64,000 bases of DNA from Syntrophobacterales bacterium (GTDB lineage Bacteria > Desulfobacterota > Syntrophorhabdia > Syntrophorhabdales > Syntrophorhabdaceae), in contig JAISPL010000030.1 of assembly GCA_031274925.1 (NCBI GenBank), positions 1 to 64,000 on the forward strand. The letters are read 5' to 3'. Positions 1 to 64,000 of this stretch are shown in pieces. Below the pieces are notes generated by a model. It was not told the DNA's origin. It did not search any database and worked only from the letters and a program-made list of their open reading frames with translations. Positions within the stretch are counted from its first letter, which is position 1; each line of letters begins with the position of its first letter. Position numbers and translations under genes: made by a program.

Positions 1-147
1 CATCATCTTGGAAGATTTACACGGCGAACCAAGATTATATCCAAAAAAGTTGCGATGGTGGATTTGACGTTCAAATTATGGCAAATGCTGACGTTGGAGT
101 CTTGGTTTGAGAAATACCAGGCAATGGCATTATCTATCTATAAGTGA
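1..147 (+). mobile_element. IS1-family transposase, 3' end only
   Basis: The first 48 codons are an open frame cut by the window edge and ending at TGA 145-147. They read as the C-terminus of an IS1-family DDE transposase: HHLGRFTRRTKIISKK followed by a VDL...LW stretch. The same signature (HHLGRFTHQTKVVSK) recurs in the decayed IS1 copy near 61780, so the two support each other. Whether the element is intact to the left cannot be seen. Its stop lies 31 bp from the convergent end of thyX, so a terminal inverted repeat, if present, must be within about 30 bp. Confidence 0.8.
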
Positions 148-175
148 AAACTCTCAAGTAAAAGCCTTACGGGCA

Positions 176-907
176 TCATAACAAACTGCGGAAGCGCTTC
201 CTGACCTCTTTCATCCTCCCGCAGGAATAGGCTCCTTCAGGACACGGGCCTTTTACGCAGCTCGGGCCGGAAAATGCAAAGAGGGTGGGTGCTACGTTCC
301 TGGCCAGCTTCAACATTTCCGTGGCCATGCGCCTTATTTCCCATTGGGCCCGGTTGCAGCACCTCTGCGCGAAGAAATGAAGAAGCTCGCGCGCATTCAT
401 GGTGACAATGATCTTGGTCTCAGCGGCATTAGGCAGGACGAACCGTGCGTCCTCACGGACGGACTCACCTTTAAGCCCCTTCTCTTCAAGTCTGGCGACC
501 AGATAATTATAGAATTTTTGAGTCTCTTTCATAAAAGTTTTGAAACGGGTTCTCATCTCCTCGTCGTCATCAATGACTGGCGGTATCACATACTGGAATC
601 CTGCGGTCTTGCTCACATATCTCTGGGACTGTTGACTGTATGACGCAAGCCTGTGTCTCACCAGTTGGTGAGAACAGGTCCTTGAGATACCCTCTATGGC
701 AAAGGTGAATGAAACATGCTCGACTGGGCTCATGTGGCCCATTCCCATGAGTTTGTTGAGGAAGGCCTTTGCCTGACCGGCCGGTATCTCGCCCTTCAGC
801 GTATCAATACCTCCGGAGCGGTAGCACAGGCGCGCTGCGGCCGCCACCGTCCCTTCCGGTTCAGGTGTGTGGCTAATTAACAGGACTTTCAGCTTCGTCT
901 CCATCAT
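176..907 (-). CDS. thyX: Flavin-dependent thymidylate synthase ThyX
   Basis: Makes dTMP from dUMP using methylenetetrahydrofolate and FAD/NAD(P)H, replacing ThyA. The family motif is complete: RHRLASYSQQSQRY (RHRxxS...SxRY) about 85 residues in, and the C-terminal dUMP-binding part (ARELLHFFAQRC, then W-E-I-R) is present. About 243 aa, normal for ThyX. An in-frame GTG at 919 overlaps the thiE stop, but I prefer the ATG at 907 (another ATG follows at 904), with GAGGGG as ribosome site. Last gene of the thiM-thiE-thyX run. The C-terminus has an extra cysteine-rich piece (SCVKGPCPEGAYSCG), as seen in other anaerobe ThyX proteins. Confidence 0.95.
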   Translation of the reverse strand: MMETKLKVLLISHTPEPEGTVAAAARLCYRSGGIDTLKGEIPAGQAKAFLNKLMGMGHMSPVEHVSFTFAIEGISRTCSHQLVRHRLASYSQQSQRYVSKTAGFQYVIPPVIDDDEEMRTRFKTFMKETQKFYNYLVARLEEKGLKGESVREDARFVLPNAAETKIIVTMNARELLHFFAQRCCNRAQWEIRRMATEMLKLARNVAPTLFAFSGPSCVKGPCPEGAYSCGRMKEVRKRFRSLL

Positions 908-915
908 TTGGCCCC

Positions 916-1590
916 TCACGCTCCGATCTCTTCAAGCAGAAGGCGGCACGCAGAGGGAATGTTATCCGACATGGTAATGGCGGTAACCACGGCTACACCG
1001 TGGGCTCCCGCATCAATAACGTATCGGCAGTTGTCACGCGTAATCCCTCCGATCCCTATGACCGGAAGTCGGGTACAGTTTCTGATACGCATTATACCTT
1101 CAAGGCCCGGGTAGTATCCCACATCTTCCTTTGTTGTGGTGGGGAATACCCCGCTCACCGCCACGTAATCAATGCCGTCTTCTTCTCCTCGGATCGCTTC
1201 TTCGACGGTTTTTACGGACAGCCCGATGATGGCATCTTTTCCCAGCATTTTTCGGGCTTCCAGGGGGTTAATATCGTTCTGGCCGATATGGACCCCATCG
1301 GCGCCTACGGAAGATGCCACTTCCGGCAAATCGTTGATAATCAGAAATGCGTCATATGCCCGCGTCAGTTTCAATGCTTGTGAGGCCAGACCGATGAATT
1401 CCTGTGCGGGCAGCCCTTTTTCCCTTAACTGGATAATTCTGACGCCTCCCTGCAGGGCAAGGTCTACCTGTTCAAGCACGTTGTAGCCTTTGTTGAGGCG
1501 AGGATCTGTGACGAAATAGAGCCGGTAATCCTTAAGGGTGGGCTTTCCTGTTTTTCGGTGGGCCGCCTTCATTGCCATGTCGACACTCAT
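916..1590 (-). CDS. thiE: Thiamine-phosphate synthase ThiE (copy 1)
   Basis: Couples HMP-pyrophosphate to thiazole phosphate to give thiamine phosphate. TIM-barrel signatures are in order: YRLYFVTDP, IIQLREKG, LIINDLPE, GADGVHIGQND, and a GVFPTTTKED loop corresponding to the usual G-P-x-x-T-x-T-K phosphate loop, then VIGIGGIT. About 224 aa. The ATG at 1590 overlaps the thiM stop (ATGA), which suggests translational coupling; a GTG at 1596 is the alternative. A second thiE lies at 9974-10570, so this copy is probably the salvage-linked one because it sits with thiM. The loop reads SGVF rather than VGPVF, a mild departure from consensus. Confidence 0.92.
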   Translation of the reverse strand: MSVDMAMKAAHRKTGKPTLKDYRLYFVTDPRLNKGYNVLEQVDLALQGGVRIIQLREKGLPAQEFIGLASQALKLTRAYDAFLIINDLPEVASSVGADGVHIGQNDINPLEARKMLGKDAIIGLSVKTVEEAIRGEEDGIDYVAVSGVFPTTTKEDVGYYPGLEGIMRIRNCTRLPVIGIGGITRDNCRYVIDAGAHGVAVVTAITMSDNIPSACRLLLEEIGA

Positions 1591-2417
1591 TCGCACACAG
1601 GTCTTATTCGGAGTTTTTCGATCATTACATCTTCCGAAAGGTTATAGAGGGCGTCGTACAAAGCCACCTGAAAACTTCCGGGCCCGTTCGACATACGGGC
1701 CGCTTCCTCTCCTGCGAGTCCGTAATATCCAAGAGCCGCGGCCGCAGCGACCAGTGGGTCAGGCTCAACTGCCGCGAAACATGAGATCACTGCTGTGGCT
1801 GCGCAGCCTGTGCCGGTGACTCGGCCGAACATGGGATGTCCGTTCAACACTTCCAGTGCCATGTCGCCATTACTGACGAAATCTATTTCTCCGGTAACGG
1901 CGACCACCTTTCTCAGCTTGGCTGCCAGCCTGTGAGCCCCGGCCCGTACGCTGTCTACCATCTCAAGGGAATCGACGCCGCGGATCTTTATGTCTTCCGT
2001 GCCCGCAAAGAGGGACATGATCTCCGAAGCGTTTCCCCTCACAATGGAGACAGGTACTTCTTCCAGAATCTTTAACGCTGCCCTGGTACGGAGAGGTGTG
2101 GCGCCGGAACCGACAGGGTCCAGAATGATTGGCGTCCCCGCCGCACCGGCTGCTTTTCCGGCCATAATCATGGAATCAATCCAATGGCGGGTCAGCGTCC
2201 CGATATTTAGGTTGAGGGTGCTGCTGAAACCGGACACGGCCTCCATCTCTTCATGGGCGTGGGCCATGATAGGGGAAGCGCCCACTGCAAGGGTCACATT
2301 GGCGGTACTGTTCATCACCACGAAATTGGTTATATGGTGAACCAATGGTTGCCGTTTTCTGATCTCGCGCAGAATTTCAACCGTTTTTCTCGATAATTGA
2401 TTTGCATCCATATTCAT
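1587..2417 (-). CDS. thiM: Hydroxyethylthiazole kinase ThiM
   Basis: Phosphorylates 4-methyl-5-(2-hydroxyethyl)thiazole, feeding salvaged thiazole to ThiE. Ribokinase-like features are visible: PLVHHITNFVVMNSTANVTL at the N-terminus, ASPIMAHAHEE, PIILDPVGSGAT and the C-terminal anion-hole/catalytic motif VTGTGCAATAVISCF. 276 aa, the usual size. ATG at 2417, with a second ATG at 2411 equally possible; the ribosome site is weak. Head of the thiM-thiE-thyX run, 103 bp downstream of the nifS stop on the same strand. No TPP riboswitch can be recognised in that gap. Confidence 0.95.
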   Translation of the reverse strand: MNMDANQLSRKTVEILREIRKRQPLVHHITNFVVMNSTANVTLAVGASPIMAHAHEEMEAVSGFSSTLNLNIGTLTRHWIDSMIMAGKAAGAAGTPIILDPVGSGATPLRTRAALKILEEVPVSIVRGNASEIMSLFAGTEDIKIRGVDSLEMVDSVRAGAHRLAAKLRKVVAVTGEIDFVSNGDMALEVLNGHPMFGRVTGTGCAATAVISCFAAVEPDPLVAAAAALGYYGLAGEEAARMSNGPGSFQVALYDALYNLSEDVMIEKLRIRPVCE

Positions 2418-2520
2418 ATATGCGCCCTGCCTGAAGGTTTTTGCCGTTAGGGGTATTATCCATCATGTTCCGCTCGGAAGTCCTTTAACTCACTTTCCGT
2501 AAGGAACCGTTGCCTTCCTG

Positions 2521-3696
2521 CTAATTCGTACAGACGCAGCCCTCGGTCCAATAGGGGGACATGCTCCTCAGCCTTTCAATAATTGAGGGAAGCTTTTCTA
2601 TTACTAGGTCGATATCCTCGTCGGTGTTGTAACTGCTGAGACTGAACCTAACCGACCCATGCGCCATCGTGTATGGTACACCCATGGCGCGCAGCACATG
2701 GGAGGGCTGCAGCGATCCAGAAGTACACGCGGACCCAGATGATGCGCAGATGCCGAACTGATCCATCAAGAGAAGGATGCTTTCTCCCTCGACAAACTCG
2801 AAACTGATATTCGTCGTGTTGGGGAGCCGCTCCGCCTTCCCTCCGTTAACCTTAACATTGGGGATGCTGGTGATGAGTTTGCTTTCAAGTTTGTCGCGGA
2901 GCTGTCTTACCCTCGTGCTCTCTTCTTCAATCTTCAGGGCCGCAAGCTCGCATGCTTTTCCGAGGCCGATTATATTCGGCGTATTTTCGGTGCCGCCTCT
3001 CCGTCCCTTTTCCTGGTGGCCGCCTATCATGAATGGTGAGTATCTTGTCCCCCGGCGGACATAAAGGACGCCGATTCCTTTCGGGGCATGAAGTTTATGG
3101 CCGGAAAAGGAGAGCATGGAGATGGCGTTCTCTTTCATGTTGATGGGTATTTTGCCCACGGCCTGGACGGCGTCGGTATGGAAAACGATGCCTTTTTCCC
3201 GTGCGAGGCGGGCTGCCAGTTCGAGGGGGAAGATGACCCCGGTCTCATTATTGGCCCACATGAGACTTACTGCCGCCGTGTCCGGAGTGAGGCTTTTTTC
3301 GTACTCATCCATATCAAGGTTTCCTTCTGTGTCAACGGCAAGTTCAGTTACCCGATACCCCTTATCCCTCAAATGCTCGCAGAGGACTTTTACGGCCGGG
3401 TGTTCCACTCTGCTTGTCACCACATGGCGCTTCTCGGGATTGACTGCCAGCGCAGATAGAATAGCGGTGTTGTCGCTTTCTGTTCCACAGCTGGTAAAGA
3501 CAATCTCATCAATCTCCGCCCCAATCAGGGCTGCCACTTTCATCCGCGCCTCACTCAGTTTTCTTGCCGCCTGCCCCCCAAAGCTGTGCATACTTGACGG
3601 ATTTCCATAGATTTTGCTGAAATAGGGCATCATCTCATCAAGGACCTCTGGGGCGACCATGGTAGTGGCGTTGTTGTCAAGATATACTGCTTTCAT
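2521..3696 (-). CDS. nifS: Cysteine desulfurase, NifS/IscS type
   Basis: PLP enzyme that takes sulfur from cysteine for Fe-S clusters and, by family knowledge, also for thiazole and tRNA thiolation. N-terminal YLDNNATT, the PLP histidine region, HTDAVQAVGK, the PLP lysine in SFSGHKLHAPKG, and the catalytic cysteine loop CASSGSACTSGSLQPSHVL are all present. 391 aa, typical. ATG 3696 overlaps the nifU stop by 4 bp, so the two are translationally coupled. The protein ends in an extra C-V-C-T-N tail after the usual C-terminus, which could bind metal; this is only an observation. Symbol nifS rather than iscS is chosen from the three-domain NifU partner; no nitrogenase genes are in view. Confidence 0.93.
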   Translation of the reverse strand: MKAVYLDNNATTMVAPEVLDEMMPYFSKIYGNPSSMHSFGGQAARKLSEARMKVAALIGAEIDEIVFTSCGTESDNTAILSALAVNPEKRHVVTSRVEHPAVKVLCEHLRDKGYRVTELAVDTEGNLDMDEYEKSLTPDTAAVSLMWANNETGVIFPLELAARLAREKGIVFHTDAVQAVGKIPINMKENAISMLSFSGHKLHAPKGIGVLYVRRGTRYSPFMIGGHQEKGRRGGTENTPNIIGLGKACELAALKIEEESTRVRQLRDKLESKLITSIPNVKVNGGKAERLPNTTNISFEFVEGESILLLMDQFGICASSGSACTSGSLQPSHVLRAMGVPYTMAHGSVRFSLSSYNTDEDIDLVIEKLPSIIERLRSMSPYWTEGCVCTN

Positions 3697-4529
3697 GGGG
3701 ACACCTCCTCGACAACGAGTTCAGGTGAGACGAGTTCGCGCAATTTGATTTCCACAAATCCTTTTAACGTGAGTTGGGATGCCTGACATACCGCGCATGC
3801 TCCTCTGGTAGCCACGAGTACCCTGTTTCCCACGATATCGACAAGTTCAATGTCGCCTCCGTCATGCTTCAGAGACGGACGTATCTCTTTATCAATAGTC
3901 TCCTCAATGAGCCTGATTTTTTGGATATTCGTTAGCCTGGACTTTTCTGTTGCCGGTATCTCCGGTTTGGTCTGGGTATAGATGCTGTCGATTATAGCCT
4001 GTATCTTTCCGTGGCAGTTTTGGCACCCGCCTCCCGCTTTTGTGTAATTTGTTATCTCCTCCACCGTGGTGAGGTGGTTTTCACTGATCGCCTGTTTGAT
4101 CTCTTTATCGGTCACCCCGAAGCACTCGCATATGATCTCCCCTTCTTTCTTGGGAGAGGCGCTTCCCCGATAATTGTCGATTGCTTTTTCGAGAGCTTCC
4201 TGTCCGAGTACCGAGCAGTGCATCTTTTCGGGCGGCAGCCCCCCAAGATATTCGGCGATATCCTGGTTCGTGATCTTTCCGGCCTCTTCGATCGTCATGC
4301 CTTTGACCATCTCAGTAAGAGCCGAGGCGGATGCAATGGCGCTGGCGCAGCCGAAAGTCTTGAATTTGGCGTCTATTATCCGCTTATTTTCATCTAACTT
4401 GAAAGTAAGTTTCAAGGCATCACCGCAGGCGATGGATCCCACATCAGCAATGCCGTCCGGATTTTCTATTTCACCCACATTGCGTGGATTTAAGAAATAT
4501 TCCCTTACTTTGTCGGTATATTCCCACAT
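3693..4529 (-). CDS. nifU: Fe-S scaffold protein NifU (three domains)
   Basis: Scaffold for Fe-S cluster assembly, receiving sulfur from the adjacent NifS. Three domains in order: an IscU-like domain (about residues 1-125) with the three ligand cysteines in GSIACGDAL, FKTFGCASA and KMHCSVLG; a BFD-like [2Fe-2S] domain (about 130-180) with CECFG and CQNCHGK; and a C-terminal Nfu domain with GACAVCQAS (CxxC). Start taken at ATG 4529 (MWEYTDKV), because GGAG sits 8 bases upstream; GTG 4538 is less likely. First gene of the nifU-nifS pair and preceded by a strong promoter and a leader of over 200 bases. Confidence 0.93.
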   Translation of the reverse strand: MWEYTDKVREYFLNPRNVGEIENPDGIADVGSIACGDALKLTFKLDENKRIIDAKFKTFGCASAIASASALTEMVKGMTIEEAGKITNQDIAEYLGGLPPEKMHCSVLGQEALEKAIDNYRGSASPKKEGEIICECFGVTDKEIKQAISENHLTTVEEITNYTKAGGGCQNCHGKIQAIIDSIYTQTKPEIPATEKSRLTNIQKIRLIEETIDKEIRPSLKHDGGDIELVDIVGNRVLVATRGACAVCQASQLTLKGFVEIKLRELVSPELVVEEVSP

Positions 4530-4749
4530 GACGCACACTCCTTTAGAAAATAACGTTTCGTAATATACGAGAGCCGCTCCTCGGCATAGCGGCTGAGTAC
4601 GGACTTCAAGCCTGAAATCCTTGCGGAGCCGTATATCGATATCTTTACCACAGGTTTATCTCTCCCGCAATCTCTTTACGGCAGTCACTATAGCCCCTGT
4701 TTTCTCGGAGTCAATGCGGGAATCGCACCCACGCCTCCCGTAAGTATAG

Positions 4750-4779
4750 TATATATATGGTATAGGCTTAATGTGTCAA
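4750..4779 (-). promoter_or_regulatory. Sigma-70-like promoter for nifU-nifS
   Basis: On the minus strand a perfect TTGACA (4774-4779) is followed by a TATATATA tract giving TATATA -10 hexamers at 16 or 18 bp spacing. Transcription from here would leave a leader of about 210 bases before nifU. That leader contains a hairpin with stem AGCCGCT/AGCGGCT near 4570-4595, directly before the ribosome site. Confidence 0.55.
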
Positions 4780-5636
4780 GAATTAGAGAAGGTGCGGACT
4801 AACCGATCATCCTGTGCACCGTCGGCCTGATCAAAAGAAGAATCCAAATGCATGATTTCTTTGATCATGTGCCGTTGGAAATGAGACAGGCAATGATATT
4901 ATGGAAAAGTATGGAGACGAAATAGAACGCTGTCCTTTCTCCGGCAACGACCGTTGGAATGAAAGATTTGATAGTTATCCACATTGTATTGAAATTTCTT
5001 CCTTGTTCACCCTTCCACATTAAATATGGTTTGGGTCACGTGTAAATCTTCCAGGCTCAAGCATCCATAATATTTCTGATGAAACCATAAGGAGATTTTC
5101 CTTTGTATTGTTTTTCAGTTATAATCATTATTTTGATTCTATCACTATAATTATTTAGTGTTAACAGCACATAGAAAGCCACAGTCTTTGACTTGTATCG
5201 CTGTCGGCCTTAAGCGCTGGCCGTTCTTTACTGATTCTTCGCTTCCCCATTTCCTGCATTTCATAATGGCACCACCATTGGCGGCATTATATAATATTGT
5301 CATTTTGTCGGTAACAGTCTCTATTTATTTTTAAATTCTCTACTTCCTGAAATAATTCCAGATATTTTTGCATCCAATATTCTGATGATTTGTGACGTTT
5401 TTTCTTGACAATATCCATATATTACCGTATATTATATTTTATTTAAATTTTTAAATAAAGGATTTAGATGAGAGCACAGCACAGCACAGCACAGCACAGC
5501 ACAGCACAGCACAGCACAGCACAGCACAGCACAGCACAGCCATAATTTTCCTCTCTGTATAAAAGAACAACATAATATTCTGCTCACGCAGCAACAGGGG
5601 CAGTATATCCCTCTGAACCTGTCTCCAAGCATGCCT
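4780..5636. other. AT-rich gap with no recognisable gene
   Basis: About 850 bp between the nifU promoter and the IS3 relic. I see no open frame resembling a protein. A 15-bp stretch at 5038-5052 is the reverse complement of part of the IS1 relic at the window start (GGAAGATTTACAC), so this may hold another very decayed IS1 end. The only strong structure is the pentanucleotide array at 5474-5540. Confidence 0.5.
5474..5540. repeat. Perfect pentanucleotide tandem array (GCACA)n
   Basis: About 13.4 uninterrupted copies of a 5-bp unit (GCACA, equivalently CACAG/ACAGC), 67 bp with no mismatch. It lies in decayed non-coding DNA between nifU and the IS3 relic. A minus-strand open frame crosses it and yields a cysteine-alanine-valine-leucine repeat, but nothing on either side of that frame looks like a protein. 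Confidence 0.95.
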
Positions 5637-5880
5637 CTCGGCGTTAGCGAGGCGACCTATTATCGCTGGCGTAAGGAATAGAATGTGGGAAAAGCCTGGG
5701 GCTGGATATACTCAAGGTCAAAACCATGTTCATCAAGCTGGGCAACCCATGAGAGAATGGCTGCAACGAGTCATTCAATGGCAAGATGCGGAGTGAACTG
5801 CTGAATGGCGAAATATTTTACACGCTCAAAGAAGCTTAAGATATTGATTGAACAGTGGCGCTGCCATTACAATACCATCT
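5637..5880 (+). mobile_element. Decayed IS3-family element (OrfA/OrfB pieces)
   Basis: Broken frames of an IS3-family transposase. LGVSEATYYRWRKE followed by a stop is the OrfA/OrfB region seen in IS3-like elements; after a gap, ENGCNESFNGKMRSELLN and GEIFYTLKEA are the OrfB segment around the last catalytic residues (normally ENGYxESFNGKxRDELL). One frameshift later the text continues KILIEQWRCHYNTI, the usual C-terminal piece, and then stops matching at about 5880, exactly where the ribosome site of the lectin gene begins. No intact transposase is left. Confidence 0.85.
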
Positions 5881-5896
5881 TAAGGAGGATACACAA

Positions 5897-6373
5897 ATGA
5901 AAAACATGAAAAGAATTATGCTGTTAGGTTTGTTGTGTGCGGGCTTTGGCATGCTTGCGTTGGGTGGCTTCAATGTCTGCTATGGGGCAAGCGTGATACA
6001 CAGCGGAACTTGCTTAGATGTCGACGGCGGTCGTACTGCCAACGGCACTGTTGTCCACATATGGCAATGCCAGGCGGGAAACCGTAACCAGGATTGGACT
6101 TTTGATAATGGCAGGATAGTCTGGACGGGCACCAATAAATGTTTAGATGTCGACGGCGGTCGCACTGCCAACGGCACCAAGGTCCAGATTTGGGATTGCC
6201 AAAACGGAAACACCAATCAGCGATGGTCTCTCGATACTAATTTTCCTGGCAAAATAGTCTGGATGGGTGGCAAATGCTTAGATGTCAACGCCGGTGGTAC
6301 GGCCACTGGCACCAAAGTCCAGACTTGGGACTGCATGGCGGGGAACGATAACCAGCAATGGATCGTTAAGTAA
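5897..6373 (+). CDS. Secreted ricin-B-type (beta-trefoil) lectin protein
   Basis: 158 aa. A signal peptide is clear: MKNMKRIMLLGLLCAGFGML, a hydrophobic run to about residue 28 and a likely cut after CYGA. The rest is one carbohydrate-binding beta-trefoil made of three repeats of about 42 residues, each with CLDV...TANGTxVxxW.C...NxNQxW (NRNQDW, NTNQRW, NDNQQW); these are the QxW motifs of the ricin B / CBM13 family. Start at ATG 5897 with AAGGAGG at 5882-5888. The upstream DNA is an IS3 relic, so any promoter must lie within it or before it. Its coding DNA is nearly identical to the 5' part of the next gene at 6704, showing a recent tandem duplication. The sugar target cannot be told. Confidence 0.88.
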   Translation: MKNMKRIMLLGLLCAGFGMLALGGFNVCYGASVIHSGTCLDVDGGRTANGTVVHIWQCQAGNRNQDWTFDNGRIVWTGTNKCLDVDGGRTANGTKVQIWDCQNGNTNQRWSLDTNFPGKIVWMGGKCLDVNAGGTATGTKVQTWDCMAGNDNQQWIVK

Positions 6374-6420
6374 CTGCGCGAAAGGGTTGACCTGCCGGGC
6401 CGGACCCAGCGGCAGGCGTG

Positions 6421-6460
6421 AACAGGGGGGGGGGTGGTGGTGACCTCTCCCCTGTTTTCT
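6421..6460 (+). terminator. Candidate terminator after first lectin gene
   Basis: AACAGGGG (6421-6428) pairs with CCCCTGTT (6449-6456), followed by TTCT. The loop contains a run of Gs. It sits 48 bp after the lectin stop. Confidence 0.45.
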
Positions 6461-6610
6461 ATGGGCAGCGCCTTATGAATTGGCGGCAATTGGTTTCCCG
6501 CCAATTTAAGCGCAGGGGCGAAGTCCAAAGTTCCGAGCCAATCCCGAGATGTCCGGTTAAGCTCGGATTATTTCTGAAATAACGGTGAACAGTAGCAACC
6601 AGCTTCTAGC

Positions 6611-6703
6611 AGGAGGATAGACATGAACAGATTGGCATGATTTTGTTTATGCGCATTAGGTATTTCCATCTTTGCCGTCCACAGCGTCTGCTATGGGGCA
6701 AGC
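6611..6703 (+). other. Signal-peptide region of second lectin gene, interrupted by TGA
   Basis: AGGAGG (6611-6616) stands 6 bases before ATG 6623. The frame reads M-N-R-L-A, then TGA at 6638-6640, then continues without break through FCLCALGISIFAVHSVCYGA into the lectin gene at 6704. The part after the stop is a good hydrophobic signal-peptide core ending in the same CYGA cut site as the first lectin. So the natural start is 6623, and one TGA cuts the signal peptide. It may be a true nonsense mutation, a read-through codon or a base-call error. Confidence 0.8.
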
Positions 6704-8653
6704 GTGATACACAGCGGAACTTGCTTAGATGTCGCGGGTGGTGGCACCGCCAACGGCACTGTTGTCCACATATGGCAATGCCAGGCGGGAAACCGTAACC
6801 AGGATTGGACTTTTGATAATGGCAGGATAGTCTGGACGGGCACCAATAAATGTTTAGATGTCAACGCCGGTGGTACGGCCAACGGCACCAAGGTCCAGAG
6901 TTGGGATTGCCAAAACGGAAACACCAATCAGCGATGGTCTCTCGATACTAATTTTCCTGGCAAAATAGTCTGGACGGGCACCAATAAATGTTTAGATGTC
7001 AACGCCGGTGGTACGGCCAATGGCACCAAAGTCCAGACTTGGGACTGCATGGCGGGGAACGGTAACCAGCAATGGACAATCGGCGAGTTGAACCTCAATC
7101 CACCCGCCAACAGCGTTAAAGCCGTGCATGGGAACACGGATTGGAACATCGACACAGCCAATGCGTTTCTCTTCGGCAAGAACATGGCGGGGAGCCAGAC
7201 CACGCAACACTATGCGCCTAACACTTGGAGCAAGACACACAGCCACATCGGGCTGACAAACACTTCAAAGTATTATTACGACAAGAGCCGCGTGAGTACA
7301 GGCGCCGACACCGATGTCTTGAACGGGATCGACCAGACGATGCTGTTTTTTTATACCGGCCACGGTAACCCCACGATCTGGAACACGCTGGGCGATAATG
7401 CTACCCAAAGTTCGGTGTTGTTGGCGAATTCCAATGGCGGAGGCAAACTCCGCTACTACTGGCAATGTTCGTGTGCGGTTTTTGCCCACGGCCCTGAGAC
7501 TTGCACACCGAGGGGTACTTTCAGCTACTCTTGCCCGAATAAGTTCAACGGCGCTGCTGACTCCGTTTCTATGCGCAACGTCTTCCAGCGCTGGGGTTCT
7601 GCGCTGAACAGTTCCTTGCGCATGGCCTGCGGGGGATCCACCTCAATGTATTGCAATACCGACCAGGTGGATCGGGTGTGGAGCAACTACGCACGCGGTT
7701 ATACCGTGGCACAAATGTTCCTTGACGGATTCGGCCAGGGAGGGGCGTATGGCGTTGTCCCGCTGTGCATCACAATGGGTGGCGATGACATTACCAAGAC
7801 GCCTTTGTATGACACCAGCTTTACCAATGCGCCAAACACCTCTGGCAACACTCACTACCATCTGATGTATCCTGCGGGAACTCAACAATCGAGTTCAAAC
7901 CAGCTGTCCGCAAGGCAAATCACGCAGCAGTTACCCAAGTTCAAGGTGGCCCAGGCCACGCCGCCACCCAAGCTGGTCAAGGCGCTGAGCACGTCCGGAA
8001 CGTCCTTGGAGGTAGCCTCCCCGCTGCTGGCCGGCGGTAAAGCCAGGTTGGAGCGTGTTTCCGGCACCGGCGCGTTACACCTTGATTCCGGGCAAATCGC
8101 CAAGCCAGGCAGAAAAACGCTCACCGAAAAGGAATATATCAAACATGCCGCGAGCTTCCTCAGCGAGCAGGAATGGAGCGAGCAGCAAACAGCCGAGCCG
8201 ATGGTCACCCGCTACACGACGGTCAGTATGCCGGTGGCGGGCCAGCCGTCCGAGATGCAAGAGACTCAGGCCGGCGTGACCGTCCAGTACAAACGCGTTG
8301 TCCAGGCTGGTGGCGCGTCACTCGAAGTGCTTGGCACGGCCGGGACCATCCGCGTGCAGATGGACAATGAAGGAACCGTGCTGAGAGCCACGAAGCTTTG
8401 GCAAAAGCTTGAGCCAATCAGCTCGTCCTTCGCCGTAAAGGACTTTGAAGCTGCGCGGGCCGAAGCCATGAAACAACTCCACGCAGCGGACAGCTATCAA
8501 CTCAACCAATGGAAGCTGGGCTATAGGCAGGTGTCCGTTGGGGCCGATCAGGACGAGCTGAGGCCTGTGTACCAGTTCGCCTTTGTCCCGGCAAAGCAGC
8601 ACGACATTGAGCATCCGCCGCAACTCATTGAGGTGTCCGCACTGAAACAGTAA
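6704..8653 (+). CDS. Ricin-B-type lectin fused to a caspase-fold-like (DUF6345-like) domain
   Basis: 649 aa if read from GTG 6704; the natural start is probably ATG 6623, interrupted by TGA. Residues 1-125 are a beta-trefoil lectin with three QxW repeats (NRNQDW, NTNQRW, NGNQQW), almost identical to the gene just upstream. Residues about 140-390 begin GNTDWNIDTANAFLFGKNM and carry LFFYTGHGNPT (His 220) and WQCSCAVFAHG (Cys 255/257). The order GHG ... SC resembles the dyad of clan CD (caspase/gingipain-like) folds and matches my memory of DUF6345; peptidase activity is inference. Residues about 420-649 look like a PepSY-like or adhesion tail without recognised motif. Base use is more GC-rich than neighbours, and IS3 and Tn3 relics flank it, suggesting transfer. 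Confidence 0.75.
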   Translation: MIHSGTCLDVAGGGTANGTVVHIWQCQAGNRNQDWTFDNGRIVWTGTNKCLDVNAGGTANGTKVQSWDCQNGNTNQRWSLDTNFPGKIVWTGTNKCLDVNAGGTANGTKVQTWDCMAGNGNQQWTIGELNLNPPANSVKAVHGNTDWNIDTANAFLFGKNMAGSQTTQHYAPNTWSKTHSHIGLTNTSKYYYDKSRVSTGADTDVLNGIDQTMLFFYTGHGNPTIWNTLGDNATQSSVLLANSNGGGKLRYYWQCSCAVFAHGPETCTPRGTFSYSCPNKFNGAADSVSMRNVFQRWGSALNSSLRMACGGSTSMYCNTDQVDRVWSNYARGYTVAQMFLDGFGQGGAYGVVPLCITMGGDDITKTPLYDTSFTNAPNTSGNTHYHLMYPAGTQQSSSNQLSARQITQQLPKFKVAQATPPPKLVKALSTSGTSLEVASPLLAGGKARLERVSGTGALHLDSGQIAKPGRKTLTEKEYIKHAASFLSEQEWSEQQTAEPMVTRYTTVSMPVAGQPSEMQETQAGVTVQYKRVVQAGGASLEVLGTAGTIRVQMDNEGTVLRATKLWQKLEPISSSFAVKDFEAARAEAMKQLHAADSYQLNQWKLGYRQVSVGADQDELRPVYQFAFVPAKQHDIEHPPQLIEVSALKQ

Positions 8654-8670
8654 CAATTGTTCCAGTGAAG

Positions 8671-8731
8671 CACGAAACGGGCACTTACTCATCTTTGGCA
8701 GCGATAGAGATGAGTAAGTGCCCGTTTCGTG
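8671..8731. repeat. Perfect 24-bp inverted repeat with 13-nt loop
   Basis: The arm beginning CACGAAACGGGCACTTACTC (8671-8694) is exactly reverse-complemented at 8708-8731. No U-run follows on either strand, so it is not a standard terminator. It lies 18 bp after the stop of the lectin-fusion gene and about 95 bp before a Tn3 transposase relic. Confidence 0.95.
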
Positions 8732-8826
8732 GTGGTGGCATCCGCAATTTGTCGAGAAAGTTAAAGAGCAAGTTGACTGGATGCAGAACGTTTAGTTGCG
8801 CACGCCTTGTGCAGATTGGTTGAATA

Positions 8827-9054
8827 ATGGCGAAGCACAAAAACGCGCTGGTCCAAGCCGCAGCCGTATTCTTGAACCGGCTCGGTGAAATCTGTGACCG
8901 CAATTTCGAGAATCAGCGTTGCCGCGCGAGCGACCGCAACTTAGTGGTGGCCGCAATCATCATGTGGAACACTGTCTGCCTGGAACGGGCAGTCCAGGCG
9001 CTACGTGACCCAGGCAAGAGTATTGATGAGCGGCTGTTCCTGCATCAATCGTAA
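8827..9054 (+). mobile_element. Tn3-family transposase relic (C-terminal piece)
   Basis: 75-codon frame. [20 protein letters not shown], followed by DERLF, matches the C-terminal stretch of Tn3-family TnpA, where the family has N...AxxxWNTVYLERAVxxLR. The preceding [17 protein letters not shown] corresponds to the F...GEI.DR..E.Q segment. Only this end survives; the usual transposase is about 1000 aa. It suggests that the lectin block arrived on, or was later hit by, a Tn3-type transposon. Confidence 0.75.
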
Positions 9055-9077
9055 TATCATTTGTTGATTCTCATTTT

Positions 9078-9464
9078 CTACGAACCTATCAGCGAACTTT
9101 TCTGCGACCCTAATGTTCTCCGCCGGTGTAACAATGTGGCACTTATCTTACTCGGCGATGCCTGAAACAAAGGCTCTGGCTTACCTGTATCCTTACAGAT
9201 TGTTGTTATTCGCTCAATTCCTCGCCCCCAAGTTTCAATGCAGCCCGCCCGGTAAAACGCATAGGCGATTTTTGGATTATAAGGGCAATACCTGCGTTTT
9301 TTCAGTAAATTGGCGGTTGTCCAGTTCTCCGGCAGCCTGCCGTCGTTGTAAACAATAACGCAGTCGGGAAACACTTTAATCTGTATCGGTATGCCTGTCG
9401 TATAATCGCGATGAACAATAGCAGCGGAGCTTATTTTGTCTGACAAAAAATATTTTCTATACAA
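9078..9464 (-). pseudogene. Truncated AlbA_2/RecG-like regulator (C-terminal part)
   Basis: 128 codons. The frame opens in the middle of a known layout: AAIVHRDYTTGIPIQIKVF, PDCVIVYNDGRLPENW, YNPKIAYAFYRAGCIETWGRGIERI. This is the C-terminal ATPase-like half of the widespread transcriptional-regulator proteins often labelled ATP-dependent DNA helicase RecG-like, normally about 400-500 aa with an N-terminal AlbA_2 domain. The N-terminal half is missing, and the extra tail after EPLF does not match, so this is a relic. Further along the same strand (end at 9505) a short unrelated tail is left (RLARRKMLTGGEIQREIEYF) which I do not recognise. Confidence 0.7.
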
Positions 9465-9973
9465 AGCATATCTTTTCTCTCCATTGACCGCGGTTAATCA
9501 CGATTCAGTTTTTATCGTATTTCGCGTCATAAAAATACTCAATTTCACGCTGAATCTCGCCGCCTGTCAGCATTTTGCGACGGGCCAGTCTCTCTCGCGC
9601 TTTTTCGTGAGCACGCGACGCCAGTGGGGTTTAGTGAGCCGGACATGCTAAAGTTCTTGCCCGATGAATATCCAGCCCGACCTATAGCGAGCGTTTGCCG
9701 TCCTCATTTTGGCTGGCGCCTGGTGCATGTGTATGCCGTATGCCACCAATAAAATCATCTCCGTTTGAAAAAGGAAGGCAGCGTTCACGAAAGGGACGAC
9801 GTTGATGATAGCAATAAAATCGTGACGGTTCTGACCAAATTATCTTGCCTTGAAAGAAGGCATCACGGTGTGGATCCAGTTTATAGTGGTCTTGCAATGA
9901 TAGTATAGCACTGGGTTTATTTTTGAGCAGATTTGCGATATAAATATGATCCGCCATGCGCCGGTCTGGAAAA
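9465..9973. other. Decayed stretch before thiE2
   Basis: Contains a minus-strand C-terminal scrap ending at 9505 and otherwise no convincing protein. I looked for a TPP riboswitch (CTGAGA ... ACCTGA core) ahead of thiE2 and did not find one. The thiE2 promoter is not evident. Confidence 0.4.
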
Positions 9974-10570
9974 ATGAAGAAAACACCTTTTGAAAAAGAT
10001 ATTTATATTATCTCCGACAGGGTCGATGTGCTGAAAGAGGCCGTGGAAGATGGGGCTGCCATCGTTCAACTCCGTGACAAATCAGGAGACAAACAGGAAA
10101 TTTTGAGGAAAGCTTTGGAAATTGTGGCGTTCAGGCAGGTCAGGCCCTTTATTTTTATTCTGAACGATGACCCTGAGCTTGCGGTGAAAGCAGGTGCGGA
10201 CGGTGTTCACGTGGGCCAGGACACGTCTACCGAGGAAACCAGAAGAAAGATGAGTCCTGACATGATATTGGGCAAGACGACGCACAACCTTAAACAGGCG
10301 AGGCAGGCCATTTATGACGGCGCGGATTATATATCGGTGGGACCCGTACACGCGACACCCACAAAACCTGGAAGACAAGCCGTGGGACTCTCGTACGTGA
10401 GAGAGGCAGCCGAAAATCTCAATATACCGTTTGTGGTGATTGGTGGGATTGATCTTACAAATATTGATGACGTTCTTGACGCAGGGGCTAGGACCGTGGG
10501 AGTGGTGAGGGCCTGCGGCGATACCAGGGAATTACTTGCCAGGGTCAAGGGTAAAAAAATTGAAGATTAA
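9974..10570 (+). CDS. thiE: Thiamine-phosphate synthase ThiE (copy 2)
   Basis: 198 aa from ATG 9974 (MKKTPFEKDIYIISDRVDVL). Barrel signatures: IVQLRDKSGDK, FILNDDPELAVKAGADGVHVGQD, ILGKTTHN, YISVGPVHATPTKPG (the phosphate loop closer to consensus than in copy 1) and VVIGGIDLTN. Start of a plus-strand operon thiE-thiS-thiG-thiH, so this is the copy tied to de novo thiazole synthesis. The thiS start lies inside its 3' end (11-bp overlap). The first 18 bp of the longer frame (from 9956) encode nothing conserved. TenI-type proteins are the main alternative, but the TPTK loop favours ThiE. Confidence 0.9.
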   Translation: MKKTPFEKDIYIISDRVDVLKEAVEDGAAIVQLRDKSGDKQEILRKALEIVAFRQVRPFIFILNDDPELAVKAGADGVHVGQDTSTEETRRKMSPDMILGKTTHNLKQARQAIYDGADYISVGPVHATPTKPGRQAVGLSYVREAAENLNIPFVVIGGIDLTNIDDVLDAGARTVGVVRACGDTRELLARVKGKKIED

Positions 10571-10757
10571 CGTAAACGGCAAAGCCGTTGAGATATCGGA
10601 GAAGACCACTCTATTGGAATTCGTTGAAGTGCGCGGAATACGGGATGGCGTCATTGCGGAGCTCAATGGGCGGGTTGTGCCAAGGAATGTGTGGGCTGAC
10701 ATGGTGCTTTCGGACGGCGACTGCCTAGAGATGGTATCTCTTGTGGGAGGGGGTTAG
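10560..10757 (+). CDS. thiS: Sulfur carrier protein ThiS
   Basis: 65 aa ubiquitin-like carrier that is adenylated and thiocarboxylated at its C-terminus and delivers sulfur to ThiG. The frame reads MKINVNGKAVEISEKTTLLE and ends in the needed Gly-Gly (SLVGGG). Start taken at TTG 10560, because the conserved beta strand begins there; ATG 10536 would add eight residues that overlap thiE more deeply. No ThiF-type adenylating enzyme is encoded nearby, so activation must use a protein from elsewhere. One base separates it from the thiG ATG. Confidence 0.9.
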   Translation: MKINVNGKAVEISEKTTLLEFVEVRGIRDGVIAELNGRVVPRNVWADMVLSDGDCLEMVSLVGGG

Positions 10758-10758
10758 G

Positions 10759-11535
10759 ATGCGGGATGTGTTGACGATAGGAGGCAGAGAGCTTTCGAGT
10801 AGGTTTCTGCTGGGGACAGGGAAGTTCCAGAGTAAGGAGAAGATGAGAGAGGCCATTGTCCGTTCTGGTACGGGGATCGTAACTGTGGCGCTCAGACGTA
10901 TCGACCTTGAACAGAGTGATGAAAATATTACTTCCTTCATCCCCCAAGAGGTAATCCTCCTGGTGAATACATCCGGCGCGAGGAATGCGAAGGAGGCGGT
11001 GCGGATCGCCCATATTGCCCGTGAAGCGGGATACGGAAATTGGGTGAAAATTGAAGTCATAAACGACAGTCGATATCTGCTGCCGGACAACGCTGAGACG
11101 GTCAAGGCTACCGGGGCCCTCTCGGCGGAAGGATTTGTGGTTCTTCCCTATATGAGTCCTGATCTCTATACAGCGAAAGCTCTGGTGGAGGCCGGAGCGG
11201 CTGCTGTCATGCCCCTGGGTTCTCTGATTGGTTCTAACCAGGGGCTTAAGATGAGAGTGCTCCTCGAAGTGCTCGTTGAAGAGATTGGGGAGGTCCCCGT
11301 TATCGTGGACGCAGGGATCGGGCGTCCCTCCCATGCGGCGGAAGCAATGGAAATGGGCGCCGACGCTGTACTCGTAAACACTGCGGTGGCGGCAGCGGGA
11401 GACCCTGTGGCGATGGCGGTTGCGTTTGCGAGGGGCATAGAGGCGGGTAGAATGGCTTATCTGGCCGGGATGAGCGGTGAGCGGAATTTGGCCAGCGCTT
11501 CATCGCCGCTCACAGGGTTCCTCTACGATGAATAG
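10759..11535 (+). CDS. thiG: Thiazole synthase ThiG
   Basis: Forms thiazole phosphate from deoxyxylulose phosphate, dehydroglycine and ThiS thiocarboxylate. 258 aa from ATG 10759. Family marks: SRFLLGTGKF near the N-terminus, TVALRRID, WVKIEVINDSRYLLPDNAET (imine lysine in VKIE), VMPLGSLIGSNQG, VPVIVDAGIGRPSHAAEAME and the C-terminal ASSPLTGFL. An ATG at 10741 inside thiS is less likely. It overlaps thiH by 8 bp. Functional partner of ThiS and ThiH on either side. Confidence 0.97.
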   Translation: MRDVLTIGGRELSSRFLLGTGKFQSKEKMREAIVRSGTGIVTVALRRIDLEQSDENITSFIPQEVILLVNTSGARNAKEAVRIAHIAREAGYGNWVKIEVINDSRYLLPDNAETVKATGALSAEGFVVLPYMSPDLYTAKALVEAGAAAVMPLGSLIGSNQGLKMRVLLEVLVEEIGEVPVIVDAGIGRPSHAAEAMEMGADAVLVNTAVAAAGDPVAMAVAFARGIEAGRMAYLAGMSGERNLASASSPLTGFLYDE

Positions 11536-12583
11536 AAGGTTTTCAATTAACCCGCTGAGGCTCACTATTGACGACCTCGACCATGTATTTCACTCGGAAG
11601 ACAGGGGAGTGCTTGAGGACCTGGCCCAAGCAGCCCAGGCATTAACGCGACAGCACTTCGGAAGAGCAATCAGTCTCTACGCTCCGCTCTACATATCGAA
11701 TTACTGTCAGAACGAGTGCGCATACTGCGGATTTCAGGCGGCCTCTACCGGCATTGCGCGAAAAAAACTCACCTATGAGGATATTGACAGAGAATGCAGG
11801 GCCCTTGCTGCCACTGGCATTAGAAGCTGCCTAATCCTTACCGGGGAATCCCGCTTTCACTCTCCTCCGTCGTATATTAAAGAGGCGATAACCATCGCAC
11901 TCAGGCACTTCCCAAATATTACCCTTGAAGTATACCCGCTCGAAACAGAGGAGTACAGGGGACTGTATTACGCCGGAGCCGACGGGGTGACACTATATCA
12001 CGAGACATATGACAGGAATAGGTACGATGAACTGCATCTTTCGGGGCCGAAGAAGAACTACGGTTATCGCTATCAAGCCCCGGAGAGGATAGCCAGGGCG
12101 GGGTTCAGGCATATTTCTATGGGAGCACTTCTGGGACTCTCGGATTGGCGGGAAGATGTTCCCCAGTTCTTTAGACACATCCGTTACATGGAAAAAAGAT
12201 ACCCTGGCGTTGAATATACTCTTTCCTTCCCCCGGTTGCGCCCCGTGGCTAACGATGATTGCCGTTACTTTGAGGTGCCTGACCGTGATATGGTTAAGAT
12301 TATGTGTGCGGGGCGGCTCCTGTTTCCACGCGCCGGGATCAATCTTTCCACTAGGGAGGATGCGTGTTTCAGAGACCGGATTATTGATTTCGGAGTCACC
12401 AAGATGTCGGGTGGTTCTCTCACCACCGTAGGTGGATATAGTGATTGGCAGAATACATATGAAAAAGGTCAGTTTGACGTCCATGACCGGCGAAGCGTGG
12501 ATGAGATCAAATCCATGCTCATAAACAAGGGGTATGATCCCGTATTTACGGACTGGCGTAATATTGCAAACCAGAACCTGTAA
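11528..12583 (+). CDS. thiH: Radical SAM 2-iminoacetate synthase ThiH
   Basis: Cleaves tyrosine to p-cresol and dehydroglycine for ThiG. The radical SAM cluster motif CQNECAYCGF (CxxxCxxC) sits about 60 residues in; LILTGES and HETYD also match ThiH. About 351 aa, without the C-terminal CxxC extension of the homologue HydG, so hydrogenase maturation is unlikely even though a TM1266-like regulator lies 600 bp away. ATG 11528 lies within the last codons of thiG. Use of the oxygen-sensitive ThiH rather than ThiO fits an anaerobe. Last gene of the operon; no clear terminator follows. Confidence 0.95.
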   Translation: MNRRFSINPLRLTIDDLDHVFHSEDRGVLEDLAQAAQALTRQHFGRAISLYAPLYISNYCQNECAYCGFQAASTGIARKKLTYEDIDRECRALAATGIRSCLILTGESRFHSPPSYIKEAITIALRHFPNITLEVYPLETEEYRGLYYAGADGVTLYHETYDRNRYDELHLSGPKKNYGYRYQAPERIARAGFRHISMGALLGLSDWREDVPQFFRHIRYMEKRYPGVEYTLSFPRLRPVANDDCRYFEVPDRDMVKIMCAGRLLFPRAGINLSTREDACFRDRIIDFGVTKMSGGSLTTVGGYSDWQNTYEKGQFDVHDRRSVDEIKSMLINKGYDPVFTDWRNIANQNL

Positions 12584-13174
12584 AGCAAAGATGTACCGGA
12601 TTTTCAGGTATTCTTATTAAGCCTCCCCCCCATCCGCCGCACCCCTTCATGCCGCCCGAGGCAATCAAGGCGGGCATCATTTGCGCACAGATACTTCCTC
12701 CACGCCTATACCAAGACGGGGCATGGAGAGGGGCTTGGCTCTCTCTTTTTCAATTAGGGTAAGGCAGATGGTATAGAGGATGTGCATATCGCTATGATGG
12801 TAAGCCAGGTGGCCTTTTGGGAGTGATGATCTATATTACTCTCTGCAGGTCTAATTCTAAGCCCCTTAAGAGGCGCGTGCTTCCCAATAGTCAGTCGTAA
12901 ACCCGGGATACCACGCCGCCAAGCGGTGGGGAAGTTCATTCAATAAGCTGATCTTTGCGTCTTGCGCTTGGCCTGTGTCATGGGAAATAAAACAGAAGAG
13001 CGTCTGTGCCGCCTGAGGTTAGGCAGGAAAGCTTTACAGAGCGACCAGGGACAAGCGTTACAAAATCAAAGGCGTAACCCACACACGCGAATCCAGACGT
13101 GAAGACTGATCCGCAAAAAGAATGAGACAGATAGGTGAATAATGCTGGCTTGGCGGACCCGCTATTCCCGCATT
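12584..13174. other. Gap without recognisable gene
   Basis: About 590 bp between thiH and the convergent TM1266-like gene. Short frames exist on both strands but show no protein-like pattern or ribosome site. No clear terminator or riboswitch was seen. Confidence 0.45.
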
Positions 13175-13432
13175 CTATGTGTCGAATAGCATCTTTTGAA
13201 CCTGAAGCCCTTTTATCGCCTTTAATTTCCCCTCTACTTCGGTGTAAGCCTTATCGTCGCCAAATAACTCAAGGAGAATCAGTCCTGTGGGGGAGCATAG
13301 GTTTTCCGTCGCTTCATGGAGGCCGACCCTCGTCTTGATATTGCAGCCATAGTCCGTAAGTACCTTCTGAATCTGCTGGGCATTTTCAACCCGGTTAGTC
13401 ACGAGAAGACCAAGAACACATCGTTTTGCCAT
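13175..13432 (-). CDS. TM1266-like regulatory protein (iron-only hydrogenase system regulator family)
   Basis: 85 aa, matching in size and pattern the small ferredoxin-fold/ACT-like proteins of the TM1266 family: RCVLGLLVTNRVENAQQIQ, NIKTRVGLHEA, LILLELFGDD and a final LKAIKGLQVQKMLF strand. Such proteins are annotated as putative regulators of [FeFe]-hydrogenase maturation, usually beside hydE/hydF/hydG. No hydrogenase gene is in this window; the nearest related gene is thiH. A ribosome site (GGAGGG) precedes the ATG. Function is inferred from family only. Confidence 0.75.
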   Translation of the reverse strand: MAKRCVLGLLVTNRVENAQQIQKVLTDYGCNIKTRVGLHEATENLCSPTGLILLELFGDDKAYTEVEGKLKAIKGLQVQKMLFDT

Positions 13433-13512
13433 TGAACCCTCCTTTTTTGGATAGTTATTTGCCCCTTAATCAAGTAATAGCGGCTTCCATAAGATACTTA
13501 TTCTATCACATG

Positions 13513-13538
13513 CCCGGACTGTTTGTCCGGGTCTTTTT
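13513..13538 (+). terminator. Intrinsic terminator, orphan
   Basis: CCCGGAC (13513-13519), loop TGTTT, GTCCGGG (13525-13531), then TCTTTTT. A textbook plus-strand terminator, but the nearest upstream plus-strand gene (thiH) ends 930 bp away. It lies 220 bp before the ABC importer genes, so it could be an attenuator or end a small RNA. Confidence 0.7.
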
Positions 13539-13756
13539 GTGAGAATAACAGTCAAATATATTACCCCTTTCCCCCATGATATTTGTCCTTGCCTGTCGAT
13601 TTGGTCTTGCTTTATTCTGTCCATTGTCTGATCGCAAGAGAGAGAAGAGGGAGGGGAACAGGGGGGTTGGGGACCTTGATTATATTGCCCTTTCGTGATA
13701 AAGTAGCAACCGTTGGTTTGGGCGTCCAGAAGCGGACAGGACTTGTGGAGGAGTAG

Positions 13757-14701
13757 ATGATAATTCGCAAATGTACAAGTTTTCTTCTGTTGGGGATATT
13801 TTTTCTGATTCCTTTACTTGCTTGTGCGGCGGCCGACATCCGGTTCGGCACGTTGCCGGTGATTCAGTGTCTTCCAGTCTTCGTGGCCGCCGAGAGAGGA
13901 TATTTCAAAGAGCAGGGTATTACCGTGGAACTTGTCCCGTTCAATTCCTCCCTTGAGAAAGATGTGGCTTTTACGTCGGGACAGATATCGGGGTATTTCG
14001 GAGATATCCCGACATGCATGGTGCTAAGCGCCAATAAAGTACCTATCAAAATAACGGCTGTGGTCCACAATACGACGAAAAGTCAGAGAATGTTTGCCCT
14101 TGTTCTAGCGCCTAAGTTTGCGGGCAGGGAGCTTAAAGATGTTGTTGGCAATGGCGTTGCGGTCAGTTCCAATACAGTTCTTGATTTTCTCACGGGAAAG
14201 TTTTTTTCCATAAAAGGCATTCCCATCAATCAGGTGAAAATGGTGGAGATAAAGAATATCCCCATCCGCTTGCAGATGCTCATGGTGGGCCAGGTGGCGG
14301 TGGCGGTTCTTCCTGAACCTCTGGTCGCGCTTTCCGAAATGAAGGGCGGAAAAGTACTGATGGACGACGGCGGGAAAGGATGGTCGGCAACGGTCCTTTC
14401 GTTCCACCAAGGATTTCTGAGCCAGCAGCCCGATAAAGTAAGGTTGTTTCTCAAGGCCGTGGCAAAGGCTTCGGACTATATCAATAAGAACCCCAAGGAC
14501 GTGCGGGCCGTGATGAACCGAGAGTGCAGGATACCGGGTCAGTTGAAGTCCGGCTTCCCGGTACCGGAATTCTCCAAACTTGTCCTCCCCACTTCTGACC
14601 AGGTAGACGATGTATATCGCTGGCTCTATCAGAAAGGGACGATCAAGGTGGGAGTAGTAGTACCGTACATGCAAGTGGTGGCAGATGGCTACCTCCCATG
14701 A
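13757..14701 (+). CDS. ABC importer substrate-binding protein (SsuA/THI5-like)
   Basis: 314 aa. N-terminal signal peptide MIIRKCTSFLLLGIFFLIPL with a cut near ACAA. The mature part starts ADIRFGTLP and keeps the family layout: VFVAAERGYFKEQGI, then LVPFNSS, and a gate loop near SGYFGDIPT. This is the NMT1/THI5-SsuA-TauA type, which binds pyrimidine precursors of thiamine, sulfonates, nitrate or other small anions. It overlaps the ATPase gene by 17 bp. The nearby thi operon makes a thiamine-precursor role possible but not shown. Ribosome site GGAGGAG before ATG 13757. Confidence 0.8.
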   Translation: MIIRKCTSFLLLGIFFLIPLLACAAADIRFGTLPVIQCLPVFVAAERGYFKEQGITVELVPFNSSLEKDVAFTSGQISGYFGDIPTCMVLSANKVPIKITAVVHNTTKSQRMFALVLAPKFAGRELKDVVGNGVAVSSNTVLDFLTGKFFSIKGIPINQVKMVEIKNIPIRLQMLMVGQVAVAVLPEPLVALSEMKGGKVLMDDGGKGWSATVLSFHQGFLSQQPDKVRLFLKAVAKASDYINKNPKDVRAVMNRECRIPGQLKSGFPVPEFSKLVLPTSDQVDDVYRWLYQKGTIKVGVVVPYMQVVADGYLP

Positions 14702-15431
14702 ACTCCTGCGGGTGGACGGTCTCGGCAAAACCTTTCTTGGCGGACCCGGCCCTAAGGTCGTACTTAGAGATATCGCATTTGACCTTTCCCGTAAGGACTC
14801 TCTTGCTATTGTAGGGCCTTCGGGATGTGGGAAGACAACGCTTCTGCTTATGATTGCCGGACTGATCCCTGCGACAAAAGGGGGCGTATGGCTGGAAGGA
14901 GAAGAGGTTGCAGGACCATCCAAAAAGATTGCCTTGGTGCTTCAGCACTATGGACTTCTGCCATGGAAGACAGTGGAGGATAACGTGTCTCTTGGCGCGC
15001 GGCTCCAGAGAATCGCGGTCCCTGACGGGGAGTTGCAGGACGTGAAGAGAACGCTCGGTATCGAAGGTCTTGATCATCTTTATCCGGCCCAGCTTTCCGG
15101 CGGCCAGCGGCAGCGCGTCGCCCTTGCGAGGGCGATACTTCTCAGACCAAGCCTGTTGCTGCTTGATGAGCCCTTTGCCGCAATTGACACGATCACTCGG
15201 GAACGACTCCAGAACGGTCTGCTTGCTGTATTCAATCAGAGACAGTTCAGTTTTATTATCGTAACCCATAGTTTCGACGAGGCGGTTTTCATGGGAAAGA
15301 GAATCATGGTGTTTGACAACGAGATGGGCATTGCTACAATTCTTAATAATCCCGCAGCAGGCGACCCCGAATACCGGAGCAGTCCCGAGTTCTTTCGACG
15401 GAACCTTGAGCTGAGGAAAGTTCTCGAATAA
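14685..15431 (+). CDS. ABC importer ATP-binding protein (NitT/TauT type)
   Basis: 248 aa. Walker A GPSGCGKTTLL, Q-loop in VLQHYGLLPWKTV, signature LSGGQRQRVALARAI, Walker B LLLLDEPFAAID and the switch histidine in IIVTHSFDEAVFMG. This is the layout of SsuB/TauB-type ATPases. Start ATG 14685, inside the end of the binding-protein gene (overlap), so it is coupled to it; five bases separate its stop from the permease gene. Confidence 0.93.
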   Translation: MATSHELLRVDGLGKTFLGGPGPKVVLRDIAFDLSRKDSLAIVGPSGCGKTTLLLMIAGLIPATKGGVWLEGEEVAGPSKKIALVLQHYGLLPWKTVEDNVSLGARLQRIAVPDGELQDVKRTLGIEGLDHLYPAQLSGGQRQRVALARAILLRPSLLLLDEPFAAIDTITRERLQNGLLAVFNQRQFSFIIVTHSFDEAVFMGKRIMVFDNEMGIATILNNPAAGDPEYRSSPEFFRRNLELRKVLE

Positions 15432-15436
15432 CCGGC

Positions 15437-16183
15437 ATGAAGAAACGGCAGTTTTTCGCCTATGCAACCACGGTCCTTCTCATATATGTTCTATGGTATA
15501 TCCTCGCGCTCCTTTTGGGAAGCTCCCTTTTTCCCGACCCTGTGCTGGTTTTTTCTCAAGGTGTGCAAGAGATAGGAGAGAACACGTTCTGGGGGCATGT
15601 AGGCGCCAGTATGTTCCGCATATTTATGGGGCTTTTCATCGCCTTTATCATGGCTGTTCCCTTAGGGTTGTTCTTGGGGAGCAACCCCAGCTTCGACCGC
15701 CTTTTCGCGCCCCTTATCTATCTGGGCTACCCCATCCCGAAAATAGTCCTCATGCCCATTATCTTCGTTCTTTTCGGATTAGGGGATACGAGTAAAATAG
15801 TCCTCATTACCATGATTATTTTTTTTCAACTTCTCATTACCACGAGGGATGCGGCCCGGTCCATCGATACCGAAGTGGTCTATTCCCTGAAATCTCTGGG
15901 AGGAAGCCGCCTTGACTTCTATCGTCACGTCGTGTGGCCTGTCTCTCTGCCGGGCATATTCACGTCGCTTCGTATTGTCACAGGTACTGCAGTGGCAGTC
16001 CTTTTTTTTGTTGAGTCCATAGGGACAAATGAAGGTTTGGGTTTCTACATCATAGACGCATGGGGCAGGGCTGATTACGCCACCATGTTTGTAGGCATCA
16101 TTGCTCTCTCTGTGATTGGGATTGTCCTTTATGAGGCTTTTGACATCCTCGAAAGAAGGTATTGCAGGTGGAAAAATGTGTAG
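15437..16183 (+). CDS. ABC importer permease (SsuC/TauC type)
   Basis: 248 aa with about six membrane helices; the first is FAYATTVLLIYVLWYILALL. The cytoplasmic coupling (EAA-like) loop near residues 145-170 reads SLKSLGGSRLDFYRHVVWPV, the usual permease contact with the ATPase, followed by SLPGIFTSLRI. Third gene of the importer operon; no stop signal is evident before the prenyltransferase gene 85 bp on. Confidence 0.9.
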   Translation: MKKRQFFAYATTVLLIYVLWYILALLLGSSLFPDPVLVFSQGVQEIGENTFWGHVGASMFRIFMGLFIAFIMAVPLGLFLGSNPSFDRLFAPLIYLGYPIPKIVLMPIIFVLFGLGDTSKIVLITMIIFFQLLITTRDAARSIDTEVVYSLKSLGGSRLDFYRHVVWPVSLPGIFTSLRIVTGTAVAVLFFVESIGTNEGLGFYIIDAWGRADYATMFVGIIALSVIGIVLYEAFDILERRYCRWKNV

Positions 16184-16267
16184 AATGGAAATTAGTTATC
16201 CTTTTTTGGAAGAGGGAGACAATAAGAGTATCGTTGTAGTGAAATTGGTTTGCGCGGGGGAAAGGCC

Positions 16268-17140
16268 ATGAAGCTGAAGGCTTGGATACAGGCGAGCCGT
16301 CCGCCGTTTTTCATTACCACTCTTATGCCTCTTGTAATTGGATGGGTGCTCGCGAAAGACGGGGATTCGCACGGGTTCAAGTTTTTCCTGGTTATAATCG
16401 CGGCGCTTATGGTCCATCTCGCCACCAACCTTGCCAACGACTATTTCGAGCATAAAGAGGGGACCGACGAGGGGGAGGCGATCGGTGGGTCGAGAGTCAT
16501 ACAGGAAGGGAAGTTGTCTCCACAAGCCATTCTTAACGCCATCATCGTTCTCTATTTCCTTGCTTTTGTTGGAGCTTTTTACCTGATGATTACCTATGAT
16601 CTTTTTGTGTTATCCCCTATGATAATCTTTGCGTCCTTAAGCAGTCTCTTCTATGTGGCGCCGCCTGTTCGGTACGGGTATCGTGGCCTTGGGGAGGTGT
16701 TTGTGGGGATTAACATGGGACCGATCATGGTATTGGGGACGTATTGGGTAATGACAGGCCGTGCTGATTTGAGGCCTCTGTTCGTATCTATCCCGGTGGG
16801 TCTCATGGTGGCGTCAATCCTTTACTACCAGAGCCTGCCGGACATGAAGACGGATCGTCAGGCCGGGAAGCGTACCTTGGCAGTGAGACTGGGGAAGAAG
16901 GGCTCTTACCGGGGACTCATATTCTTTTTTATCGCCATTTATGGATCAATTGCGGCGCTGACACTGGCTGGTTTCCTCTCTTGTCTTTCGGGCCTCTGTC
17001 TTTTGGGTGTCCCTGTTTTTTTGAGGATGTTAGCCATAGTAAGGAGCACGGATGATTGGGTTCTCCTCGACAGATACGGGAAGTACATACGAATCCTCTA
17101 CTTCATAAACAGTCTTGCCATAGTGGCGGGGACGGCTTAA
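16268..17140 (+). CDS. menA: UbiA-family prenyltransferase, MenA-like
   Basis: 290 aa from ATG 16268 (MKLKAWIQASRPPFFITTLM). The first aspartate-rich motif is NDYFEHKEGTDEGE and is preceded by HLATNLA, as in 1,4-dihydroxy-2-naphthoate prenyltransferases; the second motif is DMKTDRQAGKRTLAVRLG. Eight or so hydrophobic helices. By family, attaches the polyprenyl tail in menaquinone synthesis; other UbiA substrates cannot be excluded because no men genes are in the window. It follows the ABC importer on the same strand, 84 bp after the permease stop, and may share its transcript. Symbol is tentative. Confidence 0.75.
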   Translation: MKLKAWIQASRPPFFITTLMPLVIGWVLAKDGDSHGFKFFLVIIAALMVHLATNLANDYFEHKEGTDEGEAIGGSRVIQEGKLSPQAILNAIIVLYFLAFVGAFYLMITYDLFVLSPMIIFASLSSLFYVAPPVRYGYRGLGEVFVGINMGPIMVLGTYWVMTGRADLRPLFVSIPVGLMVASILYYQSLPDMKTDRQAGKRTLAVRLGKKGSYRGLIFFFIAIYGSIAALTLAGFLSCLSGLCLLGVPVFLRMLAIVRSTDDWVLLDRYGKYIRILYFINSLAIVAGTA

Positions 17141-18411
17141 GGGAAGGGCGCGCTGTTCCTTGGAATACTGTCGTTGGAGTGGACTACACATCTTCCGGGT
17201 CGGACCAATCCTGCCCGCATGAGGTACAGGAATAAAATCCGATATTTATCTACTTCATTGAACCTGTTCACGCTTTCCACGAGTTTGATCTTGACTTTTG
17301 CCGCACTGCAGAAAGGACATACGGTAGACATTCTGCTATGACGGGATTTATCTCCATTCTTGAGTCCGTGGAATGATCCAGCAGATGAGAGACGCGTCTC
17401 CATAATTGAAGCTCTTCTTTATCGCTTTGCATGATCTTCCTCCTTTTGAAAGCCGAAATCGTTTTATGCAGAGATTATTGCATTCTCTTTTAAGGAACCT
17501 TGCCTTACTCTTCAAAAACTCTTTTACGATGCACTTGGGATGACTTATATTTGAAACTGACACGCAAAGATAAAGTGATTATTCTCGTCATCATGAGTCT
17601 TCTCGTAAGGTTCGTAGTGGGTGCGGGTGCCGGGATAAAATTCAGGATCAGGGATATGGTCTCAATGAAGACCGAAACGGTATTATACTCCTCCACAATA
17701 TAAAAGATATTCTGGGAGTCATAGCGGACCTGAGGGAATTACCTGAAGGTTGGAGCGACAGGCGAGCAGGCCGAGATGATTCGCCGACAGATCAAGAAGC
17801 TTGAAGAGCCTTTTCGGGTGATCCCGCCGCCCGGTCACTATTGGCCGACTTTGAACCGCATGCGCGCTGTCATAGGTAGGTCTGCTATGGCGAGAGGCAT
17901 GGATTGCCAACAGTTTGTAGCCTGCTTATTTGTTCCGTACTCTTCAGGTTCGAAAATGCCTGTCAATAGTGCATTCCTGTTGTTCATAGCATGAGAGTCG
18001 AAGTAACTACGGAAAAGGCACATAACTGAGCTTGCAAGGGTCCACCGGTATTTCATACTATGCCTATAGAATGAATATAACTGGTGCTTTCAGTGCTAGT
18101 TGGAGCGCAAGGAGAAACTTAGCTGATTCGAACCTAAGAGAGCAGGCGGTGCTATAGAGTTCTAGAAGAGTATTAGGAGGCCAAGGAGATCAGGTATTAC
18201 AAGCCCGCCTCATGCCCTGCCATGGAAGACTAAAATACGGAATGACAGCCCATCCGGCGCCCATATAAGGTTGACGGCAGGTACAATAAAGTATATAAAA
18301 AATAAATGCTTAAGGGCCTTGGACAATCAAGGATGGCTTGTTGTCTTGTTCTGCCATGGTTTAAGTTAAAGAAAGGCAGGCTGATGGTAACTTTCGGCAG
18401 AAAATGAGGGA
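17141..18411. other. Decayed intergenic stretch
   Basis: 1.27 kb without a convincing gene. A minus-strand frame (17137-17403) holds a piece with CPFCSAAKVKIKLVESVNRF and a later PGRC, reminiscent of a zinc-ribbon scrap, but it has no clear start and no partner. Short scraps elsewhere are not assignable. Confidence 0.4.
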
Positions 18412-18876
18412 ATGATGAAACGGTTCATGATTGTACTTGGATTATTGATCTTTGTGCTGACTTTGTTTGGTTTTCCGAAAGTTGCCGTGGCCCGGGTCAA
18501 GCCATGGACGGGCAGCAGGGGTTGGGGACTTGATGCTCCGTATTGCTGTCTTTACAGTATCAAAACCATGGAGACCGTTGAAGGCATCGTGGTCACTGTT
18601 CAGCGTTTCATTCCGCGGAGAGGTATGTCGGCGGGCGTGCATCTGCTCGTGCGCGTGGGCATTGATATAGTTGATGTTCACCTGGGTCCCGAGTGGTACT
18701 TGGAGAATCAAGATATCACTATTCAACCAAAAGATCAGGTGGAAGTGAAAGGATCCAAAGTGTCGTTCCGCGGTCAGTCGGCAATAATAGCCGCTGAAGT
18801 CAGAAAGGGTGACGATATACTCAGGATGAGGGATGAGAATGGATTCCCTGCTTGGATCGCCTGGCGTCGGCGTTAG
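18412..18876 (+). CDS. Small exported protein of unknown function (OB-fold-like)
   Basis: 154 aa. Signal peptide MMKRFMIVLGLLIFVLTLFG, likely cut near AVA. The mature part is a conserved type in deltaproteobacteria: ETVEGIVVTVQRF, then GVHLLVRV, VHLGPEWYLENQD, KDQVEVKGSKV, IIAAEVRKGDDILRMRDENG and a WRRR end. The pattern of short strands resembles an OB fold as in small periplasmic DNA- or metal-binding proteins; the function is not known. No operon partner: decayed DNA on both sides. Confidence 0.7.
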   Translation: MMKRFMIVLGLLIFVLTLFGFPKVAVARVKPWTGSRGWGLDAPYCCLYSIKTMETVEGIVVTVQRFIPRRGMSAGVHLLVRVGIDIVDVHLGPEWYLENQDITIQPKDQVEVKGSKVSFRGQSAIIAAEVRKGDDILRMRDENGFPAWIAWRRR

Positions 18877-19579
18877 AAACTTTCTTATAATTCCCCGCCT
18901 TTTCCCTATCCTCCCGCTACCACGGGTTGGTGATATAGTCCCGCACTTGAAAACAGTCTGCAAGAGCATCATCAAATGAATCGAATAGATGCAATATACT
19001 GCGCAGCCGAGATTTGGGTCAGTTCCAGAAACGTTCAATCAAGTTTAGTTCCGGCGAATAAGGATGATTGGACCTCTTTCAAGTGCGTTAGCTATATTCC
19101 ATTGGGATACGCTTATTTGACAAGGTTTAACCATTATATTTATAATAATCCAAGGTGTAAAAATTGCACGGCGAGTTTAGATAAATTTTCTACAAATTGC
19201 CCAAATGGGCTTCTACCGAGGAGGTAGAATTATTGACAACAAAATATTTTACGGCTTAGGTCATTCAAAATACCTGTGCAATTTTGGACAGGTATCGACT
19301 TGACCCATGATACCGGCAAACTGCTGTTAGGTCTGAGAGTCGTGCAATTTTGGACACTTGTTTATAATGATGATGATCTTTATTGATTATCGGGCAGTCT
19401 GAGAGTCGTGCAATTTTGGACACTTGTTTATAACGATTCCCCCTGCCACCACATCGCCAATAAGAGACATATCGGAAATTCCAGCTAAATAAGCGACAGG
19501 CGAGACGGACACAGACGAGGGATGAATAATCATTACACGCTCAGTAATCGAAAATTTATAATTTCAAGGAGGTATACTA
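18877..19579. other. Gap with IS-end-like repeats
   Basis: No gene is recognised. The stretch holds two 37-bp direct repeats (19331-19367 and 19397-19433), a partial third copy near 19277, and at 19080-19096 a 17-bp sequence that recurs after the IS3 relic at 20876. Confidence 0.5.
19331..19433. repeat. Pair of 37-bp direct repeats
   Basis: GTCTGAGAGTCGTGCAATTT, followed by 17 further identical bases up to TTTATAA, occurs at 19331-19367 and again at 19397-19433. The core TGCAATTTTGGACA also occurs at about 19277-19290. Repeated TTTTGGACA boxes near an end are typical of IS21-type elements; no istA/istB gene is left here. Confidence 0.85.
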
Positions 19580-19918
19580 ATGTCAAACAACGTAAAAATG
19601 GACGCTATGTTCATAAAACATCCAACGCAAGAGGGGGTGTTTCTGAAGCACTTTTTCTGCAAAGAGGACAACGACAGACTAAATAATCTTGAGGTCAACA
19701 TTGTACCCGGCTTTCAAATTGCACCGCATGCCCACGAAGATAGTAGCGAGTTTTTCTATGTGGTGAGCGGTCAGGGAGAATTTATGGATGATACCGAAGC
19801 GAAGCCTATCAAGAAAGGGGATGCTTTCAAGGCTCCGCAAGGCATGACGCACTCTATCAAAAATACAGGCAACGAAACTTTAGTATTGTTTTCTACATTC
19901 AGCCCCGCCACTCGATAA
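19580..19918 (+). CDS. Single-domain cupin protein
   Basis: 112 aa. Small beta-barrel cupin with both motifs: PGFQIAPHAHEDSSEFFYVV (metal-binding H-x-H and E) and, further on, APQGMTHSIKNTGNE (third histidine). A metal ion is therefore likely bound. Ribosome site AAGGAGGT before ATG 19580. Lone gene between IS relics; substrate unknown. Confidence 0.85.
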   Translation: MSNNVKMDAMFIKHPTQEGVFLKHFFCKEDNDRLNNLEVNIVPGFQIAPHAHEDSSEFFYVVSGQGEFMDDTEAKPIKKGDAFKAPQGMTHSIKNTGNETLVLFSTFSPATR

Positions 19919-20052
19919 GTGCAGTCCCCCCCCCTTTTTAACCGGACACTCATAAATCCAAAAATAGGTTGTAGTCATGTCCCATAGTTGTTCCCTTCTT
20001 AAGTGAAGGTATAGTATACGCCATACCTCAAAGGGACTAAACAGCCTGATAA

Positions 20053-20864
20053 TTGTACTATAACCAGGGGAAAAAGATATATGAACCCGGTAGGGAGTGT
20101 CAGTGCAGAGAAGGAGGTATTTCTCGGCGGAGCAGAAAGGAGGAAGCAGAACTTCCGGGCAGCTCTATCTCATCGGTGGCAAGAAAGTATGAAGTCCATC
20201 CCAACCAACTCTTCATCGTAGCTGAGGGATCGGAAGAACTTGTCGTTCTAAAGCAACTTAAAGCTGAGATCAGAGAGCTTCAGAGACTTTTGGGCAAGGT
20301 AGAGATTGATCCGCATTGCCCGTGAAAAAAACTGATCTCACGCATGCCATTTATAAAGAAGGACGAGAATCACCGATGCCATGGAAGTATCCCCAACCCG
20401 ATGATGAGAAGTACATCAATGAGAGGCCGACCTACGGGTAGGAGAGTGACTGTCCGTTCCGGATAAACCACAAGAAAGTCTACGACCAATAACCTTCTCC
20501 CCCCTAATACACGGGAGACTTCATGAGCATATGCTGGTGCTCCGACAGAGAGGATTGCCACCAATAAGAGGATCACCGCGGAGATGATCACAGAATACCG
20601 CTTGGCTTGAGACCAGGTTCAACTGGTCCTGCTATACTGCATATCTCTGAATCTAACGGTATGGCCTAAGTCCTTAGCCAAGACGTTTAAGAGAGACTAT
20701 GTATCTCTCTCCATGACCTATCCGATGAGGTAACGGTAATGGAAATACTCTCTTCCTGGTTTGAAGATTACAACGAGAATCATCCTCACAAGGGGCTTAA
20801 GATGAAGCCACCGAGGGAACACAGGAGAGCAGCAGATAAGTTAGAAAGGCGTGGGGGTGATGGA
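20053..20864 (+). mobile_element. Decayed IS3-family element
   Basis: Broken OrfA and OrfB. OrfA: RRRYFSAEQK in one frame, then after a shift SSISSVARKYEVHPNQLFIV in another (IS3 OrfA normally SISEVARKYxVHPNQLFRWKK), and later LKAEIRELQRLLGK. OrfB: INHKKVYR-like scrap near 20470 and the C-terminal SSWFEDYNENHPHKGLKMKP at about 20750-20810. Several frameshifts and stops; no functional transposase. Confidence 0.8.
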
Positions 20865-20898
20865 GGGGTGCTCCACAAGTGCGTTAGCTATAATTTGA

Positions 20899-20928
20899 AA
20901 GTTCCCTGCAGCTTGCTGCAGGGAACTT
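20899..20928 (-). terminator. Strong hairpin after pmbA
   Basis: A perfect 13-bp stem: AAGTTCCCTGCAG (20899-20911), loop CTTG, CTGCAGGGAACTT (20916-20928). On the minus strand it follows the pmbA stop by 60 bp and is followed by TCAAATTAT, a weak U-run. Confidence 0.5.
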
Positions 20929-20987
20929 ATTTAAGCGTCTTTGAGCCGCCGGAGATGCTATGAGATGCTATATAAAATGCCCTATCT

Positions 20988-22298
20988 TCATATGCCGCTG
21001 ATCTTGAGATTTTCCACATAGAGGGAAGGGGAGCCGTGGGCGCCGTAAAACGTGAGGTCCGTCCCGACCCCCTTTACATTGGTGAGAAGCTCAAAGAGGT
21101 TACCCGATAAAATTACCCCCGTAAAAGGCGTTGTGGAGCCGTTTTTTTTCAGGTATCCCGTGGCTCCGAGAGAAAAGTCGCCTGTAATCGGGTTTGCCGT
21201 ATGGGTGCCCATGAGCTCTGCAATGATTACGCCTTCAAGGGGCCGGTCATTCAGGTCATGTTTACCTTTCATAATATGGAACCCCCGCGGAGCCGAAGCG
21301 GGAGGATCTTTCAAGCCGCTCCTTACCGAGTTCCCCGTCGAAGGTTTGCCGAATTTGCGCCCGTAGTAAGTGTCATAAAGGAACCCGTTGAGGATTCCTT
21401 CGGTTACTACCGGGTTTACTCTGCTTGTCGTTCCCTCGCCGTCAAAGGGGAAAGTTCCCATCCCAGTGAGTCCGGAATCGGTGATGGAGACGAGAGGAGA
21501 GAAGCATCTCTTTCCCTCTTTATCGGCAAGACGCGTCTTCTTCTTATAGAGGTTCTCCGCGAGAAAGGAGCTTGCAAGGATATCAAGGAGATCACACGAG
21601 GCGCCGGGAGTAAGAATTCCCTCATAGATCCCGGTATTGATCTGTTTGCTTGAAAGGAGGGAGACGGCCCTGCCCGCTATGGTTCTGCCAAGGGATGCGC
21701 CGTCAAGGGCCCGCAACGAATGGGCCCAAGACCAATCAAACCATGATGCTTCGTCAGCGTCCTTGGCAACGCACATAGCCATGAGGGTGTAAAGAGTCTT
21801 TTTTGCTTCCGCCCGGACTCCCCTGGAATTGAGGATTACGGTCTCAATCTCTGTCTCTTGGAGCTCACAGTTTCTCGTGGTCTTGATTCTTGCGTCGTGT
21901 TCAAGGATGGTGCGTTCCATATCCATTAAGAGCGCCACCTTTTCACGGTCATCCGTGGAGAGACCTTTGCTGTCGTAAATCTCTGATTCCTGGCAAGGTA
22001 CGGTCATTTCGGGAAAAACTCTGTCACGATCCTCCTCAAGAAACGGAAGGATCGTGGCGGTGTTGCTCGTGAGCGAGGCAATCGCTTCCTTTCCTTCGTC
22101 AAAGGTGTATGAGAAGACCATTCTGCCGCCCTTGACCGCTCTCATGGCCACCCCGGTCTCCTCTTTTATCTCTGCACTGGCTATCTCCTTCTCGCGGCTC
22201 TCATATTTCTTTATCTTTTCTTTGAGAAAGAAGAGCTCATAATCATCGAACGCTGCTTTTACGCCCTTTTCGATTCTTTTAATTTCTTCGTGATTCAT
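20988..22298 (-). CDS. pmbA: TldD/PmbA-family protein, PmbA (TldE) type
   Basis: 436 aa, the usual PmbA length. N-terminal TGVAMRAVKGGRMVFSYT, central EGILTPGASCDLLDILASSF and C-terminal GEGTTSRVNPVV, VRSGLKDPPASAP, ELMGTHTANPITGDFSLGA match the inactive-partner subunit of the TldD/TldE metalloprotease; the TldD-type HExxxH is absent, as expected for TldE. The TldD subunit is not encoded in this window. Last gene of the nadK-recN-GNAT-pmbA run, 26 bp after the GNAT gene. Confidence 0.9.
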   Translation of the reverse strand: MNHEEIKRIEKGVKAAFDDYELFFLKEKIKKYESREKEIASAEIKEETGVAMRAVKGGRMVFSYTFDEGKEAIASLTSNTATILPFLEEDRDRVFPEMTVPCQESEIYDSKGLSTDDREKVALLMDMERTILEHDARIKTTRNCELQETEIETVILNSRGVRAEAKKTLYTLMAMCVAKDADEASWFDWSWAHSLRALDGASLGRTIAGRAVSLLSSKQINTGIYEGILTPGASCDLLDILASSFLAENLYKKKTRLADKEGKRCFSPLVSITDSGLTGMGTFPFDGEGTTSRVNPVVTEGILNGFLYDTYYGRKFGKPSTGNSVRSGLKDPPASAPRGFHIMKGKHDLNDRPLEGVIIAELMGTHTANPITGDFSLGATGYLKKNGSTTPFTGVILSGNLFELLTNVKGVGTDLTFYGAHGSPSLYVENLKISGI

Positions 22299-22324
22299 AT
22301 CTTTACCTCTTCGACTTTACGCGA

Positions 22325-22777
22325 TCATGGAACAGTCATAATCATGGCAAGCTCGTCGCATTCCGGAAACTTTGGGCACCTGATGCAGTCCGACCATATT
22401 TTTTGAGGCAACTCTTTTTTGTCGGCTGGATGGAAACCGCACTTTGTGAAGAACTCTTCCTGATAGGTGAGCAGGAAGACACGTTTTATCTTCATGGATT
22501 TGGCTTCTTCAAGGCAGGCATTGACGAGCATCCGCCCGAAGCCCATCGTACGGGCGTTTTCCGTTACGCAGAGAGACCTTATCTCTGCAATATCCTCCCA
22601 GCAGATATGAAGGGCGCATGTTCCCAAGACAGTACCGTTCTCTTCATAGACGAAATAGTCCCTCATGTTATCGTAAAGCTCGCCCAAGGATCTGGCAAGC
22701 ATCTCTCCGGTGGATGCGGATTTATTTACGATGGAGTGTATCTTTTTTACATCCTCAATTGAGGCCTTTCTTAACAT
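22325..22777 (-). CDS. GNAT acetyltransferase, N-acetylglutamate-synthase-like
   Basis: 150 aa single GNAT domain: LRKASIEDVKKIHSIVN, LCVTENARTMGFGRMLVNAC (acetyl-CoA loop), then VFLLTYQEEFFTKCGFHPAD. The sequence pattern ALHICWEDIAEIRSL and the cysteine tail CIRCPKFPEC match the stand-alone ArgA-like acetyltransferases (short N-acetylglutamate synthases) of anaerobic bacteria. ATG 22777 lies inside the 3' end of recN (23-bp overlap). The arginine role is inference from family; no other arg gene is nearby. Confidence 0.8.
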   Translation of the reverse strand: MLRKASIEDVKKIHSIVNKSASTGEMLARSLGELYDNMRDYFVYEENGTVLGTCALHICWEDIAEIRSLCVTENARTMGFGRMLVNACLEEAKSMKIKRVFLLTYQEEFFTKCGFHPADKKELPQKIWSDCIRCPKFPECDELAMIMTVP

Positions 22778-24374
22778 TTCGTAGCATCTCCTCGGCTCTC
22801 TGGAGGGTTTTTTCCGTTAGGTTCGCGCTGCCCATCATGCGCGCAACCTCGCCGATTCTCTCGTGTCCTGACAGTCTCCTTATCCCCGTTTTCGTCCCGC
22901 TTCCTTCTTGCTTCTTTTCGACGAGGTAATGATGGTCGCCATAGACGGCAATCTGGGGGAGATGGGTTATGCATATGACCTGGTGCTTCCTTGCGAGGGC
23001 TTTGAGTCTTTTGCCTACCATGTCCGCAACCATTCCTCCGATACCAGCGTCCACTTCGTCGAAGATAAGGACCTTCTCCTCCTCACCGCCAACCACTCGT
23101 TTCATGGCGAGCATAATCCTTGAAAGCTCTCCTCCGGAGGCTATTTTTCTCAGGGGCTTTAGCGGTTCCCCATAGTTGGTGCTAATCAGTAGTTCTATCT
23201 CATCCATACCTTCTTCGTCAATATCGCCCTTATTTTCCATTGCAATCCGGAACAATGCGCCCTTTATGGAAAGAAGCTCAAGTTCGCTCACAATGGATTT
23301 CTCAACGGCTTGGATCCCTTCTTTTCGTTTATCTGACAGGGCTTGAGCCAAGTCCTCAACTTCCTTTTCCAGTAAGCCACGCTCCTTTTCGAGTCTCTCA
23401 ATGTTATCAGTAAGAGCGGAGAGGTATACGAGCCTTTCCCGTGCAGACCTCTCAAAGGCTTTTATCTCATGATAGGTCTTCCCGTATTTATTTTTCAGCT
23501 GAAAGATAAGGGAGAGCCGACTTTCCAGTATTTCGAGTTCCGCAGGGTCGAAAAAGGCAACCTTTTCGACGGCCCTGACATCGCTCATTATGTCCTCCAT
23601 CTCTAAAGAAAGGGCCTCCATCCGGTTCCTCAGCGCGTCTATCATTTCAATGGCGGAAAAAGGCTTGAGGCGACTTGTCAGTGTCTTGCAGACCGAGTGC
23701 ATCGACTGGTCACTTCCATAGAGGCTTTCCGTAATCGCGTCTAAACCGTTCCGTATCTTCTCTGCGTCCTTTAGAAGTTTGAGCTTTTCCCTGATTTTAT
23801 CTTCCTCTTCTTCAGAAAGAGTTGATTTTTCGATCTCGTTGATCTGGAATTCGAGAAGGCATATCTCCTTTTCTTTCCCTTCCGCTTCTTTTTTCCTGGT
23901 ATCGCATTCCATCCTCACGAGTTTAAGTGCAACTACCTTTTCAGAAAAGGTTTTCCGCTCCTCTGTGAGTGATAATAGGTTATCTATAATGCGAACATAG
24001 TTATCCTTGTTCAGGAGGTGCTGGAACTCGTTCTGGCCATAAATGTTGATCAGTTTTCTTCCCATCTCTTCAAGTCTTCCGAGTGTGACGGGGTCCTCGT
24101 TGATGAATGCCTTTGACCTGCCGGAAATGCCTATTACCCGTTTTACGATAAACTCTTTATTCCCCAGGAAGAAATGGCCTGAAACCTCGGCCTGAGCGGT
24201 ATTGTTCCTCACTATGGCGGAAGGCGCCTTTGCGTTCATAAGGGTGGACAGAGCGTTTATGATGATTGATTTACCCGCACCAGTCTCACCCGTTATTATA
24301 CTCAATCCTTCGTCGAATTCTATCCGCACCTCGTCAATTATGGCGAAGTCCTTCACCTTCAGAAAGGTGAGCAT
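22755..24374 (-). CDS. recN: DNA repair ATPase RecN
   Basis: 539 aa SMC-like protein for double-strand break repair. Walker A GETGAGKSIIINAL near the N-terminus (residue about 32), followed by two long coiled-coil stretches rich in E and K, and a C-terminal head with ASGGELSRIMLAMK (signature) and VLIFDEVDAGIGG (Walker B), then ITHLPQIAVYGDHHY. Complete and of usual length. It starts 2 bp after nadK and its end overlaps the GNAT gene. Confidence 0.96.
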   Translation of the reverse strand: MLTFLKVKDFAIIDEVRIEFDEGLSIITGETGAGKSIIINALSTLMNAKAPSAIVRNNTAQAEVSGHFFLGNKEFIVKRVIGISGRSKAFINEDPVTLGRLEEMGRKLINIYGQNEFQHLLNKDNYVRIIDNLLSLTEERKTFSEKVVALKLVRMECDTRKKEAEGKEKEICLLEFQINEIEKSTLSEEEEDKIREKLKLLKDAEKIRNGLDAITESLYGSDQSMHSVCKTLTSRLKPFSAIEMIDALRNRMEALSLEMEDIMSDVRAVEKVAFFDPAELEILESRLSLIFQLKNKYGKTYHEIKAFERSARERLVYLSALTDNIERLEKERGLLEKEVEDLAQALSDKRKEGIQAVEKSIVSELELLSIKGALFRIAMENKGDIDEEGMDEIELLISTNYGEPLKPLRKIASGGELSRIMLAMKRVVGGEEEKVLIFDEVDAGIGGMVADMVGKRLKALARKHQVICITHLPQIAVYGDHHYLVEKKQEGSGTKTGIRRLSGHERIGEVARMMGSANLTEKTLQRAEEMLRNVKKGLN

Positions 24375-24376
24375 TT

Positions 24377-25240
24377 TTACCTTTCACCCCACTTCAGTTT
24401 AGTCCTCAGGATCTCAAAATAACCTTTTGATGAAGACTTGATGAGTCTCACGAAATGCTGTGATTCTTTCGCAACTACCTCGTCCTCGTATTCAAGAGGG
24501 AACCCGATCTGTCCGTCCAGGGTCAACACAACCCGTTCGTCTTTTGATTTGAGTATTGCCCTGATCGCCACGTCCTTCGAGAGTATCATGGGTCTATTTG
24601 TGAGCATATGAGGTGAGATAGGGGTTATTATAATGTTTTCCAGCGAAGGATAGAGAATTGGCCCTCCTGCCGCAAGCGAATAGCCGGTCGAGCCCGTGGG
24701 AGTCGAGAGTATAAGACCGTCCGCCTTGAAGGTTGTGAGATACTCTTCGTCCACGTAAGTCTCAATATCAATGATCCTGGCCAACGCATCCTTTGTGATA
24801 ACCGCATCGTTCAGGATGGAGAACTCGAAAATATCGGTACCCGCCCTTCTCACGCTTACATCAAGCATCACTCTCTTTGAGACTTTATACTGACCTTTTG
24901 CCGCTTGATCTATCATGAGGGGCAACTCCTCCAGCGAAGTCTCTGTAAGGAAACCGAGGCCCCCGAGATTCACGCCTAGGATTGGGACATCCTTTCCTTT
25001 GAGATTCCTGGAGACACTGAGGAGTGTGCCATCTCCCCCCAGAACGACGATAAATGTCGCCCCGTCGCCGATGTGTTCCCTTTCCACCGATTTATCATAC
25101 GCAACGGCACGAGCCGATTCCTCATCAAGAAAAATATCATGTTCATGCCCGAAGGTATCAAGGATTTTGGAAGCTGTCTTCATGGCGTTTTCATTTCTTC
25201 TTTTGCACACTATGTGAATTGTATTCTTCTTTTTTATCAT
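24377..25240 (-). CDS. nadK: NAD kinase NadK
   Basis: Phosphorylates NAD to NADP. 287 aa. GGDGTLL motif (in VVLGGDGTLLSVSRNL), NLGGLGFLTE, the catalytic/adenine loop DGLILSTPTGSTGYSLAAGG, and TPISPHMLTNRPMIL are all in place. Ribosome site AGGAGAG before ATG 25240. First intact gene of the minus-strand recN operon; the nadK-recN order is common in bacteria. A broken UROD/MetE-like gene lies immediately upstream on the same strand. Confidence 0.97.
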   Translation of the reverse strand: MIKKKNTIHIVCKRRNENAMKTASKILDTFGHEHDIFLDEESARAVAYDKSVEREHIGDGATFIVVLGGDGTLLSVSRNLKGKDVPILGVNLGGLGFLTETSLEELPLMIDQAAKGQYKVSKRVMLDVSVRRAGTDIFEFSILNDAVITKDALARIIDIETYVDEEYLTTFKADGLILSTPTGSTGYSLAAGGPILYPSLENIIITPISPHMLTNRPMILSKDVAIRAILKSKDERVVLTLDGQIGFPLEYEDEVVAKESQHFVRLIKSSSKGYFEILRTKLKWGER

Positions 25241-25254
25241 AGGTACTCTCTCCT

Positions 25255-25883
25255 TCAGATAGAGTGACAGATTCTTGAGAAGTCTGAAAACATCTTTGAC
25301 GGAGCAGTTATGCCGGTATTGAACAGGTTGCGCGTGGCGTGAGCTAGGATGGCTTGATAGGCTATCGTTGCTCGGTCGAACCTCTTATCCTTCAACTCTT
25401 CACACCGAACATTGATTTTGTTCCGGGTAAAGGGAAAAACAACGCTTCTAACTTCATCATCGGACATTGTTGCCTTACTGTTCTCATCCGATATTTTTAG
25501 TATCAGACACACAGGACTTATGGCCTCCTCTCTCGCTGACCGGTAAGGCGAGAGGTCCATGAGGAACGATTGGTAAACATTGAGTACCTTCCGAATAGGC
25601 GAAAATTATCCCAGTCATCCTCTCTTTCCAAGTATTCATGTATTTTTGCGAAGAACTCGTCCGTATTGATGAAAATCCTCCCTTGAGTCTCGTCCACCCG
25701 TATGCTCGGGAAGTTTCCCATTGCCTGAATGTACATATCTTTATAGAAGGAGACTCTAGGCAACGGTTGCCAAAAAAGGATGTCCATCGTGAAGGCGAGT
25801 TTTAAGGCCTGGTTAACGTCCAAGCGGGGCATGATGTCTATCCTTGCTGCCAAGGCGTCTGAAAACCCCAGTCTGTCAACCAT
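25255..25883 (-). pseudogene. Frameshifted UROD/MetE-like gene
   Basis: Two overlapping frames form one broken protein. The first (from 25883) carries DVNQALKLAFTMDILFWQPL, PRVSFYKDMYIQAMGNFPSI and RIFINTDEFF, the N-terminal layout of the anaerobe methyltransferase-like proteins related to uroporphyrinogen decarboxylase and MetE (A.....PFWPQLP....MYxQ..P.....). A one-base loss near 25565 moves the text to the other frame (SFLMDLSPYRSAREEAISPV, CLILKISDEN), corresponding to the VKGQVTGP..L.I.DE segment. The remainder, about half of a normal 350-residue protein, is missing. Enzyme function is lost if the sequence is right. Confidence 0.65.
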
Positions 25884-26447
25884 ATAAAATCATTAACAGA
25901 CAGAAGAGGTATTGTCAATGAAAGATGTGCCTTCTCCCTCCCCCAACAATCCCTCCACCGTTGGCGTCTGTGGATAGAAATGATGGAACGCGGTCGCAGC
26001 GCCAGGTTCTATCATCGGTGAGGCGACAAAGAGACCCCTTCACTGACAGATATCAGGAAGAGAATCCTGAATGACCTCCCCTCTTTTTAAATCTTACCGA
26101 TTCTTGAGCGCGTAAAGAGTATTGAGTTTCGCCTGTGGTCAAGGTATCTCTCAAGGAAAGATGTGGCTCTTACGGAGAAGCCCTTGAAATCCTTTCATAA
26201 GAGCCATACCCTTTTAACGTCATGGAACTTGTGCCTTAAGAATAGGGCTTGCCTCTGAAGAGAGGCGCATGGCATGTCGCAATAGACAAAACAGGAGAGG
26301 ATCTGCATTTCATATCAATGTAAAATGTAAAGGGAATACATGAATAGACAACCAGGAGGAAGGGTGGCGTAAGTTATTACTTGACTTTTGAATGTTATTT
26401 GTATACTATAAATAGTTTTTTTCTAAACCTAGCAGAAGGAGTGTATT
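25884..26447. other. Intergenic region before rplU
   Basis: Divergent gap. It contains an inverted repeat TGGCTCTTA (26164-26172) / TAAGAGCCA (26198-26206) followed by a short T-run, which could be a terminator, and the rplU promoter. No gene is seen. Confidence 0.5.
26381..26409 (+). promoter_or_regulatory. Sigma-70-like promoter for the rplU operon
   Basis: TTGACT (26381-26386), 17-bp spacer, TACTAT (26404-26409). Transcript start would fall about 30 bases before the rplU ATG, leaving a short leader with AGAAGGAG as ribosome site. Confidence 0.65.
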
Positions 26448-26777
26448 ATGTATGCCATTATCAAAAACGGAGGAAAGCAGTACCGGATTGCGGAGGGGAT
26501 GAAAGTAAGACTTGAACTATTCCCGAATGCAGAAGGGGAAGAAGTTGATATAAGGGAAGTCCTCGCGGTAAACAACGAAGCAGAGACGCTGATTGGTAGC
26601 CCTTATGTCGAGGGTGCCCATGTGCAAGGTAAAATCCTCTCCCATGGCAAGGCGAGAAAGGTGACCACATTCAAGTACAAGAGAAGAAAAGATTACAAGA
26701 AGAAAATAGGCCACCGTCAACCCTACACCGAATTGTTCATAGAAAAGATTTTTGTGGAGGCACTTCATGGCGCATAA
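26448..26777 (+). CDS. rplU: 50S ribosomal protein L21
   Basis: 109 aa large-subunit protein. Opens [18 protein letters not shown] and carries [19 protein letters not shown] and [20 protein letters not shown], the classical L21 signature. ATG 26448, ribosome site AGAAGGAG. First gene of a 13-gene chain; rpmA starts inside its last codons. Confidence 0.97.
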
Positions 26778-27024
26778 GAAAGCGGGCGGAAGCTCAAGGA
26801 ACGGAAGAGATTCAAGCGGCCAGAGGCTTGGCGTAAAGATTTACGGCGGCCAGGCTATAAAGGCGGGCGCTATCATAGTGAGACAGCACGGCACCAAGAT
26901 TCATGCCGGAAGCAATGTAGGGGTTGGAAGGGATTGGACCCTCTATGCTCTCATTGATGGGGTAGTAAAATTTGACTCCTTCGGAGATGACAGAAAGAGG
27001 GTGAGTGTTTATCCTGCTGAATGA
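26767..27024 (+). CDS. rpmA: 50S ribosomal protein L27
   Basis: 85 aa. [20 protein letters not shown], then [20 protein letters not shown] is the L27 pattern. The start MAHKK means there is no N-terminal Firmicutes-type cleaved extension. ATG 26767 overlaps the rplU stop by 11 bp; its TGA overlaps the obg ATG. Confidence 0.97.
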
Positions 27025-28013
27025 AGTTTGTTGATGAAGCACTTGTTCATGTGGAAGCTGGAGATGGCGGTCGGGGCTCGGCGAGCTTTAGAAGAGAAAA
27101 ATATGTCCCCAGAGGTGGACCGGACGGAGGGAACGGTGGAAGGGGGGGGGATGTAGTCGTTACCGGAAAGTCATACCTCACGAGTCTCCTTGATTTCAGA
27201 TACAAACGCATATACAGAGCAGAAAACGGCAAAAACGGCAGTGGCAGGAATAAGAAAGGCAGAGATGGCAGAGATGTGTACATTTCAGTTCCTCTCGGTA
27301 CTGTGGTGTACGATGAAAAAGAAAGAAGCTTTCTATGTGATGTCACAAGGGATGGTGAATCTTTCATAATAGCGAAAGGCGGTAGAGGAGGAAGGGGAAA
27401 CGCCAGTTTCGCGACTTCAGTGCACAGAGCGCCGACCCGGTTTGAGTATGGAGAAGAGGGCGAAGAGAAGGACCTCAGTTTGGTTCTCAAACTCCTTGCC
27501 GATGTCGGCATAGTCGGACTACCTAATGCGGGAAAATCAACTCTTATCAGCCGTCTTACCGATGCAAAACCAAAAATAGGCGACTACCCGTTCACCACGT
27601 TGATTCCCACCCTCGGCGTATGCCGGTCGGATAACGACATGTTCGTGATAGCCGACATCCCAGGCCTTGTCGGAGGGGCTTCGCAGGGGAAGGGGTTAGG
27701 TATTACTTTTTTGAAACATATCGAGAGAACCGGTATGATATTGCTGGTTGTCGACGCTTCGTCGCCTGACCCTGAGAGTGACTATAGAATATTGTGTCAT
27801 GAACTTTCTTCATACAATGAGGAGATAATTGGCAAGAAGAAGATTCTTGTGCTCAACAAAACGGACCTCGTTTCCCATGAGGAGACCGACAAATGGGAAG
27901 CGCTGTTTGTCTCCATGGGAGAAGAGGTAATAAAAGTAAGCGCCCTCAAAGGGTGGGGCATGGAGATGTTGAAAGACGCCATAAGAGAGAAAGGCACTCA
28001 GAGGGTCATCTAA
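27021..28013 (+). CDS. obg: GTPase Obg/CgtA
   Basis: 330 aa ribosome-assembly GTPase. Glycine-rich Obg domain (residues about 1-155): [14 protein letters not shown] and [21 protein letters not shown] domain: G1 [10 protein letters not shown]2 TT in [12 protein letters not shown]3 [17 protein letters not shown]4 NKTD, and G5 SALKGWG. The C-terminal OCT domain of longer Obg proteins is absent. ATGA overlap with rpmA; its TAA overlaps the proB ATG by one base. Confidence 0.97.
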
Positions 28014-29134
28014 TGACTAACAATGCAAAGACTGGAAACATAAAAAGAATAGTGGTGAAAATAGGAACTTCGGTCCTCTTGGACAAGGAAAATCATGTCT
28101 CCATCGGCAAAATAGAGAAGATTGCCAAACAGGTGAAGGTTCTGAAGGACAAGGGCATTGAGGTGGCTATTGTATCAAGTGGCGCTGTTGCGTGCGGTAT
28201 GGAGACCCTTAACTTGAAGAAAAGGCCTGTGGAGATCGAAAAAAAGCAGGCCCTTGCATCCATAGGCCAGGTGTCCCTCATGAAAATGTACAAGGAGACC
28301 TTCGAAAGGGCGTGGATGAAAGTAGGCCAGATACTCCTCACGCATGAAGATATAAAGAGCAAGACGAAGTGTTTAAATCTAATGAATACTATGAATACTT
28401 TGCTCGCCATGGACATTGTGCCCGTAATCAACGAGAACGACGCCCTCTCATTCAAGGAGATAAAATTCGGAGATAATGACAATCTCTCGGCGCTTATAGC
28501 CCAACTATGCTGTGCCGACCTCCTTCTCCTTCTTTCAGATGTGGAAGGTCTTTACGAGAAAGACCCTAACAAGTATCCTATGGCTAGGATGATCAATGTG
28601 GTGCCCAAGATAGATGCGGACATTGAAAGGCTCGCCGAGGGAACGAAGAGCGAAAAGAGCACCGGAGGTATGGTAAGCAAACTTGAGGCGGCCAAGAAAG
28701 CCGGTTTTTACGGTATCTGTACCAGGATAGTGCACGGAGATGTGCAGGATTGTATCATCCGTACTGTCGGGGGCGAGCAGATCGGGACCCTTTTCTTACC
28801 TGGAAAGAAACTTGCGAGAAGCAAGTGGTGGACTGCGTTTGCTTTCAAGCCCAAGGGGGAAGTTCGGGTCGACGAGGGCGCCGAACTGGCCATACTGCAC
28901 CACGGGAAGAGTCTCCTTCCCTCGGGGATCACGAACATGGAGGGCGACTTCAATCGTGGCGAATGTATTGAGGTGGTGAATGCCTTGGGTGACATTATCG
29001 CGAAAGGCATCACCAACTATGCGTCGTCGGACATTCTTCGCATCAAGGGGCTGAAAAGCGCGGACATAGAGAGGAGATTGGGATACAAGTATGCGGAAGA
29101 GGTTATACACAGAGATAATATGGTGATCATATGA
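28013..29134 (+). CDS. proB: Glutamate 5-kinase ProB
   Basis: First step of proline synthesis from glutamate. 373 aa, the two-domain form: amino-acid-kinase domain ([66 protein letters not shown]) and a C-terminal PUA domain (from about residue 280, [30 protein letters not shown]). Start at ATG 28013, one base into the obg stop. Translationally coupled to proA (ATGA). Confidence 0.97.
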
Positions 29135-30375
29135 GACCTGAAGAACTTGCGAGGGCAGCAAAACGGGCGTCCGACATATGCGCCCATCTTACTACGGAGC
29201 AAAAAGAGAGGGCTCTTAATGCTCTTAAGGGAAGGATAATAAAGGAAAAAGAGTATCTTTTCAAGGAAAATGAAAAAGATATTGAAGAGGCGGTAGCGGC
29301 AGGTTTGGGAAAAGCCATGGTCGATCGCCTGAGGGTGGACAGGAAGGTAGTCAATGAAATGGCGACAAGCCTCGCGGATGTGGCCGTCCTGCCCGACCCT
29401 GTAGGCGAGATAGTGAAAATGTGGAAGAGGCCTAATGGGCTCCATGTCGGGCGAATGAGGATCCCTATTGGGGTGATCCTGGTGATCTACGAATCCCGCC
29501 CCAATGTCACCGTAGAGGCTTTCTCCCTTTGTCTGAAAAGTGGTAACTGCGTGATCCTGAAAGGCGGTTCCGAAGCGCACCATTCCAACATGGCCCTTTA
29601 TCGCCTCATCAAGGAGGCGCTAAAGGAGGCGGCCATACCTGTTGAAGTGGCCCAGCTTGTCGAGACTCGGGACCGAGCTTATATATATGACCTTCTGAAG
29701 GTGGACGAGCTTATCGACCTTGTCATCCCGAGAGGCGGCGAGGCTCTCATTAGGAGCGTGGTTGCCGAGTCCCGCATCCCGGTGCTGAAACATTACAAAG
29801 GCGTATGCCATACCTTCGTGGACCTCACGGCGGATTTGGACATGGCCCGTAAGGTATGCCTCAATGCCAAGATACAGAAGCCTTCCACATGCAATGCAAT
29901 GGAGACTCTTCTCATCCACGAAGGAATCGCAGAAGCTTTTCTGCCCGGCATGGCAGACCTGCTTACAAAACATGGCGTGAGAATCAAAGGCTGTGAAAGA
30001 ACGCGTTGGATTGTGAGTGGAGCCGAGGTGGCCACCGAGGAGGACTGGTATGAAGAGTACCTTGACCTCATTCTTGCCGTTAAGGTAGTAAAAGATATGG
30101 ACGAGGCGATTTCTCATATCAGGAAATACGGCTCAAGTCATACAGAGGCGATTCTCACATCCGATTACGGTAACTCACGGAAGTTTCTCCATGAGGTGAA
30201 TTCTTCTCTGGTGCTTGTTAATGCGTCTACAAGGTTAAATGACGGTTTTCAACTGGGACTTGGAGCAGAAATGGGTATAAGCACCACAAAACTTCATGCC
30301 TTCGGACCCATGGGGCTTGAAGAACTGACGGTAACGAAGTTTATCGGTCTAGGCGATGGACAGTTGAGGACATAG
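29131..30375 (+). CDS. proA: Gamma-glutamyl phosphate reductase ProA
   Basis: 414 aa NADPH-dependent reductase giving glutamate semialdehyde, the second proline step. ALDH fold signatures: [46 protein letters not shown], and the catalytic cysteine segment [16 protein letters not shown]; ending [19 protein letters not shown]. Overlaps the proB stop by 4 bp. The pair proB-proA is complete here; proC is not in the window, although the DUF2520 protein at the end of this chain has a ProC-like Rossmann fold. Confidence 0.97.
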
Positions 30376-30381
30376 GACATA

Positions 30382-31017
30382 ATGGCGATCGGCATATTCG
30401 GCGGTACCTTCGATCCCGTACATATAGGGCATATGAGGGCAGCGGAAGAAATTAGGGAATCTTTCGGGATAGAGAAAGTTTTCTTTGTGCCAGCCTACAT
30501 CCCTCCCCATAAGAGGGGGAGGAGGGTTTCAGATGTGGATCATAGAATGGAAATGCTCAGGATCGCCGTAAGAAACAACCCATTTCTGAGGCTTTCAGAG
30601 CTGGAAATCAGAAGAGGTGGGATCTCGTACTCCATAGATACCCTTGAGACGTTTGAAAAAAGATATGGGGAGTTATATTTTATCATGGGGCTCGACGCCT
30701 TTCTGGAGATTGATACGTGGCATCGCTACGAGGAACTTTTCTCACACGCGGACTTTGTTATCATGCTCCGTCCGATAGACAGGGACATTTCAGACTCTGC
30801 GATTCTCCCGGAAACCGTGAGACGACTGGTGAGAAAAATCGACGATACCACGCTCCTCCATACCACGGGGAAAAAGATATACCTGAAAAGGGTTACTCAG
30901 CTAGACATATCTTCCACGCAGATACGGGAGGCGCTGAGTCGGAACGAGTCCATCAGATACCTTGTGCCCGAAAGGGTCGAAAGGTTCATAAGCGAAAGGG
31001 GGTTATACAGGGCATAG
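30382..31017 (+). CDS. nadD: Nicotinate-nucleotide adenylyltransferase NadD
   Basis: 211 aa. Adenylates nicotinate mononucleotide in NAD synthesis. GIFGGTFDPVHIGHMRAAEE (nucleotidyltransferase GxFxPxHxGH), PAYIPPHKRG, FIMGLDAFLEIDTWHRYEEL and DISSTQIREAL (the second conserved motif). ATG 30382, 6 bp after proA: the only gap in the chain. Shares its stop base with the rsfS start. Confidence 0.95.
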   Translation: MAIGIFGGTFDPVHIGHMRAAEEIRESFGIEKVFFVPAYIPPHKRGRRVSDVDHRMEMLRIAVRNNPFLRLSELEIRRGGISYSIDTLETFEKRYGELYFIMGLDAFLEIDTWHRYEELFSHADFVIMLRPIDRDISDSAILPETVRRLVRKIDDTTLLHTTGKKIYLKRVTQLDISSTQIREALSRNESIRYLVPERVERFISERGLYRA

Positions 31018-31403
31018 TGGATACAAAGAAAAAGGCCTTATTGACAGGGAAGTTTGCTGATGAAAAGAAAGCACTTGATGTTGCCGTAATTGAGCTCGCA
31101 GGCCTCACCGATATTGCCGATTATTTCGTGCTGGCGAGCGGAACGAGCGACCGGCACGTGAAGGCTATTGCCGACCATGTGGAAAAGAATATGAAGGATG
31201 CCGGCATACGACCCTATTCAATGGAAGGGTACCAGCAGGGAAGATGGGTCATTATTGATTACCGGAATGTGATTGTCCATATATTTATGGAACAGTTGAG
31301 GGAGCTTTACGACCTCGAAAGTCTGTGGATAGAGGCAAAGAGACATAGAATAGAGGGAGAAAATACGCAATTTGAGGTGACCAATGGAGAACGAAAGGCT
31401 TGA
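31017..31403 (+). CDS. rsfS: Ribosomal silencing factor RsfS
   Basis: 128 aa, start GTG 31017 overlapping the nadD stop (TAGTG). Binds L14 and blocks subunit joining in starved cells, by family. Signature: KALDVAVIELAGLTDIADYF, VLASGTSDRHVKAIADHVEK, and MEGYQQGRWVIIDYRNVIVH followed by YDLESLW. nadD-rsfS pairing is widely conserved. It overlaps the dksA-like gene by 20 bp. A far upstream ATG (30717) would read through nadD in another frame and is rejected. Confidence 0.95.
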   Translation: MDTKKKALLTGKFADEKKALDVAVIELAGLTDIADYFVLASGTSDRHVKAIADHVEKNMKDAGIRPYSMEGYQQGRWVIIDYRNVIVHIFMEQLRELYDLESLWIEAKRHRIEGENTQFEVTNGERKA

Positions 31404-31752
31404 GTACTTTAAAAAGATACTGCTGAAGACTCGTGCGGAAATCTTAAACAAGGCTAAGAGACTAAAAGAGGATTCCTACTCGTTGGGAACGGACGGTATT
31501 CAGGATATGGCCGATGCCGCAAGCAATTCATATACCTCCGACATCCTCATGAGCATAAGCGATAACGATCTGTATCTTTTGAAGGATATTGACGGGGCAC
31601 TTGATAAAATTGCCCACGGTACGTATGGAATATGTGAGGATTGCGAAGAAAAGATTAACGAGAAAAGGCTTGAAGCAAATCCTGTGGCAAGGTATTGTAT
31701 TACCTGTAAGAGACATATGGAAGAAAAAAGTGCGGAAAAGCGGGGGATTTAG
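31384..31752 (+). CDS. DksA/TraR-type zinc-finger protein
   Basis: 122 aa. Coiled N-terminal half, a DMADAA motif (compare the DxxDxA tip of DksA, about residue 41), then a four-cysteine zinc finger CEDCEEKINEKRLEANPVAR followed by YCITC. By family, it may act on RNA polymerase with ppGpp or as a stress factor. The acidic tip differs slightly from E. coli DksA. It overlaps rsfS by 20 bp and the TPR gene by 1 bp, so it is coupled to both. Confidence 0.88.
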   Translation: MENERLEYFKKILLKTRAEILNKAKRLKEDSYSLGTDGIQDMADAASNSYTSDILMSISDNDLYLLKDIDGALDKIAHGTYGICEDCEEKINEKRLEANPVARYCITCKRHMEEKSAEKRGI

Positions 31753-33122
31753 TGAAATATAAGCTGTTCTTTTTCCTCTTTTTGCTGTTCTTCGTTTCTT
31801 ATCTGGGTGCCTCTCGCTTGAACCCTGAAAATGTGAGGCTTTACGTAGGATTCGGCAAATTCTACGAAGGCAGTGTCGCCCACTTTGTGGCCATCTCCTT
31901 TGCTTTGGGTGTGCTTGTCTCAATCATTATCGGTTTTTTTTACGATATCAAGGATACCATAGTGAGGTGGAAAGAAAGAAGGAAGGAGAAGAAGCGGTCC
32001 GAGTACCAGGAGATTATAGAAAAGGCGAAGACATACGATCTTAAAGGTGACAGGGACAAGGCCATAGAGAGCCTTGGCCGTCTCTTGAAAAAGGCTCCCG
32101 ATGTCGAGGAATCTTATACGGTCTTGTCGGACATGTATTCCTCCATGAAGGAATATGATAAGGCTGTTGAAATCCTTAATCTTGCGCAGGCACGCCTAGG
32201 TAAGAAAGAAGCCATCCTGCTCCGGGCCGTCAAAGCCCGGCTTGCAATGAAAGATATGCAGAAGGTCGAATCGGGACTTAAGGAGATTATAGCCCTCAAC
32301 GAATCAAGCCTTGAAGCGCTCGTCCTCCTCAGAGATTTTTATATACACAGAAGAAATTGGGATCAGGCCCTTGAAGTAGAAAAGAAACTCCAGAAGTTCA
32401 TAAAGACCGATGAGGAAAAGCGCAGACTCATAGGCATCAGGTTTGAGATTGCGAAAACCCTCTTTGAAAAGGGAAATGGCGACAATGAGGCCGTCTCCCG
32501 GGAAATGAAGGAAATAATCAACGAAAACAAGCGGTTTGTTCCAGCTTACGTGCTTTTGGCCGATGCATACAAGAGCATGGACAAAATGAACGAGGCTGCC
32601 AGAGTATATGGCCGGGGATGGGCTAAGACAGGTCATATGATCTTCCTTCTGAAGATGGAAGATCTTTACATTGACCGAGGAGACCCTGGAGTGATTTTGA
32701 AGATCTACCGGAGAATCCTTGACCTTTCCCCGAAAAATTATCTCACATCTTTTCTTTACGCCAGGCTCTGTCTTCGGTTGGAGATGATTGATGAGGCCCT
32801 TGATACGCTGAATATTCTCTTGGAAGAAGGGCAGGAATTTAGGGGATTGCACAGAGCGATGGCTGAGGGCTATATCCATCGTGGCTTGATGGAAAAAGCG
32901 GTGGAGGAGTTTAGGGTTGCCTTTCCCATGAAACAAATCTATATTCCTTTCACGTGTAACAACTGCCATTCGATGAAGGAGGAATGGACGGATTTTTGCG
33001 AGAGTTGCCTGAGTTGGAGCACCATCTGCGTCCAGAAAGGGAATTTCGTTCTAGCCGAGCCTACGGAAATAAAGATGCTCTCCGAAAGAGAGGACTGGGG
33101 AATGGAAGGACAGAGCTTATGA
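31752..33122 (+). CDS. Membrane-anchored TPR protein with zinc ribbon (LapB-like)
   Basis: 456 aa, GTG start 31752. Two N-terminal membrane segments with a LapA-like look (FFFLFLLFFVSYLGASRLNP and VAISFALGVLVSIIIGFFYD), then a basic linker, six or more TPR units (residues about 80-400) and a C-terminal cysteine pair set CNNCHSMKEEWTDFCESC that can bind iron or zinc as in the rubredoxin-like domain of LapB/YciM. By analogy it may regulate LPS synthesis; the fusion of LapA-like and LapB-like parts in one chain is the notable feature. ATGA overlap with apgM. Confidence 0.75.
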   Translation: MKYKLFFFLFLLFFVSYLGASRLNPENVRLYVGFGKFYEGSVAHFVAISFALGVLVSIIIGFFYDIKDTIVRWKERRKEKKRSEYQEIIEKAKTYDLKGDRDKAIESLGRLLKKAPDVEESYTVLSDMYSSMKEYDKAVEILNLAQARLGKKEAILLRAVKARLAMKDMQKVESGLKEIIALNESSLEALVLLRDFYIHRRNWDQALEVEKKLQKFIKTDEEKRRLIGIRFEIAKTLFEKGNGDNEAVSREMKEIINENKRFVPAYVLLADAYKSMDKMNEAARVYGRGWAKTGHMIFLLKMEDLYIDRGDPGVILKIYRRILDLSPKNYLTSFLYARLCLRLEMIDEALDTLNILLEEGQEFRGLHRAMAEGYIHRGLMEKAVEEFRVAFPMKQIYIPFTCNNCHSMKEEWTDFCESCLSWSTICVQKGNFVLAEPTEIKMLSEREDWGMEGQSL

Positions 33123-34315
33123 TGGAAGACCTTATCGTATCAAATGAACAGAAGATAATCTTTCTTATACTGGATGGGCTTGGAGATATCCCGAACCCGC
33201 TTTATTCCTACCGGACGCCCCTAGAGGCGGCGCAGAAACCGAACATGGACAATCTAGCCTTGGAAGCTGGAATCCTCGGGCGCATGATGCCTGTTGGCGT
33301 AGGGATTACACCCGGCAGCGGCCCTGGACATCTGAGTCTTTTCGGGTACGACCCTGTCAAGTCTGAGATCGGACGGGGGGTTTTGGAAGTGCTGGGTCTT
33401 GATATGGACCTTAAAGACGGGGATCTCGCGGCGAGAGCTAACTTCTGCATCGTGAAGGAAGGCATAGTGACGGATCGCAGGGCAGGAAGGATCCCGACCG
33501 AAGAGTGTCGACGTATTTGCGCCATATTACAGGATGCCATACCGGAGGTGGATGGCGTAAAAGTCATTTTGAAGCCCGGCGAATCTCACAGGTTTGCGGT
33601 GATTTTCAGGGGTAAGGACCTTTCCGACGCCATTACGGATGCCGACCCGCACAAAGATAACAAAGCTTTTGCCCATTCCAGACCAAAGATTGAGACAGCC
33701 TCCTTTGCCGCAAAAGTTGTAAATAGTTTTATCGAAAAGGCCATGGAGGCCATAAAAGGAGAAAAGACGGCGAATGGAGTCCTCTTGAGGGGGTTTTCCA
33801 TGAAGCCGGTCATCCCCGGCTTCCCATCGAAATACAAGATGAGTGCTCTTGCCATCGCAAGCTACCCAATGTACCGTGGCATTGCGAAGGTCTTGGGAAT
33901 GGAGACGAAGGCCGTGCCTGAAGACTACGGGGATGCGGTCAGGATACTCAAAGAAAATTATGACGCATACCAGTTTTTTTTCCTCCACATCAAAGAGACC
34001 GATGTCGCAGGGGAAGACGGTAATTTCCCTGAAAAAGTGAAGGCCATTGAAGCGGTCGACCGGATCATTCCCGACATCTATAGTTTGAATCCACAGGTCT
34101 TGGTAATTACAGGTGACCATTCCACTCCGTGTCCCATGAAAGGGCACAGTTGGCATCCCGTCCCGTTGCTCCTCGTCACCAAAACCGGTGAGAGGGACGG
34201 TATGGTGTTCCATGAGAAGAACTGTGCTCGGGGAAGCATTGGCACAATATACAGCGCCCAGCTCATGTCTTTGGCTCTTGCTCATGCGATGAAGTTTGAT
34301 AAATACGGTGCCTGA
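33119..34315 (+). CDS. apgM: Cofactor-independent phosphoglycerate mutase, archaeal ApgM type
   Basis: 398 aa. Interconverts 3- and 2-phosphoglycerate. Metal/phosphoserine site: FLILDGLGDIPNPLYSYRTP, the nucleophile serine in GSGPGHLSLFGYDP, and the later metal ligands HIKETDVAGEDG, VITGDHSTPCPMKGHSWHPV. This is the archaeal-type family rather than the common bacterial GpmI. ATG 33119 overlaps the TPR gene stop; the further ATG at 33122 is equally usable. It overlaps comF by 20 bp. Confidence 0.93.
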   Translation: MMEDLIVSNEQKIIFLILDGLGDIPNPLYSYRTPLEAAQKPNMDNLALEAGILGRMMPVGVGITPGSGPGHLSLFGYDPVKSEIGRGVLEVLGLDMDLKDGDLAARANFCIVKEGIVTDRRAGRIPTEECRRICAILQDAIPEVDGVKVILKPGESHRFAVIFRGKDLSDAITDADPHKDNKAFAHSRPKIETASFAAKVVNSFIEKAMEAIKGEKTANGVLLRGFSMKPVIPGFPSKYKMSALAIASYPMYRGIAKVLGMETKAVPEDYGDAVRILKENYDAYQFFFLHIKETDVAGEDGNFPEKVKAIEAVDRIIPDIYSLNPQVLVITGDHSTPCPMKGHSWHPVPLLLVTKTGERDGMVFHEKNCARGSIGTIYSAQLMSLALAHAMKFDKYGA

Positions 34316-35003
34316 AGCGCTGAAAAGCGCGTTTGAGATTTTCTACCCTCTTCGCTGCGCAGGATGTGGCATCTGCGGATTCGTGTTTTGTCCGGAATGT
34401 ATCGAAACTCTTAGAGTCGTGGAAGAAGCTTTCACATGCCCCGTATGTGGGCGATGGACGGGCAGGAAAACCGTGTGCGGCGAATGTATCGATGGAAAAA
34501 AAGGATTTCACGAAGGGTGTTACGGTTTCTACTTTGAGGGTAGATTGCGGGATGCGATTCATGCGTTTAAATTTGGAGGCCGGAAGGATGTAGGGAAGTT
34601 TCTTGTTTCCCTTATCAACGAGAAAATAACCTTTCTCGCTGGAGGTCTGGATGCGATCATACCTATCCCTGTCACGGAGAAGAGACTGAAAGAGCGGGGT
34701 TTCAATCAGTCTTTCATTATAAGCGAAGAAATTTCTAGAATTATCTCGCGCCCTGTCCTTCACAACGCGCTCAGAAAAAGGAAAGAGACAAAAGACCAGC
34801 TTACCCTGTCGAAGGATGAGAGGAAGAGAAACATAAAGGGCGCCTTTGAATTAAAGAGCATCCATGGGTTGGCAGGAAAAAGAATTCTCCTTGTAGATGA
34901 TCTCTTCACTACAGGTTATACGGTGCGTGAGGCCTCGCGCATTCTTCTCGGGGGCGGTGTGGAACGGGTGACCGTATTTGCTCTTGCGCGGGCTGGGTCA
35001 TGA
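34296..35003 (+). CDS. comF: ComF-family phosphoribosyltransferase-like protein
   Basis: 235 aa. N-terminal zinc-ribbon cysteines (CAGCGICGFVFCPEC, then CPVCG and CGEC) and a C-terminal PRTase domain with IIPIPVTEKRLKERGFNQS and the PRPP loop RILLVDDLFTTGYTVREA. Family members act in DNA uptake or salvage; the role here is unknown. Start at TTG 34296 inside apgM; GTG 34308 is another choice. ATGA overlap with the AsmA-like gene. Confidence 0.9.
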   Translation: MINTVPEALKSAFEIFYPLRCAGCGICGFVFCPECIETLRVVEEAFTCPVCGRWTGRKTVCGECIDGKKGFHEGCYGFYFEGRLRDAIHAFKFGGRKDVGKFLVSLINEKITFLAGGLDAIIPIPVTEKRLKERGFNQSFIISEEISRIISRPVLHNALRKRKETKDQLTLSKDERKRNIKGAFELKSIHGLAGKRILLVDDLFTTGYTVREASRILLGGGVERVTVFALARAGS

Positions 35004-38000
35004 AAAAGGTCCTCTGCGGATTGGTGACCTTTGCGGTGGTCGTCGTCGCTGCCATTCTTGTCACACAGAATCTTCCTTTCCTTAGCTCTTATGTTATCAG
35101 CAAGATCGCAGGGGGCAAGGTTGTAATATCGACAGTTGACCTTGCCTATGAGGATGGTCTTGTTTCAGTGGACCTGGGTGGTGTCAGCATAAGAGGAAAA
35201 GTTAACGGCAGCGTCAATAGCTGGAAATTGGTCTTTGATCTCCGGAGAGGGCTCCACTTCAACCATGTCGTCATAACAGGCTTCAACCTGAAAGTCTCTG
35301 ATTTTAAATGTACAAAGAAAGAGTACTACATAGTCCCCACGGACCTTTTTGAGGCAAGGAACGGTATTGTTGTCTTCGGTGCCGAACCTTTCGCTGTCAA
35401 GGAGCTTGTGGTGGAGCATCTAAAAACAGGAAAACCTTTCCATTTCCGCATGGACATACAAAACAACGAAATCTTTGGAGTGCTTAAAATCAGGGGAGAC
35501 GGGGTCCTTAAGGGTAGGGCCACCATAGTGAAAGGCAAAGCGAATGTAGTCGGCATGGATATAGGGCGGTGGACCGATAAGATGTCGGGTGTCGTCAACG
35601 GCGAAGGTTCCTTTGAGGCAGGCAAAGGCAAGTTGTCGGTGGATGGTTCGTTTCAGGTTGCCAAGTATGAATTGAAGATTGACGAGCTGAAGAAACACTG
35701 TTTTGACGATGTCATGAAGGGTAACGTGGTCGTGACTTTAGGCGGCGATAAGATTGATGTATTTGTGAAAGACGTCTGCTTCAAGGATGCACCTTTCAAC
35801 GTTAGGGTACGGTTTGAGAAGGCTGACATCTCCGAAGTGAGACTTTCCTCGGGAGAACTCAATCTTGAGGTAATCAAAGACTATGTGAACCTGGATAGAA
35901 TTGTTAAGGGAGGCTCGCGGGTCTGGGATTATGTCGGGGGCGGAACAGTGGAACTCAGAGAGCTTGTGTACTCGTCGAGCCGCCCGTTCAGAGCGGATAT
36001 TAAAGTGACAGGGGTCCGTTCGGAATATAAAGACGCAGTTTTTACCGATATTGGAGGAATTCTCCGCTTTGATGAAAAGAAAGTGGATATCTCTGGCCTG
36101 AGGGGACATTTCAAGGAAAGTCTCTTTCAGGATATCTCCGCAACCTTCATCTTTGCGAGTGGCCGTGTCACGGCAAAAGGAGCATATGTCGTCGATCTTA
36201 GAGATGTTGCCTCCAAATTTGATTACCCTGACCTGACCCTGAAAGAGGGTATTGTGGAAGGTACGATGGCGTTTGAAAGACGAGCCGGAAGAGACCTTGA
36301 CTGGTCCGGGGTGGGAATCCTGAGGAACGGCGAAGTGCGCTGGAGGAATCTCCCTTTCTCGACAAAAGGTATTTATCGCTTTACAAAAGATATGGTCACC
36401 TTTGACTCCTTTCAAATTTACGGTGGTGGCACCGACATAGTCGCGAAAGGTACTTGGAGCAAGAAGTCCATGAAGGTCAGCATTAAAGGCCGCCTTGACG
36501 CCGATCACGTGAAGCGGATTTCGCCTCTGCCTTTCAAGGCTAAAGGGACAGCCGGCGTTGACATATTAATCGAATCAGAAAACGATTTCCTCAAGGCTGC
36601 GGGCTCCATAGATCTGCGAAACGTCTCCTACGAGATCAAGGATGTAATGAGGAAGGAAGCAGGGATCCAGAATACCGTCGCTATCGATATTTTGAAAGAA
36701 GAAAAAGGCGTCCTCGTCCGGAGACTCAAATATGATCTCGAAGCGGTAGATATCGACCTCTCTGGAGATATTGGAGCCGACGGAAAGATGAACCTCCATG
36801 CGGCTATGAAGATCGACAGTTTCGAGAAAGCAGCCAGACTTTTTTACGTTACCGATGTCCTGGCAAAAGGCAAGGCGGAGATGGAATTGTCCATGGGGCA
36901 GGTCAATCTCAAGACCAGGGAAATACCTTACATAAAAGGCTATATTGATGTGAACAACGGAGTCGTCAGGCTTCCTTGGGTCGCTAAGCCATTTACGGAA
37001 ATTACGCTCAGGGCTGATTTCAAAGGGGAAGTGTTTGATGTGAATATAGAGAGTCTAAGGTGCGGAAGCACCGTGCTCAGACAGGGAGCCTTCCATTTGG
37101 AAAGCTTGGAGTCACCTCGTTTCTTCCTGTCTCTCAACATGGAGACTTTCAATCTCGGTGATTTCAAGAAGGAGACTGAATTTAAGCTGAAATCCCTCAA
37201 CCGGGACGGTCTTCTCGCCCGCGCGAAAGGTAGTGCCTCCTTGAGGGCTCATGAGGCCATACTTGGAGGAATTACAGGCGAGAATCTTCAAATAGCGAGT
37301 TCCCTGGAAGACAGGAAGATCAATTTCTCCGAATTCAAGGCGGGAATCATGGGAGGTCAAGCCGACTTCCATGGAAAAGTCGACCTTTCGGGGACCGAGC
37401 CGCAGTTACATGTGAGCGGAAAGCTGAAAACGGTGACGGCAGACCACATAGTGAGAGCTTTCGACCCTAACTCTCAAATCGTGCAAGGCGTTGGATCGGT
37501 CTTGGGGAACGTAAATTCCAGGGGCGTAACGCCTCAAGACTGGCTGAGAAACGTCGACGGGAATGTGACTTTTTACAGCCGAAACGGGATTATCAGAAGG
37601 TGGGCGATTCTCTCCAAAATATTCGGCGTGCTGAACTTTTACGACCTCTTGAGGGGTAAGGTTGATCTCAGGGCGGACGGCCTTGCGTACACAAAAATGA
37701 GCGCCCGCTTTCAGGCAAAAAAAGGCGTTTTCAGGACAGACAATTTCCTCATAGACAGCCCGTCCATGTTGATTACAGGCGTGGGAGACTTCGATTTTGC
37801 GGGAGATACGGTAGCGGGAAACATTACGGTGTCGCCCCTTGTGACCGTCGATATGTTTATCGATAAACTCCCGGTTATCCGTAGTATCCTTAAGAAGGAA
37901 AAGAGCGGATTCCTCTATGCGTCTTACGATGTGAAAGGCCCTCTCGGAGACCCCGAGGTTAAACTCAGCTTTGCGGATACGGTTGTCGGGAAAAGCTTGG

Positions 38001-38047
38001 AGATAATCAAGAATATACTTACGTTGCCTGCGGGAGTGTTCGAATGA
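35000..38047 (+). CDS. AsmA-like/DUF3971 envelope protein
   Basis: 1015 aa. One N-terminal membrane helix (VLCGLVTFAVVVVAAILVTQ), then a long chain of beta-strand repeats typical of AsmA/TamB/YhdP proteins, with a C-terminal segment of the AsmA-like-2 type (VDGNVTFYSRNGIIRRWAIL, then GVLNFYDLLRGKVDLR and GDFDFAGDTVAGNITVSPLV). Such proteins form a bridge for phospholipid transport or assembly at the outer membrane. Complete. Starts 4 bp inside comF, and the next gene starts in its stop codon. Confidence 0.85.
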   Translation: MKKVLCGLVTFAVVVVAAILVTQNLPFLSSYVISKIAGGKVVISTVDLAYEDGLVSVDLGGVSIRGKVNGSVNSWKLVFDLRRGLHFNHVVITGFNLKVSDFKCTKKEYYIVPTDLFEARNGIVVFGAEPFAVKELVVEHLKTGKPFHFRMDIQNNEIFGVLKIRGDGVLKGRATIVKGKANVVGMDIGRWTDKMSGVVNGEGSFEAGKGKLSVDGSFQVAKYELKIDELKKHCFDDVMKGNVVVTLGGDKIDVFVKDVCFKDAPFNVRVRFEKADISEVRLSSGELNLEVIKDYVNLDRIVKGGSRVWDYVGGGTVELRELVYSSSRPFRADIKVTGVRSEYKDAVFTDIGGILRFDEKKVDISGLRGHFKESLFQDISATFIFASGRVTAKGAYVVDLRDVASKFDYPDLTLKEGIVEGTMAFERRAGRDLDWSGVGILRNGEVRWRNLPFSTKGIYRFTKDMVTFDSFQIYGGGTDIVAKGTWSKKSMKVSIKGRLDADHVKRISPLPFKAKGTAGVDILIESENDFLKAAGSIDLRNVSYEIKDVMRKEAGIQNTVAIDILKEEKGVLVRRLKYDLEAVDIDLSGDIGADGKMNLHAAMKIDSFEKAARLFYVTDVLAKGKAEMELSMGQVNLKTREIPYIKGYIDVNNGVVRLPWVAKPFTEITLRADFKGEVFDVNIESLRCGSTVLRQGAFHLESLESPRFFLSLNMETFNLGDFKKETEFKLKSLNRDGLLARAKGSASLRAHEAILGGITGENLQIASSLEDRKINFSEFKAGIMGGQADFHGKVDLSGTEPQLHVSGKLKTVTADHIVRAFDPNSQIVQGVGSVLGNVNSRGVTPQDWLRNVDGNVTFYSRNGIIRRWAILSKIFGVLNFYDLLRGKVDLRADGLAYTKMSARFQAKKGVFRTDNFLIDSPSMLITGVGDFDFAGDTVAGNITVSPLVTVDMFIDKLPVIRSILKKEKSGFLYASYDVKGPLGDPEVKLSFADTVVGKSLEIIKNILTLPAGVFE

Positions 38048-38901
38048 AAATAGGGATTATCGGCGCGGGTAAAGTGGGGACAGCCCTCGCATATTCGATG
38101 AAAAAGAAAGGTCTCCATATCTCCGCCATATCCGATGTCAGCAGGGAGTCGCTCTCCTTGGCGGAGCGATACCTCGGGAAAGGTATTCTCTATACGGTAG
38201 ACAACACAAAAGCGGTGAACAGCTCTGACGTTATCGCCGTGACGACGCAGGACAGGGAGATAGGAAGGGTAGCGGAGGAGATTTATGATAGTCCGGCCAT
38301 AGTGGATGGCAAACTGTTCTTCCACACAAGTGGGGCCCGTCCGTCCTCGGTACTCACGCCCCTAGATGGAAAAGGGGCAATATTGGGCTCTCTCCATCCG
38401 CTCCAAACCTTTCCTGACATTGAGAGCGCCATCTGCGTCCTTCCGAGTACCTATATTTTTATTGAAGGCGCTGCCTCTGCCATCAAGGCGCTTACACGCA
38501 TAGGCGAATCAATCGGTTGCAAGGTCGTAATTATTGAAGGGAGTAGAAAAGTATTCTATCACCTCTCGGCCGTCTTTGTCTGTAATCTTCTGTGCGCCCT
38601 ATTCCACAGTGCAGAGTCCGTAATGGACAGAGCGGACATCGGACTTGAACCTTTTTATCCCATCATAAATGCCACTATTGACAATATAGAACGGGCAGGC
38701 CCCTTGGCTTCCCTAACGGGTCCCGTCATCCGCGGCGACATGGAGACTGTTCACGATCATCTGAAGGCGATAGCGGACATGGGTCTGGAGCGAGAAGTGT
38801 ACAGAGCCCTCTCTCTCGTGGCCCTGGGCATGGCAAGGAAGAGGAATGTCCTCGACGAGGAGTTACTCAAGGCGCTTGAGGTTGTGTTGCGGAGCACCTG
38901 A
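38044..38901 (+). CDS. Rossmann-fold DUF2520 protein
   Basis: 285 aa. N-terminal NAD(P)-binding motif IGIIGAGKVGTALAYSMKKK, GSLHPLQTFP in the middle and a C-terminal helical domain (VFVCNLLCALFHSAESVM, PLASLTGPVIRGD). It is the DUF2520 family, related to pyrroline-5-carboxylate reductase and 6-phosphogluconate dehydrogenase folds; no substrate is known. Its place at the end of a chain with proB and proA invites the idea of a ProC substitute, which remains speculation. ATGA overlap with the AsmA-like gene. Confidence 0.88.
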   Translation: MKIGIIGAGKVGTALAYSMKKKGLHISAISDVSRESLSLAERYLGKGILYTVDNTKAVNSSDVIAVTTQDREIGRVAEEIYDSPAIVDGKLFFHTSGARPSSVLTPLDGKGAILGSLHPLQTFPDIESAICVLPSTYIFIEGAASAIKALTRIGESIGCKVVIIEGSRKVFYHLSAVFVCNLLCALFHSAESVMDRADIGLEPFYPIINATIDNIERAGPLASLTGPVIRGDMETVHDHLKAIADMGLEREVYRALSLVALGMARKRNVLDEELLKALEVVLRST

Positions 38902-39373
38902 GAAGCTGTGCCGTTCTTCCGTTCCATTGTTGTGCCTCCACTTCCTGCGGCCTAATTGTCGCGAAGACTTCCCGCAAGTATGGCGATGGTAACTATCAAC
39001 GAAGAAGACTGAAATGGTCTTGGCCGATCCACAGGGCATTGAGGTGTGCAGATTATCTACAGCTTCCTGAAGGGTGATCAAGAAGCAGGGAGCCAGATTG
39101 GGAATTGCAAAAGATACGGCCTTTAGCCCAAGGAATTTCCCGGTTTTAATTTGCTCGGTTATATAAATAAAGAAACAGGAGTTTTGCGGAGGACCTCCAT
39201 TGAGGAGATTTATCTACTTTGAGTGAATGGTTTTATTAGAGATTGATACGAGTGTGGATCGTACGCTATGGGTTGTCAATGAAAATCCGAGCCGCCACAA
39301 ACAATCCGGCTCCTTGGCGCCAAGGCAACTGCCCGGAGGAAGGGCCAGATATTGCGAAAATGGAAGGAGAAAA
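38902..39373. other. Intergenic stretch
   Basis: 470 bp between convergent genes. No gene, no clear terminator for the 13-gene chain. Only weak, unassignable frames. Confidence 0.4.
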
Positions 39374-39598
39374 CTATTTAAAAGTTTCACGCGCCGACCG
39401 ACGGCGTTTCTTCTCCATAATTACGTAAGTGACGATCACTCCCAGGATGAGACCGCAAAGAGCAGAGAGAAAGATCGCCACGGCTAGGGATGCTCCGAAC
39501 TTCCAGAAGAGGAATGAGATGGCCACCGGGGCTGCATTCTGGATTGAGAAGATCGTGACAAAAACCACGATCACTACTGCCGCTATCAATGTTGTCAT
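39374..39598 (-). CDS. LapA-domain membrane protein
   Basis: 74 aa with two helices (LIAAVVIVVFVTIFSIQNAA and AVAIFLSALCGLILGVIVTY) and the LapA hallmark S-I-Q-N-x-x-P-V in IFSIQNAAPVAISFLFWKF, then basic residues. Single-gene unit; ribosome site AGGAG before the ATG at 39598. Possible partner of the LapB-like TPR protein at 31752. Confidence 0.85.
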   Translation of the reverse strand: MTTLIAAVVIVVFVTIFSIQNAAPVAISFLFWKFGASLAVAIFLSALCGLILGVIVTYVIMEKKRRRSARETFK

Positions 39599-39791
39599 AA
39601 GGTTTTTTTCTCCTTAGTTGCAAATAAAAGAGGCCCGAAGGCCACTCCCGTCCTATTTCTTTGCCGGAAACAGTTTGTTCAAGAGCTTGCCTGACGGCGG
39701 TTTTATGTACAGGCTTATGTCGAAATAAAGGATAACTCAATCTTCCGACGAGAATCCACTCCATTGTGTCCATACGTGAGGAACGCAGGTT

Positions 39792-40341
39792 TTAGTCCAG
39801 TACGGCCCAGTCTCCGCAGAGCGTAGTGACGGTCCCGTAAGATGGCCTCCCACTTTGTTGCTCTCGTCCAGTAGTAAGATACAGCGGTAATAAAGAAGAA
39901 TAACCCAGTCCCATGGCCGCGAGGCCCATAACGGATGACAGGAGTTCAGGCGGTCTCTTCGGCGTCCACCAGAAGGACATGAAAAGAAAGAGGGCTGTAA
40001 GGAAATACCCGAGATAGAGCATCGATTTGTCCGACACTTTCGGGGCCCACAGCTTGATGATATCGTTGGTTATGTTGGCGCTCATGATGAAGACCATAGC
40101 CGACAATGTTCCCAGGGTCGCACCGACAAGGCCGGTGAGATATGCGGCAAGAAGACCCGAGCCTCCCATGGCCCACGCGAGCATAGGCGCTGCGAGGTCG
40201 GCACCCCACTGTTTGTTTTCGAGCAGATTCTGGCCGAAAATGATCCTGGCCACGAGGCCGTTGCTTGAGCAGTCCAGCATGATCGGTATGCTCCCGCAGC
40301 GAACAGAGCCATAAAATATAACAGTAACCTCGTCTTGACAA
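39792..40341 (-). pseudogene. Sodium:solute symporter (SSF) relic
   Basis: A frame of 162 codons keeps one section of an SSF transporter (LLAAYLTGLVGATLGTLSAM, SANITNDIIKLWAPK, MLYLGYFLTALFLFMSFWW), corresponding to helices around the S-A-x-x-x-x-D core. Immediately upstream another frame has MALFAAGA. The usual protein is about 500 aa, so most is gone and at least one frameshift is present. Confidence 0.65.
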
Positions 40342-40472
40342 GGATTTTATGCCGAGGAGTTGGCTTACGTTATTGAGATATTATTCAATTTTGTCAAAAT
40401 CTGCTGTCTCCAAGAGAAGCCATTTTGGGTTAGTGTGGATTTGAGAGCAGGATTAGAACGGATTCGTGACCG

Positions 40473-40679
40473 TCATGTGGAAGAGATGCCGTTATGAGCC
40501 TTTTCGGCGATCCGTCTCTCCATTCTTTCAAAGAGGATCTTCTTTCCCTCATCAGACACTGAAAGCGTATCGGCTGAGCCTCTGTCGTCCGAAGAGGGCA
40601 TGACGTTGGTAATGGTATCTCTTTTGTTTTTGAGATATGTTTTTATGACCGCTCCTACTTGATGGTCCGTTACAGTCAT
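40473..40679 (-). CDS. Small FlgM-like protein
   Basis: 68 aa: MTVTDHQVGAVIKTYLKNKR, then DTLSVSDEGKKILFERMER. The pattern of a short N-terminal helix, a polar spacer, and the V-S-x-E-G-K-K element resembles FlgM-type anti-sigma-28 factors and their small deltaproteobacterial relatives. Only this similarity supports it; there are no flagellar genes in the window. The minus-strand upstream region has a ribosome-like AGGAGAG. Confidence 0.4.
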   Translation of the reverse strand: MTVTDHQVGAVIKTYLKNKRDTITNVMPSSDDRGSADTLSVSDEGKKILFERMERRIAEKAHNGISST

Positions 40680-40715
40680 CTTTGACTTTCTCTCCTGTTT
40701 TTATTATCGCATGGT

Positions 40716-41081
40716 CTAATGAATTCTTAAACAGTTTTTTTTAGGAAACTTCAGCTCGGAAGAAGGCGGTCTCATCAAAGTAATGAAAACCGGAGAATGC
40801 CGGGTGAAACGGTAACCTGAAGGAAAGGAACCGACGCCCATTCGCCCCTCAATCTTTACCGCGCTCCGACGTGATCTTTCTGGCTCCTGTAAGACCCGGG
40901 TCCGTTTTGGGAAGTGTAACGCGGTGATCTCTCTTCCTGCGTCACGTATACTGACGGATGGAATAAAGGCGAAGCGGCCCTCAGGCAGTCTTGGTTCCAT
41001 CTCGAAAACACTGAAGAATTTATCTATCATCCGGTTTATGCCCTTTAAAAAGTATGAGAAACGGATATGGATACTGCGCAA
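40716..41081 (-). pseudogene. Possible Hsp20 fragment
   Basis: 121-codon frame whose middle, INRMIDKFFSVFEMEPRLPE and AFIPSVSIRDAGREITAL, resembles the start of an Hsp20 alpha-crystallin domain (M-D-x-F-F...F-x-P-x-V-D-I-x-E-x-x-x-E-I). The remainder does not match in any single frame, although scraps in neighbouring frames resemble the G-S-F-x-R-S-F stretch. It stands next to two better Hsp20 genes. Confidence 0.4.
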
Positions 41082-41370
41082 CTTTCATCTCCCCGGGGTT
41101 TTTGGTTTTTCTTATATCAGGTGCAAATGTTTTGCTGTCATACATTCACCTTCATCCATTTCGGATTGATTGATTCATTGCGGTTTGCAGCAGAAAAACG
41201 CATTCTTTCGTCCCTCGCGGGAACTAACGGCGACCGGCAGCAGACCCTTGGCTCCAGGCGGCGCTTTAACCGGCCCTTGAGCTACGGGAGCGGTGAAATA
41301 CATGACCTTAGTGTTCCCGCCAATCCGTTTCTTCCGCAATGTGCCTGGAGGAATGAACGATCTACGCCAT

Positions 41371-41780
41371 TCAGCCTCCAGGCTTGACCGCTATCTTTCT
41401 GGTCTTCTGTACTTCGGTTTTTGGCATGATCAGTTTAAGTACCCCATTCTTGACCGTGGCCTCAATCCGTTCCTTGTCTATATCCTCGAAACGGTGAAGA
41501 CCCTCTGATAGTCTCCCACGCCATATTCCGCATAAGCCAGTCTCATTTTTTCAGGTATTTCCGCCTCAACCTTCCCATAGATACTGAGGATGTTTTTCTC
41601 AAGGGTTATTCCTACGGTTTTTTCGTTGACCCCCGCCATATCGGCCACGACCGCGATGTGGTCTTTCCTTTCTATGATATCGACATCGGGATTGTATATC
41701 CTCCTGCCCGCCCTGGTGCGCTCGGCCTGGTTTGACTGTCCCACTTCTTTCTTTTGAATCTCTTTTGTCCTGCCTATCAT
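41371..41780 (-). pseudogene. Hsp20 small heat-shock protein with one frameshift
   Basis: From ATG 41780 the frame reads an alpha-crystallin domain: YNPDVDIIERKDHIAVVADM, AGVNEKTVGITLEKNILSIY and VGDYQRVFTV, then stops early at 41478. In the neighbouring frame the C-terminal end continues perfectly: EDIDKERIEATVKNGVLKLI, MPKTEVQKTRKIAV. Adding one G near 41498 would join them as FTV-S-E-D-I-D. So either a true one-base deletion or a sequencing error has broken an otherwise normal gene of about 136 aa. It is 13 bp after the intact hsp20 gene on the same strand. Confidence 0.85.
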
Positions 41781-41793
41781 ACGCTTGTCCTCC

Positions 41794-42231
41794 TTACTCG
41801 CTCGTTATAGTTATCTTCTTCGGTTTCTCCGCCTCCGCCCTCGGCAGCGTTACATAAAGCACACCTTTTCTGAATTCTGCTTTCACTTTATAGGCTTCGA
41901 CATTGTAAGGCAACTCCACGGCCCGTGAGAACTGGCCGTACCAACGTTCCCCCCTGTGATACGACTCATCCGTCGCCACAGACTCGGGCTTCCGTGAGCC
42001 ATTTAGACTGAAACTCTTTCCGGCTACAGATATTTCGATCGTTCCGGGGTCAATACCAGGCATTTCGCACGTCACGAGCGTTTCGTCCGTGCCTTCCCAT
42101 ACATTCATCAGGGGAAACTCACCCACCGACGGCGAAGCGAATCTGGACAAGACCTGATTTATCTCATTCTCCATACACTCACATGGATCAAGTCCTCTTC
42201 TAAATGTTCCTAATCCCTCAGTCCACAACAT
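41794..42231 (-). CDS. Hsp20-family small heat-shock protein
   Basis: 145 aa chaperone. PLMNVWEGTDETLVTCEMPG, YHRGERWYGQFSRAVELPYN and FRKGVLYVTLPRAEAEKPKK are the alpha-crystallin strands, with the G-V-L motif and a short C-terminal extension; the I-x-I/V tail motif is present as ITI. Ribosome site AAAGGAGGTG before ATG 42231. It heads a minus-strand pair divergent from clpB, which suggests joint heat-shock control from the 350-bp gap between them. Confidence 0.92.
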   Translation of the reverse strand: MLWTEGLGTFRRGLDPCECMENEINQVLSRFASPSVGEFPLMNVWEGTDETLVTCEMPGIDPGTIEISVAGKSFSLNGSRKPESVATDESYHRGERWYGQFSRAVELPYNVEAYKVKAEFRKGVLYVTLPRAEAEKPKKITITSE

Positions 42232-42405
42232 GATGCACCTCCTTTATTTGCGGTATTTAGACTGCTTATCGTTTGTTCTTGCAGCGCATCTTAAGATGCC
42301 CCCCTCTAAGATTAGTCTTTTCACTGCACAGCGGTTTGTCAAGGGGGGGGTGGTGGCTAATGCCCGCGTATGCTGTATTTGCGGGTTTCTGTGGATGTCG
42401 GACAG

Positions 42406-42433
42406 TTGATTTTGTCTTTGGAGTGATTATATT
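42406..42433 (+). promoter_or_regulatory. Possible clpB promoter
   Basis: TTGATT (42406-42411) and TATATT (42428-42433) at 16-bp spacing (TATTAA at 18 is an alternative), about 140 bp before clpB. I found no CIRCE element (TTAGCACTC-N9-GAGTGCTAA) in the hsp20/clpB gap. Confidence 0.4.
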
Positions 42434-42579
42434 AAATTATGCGCTGATTCCAATTAACATGTCGGCGCTAGCCGCCATAACGAGGGGGGATAAGCGCCAC
42501 ATACACGGATGAGGCTATTGATGGACGAGGTCAATCCGCCCGCGGGTCGGCAGACGCAAATCGATAACGGAGGCAACGA

Positions 42580-45165
42580 ATGAACTGGGAAAAATTGACA
42601 ATTAAAACACAAGAGGCTATCGCAGACGCTCAGAAGAAAGCAGAAAGCTGCAGTCACCAGATGGTGGACGGCGAACACCTGCTTTATTCACTGGTTGCCC
42701 AGAAAGAAGGTATTGTAAGGCCGATTCTTGACAAGCTCGGTGCAAGCGCGGATGCAATTATGGCAGACCTTGAAAAGGAACTCAGCAGGGTCCCCCGCGT
42801 GGAGGGAGGGTCTCAGGTCTATATATCTCCACGATTGAAACAGATGCTGAACATAGCCCTCACGGAGGCGGAAAGGCTCAAAGATGAATATGTGAGCACG
42901 GAACATCTTCTTATTGGTGTGTCTGAGGTACCGGAGGGTCCGGCTTTTTCCATATTGAAACGTTATGGCGTAAATAAAAATCAGATATACACGGTCCTCA
43001 AAGACATCCGCGGCTCACAGCGGGTAACGGACCAGGCTCCGGAAGATAAATACCAGGCGCTCCAGAGGTATACAAGAGATCTCACAGACGAGGCAAGAAA
43101 AGGGAAGCTTGACCCTGTGATCGGCAGAGATGAAGAGGTGAGGAGGGTCATGCAGGTCCTTTCTCGAAGGACCAAAAACAACCCGGTAATCATCGGCGAG
43201 CCAGGCGTGGGCAAGACGGCCGTCGTTGAGGGGCTGGCCCAGAGGGTCGTGGGCGGGGATGTGCCGGAGACGCTGAAAAATAAGAAGGTTCTTGCCCTTG
43301 ACCTCGGTGCGATGTTAGCGGGTGCAAAATACAGGGGCGAGTTTGAAGACAGACTGAAGGCGGTTCTTAAAGAGATTGAAGAGGCCGCCGGGGCTATTAT
43401 TCTCTTCGTCGATGAACTCCACACCCTTGTCGGCGCGGGAAGCGCCCAAGGAGCCATGGACGCCTCAAATATGTTGAAACCGGCCCTTGCCAGGGGGGAG
43501 CTTCGCTGTATCGGCGCCACGACGCTCGACGAATACAGGAAATATGTGGAGAAGGACGCGGCTTTGGAGAGGAGATTTCAGCCGGTGCTAGTAGGTGAAC
43601 CTTCCGTTGAAGAGACCATTGCCATTCTGAGGGGGCTCAAAGAAAGATATGAGCTTCACCACAAGGTGAGGATCAAAGACTCGGCGCTCATTGCAGCGGC
43701 AACCCTTTCCCACCGCTATATCGCGGACAGGTTTCTCCCCGACAAGGCGATCGACCTCATGGACGAAGCTTCGTCAAAGCTCAGAATGGAGATCGACAGC
43801 GTCCCTACGGAAATCGATGAGATTGAACGGCGGATCATACAGATCCAGATTGAGATAGAGGCGTTGAAAAAAGAGAAGGACGAAGCTTCGAAAGAACGCA
43901 GGGAAAAACTTAAAGGTGAGCTCATTGATCTTCAGTCAGAGGCGGCAGGGAAAAGAGGTCATTGGGAAAAAGAGAAGGCTCTGATTACCGGCATTGCTGA
44001 CGTGAAGGAAAAAATAGACAGGGCTAGGGTAGAGGCCGACGAGCTTGAGCGCAAGGGTGAGTTTGAGAAAGTAGCCGAGATACGGTATGGGCAGGTGCCG
44101 ACTTTAGAAAAGGGACTCGACGATAAGAATGCGCAGCTTTTGGATCTGCAGAAAGACAAGAAGATGTTGAAGGAGGAGGTCGACGAGGAAGATATCGCAA
44201 AGGTAGTCGCCAAGTGGACTGGCATACCCGTATCCAAGATGCTTGAAGGGGATATGGAAAAGCTTATCAACATGGAAGACAGGATACACCGCAGAGTGAT
44301 AGGACAGGATGAGGCGCTGGAAGCGGTTGCGAATACTATAAGACGGGCACGGGCAGGACTTCAAGATCAGAACAGGCCCTTGGGCTCATTTCTTTTTCTA
44401 GGGCCCACTGGAGTTGGCAAAACAGAGCTTGCGAAAGCCTTGGCCGAGTTTCTCTTTGACGATGAGCAGGCGATTGTTCGTATAGATATGAGCGAGTTTA
44501 TGGAGAAGCACTCCGTGGCTCGCCTGATTGGCGCTCCGCCCGGTTACGTGGGATATGAAGAAGGAGGATACCTTACGGAAGCGGTGAGGAGGAAACCTTA
44601 CTCCATTATCCTCCTTGATGAGGTGGAGAAGGCCCATCCCGAAATATTCGACGTACTCCTCCAGGTCTTGGATGACGGGAGGCTCACGGACGGGCAGGGA
44701 AGAACCGTTGACTTCAAGAACTCGGTCATCATAATGACCTCGAATATCGGGAGCCAATGGATTACTGACCTTGAAGGTAAAGAATATGAAGAAATGAAGA
44801 GACGGGTCATGGAGGCGGTGACACTCCACTTCAAGCCGGAGTTCTTGAACAGGATCGACGAGATGATAATCTTCAGGTCGCTTACCGTGGACGATATCAG
44901 GCGGATTACGGACCTGCAGCTCGCATATCTGTCGAAGAAGATGGAAGAGAGGGGGGTAGAGCTTACGTACACGGACAAGTTGAAGTCGATGATCGCGAAG
45001 GAAGGCTACGACCCGGTCTACGGCGCCCGTCCGCTAAAACGGCTCATCCAGAAAAAGATCCAGGACTCCCTGGCGCTGAGGGTACTGAAGGGCGAAATAA
45101 AGGAAGGAGACAAAGTAAAGGTGGGCGCCGACGCTAAAGACGACGCAGTCTTCGAAACTGCGTAA
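42580..45165 (+). CDS. clpB: ATP-dependent disaggregase ClpB
   Basis: 861 aa, full length. N-domain with two Clp_N repeats (residues about 1-145), AAA-1 with Walker [14 protein letters not shown] and Walker [14 protein letters not shown], the coiled-coil M-domain at about 400-530 (which separates ClpB from ClpA/C), AAA-2 with [34 protein letters not shown] and the C-terminal ClpB_D2-small domain ([14 protein letters not shown]). Ribosome site GGAGG before ATG 42580. Works with DnaK and the neighbouring Hsp20 proteins, by family knowledge. Confidence 0.98.
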
Positions 45166-45421
45166 AAGGCGAGTAGAGTATCGCAGACTGGCGGAGGATC
45201 ACAGCCACCGTGTCGTCTCGTTACCAAAAAGGACACCCGGAGGAGGTTTACTTGTTCACTACTCTTAAAACCGTACACAAATAATTTTGCTGTCATTCCG
45301 GGCTTGATCTCCGATAAAGTTATTTGAGGACAGGCCCGGAAGCCATTGTTTTTTCTAGTTTCCTCTTGACTAAATCCCCCGGATGTTATAGATTTGAGGG
45401 CCATTATAGTTTGAGGTCTGT

Positions 45422-45496
45422 AGGCGCGTAGCTCAGTGGGAGAGCGCTACCTTGACACGGTAGAGGTCAGGGGTTCAATACCCCTCGTGCCTACCA
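45422..45496 (+). tRNA. tRNA-Val (anticodon GAC)
   Basis: 75 nt cloverleaf with encoded CCA. Acceptor AGGCGCG / CGTGCCT (one G-T pair), D arm GCTC...GAGC, anticodon stem CTACC/GGTAG around loop TTGACAC (GAC), T arm AGGGG TTCAATA CCCCT and discriminator A. Confidence 0.95.
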
Positions 45497-46244
45497 TTTT
45501 TTGACGTATTTACAAGGATCTCCGAGGAATGTCCCCGGATGTTCGAATTTTCCCGCTTTACCGAATGTGAGATCTGTTTGAGTGGTCAGTTTGATGCCAG
45601 GGCCATCTCTGCTATATATTCCTTCCGGTAATGGTTCGTACAGGTTTTGTTGATCATGTCGAGGCCACCGGATACTATTGTACTCTTGTCTCGTCTCAGC
45701 ATCCTTGTAATTTCGCCTTGAATTACCCCTTCCAATGGCATTCGTTCTTTCTATCTCAAGTATCCCCCCTTTTTTCTGTGCACTGTGGTATCATTGGGCC
45801 CGTTTATCGGGTTATCTCCTGTGCTTGTTGGCGTAGCTATTTGCAGCTACCTGCAGTTTACAGGCAGTTGCTACGCTGCGTTATCATTATGCTCCTCTTA
45901 GGGGCTTAGTTTTTCACTCGGGAAAAAGTAGAATAAACATTACGTGTTTCAAAGATTCTACTTGACAACCTCAGCGTGGCTCACTATAATGTAATCTGTC
46001 GAATATTTTAGAAAGCAGTTTTGGAGATTCTTAAATGAACGACCGTATCCGCATAATTAGCAGTTTTTTTAGCCACGAAGCCTTTCTCGCTTCGTTTTTG
46101 GGCCGTTTACCTCTACAGAGCCGATTGTTTATAGGAGTGTGCTGAGATTATAGATAACTAGCGGCAAAAGTGCGCACCCATGGCAATTGATGAGGTTGCT
46201 GTGGATGCGTTTTCTTTTGTAATAAAAAAACGGAGGAAAACAGC
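45497..46244. other. Intergenic stretch after tRNA-Val
   Basis: About 750 bp without a recognised gene. Near 45829-45876 lies an imperfect hairpin with GCGTAGC/GCTACGC at its base. No second copy of the tRNA 3' end, which an integrated element would leave, is seen. Confidence 0.4.
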
Positions 46245-46886
46245 ATGAAAGAGCCAACCCAACCCATCCGCGAGGAAAGCATGGACAAAACCCCGGCCCC
46301 AGTCCCCAAGGAGTGGGCCAATCCAACCCCGGCAGGACTCGTGGCCCTTGCAGTAGCCTGTTTTGCTTTTTTTGCATTGCTAAACGGTTATGTCGAGAAA
46401 TCAGCCATGCCTTTGATTGGTTGCTGGCTTCTCGGTGGTTTCGTCATCCAGATTGTTGTCGCGCTTCTCGACTTAAAAGGCGGAAACTACGCGGGAGGCA
46501 ACACGTTCCTTTTTTTTAGCGCTTATTTTATGTTTGTCAGCGGCTTGGAAATGTTTCTCAAATACAACGGCATTGCATCCGGCGCGCCGCTTGATTCCCG
46601 AGTCGATGGCTATACGTGGCTCGCCCTCACCTTGGTCGTATACCTTTGGACGCCAGCTTTTTTGAAAACATTCAATTTATTATCCATAGTCGTGCTTGCA
46701 CTTGATGTAGCGCTGCCGTTCATAACGCTTCTTGACCTCAAAGTTTTACCGCATAGTTATGCGTGTGTCCCGGCGTTTGCCCTGCTTACATCGGCGCTAT
46801 TTGCTATCTATCTCGGCGCGGCGCTTGTCGTGAACACGACTTTCGGCAGGACAATATATCCAGTAATAGAGGCAAAGAAAAAATAG
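46245..46886 (+). CDS. YaaH/SatP-family (GPR1/FUN34) transporter
   Basis: 213 aa, six membrane helices. Family motif N-P-x-P-x-G-L is NPTPAGLVALAV at about residue 27, followed by FAFFALLNGYV and FLFFSAYFMFVSGLEMFLKY. Members move acetate or succinate with protons; in an anaerobe this may export or take up acetate. Ribosome site GGAGG before ATG 46245. No operon partner and no terminator was identified. Confidence 0.82.
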   Translation: MKEPTQPIREESMDKTPAPVPKEWANPTPAGLVALAVACFAFFALLNGYVEKSAMPLIGCWLLGGFVIQIVVALLDLKGGNYAGGNTFLFFSAYFMFVSGLEMFLKYNGIASGAPLDSRVDGYTWLALTLVVYLWTPAFLKTFNLLSIVVLALDVALPFITLLDLKVLPHSYACVPAFALLTSALFAIYLGAALVVNTTFGRTIYPVIEAKKK

Positions 46887-47950
46887 ATAGGTGTTTTGGT
46901 TAAAGCTATATTTTACAGTCAGAAAGGGCGATAAGGTAGATCGGTATTTGGAATGAAACCGGTGAGACGATTGATCGTGGGCAAATTAGAGCGATTCAAC
47001 GGGAAAAATTTATTCCACCGTTGAAAACATATAGGCGAATGTACTTTATTGCCAGAAAAGGGAACAGGTGAAAGATACAACCGGGGTTACATTAAAACGA
47101 TGGATAGCCTTCGTGGCCTTTCGATTACTGCAAAAAGCAGGATTTGATAGAACATGCTTTTAGTTGCTGTACCGATATTGAGGACACAGTGCGCATACGC
47201 GCCTTGTCTGGCGCCGCTCCAACACGATTTTGGGGAACGAGGCAAACTCCCCGCTACCCCTGTTGGCGCTATTGATGTTGTTGCTTTGCTGATGGCAGTA
47301 AAACAGATGCCCTTCTCACGGAAAAATACTTCCGTGAGAAGGGCGCAAAATAGACGCTTCCTTATGAGCCGCGAGGCCGCCGCGTTGATATAGTAAAACT
47401 TAAACTTATGCAGATGGCTTTCCCTATGGATGTGCCGACTACCAGATGAGCGCGGAAACCGCTGAGATCACTCTCTAATTGACGGAATTTTTTTAACCTG
47501 GTATCATCATTCTGGTTCCTGCAGGATCTCCTTGTTGATTTTATTTGTCTGTGCAGCAATTTTGACAAACAGGAAGCCCGAATTTTATGGACTGAAAAAC
47601 TTTTGTAGCGAACGGACTATAAGGGATCTTGCAAGTCGGATGAACCGGACCTAATCGGGTACGTGGTATAAGGGGGCTGAACGAGAAAAGCGTATATTGC
47701 GATGACTTACTGAACCGATAGGTTCGGCTCATGGGCCTTGCATGGGGTGGTGAGGCTGCTATCTTGCAAAGCATATGAAATCGTGCGTGCAAGAATAGCT
47801 TTAGACTGGTGATGAGCAGGTGATGGATGAGGTTCTGGAGATGATTTTTCGCCTTATCCGGGAAACCTGCTCTGATTTTCTTCCATGATCCAAGGATCGG
47901 TGCTACCTGAAGGACATTGGTTTTTTTATTCCTCGTAGGGGGAGGGAGGC
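46887..47950. other. Intergenic stretch with strong hairpin
   Basis: About 1.06 kb. Nothing that looks like a gene on either strand. It contains the perfect 15-bp inverted repeat described separately. Confidence 0.4.
47309..47344. repeat. Perfect 15-bp inverted repeat
   Basis: GCCCTTCTCACGGAA (47309-47323), 6-nt loop AAATAC, TTCCGTGAGAAGGGC (47330-47344). Read on the minus strand it is followed by ATCTGTTTT, a weak U-run; no minus-strand gene precedes it. It may be a terminator, a small mobile repeat or a regulatory hairpin. Confidence 0.85.
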
Positions 47951-50470
47951 ATGACAGACATAGCCGCAAAAACATATGGAACGGAATCCGTAATTCCCGT
48001 CTACGGCATGGCGTGTGAACATTGTGTGATGCGGGTCACAAAGGCGCTTGAAGCGCTTAATGGCGCACAGAATGTCCAGGTCTCGCTTTCCGCAGGACGA
48101 GTGAAGCTTGCTTACGATCCAGATCTTTTGGATATGAATGACATATATCGGGCGATTGAAGACGCAGGGTACTCAATCAGACCCGCCGGGGAAGGCGTAC
48201 CTGAAGCGGAGGAAACCGGTATTGCGAAGGTGCCGCCCCATGAAGAAGCCGGCATTCCGGATCACAAATCTTATGCCCATGCTGTTTCAACAGAGAAGAA
48301 GGAGAGGTTCAAGGTCAGCGGCATGACGTGTGCCAACTGCGCCCTGACCATTGAGAAAAAACTCCGCGCCGCCAGAGGCGTATCCAAGGCGGTCGTCAAC
48401 TTTGCAACCGATATGGTTACCGTTGACTATGATCCTGAGATGACCGATTTGTACGTAATCTTCAGCCAGATCAGAGACGCAGGCTACATTCCCCTTGAGG
48501 GCCGGGAAGAGGAACAAGACGGCGTTGCGCTCAAAGAGCGGAATTGGCTCATTATAAGCGCCATCCTCTCGCTGCCGCTTATGCCAATGATGTGGTTCCT
48601 CCCCATGTCGCCGCTGCTCATGTATGCCATGTTCGTCATGGCTACAATCGTACAGTTCACGGCCGGAGCCACCTTTTACAACGGAGCGTATCACGCGCTC
48701 AAGAACAAGTCTGCAAACATGGATGTCCTTGTAGCTATGGGGATCTCTGCGGCATACGGCTACAGTGTGCTGACAACCTTTCCTCAAATCTTTTTTCACG
48801 GGCCTACCTTCTTTGATGCCTCGGCGGTTCTCATTACCTTCGTGCGTTTCGGTAAATATCTGGAGGCTAAAGCCAAAGGGCGGGCGGGTCAGGCACTCAA
48901 ACGTCTTCTTGAGATGCAGGCTGACCGGGCTCGGCTCCTTGTAGACGGCGAGGCGAGGGACGTGGCGGCCTCTGATGTGCTTACGGGAGATGTTGTTCTT
49001 GTCAAGCCGGGCGAGAAAATCCCGGTGGACGGTGAGATCGTGGAAGGAGAGACGAGTATTGATGAATCGATAGTCACTGGTGAGTCCATTCCCGTAGAAA
49101 AAGGCCCAGGCGATAAAGTGATAGGGGCGACCATTAATACATCGGGGAGCATCAAAGTCAGGACCTCCAATACTGGAAAAGATACGGTCCTTTCCAGTAT
49201 CATAAGGATGGTGGAAGAGGCGCAGGGGGAAAAACCGTCCATACAACGATTGGCTGACACGATCTCCAACTGGTTTGTTCCGGTTGTTGTCGCCATTGCG
49301 GCAGTCACGTGCGTCACTTGGTATTTTGTGTTTCATAGCACCATTGTCTTTGCTTTTACCGCTGCAATCGCAGTTCTGGTCGTTGCCTGTCCATGTGCGT
49401 TGGGGCTCGCAACGCCCACGGCGATCATGGTGGGAAGTGGCGTAGGGCTTAACCGAGGTATTCTTTTTAAGTCCGCCGTAGCACTGGAGAGTGTTTCTGG
49501 CCTGCATGCTATCGGTTTTGATAAAACAGGAACTCTTACCAAAGGCGTTCCTGAAGTGACGGATCTTAAGCCAACTGAATCCGGCCATGAGGAAGACCTC
49601 CTGAGAATAGCATCCGCAGGGGAAAGTCTTTCTATCCATCCTCTTGCCCAAGCGGTAGTGCGCCGTGCAATGAAAGAGGGGATCGCAGTAGAAGAAGTCC
49701 GGGATTTCAGAGAAGAGAGAGGGCACGGTATCATCTGCTCTTACGGGGGTGTCCCGCTGCTCATAGGCAATATGAAGCTCATGGAAAGCCACAAGATCGA
49801 CGTGAGCCCTGTGAAAGGCGAATTCAGAAACCTCACGGAAGCAGGAAAAACTACCATGCTCGTCTGTCTTGACGGTCGCACCTTGGGCGTGATCGCCCTT
49901 GCTGATACCCTCAAAGACAACAGCAAAGAAGCAGTAAAACGTCTTCATGATCTGGGCTTGAAGACCTTTATGGTTACGGGAGACAATAAAAAAGTTGCAG
50001 ATGCGGTAGCAAGCCAAGTTGGCATATATGAAGTTACGGCTGAGATCTTGCCTGAGGACAAGATCAATACTGTAAGGAGGTATCAGGAACGGGGATTGAA
50101 AGTCGCCATGGTCGGGGATGGGATCAATGACGCTCCAGCACTAGCCCAGGCTGATATCGGTATCGCCATAGGTTCCGGAACCGACGTGGCCAAGGAGACC
50201 GGCGACGTTATCTTGGTCCGGAATGACTTGCTGGATGTGGAACGGGCCATTCGGCTGGGCCGGAAAATTTTGGGTAAGATCAGACAAAACCTGTTCTGGG
50301 CCCTCATTTATAACGTGATCGGTATTCCCGTGGCTGCGGGCGTCCTCTATCCCGTGACGGGAAACCTTCTGCCGCCGGAATGGGCAGGATTAGCAATGGC
50401 CCTTTCATCTGTATCTGTGGTAGCGAACTCGCTGCTTCTCAAGACGTATGACAAAAAACTCTTTGGTTGA
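47951..50470 (+). CDS. copA: Copper-translocating P-type ATPase CopA
   Basis: 839 aa. Two N-terminal heavy-metal-binding domains with GMACEHC (residue about 17) and GMTCANC (about 124), eight membrane helices, the transport motif [11 protein letters not shown] (CPC), phosphorylation site DKTGTLTKG, the actuator TGES in [14 protein letters not shown], the ATP-domain HP in [10 protein letters not shown], and the hinge [20 protein letters not shown]. Class IB, Cu+ type. Exports copper from the cytoplasm. Ribosome site GGGAGG before ATG 47951. No CueR/CsoR-type regulator or copper chaperone gene is adjacent; a terminator follows at once. Confidence 0.95.
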
Positions 50471-50508
50471 CGGAACCTCCAGGAGCTTGGCTCCCAAAGT
50501 TCCGTTTT
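50471..50508 (+). terminator. Terminator after copA
   Basis: CGGAAC (50471-50476) pairs with GTTCCG (50499-50504), inner stem GGAGC/GCTCC, then TTTTC. Confidence 0.65.
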
Positions 50509-50622
50509 CGGTTCGATCTATTTCCAATCTACCTACGCATATTCTGTAGAACGGTTCTTTGTCGTGAATTGTTGTTCGCTGAACGTGATAATATAGTCTA
50601 AGCTGAAGTCAAAAGTCCTCGT

Positions 50623-50892
50623 CTAGTATCCTATCGCCTTGGCATAGCGTAGATGCGTGTTAACTACAATCCAGTCATAGACGGCCTCGGCTTTTGCGAG
50701 CACGATATTTTTGCCTTTAGTGATACTACTCGTCGCCAATGCCCTCATCGAACGTTCCGCAGAGGCGCTACAATCATTCAGAGTGAAGCAATGGGCCATC
50801 TCGGTTTGTGAAGCCGATAATTTCCTGTCGTTAAAGTTTCCGGTAGCACGTTCCCTTCTCGTCATGTCAAATTTGTAGTTTGGTGTTCTCAA
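50623..50892 (-). pseudogene. Transglutaminase-like gene relic
   Basis: 89 codons. Its C-terminal end, LAKAEAVYDWIVVNTHLRYA, matches the entry of transglutaminase-like domains (A-x-x-I-Y-D-W-V-x-x-N-T), which should continue to the catalytic C, H and D; the frame stops before those. The N-terminal part is not recognised. A decayed fragment is the best reading. Confidence 0.5.
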
Positions 50893-51387
50893 TGAAGAAG
50901 GTCCATCCCATTCGACAAAAGTATGATATTCTGTATTGTTCTTCTATGTAAGCATTGGTACCGTCATAATTTGCAGGAAATCTCCGCTGCCCGTCTTTCT
51001 GCTTCCATGCAGGCCCGTTTGAATATGGCTTACCTTGATGCCTTATATATGGAATTCCAGTTCATTAACAGGTAAAATATGGATGGGGTATCCTTATGAA
51101 ACTTACCCGGACGGTAATTGATAACCATACTGTTCGTTGTTTTCTACTTTACGCAACAAATAAGAAAAGATTCGAACAATCTACCGCCTGGTATGTAAGG
51201 TCAATACCATAATATCGGAATGGAATATGTCGGAGGCTGTGAGGACGGTCTGATAGACGACCAGGTGACGGTCGCTACGAGTGTGGGTTCAATGATGGCA
51301 ACACGACAGACAGAAAGCATGCCGGACATTCTCAAAAAGATCAATTGCTCGACATTTTTGTCTGATTCCTCTCCTCCGAATGACAAA

Positions 51388-51421
51388 ATAGGATGTCAGT
51401 TTGTCCATCCTATCTTATTTT
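51388..51421 (+). terminator. Candidate terminator, orphan
   Basis: ATAGGATG (51388-51395) pairs with CATCCTAT (51406-51413), followed by CTTATTTT. The upstream 650 bp (50893-51541 gap) hold no gene I recognise, so what it ends is unclear. Confidence 0.45.
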
Positions 51422-51562
51422 ACATTAATATTCCGCTCGGTTTTGAGATATTTATCGTGGCATGACCTTTGCTTCAGATAGGGTAAACCCTCTGGCGCTG
51501 TATGTTACCCATGGTTCGCCCAGAACGAGGGTATTGGTTCCATGTATCGAAAGGAGATTCAT

Positions 51563-51778
51563 ATGAAGACACTCATTATGGTAATTGCGGTGATCACGTT
51601 AATGGCGGGATGTGCAGTTGTGCCAGTTGCGCCCTATCACAGACCCAGTCCCTATTATGGGCCTTATTACTCCGCTCCATCAGGGTATGGGCACTACGGA
51701 CACTATGGGCCGCGGCATGCAAGGCCTTATGGGCATGGTTACTATCCTGGCGGGCATTACGAATATCGCGGCCATTAA
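51563..51778 (+). CDS. Small lipoprotein rich in Gly, Tyr and His
   Basis: 71 aa from ATG 51563 (AAAGGAG ribosome site). Signal MKTLIMVIAVITLMAG with lipobox L-M-A-G-C and Cys at residue 17. The mature part is a low-complexity tail of Y, G, H and P (YYGPYYSAPSGYGHYGHYGP) with no domain. Similar tails occur in small envelope proteins of unknown role. Lone gene. Confidence 0.75.
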   Translation: MKTLIMVIAVITLMAGCAVVPVAPYHRPSPYYGPYYSAPSGYGHYGHYGPRHARPYGHGYYPGGHYEYRGH

Positions 51779-52014
51779 TTGGGCACTCAAACCCAGAGTT
51801 CGGCTAAAGAAGAAAGATAAGGCAAGGATTCTGATTCTATCCAGCGGTGTTGAGGCCTTCAAAAAGACGAGTCCCTAGTCAGGTAAAGACACACGTAAGT
51901 GTCTGTACTGCGACCTTGCTCAGGCAGGCCTTTTCGGTGCGAACCTTTCTTTGGCGAACCTTATTTTGAAGAAAGCTGATTTGTAAATTTTACTGTCTAT
52001 CTCCTCCTCCTCAA

Positions 52015-52043
52015 TTGACAGGACTGGGTGTTTCTGGTACATT
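52015..52043 (+). promoter_or_regulatory. Sigma-70-like promoter for the methyltransferase gene
   Basis: Perfect TTGACA (52015-52020), 17-bp spacer, TACATT (52038-52043). A start near 52050 would exclude the upstream start codons 52028 and make 52082 the likely translational start. Confidence 0.6.
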
Positions 52044-52081
52044 GGCCTATGCCGGTACACCATCATTTACCCAAAGAAGGG

Positions 52082-52699
52082 ATGCTCTACCAGCGCGACC
52101 AGTACGCCAAAGGCGGTGCCGGCCACTGGTACTGGGACTTCCGTGACTCCTACGTTTTCTCCCGCATGCTCCCCCACAATACCTCAATACTGGACGTCGG
52201 TTGCGGTGAAGGCATTGCCCTGGAAAAACTGGTCAGAATGTATCCTGACCGCCAGGTTATTGGTGTTGACCTTGAACTTGAAAACATCAAAATCTGCCGT
52301 AAATTTGGCCTTACTGCCGTCTACTCGGATGTGAATTCCCTTGCCTTGCCTTCCTCCCGTTTCGACTTCTGCATCATGATTGACATCCTTGAACACCTGA
52401 AAACTCCCAGCGAAGCGGTACATGAGGTTTACCGCGTCCTCCGACCAGGCGGGAGGCTCGTCATTGTCATCCCGAACGACAGGAACTTCTTCCTTTCCCG
52501 TCTTGCCCTCGGTATGATCAAAGAGGCGTTTTACGAGGTGGGTCATGAAAAGCAGTGGAAACCCAGGGATGTGATTAAACTCCTCACCGACACAGGGTTC
52601 CGTATCGCAGGACGAAAGAGCGTTCCCTTCTTGTTCTGGCAGACGAGCCTCCACCATATCGTGACGGCCGAAAAAGTGCTTTCGGGAGGGCTGGATTGA
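52082..52699 (+). CDS. Class I SAM-dependent methyltransferase
   Basis: 205 aa from ATG 52082 (MLYQRDQYAKGGAGHWYWDF). SAM-binding motif ILDVGCGEGIALEKL, acidic loop VIGVDLELENI, and LEHLKTPSEAVHEVYRVLRP followed by GGRLVIVIPNDRNF. Type Methyltransf_11; target unknown. In front of a small membrane protein and an aminotransferase on the same strand, with only a few bases between, so the three may form one operon. Longer starts (52028, 52049) lie in or before the promoter. Confidence 0.85.
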   Translation: MLYQRDQYAKGGAGHWYWDFRDSYVFSRMLPHNTSILDVGCGEGIALEKLVRMYPDRQVIGVDLELENIKICRKFGLTAVYSDVNSLALPSSRFDFCIMIDILEHLKTPSEAVHEVYRVLRPGGRLVIVIPNDRNFFLSRLALGMIKEAFYEVGHEKQWKPRDVIKLLTDTGFRIAGRKSVPFLFWQTSLHHIVTAEKVLSGGLD

Positions 52700-52704
52700 A
52701 AAGC

Positions 52705-52971
52705 ATGAACTGGCAGTTCGTCTTTGGCCTCTATCTCATCACGTTTTCCATAATGCCCTACGTCCTCCACTATTACATTTTCGGGGATGACAACAAGATC
52801 TTTCTTGATCTCCCTCAATACATTGCTTTCGTTCCCATCCAGATGTCCCTCGTTGCCTTGGTCATAGGCCGGCTACTCATCATCCTGGTCAGGGAGAAAC
52901 GCACCTCCATTAACAAGCTGAACATGGCAATATGGGGTCTTTATGAGCAAGGTGTGAATGGGCCTGTTTAG
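52705..52971 (+). CDS. Small membrane protein, two helices
   Basis: 88 aa from ATG 52705. Hydrophobic spans WQFVFGLYLITFSIMPYVLH and YIAFVPIQMSLVALVIGRLL, joined by a polar loop (FGDDNKIFLDLPQ), then a basic tail. Family not recognised. It begins 5 bp after the methyltransferase stop; a TTG at 52696 overlaps it. The close spacing points to a shared transcript. Confidence 0.6.
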   Translation: MNWQFVFGLYLITFSIMPYVLHYYIFGDDNKIFLDLPQYIAFVPIQMSLVALVIGRLLIILVREKRTSINKLNMAIWGLYEQGVNGPV

Positions 52972-53024
52972 GTATTTCTCCCTCTTTCCCAATGCGAAGG
53001 CAGAATGTTGCTGATGGTGAGACG

Positions 53025-54176
53025 ATGCGGATAACAAGGCGTGCGTCCGAAATCACCCCTTTCTATGTCATGGAGCTTCTCGAAAAGGCGAAGGCAATGG
53101 AGGCGAAAGGCGAGGATATTGTCCATATGGAGGTGGGAGAGCCTGATTTTCCGAGCCCCGCCCCGGTCAAAGAGGAGGCCATGAAGGCGATCAGCGAGAA
53201 CCGAACCTTCTATACCCATAGCCTCGGCCTTCCTGATTTAAGGGAAAGAATTGCCCGGTACTACCTTGAATCTCACAATGTGAACATCTCCCCTGAACGG
53301 ATAGTTATTACGAGCGGGACGTCAGGGGCTTTTCTGCTTTTGAGTGTTGCGCTTGTTGAGCGTGGAGACCTCCTTGTTCTCTCTGATCCAGGCTATCCCT
53401 GCTACAAGAACTTTGGCGCCATTGTCGACGCGGTCATTTTGCCTCTTCCGGTATCACACGAATCGAACTATGCCTTAACGGCGAACCATTTTCGTGATGT
53501 GAAGGAGGAACCCAGGGCGGTGATAATCTCAAACCCCTCCAATCCTACAGGCAGTGTATACGGGGAAAAGACACTTTCTGACCTTTACCAGTTCCTGTCC
53601 GGAAATGGTGTGTCGTTGATCGTGGACGAGATATACTCGGGCCTCTCTTACGGTTGCAAGGTAACCACCGCGCTTGCCATCTCGGATGAGATAATCGTGG
53701 TGAACGGTTTCTCGAAGACGTACGCCATGACCGGCTGGAGATTAGGTTGGATGGTCGTACCCGATGTACTCGTGAGGCCAATACAGAAAGTTGCCCAGAA
53801 CGTATTTATTTCTCCGCCGTCAATATCTCAGTATGCGGCTATTCATGCCTTTGCCGTAAAAGAAGAGCTTGACCGTATGGTAGAAACTTACAAAAAAAGG
53901 CGCGATTTTATGCTGAAAAGACTTAAGAAGCTTGGTTTTCGTATACCCGTCGATCCCCAGGGTGCATTCTATATTTATGCAGATATAGACAAATGGAACA
54001 TGGACAGTATGGTCTTTGTTGAGAGGGCGCTCCGGGAAGCGAAGGCTGCAATTACCCCTGGTTACGACTTTGGATCCTTCAGAGCTTCCTCCCATGTCCG
54101 CTTCTCCTATGCAAACAGCATGGAACGCCTTGCCGAAGGGTGTGACAGACTTGAGGCATGGCTGGCCGATCGTTAG
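53025..54176 (+). CDS. Class I/II PLP aminotransferase
   Basis: 383 aa from ATG 53025. N-terminal MRITRRASEITPFYVMELLE, HMEVGEPDFPSP, YTHSLGLPDLRERIARYYLE, ISNPSNPTGSVYGEKTL, the PLP lysine in NGFSKTYAMTGWRLGWMVV, and the C-terminal arginine in HVRFSYANSMERL. Aspartate-aminotransferase type (fold I); exact substrate cannot be read. ATG 52992 gives 11 extra residues before the conserved start and is less likely. Confidence 0.9.
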   Translation: MRITRRASEITPFYVMELLEKAKAMEAKGEDIVHMEVGEPDFPSPAPVKEEAMKAISENRTFYTHSLGLPDLRERIARYYLESHNVNISPERIVITSGTSGAFLLLSVALVERGDLLVLSDPGYPCYKNFGAIVDAVILPLPVSHESNYALTANHFRDVKEEPRAVIISNPSNPTGSVYGEKTLSDLYQFLSGNGVSLIVDEIYSGLSYGCKVTTALAISDEIIVVNGFSKTYAMTGWRLGWMVVPDVLVRPIQKVAQNVFISPPSISQYAAIHAFAVKEELDRMVETYKKRRDFMLKRLKKLGFRIPVDPQGAFYIYADIDKWNMDSMVFVERALREAKAAITPGYDFGSFRASSHVRFSYANSMERLAEGCDRLEAWLADR

Positions 54177-54286
54177 TTTAGCGCTCGTCTCGCGTTTTGT
54201 TGCGTCCTTACGTGGCGTATCCGTGGTAAGAGAGCGGGGGGAGGAGAGGCATATTATAGGTAAACGGATAGTATGGAGGTGGTGAA

Positions 54287-55669
54287 ATGGCAACAGGCAT
54301 GCTAATAGGTGCTTTTATAACAGGCATTCTCCTCGGCTTTTCGGTCGCCTGGGTCCTGGCGATGTTCAAGTTCCACCGGTCTATGGTCGATTTGGAGGGC
54401 AAGACCCGTGGCGCCGAGGCGGTTCTCAATGAATTCAGACAACAGATCGACGCAAAAGACCACGAGGCCATGGGCTTGCGTAATGAAATAGCCCTTGAGC
54501 AAAGCTCAAAAATTGAGGCAGTCACCAGACTCGAAGAGTCAAGGAAGAGTCTTGAGGGTGAGCGGCAGCTCCTCGACGTCATGAAAAAAGAGATGACCGA
54601 CACGTTTAATGCTCTGTCCTCTGCGGCGCTGAAAAGCAGCAGCGAGGATTTTATCAGACTCGCCTCCGAGCGTTTAGGAAAGGTGATTGAGACGACCAAG
54701 GGAAAGCTTGGTGAACACCAGGTGGCCATGGACGGAATGATCAAACCGCTCCACGAAACGCTCAAAAAATACGAAGAACAGATAAGGAGCATGGAAGAAG
54801 GACGGCTCAAAGCATACGGAAGCTTGGAAGAGCAATTGAGGACCCTGGCGTCAACCAATGAAAGCCTTCAGAGGGAGACGAACAATCTGGTCTCTGCATT
54901 GAGGAAGCCCCAAGTCAGGGGCCGATGGGGGGAGATGCAGCTCAAGAGGGTCGCGGAGCTGTCGGGTATGTCGATGCACTGTGATTTCACAGAGCAGGTC
55001 TCAGTGGACACGGATAAGGGTAAGGTAAGACCCGATATGGTTATCCATCTGCCTTCCGACCGGGAGATCGTAGTCGATTCAAAAGTATCCCTCGAAGCAT
55101 ATCTTGATGCAACGGCGGACCAGACAGAAGAGAGCAGGAAAGTAAAGCTGGAAAGGCATGCCCAGCAGGTAAGGACCCATATGAATCGCCTGTCATCAAA
55201 GGAATACTGGAGCCAGTTCGATAAATCCCCGGAATTTGTGGTCCTCTTTATCCCCGGCGAATCCTTCCTCGGGGCGGCCCTTGATATGGACACGACACTC
55301 ATCGAAGACGGTATCCAGAAGAATGTGATTATAGCAACCCCGACTACATTCATCGCCCTTCTGAGGGCGATCGCCTTCGGGTGGCGGCAGGAGCAGATCA
55401 CAAAAAACGCCCACGAAGTGAGATTGTTGGGCCGTGAGCTCTACGAACGTGTTTCTAAGATGACAGAACACTTGGACGCCTTGGGAAATGCCATAAGAAG
55501 AGGTACGGAGGCATATAATAAGACAATAGGCTCCCTGGAGGCCAGAGTCCTGCCTTCGGTGAGAAGATTCAAGGACCTTGGTGTAGAAGGCACGGAGATA
55601 CCTTTACTTAAACAGGTGGACAATTCTCCCCGAAAAGTGGAGACCATGGCGGAAGACACAGACGGATAG
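54287..55669 (+). CDS. rmuC: DNA recombination protein RmuC
   Basis: 460 aa. N-terminal membrane anchor MATGMLIGAFITGILLGFSV, a long coiled coil (residues about 35-200) and the RmuC nuclease-like core: RGRWGEMQLKRVAELSGM, PDMVIHLPSDREIVVDSKVS, EAYLDA, FIPGESFLGAALDMDTTLIE and VIIATPTTFIALLRAIAFGW. Limits inversions at short repeats, by family. Ribosome site GGAGG. It follows the aminotransferase by 110 bp. Confidence 0.93.
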   Translation: MATGMLIGAFITGILLGFSVAWVLAMFKFHRSMVDLEGKTRGAEAVLNEFRQQIDAKDHEAMGLRNEIALEQSSKIEAVTRLEESRKSLEGERQLLDVMKKEMTDTFNALSSAALKSSSEDFIRLASERLGKVIETTKGKLGEHQVAMDGMIKPLHETLKKYEEQIRSMEEGRLKAYGSLEEQLRTLASTNESLQRETNNLVSALRKPQVRGRWGEMQLKRVAELSGMSMHCDFTEQVSVDTDKGKVRPDMVIHLPSDREIVVDSKVSLEAYLDATADQTEESRKVKLERHAQQVRTHMNRLSSKEYWSQFDKSPEFVVLFIPGESFLGAALDMDTTLIEDGIQKNVIIATPTTFIALLRAIAFGWRQEQITKNAHEVRLLGRELYERVSKMTEHLDALGNAIRRGTEAYNKTIGSLEARVLPSVRRFKDLGVEGTEIPLLKQVDNSPRKVETMAEDTDG

Positions 55670-55760
55670 CAGAGTTGGATACACTTAATGCAAACTTAAG
55701 CCTAATAGCGAAGGCCTTATAAAACGGTCGGCTGAAGCGAAAAGAGAGACAGGAGGAAAG

Positions 55761-55961
55761 ATGCAAGATGAGGAAAGACTGAGAATTGTATTCAAACGAC
55801 TCATCGAAGAGATGGGGTATTACGACGAAGAATTTGCCGGCTGGACTGAACTTGCACACAACGCGGGGCTTGATGCTGCGGCGAGATTAATAGAGGAGGC
55901 GCAGAAATCAATACGGTCAGGAAACCTGGCCTTAAAAACCGCCTTGGAATTGATACGCTAG
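55761..55961 (+). CDS. Small helical protein of unknown function
   Basis: 66 aa, MQDEERLRIVFKRLIEEMGY, then DEEFAGWTELAHNAGLDAAA. Strong ribosome site AGGAGG before ATG 55761. Composition is that of a soluble all-helical protein; I do not recognise the family. It follows rmuC by 91 bp and may share its transcript. Short length keeps confidence moderate. Confidence 0.6.
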   Translation: MQDEERLRIVFKRLIEEMGYYDEEFAGWTELAHNAGLDAAARLIEEAQKSIRSGNLALKTALELIR

Positions 55962-56001
55962 AGTCTGCGTTTCCGCTCTTCCTTGTATCCTAATCCTTTT
56001 A

Positions 56002-56781
56002 TCATCGGGAGTTGACCTTAAAGACCTTCACTTCGTCGTCCTTCGTTGCCCCGACCTTATCCTGAAAACTTCCCTTAAAGTATCCGAACTCTAGGTATCC
56101 AGAGCTGCCGAAAAGGCATGTGAAATCGTTTTCGTAATAGCTTGCCGAGATGTTGGAGAAGGACATAGCGCCTATCTCAACCTTAAATGAGATTCCTTTC
56201 GCAAAACCGCGGAGTGTATCTTCGGAGATATTGGTGATCCCATTTCCGAACCTGTCGAATCTCACCACTTTTCCTTTGAGTACCTCGCCTTCAGTGATAG
56301 GAAGGAGACCGCCCAAGCAGACCGGATCGTCTATCTGACGTCCGAAGGCCACGGGAAGCTCCCCTTTAGAAAGATGAGCGGCCACGGGAGAAAATATGTC
56401 CCTCCCATGAAATGTGGAGCTCACAGTGGGAAGCATGAATTCAGGATTCTCTATAACGTGCGCAAAGGGGGTTTCGCCCATGACAAGACTGAAGATGCCG
56501 TTATCGGGCCCGACAAAAATATGGTTATGGCTAAGGATGATAATGGGTCTTCGGGCGCTTCCCACCGTGGGATCGACGACCGCGATATGCACGGTTCCTG
56601 CAGGGAACCAGCGGTAGTTCTCATGGACGAGAAAGGCACCTTCCCTGATATCCTGAGCCTCCACTGTATGGGTTATATCCACAATCGCCGCATTGGGGTT
56701 AATTGAGAGGATTACCCCCTTCATGATGCCTGCATAGGCGTCTTTCATTCCGAAGTCCGTGAGAAGGGTTATGATTTTCAC
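56002..56781 (-). CDS. SAM hydroxide adenosyltransferase (DUF62)
   Basis: 259 aa. Hydrolyses S-adenosylmethionine to adenosine and methionine, by family (relatives: fluorinase, chlorinase). MKIITLLTDFGMKDAYAGIM, IVDITHTVEAQDIREGAFLV, HIAVVDPTVGSARRPIIIL and VGPDNGIFSLVM are typical, with the DFG...D and DPxVGS motifs of the hydrolase type. It starts 2 bp after mtnA, so the two are coupled and both deal with SAM by-products. Confidence 0.92.
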   Translation of the reverse strand: MKIITLLTDFGMKDAYAGIMKGVILSINPNAAIVDITHTVEAQDIREGAFLVHENYRWFPAGTVHIAVVDPTVGSARRPIIILSHNHIFVGPDNGIFSLVMGETPFAHVIENPEFMLPTVSSTFHGRDIFSPVAAHLSKGELPVAFGRQIDDPVCLGGLLPITEGEVLKGKVVRFDRFGNGITNISEDTLRGFAKGISFKVEIGAMSFSNISASYYENDFTCLFGSSGYLEFGYFKGSFQDKVGATKDDEVKVFKVNSR

Positions 56782-56783
56782 GA

Positions 56784-57815
56784 TCAGGGCGAAAACAGCA
56801 TGGCTATCTGTTTTTTGAAGGGCCTATTAACGATGCCCTTCTCCGTTATGAATGCGGAAATGTACTTTGATGGCGTGACATCGAAGGAATAGTACCTCGC
56901 CTTTACGTCCTGAAGGGTGACGAGAGTCTTCCTGAAGTATTTAACTTCCTTTCCGTCCCTCTCCTCTATATCGATTTTGTTCCCATTATTAAGGGACCAG
57001 TCAAAGGTCGAGACGGGAGCTGCGACGTAAAAGGGAATTTTATACTCTCTGGCTGCGAGGGCTATCATGTATGTGCCTATCTTATTTGCCGTATCGCCAT
57101 TCCCCACGATCCTATCCGCCCCCACAATCACTTTATCGATGACCTTGTAATAGCAGAGAATGCCTACATGGTTGTCCGGGATTAGTTCAACGTCAATCCC
57201 CAGGTTTTTAAGCTCGAAAACGGTGAGACGGGCACCCTGGAAGTAAGGCCTTGTCTCCGTGGCAAAGACTTTTATTCGTTTCCCGGCATCATGGGCAGCC
57301 TTTATCACGCCGAGCGCGGTGCCGTAGCCGCCTGTCGCAAGAGCGCCGGCATTGCAGTGGGTAAGAATGGTGTCTCCGCTATCAATAAGCTCCGCGCCGT
57401 AACGGGAAAGGAGTTGATTATTTTCTACATCTTCGCCGTGGATGGCCATAGCTTCACGGGTGGCATATTCGAGGAGGAGGGGGTTGTCCAGGTAGACCCG
57501 GCATTTGTTCTCCATCCGCTTGACTGCCCATGCGAGGTTGACTGCCGTGGGCCTTGTCGTGATAAGCGTTCGACAGATGAGTTCTAGTTCGGATAGGCTG
57601 ACGTGTCTCTTTTTTTGAAGTATCCTGGCAATGCCGATGACTACGCCATAAGCGGCTGTGACGCCAATGAGGGGGGCGCCCCTTACGACCATTTTTCTGA
57701 TGGCCGCTACCACATCTGTAAGTTTGGTGCACCGGACAAATTCTTCCCTGAAAGGAAGTTTCCTCTGATCAAGGACGAAGAGAGAACCGTTTTTCCAGTA
57801 TATGTGATCGGTCAC
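56784..57815 (-). CDS. mtnA: Methylthioribose-1-phosphate isomerase MtnA
   Basis: 343 aa. Isomerises methylthioribose 1-phosphate to the ribulose form in the methionine salvage pathway; in anaerobes it may also act on 5-deoxyribose 1-phosphate. Signatures: LFVLDQRKLPF, MVVRGAPLIGVTAAYGVV, ILTHCNAGALATGGYGTALG, KIKVFATETRPYFQGARLTV-like stretch and VIVGADRIVGNGDTANKIGT. Complete. It lies 58 bp after gatB on the same strand. No other mtn gene is in view. Confidence 0.94.
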   Translation of the reverse strand: MTDHIYWKNGSLFVLDQRKLPFREEFVRCTKLTDVVAAIRKMVVRGAPLIGVTAAYGVVIGIARILQKKRHVSLSELELICRTLITTRPTAVNLAWAVKRMENKCRVYLDNPLLLEYATREAMAIHGEDVENNQLLSRYGAELIDSGDTILTHCNAGALATGGYGTALGVIKAAHDAGKRIKVFATETRPYFQGARLTVFELKNLGIDVELIPDNHVGILCYYKVIDKVIVGADRIVGNGDTANKIGTYMIALAAREYKIPFYVAAPVSTFDWSLNNGNKIDIEERDGKEVKYFRKTLVTLQDVKARYYSFDVTPSKYISAFITEKGIVNRPFKKQIAMLFSP

Positions 57816-57873
57816 GACGCCGCCCCAGCATCTTTATTTTTCCGGATGATCTGCCGCTTAGGCGAGACGCTGG

Positions 57874-59325
57874 TCATTTTTCCTTCAGTCTCCTCAGGAG
57901 AAGATCGTTTAGGAGCTTGGGATTTGCCTTTCCTTTGGTTTCCTTCATCGCCTGCCCCACAAAGAATCCGAGGAGTTTCTCTTTTCCTGCCCTGAAGTCG
58001 GCCAGCTCCTTAGGGGATCTTTCCAAAATTGCGTCTATAGTGGCGATGAGAGCGTTTTCGTCTGAAATCTGAATCATTCCTTTTTCCTCGACCAACCGCT
58101 TAGGGGATATGCCCCGCTCATAGAGCTCGTGGAATATTTCTTTGCCTATCTTGATGCTTATTGTCTCCTCCTTTATGAGGGAGAGTAGCTCAGCGAGGTG
58201 CGCGGGAGCAAGAAGCGCATCTTTCAGCGACAGGTTTCCCGTCTTCAATTCTCTCAAAAGTTCGGTCATGATCCAGTTACTCACGGTCTTCGGTTCATTG
58301 AAAAACTTCAAGGTCGCTTCAAAATAGTCGCCTAGCGCCTTGTCCGACACGAGTATCTCCGCATCATATTTAGGAAGACCGTAGTCGCTCATAAACCGCT
58401 CCATTTTCGCGATGGGCAGCTCGGGAAGTCTCTTTCGTATATCCTCTACCCAGGCGTTGTCAATGGTGAGCGGCAGGAGGTCGGGCTCAGGGAAGTACCT
58501 GTAGTCATGGGCTTCTTCCTTGCCTCTCATGGAGTAAGTTACTCCCTCATCCACATTGAAGAAGCGGGTTTCTTGGACGACTTCTCCGCCTCGTTCCAAA
58601 AGTTCAATCTGTCTCGTTATCTCGTACGCAAGCGATCGTTCTATATACCTGAAAGAGTTCAGGTTTTTCATCTCCGTCCTAGTACCCAGTTCTGTGTCGC
58701 TCCTCTTTTTCACCGATACGTTGGCGTCGCACCTGAAGCTCCCTTCCTCCATATTGCCATCGCAGATCTCAAGGTACATGAGTATATCCCTTAAAGCCTT
58801 CAAGTAGAGGACCGCCTCTTCTGGCGTTGAAATATCCGGCTCACTCACGATCTCAAGGAGGGGTACGCTCGAACGGTTATAGTCCACGAGACTGTACGAG
58901 CTCGTCTCAATTGTAGCCTCATGGACGAGCTTTCCCGCATCTTCCTCCATGTGAATTCTTAAGATACGGATTCTCTTCTTCTCTCCTCCCACGAAAATAT
59001 CGAGATAGCCGTGCTCACATATTGGTTTTTCATACTGGGATATCTGGTATCCTTTGGGAAGGTCCGGGTAATAATAGTTCTTCCGGGCAAAGATGCTTTT
59101 CTCGTTGATTCTGCAATTGAGCGCTAGCCCCAATTTGATCGCGAAATCGACCACCTTCTTGTTGAGCACCGGCAGTGCACCTGGCAGGCCCATGCAGGTA
59201 GGACATGTATGGCTGTTCGGCTCTCCACCGAACTTGGTTGAGCATCCGCAGAATATCTTGCTTTCCGTAAGCAGATGGGCATGTACCTCAAGACCCATGA
59301 CCGCTTCGTAATCAGATTGGCTCAC
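57874..59325 (-). CDS. gatB: Asp/Glu-tRNA amidotransferase subunit B (GatB)
   Basis: 483 aa. Converts misacylated Glu-tRNA(Gln) or Asp-tRNA(Asn) with GatA and GatC. N-terminal [20 protein letters not shown], zinc-site cysteines ([20 protein letters not shown]), central [20 protein letters not shown] and C-terminal tRNA-contact YqeY-like domain ([20 protein letters not shown]). Complete; usual length. gatA and gatC are not in the window. Heads the gatB-mtnA-SAM hydrolase run. Confidence 0.97.
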
Positions 59326-60525
59326 AATTCCACCTCGTACTTATTAGTAATGGTACTAATATACACCAGTTAGGGCCTATTTTCCAAATAAAGCTTGAGT
59401 GCGAAGCGCAGAAAAAGACAGTCATTAGTCGTTAAAAACAGTAAAAGACCAAAGGCGGCAAAAGGCAAGTATTTTATGTAGTCTCGATCGTTTTGTTTTC
59501 GACCTCCATGGAATCTTTCTTGTACTCCTCCACGGTTTTTTTGGTCTTTCCCAACTGCTAATGACGGGCGACTGGCGGCGCTTCTTCGCTTCTTGAGTTT
59601 CGCTTTGACTCTTTTTTCTTCAGCGCATGAGATAGACTCTTGAGAGCAAGGGACCTGTCTGCGGGGTCGAGATGGACATTGAAGGATGGAGAATTTTCCG
59701 TGTTGGATCTCGCTGCCTTCATGGTTTGCTACAAGGCATTGGTTTTCAGTTTTGATGCCGAAAATACCAGGACGAATTTTCTGCTTGGGCCTCATGAACC
59801 TCCAAGTTTACCTTGATGGCAAAGACCAGAGACGTATAATATACGGAGGGAGGGGAATTCCTTTATTACTGTTGACGCTACAGTAATCTGTCCGAATAAC
59901 TTGGGCTGGGTGTCAGAATCTTTGACTCTGTGATGCAAGAAGCTGGGATCAGCCTATTCATTTCTTATCGACCCGCTGATCACCGTAACAGAAGACTTCT
60001 CTGATATACCTGAGTCGTAGAGTCGGCCACCATACAGACCTCTCACAGAATAGGCAACACATGCTGACCCGAGTCCAGTATCCTCGCATACGTGTTGGCC
60101 AAAACCAACCTGTCCTGCTCATATTCGTGCTGATTATCTGCAAACTGCTTCGGTTGAGTTCGCGATAGAACCATGAGACATACCCCACACACCCGGCCAA
60201 AGACATGGTACACGCTATGGACAAAGAGCCGCTTGGCGAGATAACTGCTTACCGTGTAAAAGACTCCTCAATGATAATCGGCTTTCCTTCACTCCGTTAA
60301 TTTATATAAAGAAAGCTAAGACACAAATCTCGCTGCGGCAAGCCGCACGGTATTGCGGAACGAAGCCGAGCTTAATGCCCGGTCGCGAAAACTTAACTGC
60401 TTTGGTCACTTGGAGGCGTTGTGTAAAGGCCCTGCTACCGGCGACTTCTGTTTTCCAGGAGAAGCTGGGGAAATTACGGTTACAAGATTGACTTTTCAAA
60501 CTCACCATGCTAAATAAAAGTGAAC
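59326..60525. other. Large gap before tRNA-His
   Basis: About 1.2 kb. The minus-strand end near 59326-59370 should hold the gatB promoter. I see no coding region with protein-like composition on either strand, nor a known RNA. Probably decayed sequence. Confidence 0.4.
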
Positions 60526-60601
60526 GGTGGATGTAGCTCAATGGCAGAGCATCAGGCTGTGGACCTGGGGGTTGGGGGTTCGAACCCCCTCATCCACCCC
60601 A
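60526..60601 (+). tRNA. tRNA-His (anticodon GTG)
   Basis: Cloverleaf with encoded CCA: acceptor GTGGATG/CATCCAC, with G at -1 (60526) opposite discriminator C, the His identity pair; D arm GCTC...GAGC, anticodon stem CAGG/CCTG around loop CTGTGGA (GTG), T arm GGGGG TTCGAAC CCCCT. Confidence 0.95.
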
Positions 60602-60869
60602 TTTGTATATAAGGACGCTCGGTCTCCATACGACCCTTTCCGATGGGATGTAGTTGATTGTTAAGTCCTTCCTGCGTGGTCCAGTAGTGTAAGCATCCTA
60701 ACTTGATTGAGCCGTTATGACCTGCCCCATGTCCCTTGTATCACCTTCAGAGTTAGTCTTCCTGCAAAATATCTCTTGTTGGGCATCGCGGCCTTAAGGC
60801 GCAGGCGGTTTATACCCCAGAAAAGTGCGCGGCTTGGATGGTGTTGTACTCTTTTCTCCAGTTTTCACC

Positions 60870-61160
60870 TTAGCTTTCAAAGAGCTTAATGAAGATCTCC
60901 GTCCATGAGTTTCCCGTTAAAAGACTCGATATAGCCGTTCTCCAACGGGCTCTATGAAGAGGGTTACCATCCTGAGCCTCACAAGCCACTTTCTCACTGC
61001 CTTTGCGTGAACTCCGGTCCGTTGCCGGAGCGTATATGCTTCCGGTATCCCCCAATTTCTCTATGACCTGGTGGGAAGTAATCTTTCTCGTCATGGCGAT
61101 AGTCAGATACTCCTTGGCAAACTTGTCGATGATGTTGAAGGTCTTCCCCTAAATAGCTCC
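60870..61160 (-). mobile_element. Decayed IS3-family OrfB relic
   Basis: Minus-strand scraps of an IS3-type integrase: FNIIDKFAKEYLTIAMTRKI, TSHQVIEKLGD, then EFTQRQ- and ENGYIESFNGKLMDGDLH-like pieces in neighbouring frames (normally ..NIIDEFTREC.., ENGYIESFNGKLRDELL). The frames are broken by several shifts. It lies 270 bp from tRNA-His. Confidence 0.75.
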
Positions 61161-61269
61161 ACGCGTGATTCTTATAGTCAGGCCTGAGTCTTACGCATGG
61201 AGAATATTAACCAAAAGGCATATTCATCATATAATAGTACCAAAAAAGTCGGATGGTACTGTTATGGGA

Positions 61270-61938
61270 TGCAAGAACTTCAAGTTGGGAGGGTTGTCAA
61301 GAGCGGGAAGGTACGTGGAAATTAGCAGTACAAGTGCAAAGAATGCGGTTACTTCTTCGTAATTGGCGATGAACGGACAAACCAAGAAAATGGCGGCGCT
61401 AAAAGCACTGCGTGCCTTTCTTTACTTGTTAGGCAAAGGATCCTATAATAGCGCAACCGTTCGTTGATGTACCACTGGATCAGGGAGGCTGGTCTTAACG
61501 CTGAGGAACAGGTGATAGGCGGAGAAATCACCGAAATCGAGTTCGATGAGATGTGGCACTTCATACAGTCAAAAAAACTTTGGCTCATCAAAGCCCTTGA
61601 GAGCTATCGCCTGGGTTCTCGGTGGTCGTGATAGCGCGCAACATTCAAACAGCTTTACAACAATGAGAAACGGCACATTCTTCACGGACAATTGGGACGT
61701 TTTTGCCGAAGTTTGCCATATCCTCGGAAAAGGCGGGACCCACACGATCGAACGTGATAACAGCAACACCCGTCATCATTTAGGGAGGTTTACGCATCAA
61801 ACGAAAGTCGTTTCAAAAAGCCCGGTCATGGTGGATTTGCCGATCCGTTTGTGGAGCGCATTGACTAAGCCGGAAATCTTCAGACTCTGGCAATATCAAA
61901 TGATGTATATCTTTAAGGTAAACACTCTCTACGCATGA
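61270..61938 (+). mobile_element. Decayed IS1-family transposase gene
   Basis: Broken in several frames. N-terminal zinc-ribbon piece VVKSGKVRGN then a stop and QYKCKECGYFFV; middle EIEFDEMWHFIQSKK; after a shift VLGGRDSAQH, TDNWDVFAEVCHILGKGGTH, TIERDNSNTRHHLGRFTHQT and KVVSKSPVMVDLPIRLW. The pattern is that of IS1-family transposases with DDE-type F-D-E-M-W and H-H-L-G-R-F. At least two frameshifts, so inactive. Homologous to the fragment at the left window edge. Confidence 0.85.
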
Positions 61939-62542
61939 ACCGTCCGCAAGCTACAGTCTTCTTCGCTTCGGTTGTTTCTTCGGTGCCTTGAATCTTTCCT
62001 TCCTCCATATTCGTTCCACTCGTTTGTGTAACCCTCGCTCCGGAGGAACCCCGTGATCATCCGATATAGGTGCTGGCTATGGGACTGCCATGTGACCGCC
62101 TTCCTCCTCCCTCAAATTCAATCCAGAGTTATAATTTACCTGTATGGACCGGGTTTTTTGGGGGGCAGGGCAGGCCATTGAGGCAGTATGGTTTAAAATA
62201 AAGGGTGGATGGGAAAACGGGCCACGTCATTCGTGACACGGCCCGTATTATCCTCGACAGTCTGCCGAACGCTACCTATCCTATATAGACTTCACAGGAA
62301 CACCTATTTCGTCAAAAGACCGCTCCGCCATTAGAGGTGTCCGATAACTATGACACAGGCTGTGGAGGATGGCATGGCATACCCTTATTTATTACGAGGA
62401 GCCGTGTTATCACTTGAGACTGGATGAGGACATGAGGCTCATTGACGGGGAGTATGTTATATAGCGGTGGCGCTGAGCCGTATGATCTCAAGAAAAGCAA
62501 GGAGGAGCTTGCCAGATGAATCCATCCTCGGCGCGGCGCTTC
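61939..62542. other. Intergenic stretch with UUCG hairpin
   Basis: No gene recognised. At 62218-62245 a hairpin with outer stem CGGGCC/GGCCCG, inner GTCA/TGAC and loop TTCG. A 3' scrap ending at 62464 (EEPCYHLRLDEDMRLIDGEY) reads like the end of some protein but is not assignable. Confidence 0.4.
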
Positions 62543-63268
62543 TTACGTCAGGTAGGGCTCCCAGGCCTTGGCGGTTTTTATTACGTAGTCGGCTGGAAGA
62601 TTTTTCGCTATCTGATTGTGTCCCGGCAGAAGCATACCGACTTCCAGTTCCGCGAGCCGATAGAGGGATGCTTTCAGTTGGGCCGCATTGGCGCCGTAAA
62701 GGTCAAACCGGCCTATGGCGTAGTCCGCGTAAATCACGTCACCGGGAATCAATGTTTTGAGAGCGCGACTGTAAAGCGCGATCCCTCCCATGGAATGGCC
62801 GGGAATATGGATGACCTCCCATTCCATGTTTCCGAGGTTTAACGTCTCGCCGCCCTCCAGTTTACAGTCCACTTTGAACGCAAAGGCTTCATCCTTCAGT
62901 CCGTATTGCATCTGGCACATATTTTTAAATTCCTTCATCCCGTACACCGCATTGTCCTGCCCTTTCTCAAGGAGTTCTGCTTCCATCGTGTGCACCCAAA
63001 GCTCTACGCCCGGTATCTGTTTCTGTATCTCGGAGAGACAGCCGATGTGGTCGAGATGGGTATGGGTCATGATGACCCTCTTGATCGACGACAGATCAAT
63101 ACCCATCCTCTTTATGGCCCCGATCTTGTAGTTTCCCTTTCCTGTGAGTCCTACGTCGATCATGGACAGGTCGCCCGAGGCCGGATCACCTATTATGTAC
63201 ACATGTGAGTCAGGAATGAATTCATCCTGTCCTGCCACGAATTGAATACCTTCCGCTATTTTTGTCAT
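62543..63268 (-). CDS. MBL-fold metal-dependent hydrolase
   Basis: 241 aa. Metallo-beta-lactamase fold with the metal motif THTHLDHIGC (HxHxDH), DVGLTGKGN upstream, HIPGHSMGGIALYSRALKTL (second His), and ADYAIGRFDLYGANAAQLKA and MLLPGHN near the C-terminus. Enzyme class (glyoxalase II-like or other) cannot be fixed. Lone gene; a good start ATG at 63268 with an upstream AAGGAGT-like site. Complete. Confidence 0.85.
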   Translation of the reverse strand: MTKIAEGIQFVAGQDEFIPDSHVYIIGDPASGDLSMIDVGLTGKGNYKIGAIKRMGIDLSSIKRVIMTHTHLDHIGCLSEIQKQIPGVELWVHTMEAELLEKGQDNAVYGMKEFKNMCQMQYGLKDEAFAFKVDCKLEGGETLNLGNMEWEVIHIPGHSMGGIALYSRALKTLIPGDVIYADYAIGRFDLYGANAAQLKASLYRLAELEVGMLLPGHNQIAKNLPADYVIKTAKAWEPYLT

Positions 63269-63735
63269 AAGTGTAGACTCCTTATCTCATTATAACGCTA
63301 TTTTACGTGGTTAATGCACCGAAATCAAGGCTATTCGTGAGACTGTTCTGTGGTGATGGGTTTGGCTATGCCACTTGCCTTAAGGTAGGATAGCCACTCT
63401 CCCACCTACAATATCACCAAGCATTGGCCGATCTTCTTGAGTCGCCATGCTGTATCTGGTACCCTATCCAGGATTTTTCCGGATGGAACAACAACCGCGA
63501 GTGTTTCCCCTTCTCTCTGCGTCATCCGCTCCACATTCTACGTGTTTCGATAATGACTGTCTTCAAATTCTGCACTCCACATCTTCTTTTGGGCTATTCC
63601 GCTTCCGCTATTCGCTGTCTCTATATTTGTACTCCATTCCGTACAGACAGAAATGGGTGAAATGGCGGAAGCTCAATGCCTATTTAAGAAGTGGAAGCGG
63701 GCAAATTTACCCTTTTTGAAGTTGTAATTTTTTAG

Positions 63736-63764
63736 TTGACAGGAGATTGATTACGCAGTATTAT
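63736..63764 (+). promoter_or_regulatory. Near-consensus sigma-70 promoter
   Basis: TTGACA (63736-63741), 17-bp spacer, TATTAT (63759-63764). One of the best promoter matches in the window. A transcript would begin at about 63771. Confidence 0.75.
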
Positions 63765-63770
63765 CTGACA

Positions 63771-64000: not shown

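What the first reader, a model, noticed from the sequence alone, without database searches (positions are those of the whole stretch)
5637..8731. Tandem secreted lectin genes seated directly on an IS3 relic
Two ricin-B-type lectin genes lie head to tail. Their lectin parts are nearly identical in DNA, with patches differing (for example the stretch after CLDV), which suggests duplication followed by recombination. The IS3 OrfB text breaks off at about 5880, just where the first gene's ribosome site begins, and a Tn3 transposase relic follows the second gene. Base use differs from the rest of the window. The block looks like a transferred cassette for binding sugars outside the cell.
Basis: partly seen in the sequence, partly recalled or inferred. 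Interest (0 to 1): 0.62.

Follow-up and report, generated by a model that had tools for sequence, protein, structure and literature searches.

The report
Foreign lectin genes, one fused to protease
A bacterium carries a small patch of imported DNA with two near-identical sugar-binding genes, one of them joined in frame to a predicted caspase-like enzyme whose relatives carry a different front domain, so it looks like a natural domain swap, although an early stop codon may have silenced it.

Summary
Three quarters of it is a 524-residue region of another family: an H...C caspase/gingipain-like domain (weak C25 and DUF6345 matches) plus a YycI/PepSY-like C-terminal domain. This family is scattered over many phyla, occurs in 1 of 39 genomes of the host's family, and is closest to Acidobacteriota (64-69%). 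Its nine other relatives in the same clade carry an Ig-like front domain; here a lectin stands in its place. Seven family genomes have nifU and thiE only 0.2-2.0 kb apart, against 5.4 kb here, so the site was filled secondarily. Eleven of 12 differences between the lectins (first 272 nt) sit in two 15-nt sugar-loop patches, one identical to the third lobe, which suggests gene conversion. Only the enzyme part has foreign base use (GC3 0.70 vs 0.58). Gene 2 has an in-frame TGA at codon 6, inside its signal peptide, so its secretion is doubtful. Verdict: a genuine, composite acquired island; new variant of a known kind (chimerolectin).

The parts
4539..9973 (.). Secondary filling between nifU (-) and thiE (+); both flanks are syntenic with related genomes
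   Evidence: In G006, G008, G009, G010, G013, G014 and G016 the nifU-thiE gap is 0.2-2.0 kb; G029 has the same flanks with a different 4.4-kb filling
5343..5644 (+). Copy of an interspersed element with a promoter-like site TTGACA-17-TATATT at 5405-5433; pentamer (AGCAC)13.6 at 5473-5540 expanded inside it
   Evidence: 93% and 83% identical pieces to G000:C25:46199-46669, also C4; promoter scan 11/12; TRF; no Rfam match
5637..5879 (+). IS3-family relic, internally deleted (OrfA piece 5637-5678, OrfB end 5732-5879)
   Evidence: blastn to annotated IS3 transposases; translation
5897..6373 (+). Gene 1: hydrophobic, signal-peptide-like N-terminus plus single three-lobed ricin-B/CBM13 lectin (158 aa); ribosome site 5882-5888; terminator-like hairpin 6425-6453
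6623..6703 (+). 5' end of gene 2: AGGAGG 6611-6616, ATG 6623, signal-peptide-like codons interrupted by in-frame TGA 6638-6640; no convincing downstream hairpin
6704..7078 (+). Gene 2 lectin domain, three CBM13 lobes, near copy of gene 1
7079..7852 (+). Gene 2 predicted caspase/gingipain-like domain; His95 codon 7361-7363, Cys130 codon 7466-7468
   Evidence: Pfam C25 1.5e-4 in the window protein; DUF6345 above cut-off in relative L025; AlphaFold model pLDDT 79.7, pTM 0.83; conservation
7853..8653 (+). Gene 2 C-terminal YycI/YpeB/PepSY-like domain, predicted regulator or pro-domain
   Evidence: Foldseek to YycI 2o3o 1.2e-6 and vibriolysin MCP-02 3nqy 0.018; encoded as a separate adjacent gene in L007
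8671..8731 (.). Perfect 24-bp inverted repeat with 13-nt loop, no T-run; origin unknown
   Evidence: (z -9.4)
8775..9054 (+). 3' end relic of a Tn3-family transposase
   Evidence: PF01526; DNA match 8775-9046
9078..9464 (-). Fragment of a RecG-C-terminal-like (HATPase_c_4) protein
   Evidence: PF13749 7.2e-18

Best explanation
The block is an acquired, composite insertion between two conserved operons (nifSU and thiESGH). It encodes (1) a free secreted CBM13-type lectin and (2) a chimerolectin in which a lectin copy occupies the N-terminal place that an Ig-like domain holds in all close relatives of a predicted extracellular caspase-fold (clan CD, C25/DUF6345-like) cysteine peptidase with a YycI/PepSY-like C-terminal domain. 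Proposed working: the lectin anchors the enzyme to a polysaccharide or cell-surface glycan, the His-Cys dyad cleaves proteins there, and the C-terminal domain acts as chaperone or inhibitor until processed; the free lectin binds the same class of glycan. Gene conversion between lobes and between the two genes homogenises the scaffold and swaps the sugar-contacting loops. Shown here: the parts, the insertion, the incongruent phylogeny, the domain replacement and the clustered loop patches. Inferred: peptidase activity, sugar binding, role of the C-terminal domain, and that gene 1 donated the lectin. The in-frame TGA at codon 6 means gene 2 may now be silenced or unsecreted in this genome.
For: Rare and scattered enzyme family: 1/39 family genomes, 5/395 of the phylum including its own, 24 loci in Acidobacteriota, Pseudomonadota, Bacteroidota, Myxococcota and others. 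Tree: window grouped with Acidobacteriota and Rhodocyclaceae (100/100) inside a ten-member clade whose other nine carry the Ig-like domain. At the junction the window keeps ELxxNPPANS but has lost the two cysteines present in 9/9 Ig-bearing relatives (GDCPG and ELRC). GC3 differs between the lectin and enzyme parts of one gene. nifU-thiE gap only 0.2-2.0 kb in seven family genomes. His95 in 24/25 and Cys130 in 25/25 sequences, at the ends of predicted strands 89-93 and 126-129, the clan CD arrangement described in PMC4357240. Loop patches: 11 of 12 differences in two 15-nt windows; the gene-2 beta-lobe patch equals the gamma-lobe sequence over 20 nt.
Against: The clan CD assignment rests on sub-threshold Pfam scores in the window protein (C25 21.6 of 23 bits), one relative above the DUF6345 cut-off, motif placement, and weak caspase hits in Foldseek (E 0.25-0.5); hhalign of the two family alignments gave only 1.6% probability. 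The TGA argues against a functional secreted gene 2. The genome is a MAG; tandem near-identical lectins could confuse assembly, although each copy has its own variants and flanks. The direction of copying (gene 1 to gene 2 or the reverse) is not resolved. No binding or enzymatic data.
Confidence: 0.6

Rival explanations
1. Pseudogene scrap heap: the region is a graveyard of mobile-element relics; gene 2 is already dead because of the TGA, and only gene 1 is expressed.
For: In-frame TGA at codon 6 with no convincing hairpin behind it; IS3, Tn3 and RecG-like fragments and a broken repeat copy surround the pair.
Against: The remaining 649 codons have no stop or frameshift, and the invariant His, Cys and cysteine positions are kept; an old pseudogene would have decayed. 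A single lesion could be very recent or a sequence error.
Confidence: 0.3
2. The lectin-enzyme fusion was imported ready-made, and gene 1 is a truncated local copy of its lectin half rather than the donor.
For: The lectin is as rare as the enzyme in the phylum: 3/297 genomes including its own, so no local donor other than gene 1 is known; signal regions of the two genes differ.
Against: No relative in the 24 GTDB loci has a lectin front; GC3 of the lectin part matches gene 1 and the host, not the enzyme part.
Confidence: 0.3
3. Ordinary vertically inherited secreted lectin operon that relatives happened to lose.
For: GC3 of the lectins is host-like.
Against: Absent from 38 other family genomes, nearest kin in other phyla, and seven family genomes have only 0.2-2.0 kb between nifU and thiE.
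Confidence: 0.03
4. The caspase-like domain is not a peptidase but a catalytically dead or non-proteolytic extracellular domain, and the protein is an adhesin or sensor.
For: No characterised homologue and no PDB sequence match; the L040 branch has lost the motif His, so some members may be inactive.
Against: His and Cys are kept in the window protein and nearly all relatives; C25 profile hits in 9 and DUF6345 in 13 of 25 members.
Confidence: 0.25

Closest known systems
CBM13 / ricin-B lectin modules (xylanase 1knl and 1isv, arabinofuranosidase 3wmy)
   Same: Three QxW lobes, paired cysteines, CLDV...GTxVQxWxC pattern
   Different: The PDB relatives sit on glycoside hydrolases; here one copy is free and one sits on a predicted peptidase
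Ricin-B chimerolectins with peptidases (for example Peptidase S1E of Stigmatella, M27 of Cystobacter; PMC11212257)
   Same: A ricin-B domain attached to a peptidase-type enzyme in bacteria
   Different: Different peptidase type (C25/DUF6345-like), lectin at the N-terminus in the place of an Ig-like domain, and a twin lectin gene next door
Peptidase family C25 (gingipain) and other clan CD peptidases
   Same: GHG...C motif order, strand placement of His and Cys, weak profile match
   Different: Below the Pfam cut-off; no gingipain prodomain recognised; different C-terminal domain
Pfam DUF6345 (PF19872)
   Same: 13 of 25 family members hit it, L025 above the cut-off; L007 has a genuine DUF6345 gene beside a separate copy of the C-terminal domain
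   Different: The window protein itself does not hit it; function of DUF6345 unknown; no paper found

Membership tests
Ricin-B / CBM13 lectin | Profile score above curated cut-off | tested here: met
   PF14200 106.5 and 93.3 bits (cut-off 25.6), PF00652 90.2 and 88 (cut-off 29)
Ricin-B / CBM13 lectin | Three lobes with QxW and conserved sugar-contact Asp, Trp and Asn | tested here: met
   CLDV...W(D/Q)C...NQxW in all six lobes of the two genes; the roles of the residues are from knowledge of CBM13
Ricin-B / CBM13 lectin | Binds sugar | not testable with these tools
   Needs glycan array or pull-down
Peptidase C25 / clan CD | Curated profile score | tested here: not met
   21.6 bits against 23
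Peptidase C25 / clan CD | Caspase/haemoglobinase fold with His after strand 3 and Cys after strand 4 | tested here: inconclusive
   Model pLDDT 79.7 with His95 after strand 89-93 and Cys130 after strand 126-129; Foldseek caspase hits only E 0.25-0.5
Peptidase C25 / clan CD | Cys-dependent proteolysis | not testable with these tools
   No experiment
DUF6345 | Curated profile score | tested here: not met
   Window protein no hit; relative L025 28.9 bits against 26.9
Recently transferred mobile cassette | Much shorter or empty site in relatives and incongruent phylogeny | tested here: met
Recently transferred mobile cassette | Intact mobile element or target-site duplication around the genes | tested here: not met
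   Only relics of IS3 and Tn3 seen; no flanking direct repeats found within 4500-10000

The most novel reading that the evidence does not exclude
A secreted caspase-like protease has recently exchanged its Ig-like targeting domain for the neighbouring lectin, and gene conversion between the paired lectins and their lobes keeps reshuffling the sugar-contact loops, giving a small self-diversifying glycan-targeting system.
Probability: 0.2. Interest if true: 0.68.

Novelty: new variant of a known kind. Interest (0 to 1): 0.47.

Why it matters
It is a readable case of domain replacement in bacteria: the Ig-bearing relatives, the neighbouring lectin copy and the near-empty site are all on hand, so the order of events can be tested. 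It also points to an undescribed, widely transferred family of extracellular caspase-fold proteins (C25/DUF6345-like plus YycI/PepSY-like domain) in environmental bacteria, with interchangeable front domains (lipoprotein anchor, Ig-like, lectin).

Tried and rejected
Selenocysteine or other recoding of the TGA: no stronger-than-chance hairpin (z -1.4 and -0.7), and a recoded residue inside a signal peptide is implausible. Diversity-generating retroelement for the loop patches: changes are not limited to A positions and I saw no reverse transcriptase among the window ORFs; the weak Mtd_2nd match (5.6e-4, below cut-off) was not followed. Phage or plasmid origin: no match of the enzyme part in phages, plasmids or IMG/VR, none of the lectins in phages. 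Remains of an Ig-like domain elsewhere in 4500-10000: none (best E 0.036 lies within the lectins). Rfam families for the repeat element: none. First structure model from four sequences was poor (pLDDT 48) and was replaced by the 25-sequence model. Single-sequence genome-contig scan found nothing; the alignment-based scan succeeded. hhalign against a three-row DUF6345 alignment was uninformative. Viral structure library: nothing significant.

Full report
What is in the sequence. The window is contig C30:1-64000 of a 2.06-Mb draft genome in 57 contigs, probably a metagenome-assembled genome (completeness 97%). Gene 1 (5897-6373) encodes a hydrophobic, signal-peptide-like start and one ricin-B/CBM13 lectin. 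Gene 2 has its own ribosome site (AGGAGG 6611-6616) and ATG at 6623, but codon 6 is TGA; behind it runs an open frame to 8653. Its first 125 residues (from 6704) are a near copy of the gene-1 lectin; the remaining 524 residues are something else.

The flanks. DNA 5732-5879 matches annotated IS3 transposases at about 70% and stops at 5879, three bases before the gene-1 ribosome site; an OrfA-like piece precedes it, so the relic is internally deleted. After gene 2 come a perfect 24-bp inverted repeat, the end of a Tn3 transposase and a fragment of a RecG-C-like gene. Upstream, 5343-5644 is a copy of an interspersed element that occurs elsewhere in this genome but in none of the 38 other genomes of the family searched; in this copy a pentamer has expanded to 13.6 units. 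The element carries an 11-of-12 promoter match at 5405-5433, which might serve gene 1; this is inference.

Insertion and transfer. In seven genomes of the family (G006, G008, G009, G010, G013, G014, G016) nifU and thiE lie 0.2-2.0 kb apart; in the window they are 5.4 kb apart, and in G029 of the same genus the space holds 4.4 kb of different genes. What fills the 0.7-2.0 kb gaps was not examined; G008, with 196 bp, is practically empty. The enzyme region is found in 1 of 39 family genomes and 5 of 395 phylum genomes counting its own. An alignment-based scan gave 24 loci in many phyla. In the tree the window protein groups with two Acidobacteriota MAG proteins and one from Rhodocyclaceae (100/100). 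So the enzyme part is foreign, although at 69% identity the sampled relatives are not the direct donor. Its GC3 (0.703) stands about four standard deviations above host genes, while both lectins are host-like; the two halves of gene 2 thus seem to have different histories.

Domain replacement. Nine relatives in the same clade carry about 100 residues of an Ig-like domain (my reading of the sequence; no Pfam match) before the enzyme part, others only a lipoprotein-type leader or another short start, and none a lectin. The window protein nests inside the Ig-bearing clade, so the lectin most simply replaced the Ig-like domain. At the junction the window reads IGELNLNPPANS where relatives read FELRCNPPANS; the cysteine there and its probable partner in the Ig-like domain (GDCPG), present in all nine, are both gone. 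No Ig-like remains were found nearby.

Loop patches. Over the first 272 aligned bases the lectins differ at 12 places; 11 lie in two 15-nt windows just after the CLDV codons, and 0 of 20,000 random draws cluster as strongly. The gene-2 beta-lobe patch is identical over 20 nt to the gamma-lobe sequence of the same gene. This is what gene conversion between lobes leaves. The loop follows the conserved Asp that contacts sugar in CBM13 modules (established knowledge, not tested here), so the patches may alter specificity; that is inference.

What the enzyme part is. A 25-sequence AlphaFold model is fair (mean pLDDT 79.7, pTM 0.83). Strand 89-93 is followed by Gly-His-Gly (His95, kept in 24 of 25) and strand 126-129 by Cys130 (25 of 25). 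That is the clan CD arrangement (PMC4357240). Nine of 25 members hit Peptidase_C25 and 13 hit DUF6345 weakly; one (L025) exceeds the DUF6345 cut-off. Foldseek gives YycI, YpeB and vibriolysin matches, which I assign to the C-terminal half from its strand pattern (the output does not state the aligned range), and caspases only weakly. In L007 a DUF6345 gene and a gene for the C-terminal domain lie side by side as separate genes, which supports a functional link between the two halves. Legumain, a clan CD enzyme, is controlled by a C-terminal domain (PMC4357240), an analogy only.

State of gene 2. With TGA at codon 6 and no other in-frame ATG, GTG or TTG before GTG 6704, the protein as written would lack a signal peptide. 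The rest of the frame is intact. A recent lesion, a sequence error or a cytoplasmic product cannot be told apart here; recoding is unlikely.

Verdict. A real, composite, acquired island with two lectin genes, one fused to a predicted caspase-fold enzyme. Ricin-B domains joined to peptidases are already known in bacteria (PMC11212257), so this is a new variant of a known kind. No paper was found on DUF6345 or on a ricin-B/C25 combination, within the open-licence library searched.

Noticed in passing
5343-5644; G000:C25:46199-46669; G000:C4:31434-31841; G000:C19:33303-33397: Interspersed element of about 410-470 bp with a strong promoter-like start and, in the C25 copy, a hairpin plus T-run at its end; not in Rfam and not in the 38 other genomes of the family searched. 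Could be a small RNA gene or a mobile leader.
   Followed up: partly
5473-5540: (AGCAC)13.6 pentamer array, the only run of four or more units in the genome; the C25 copy of the element has a single unit at this place.
   Followed up: partly
8671-8731: Perfect 24-bp inverted repeat (folding energy -51 kcal/mol) right after gene 2, without a T-run; no other copy in the three genomes of the genus.
   Followed up: partly
6425-6434: Run of ten G inside the terminator-like hairpin behind gene 1.
   Followed up: no
L041:8544-9356 and 7801-8547 (G029): The same nifU-thiE gap in a genus mate holds an ABC exporter and a cystathionine-lyase-like gene, so this gap is a repeated landing site.
   Followed up: partly
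L041:14057-16159 (G029): Secreted papain-like protease with what look like chagasin-like and repeated Ig-like parts near the thyX end of the syntenic region.
   Followed up: no
L004:34-1044 and 3176-3982 (Geobacter L1geo): The enzyme-family gene in Geobacter sits between a phospholipase-C-like and a secreted RNase-T2-like gene, possibly a small set of extracellular hydrolases.
   Followed up: no
L021 (contig JAJRAB010000069.1): A family member on a 3.5-kb contig binned as the archaeon Methanomethylicus; likely a binning error or a transfer.
   Followed up: no
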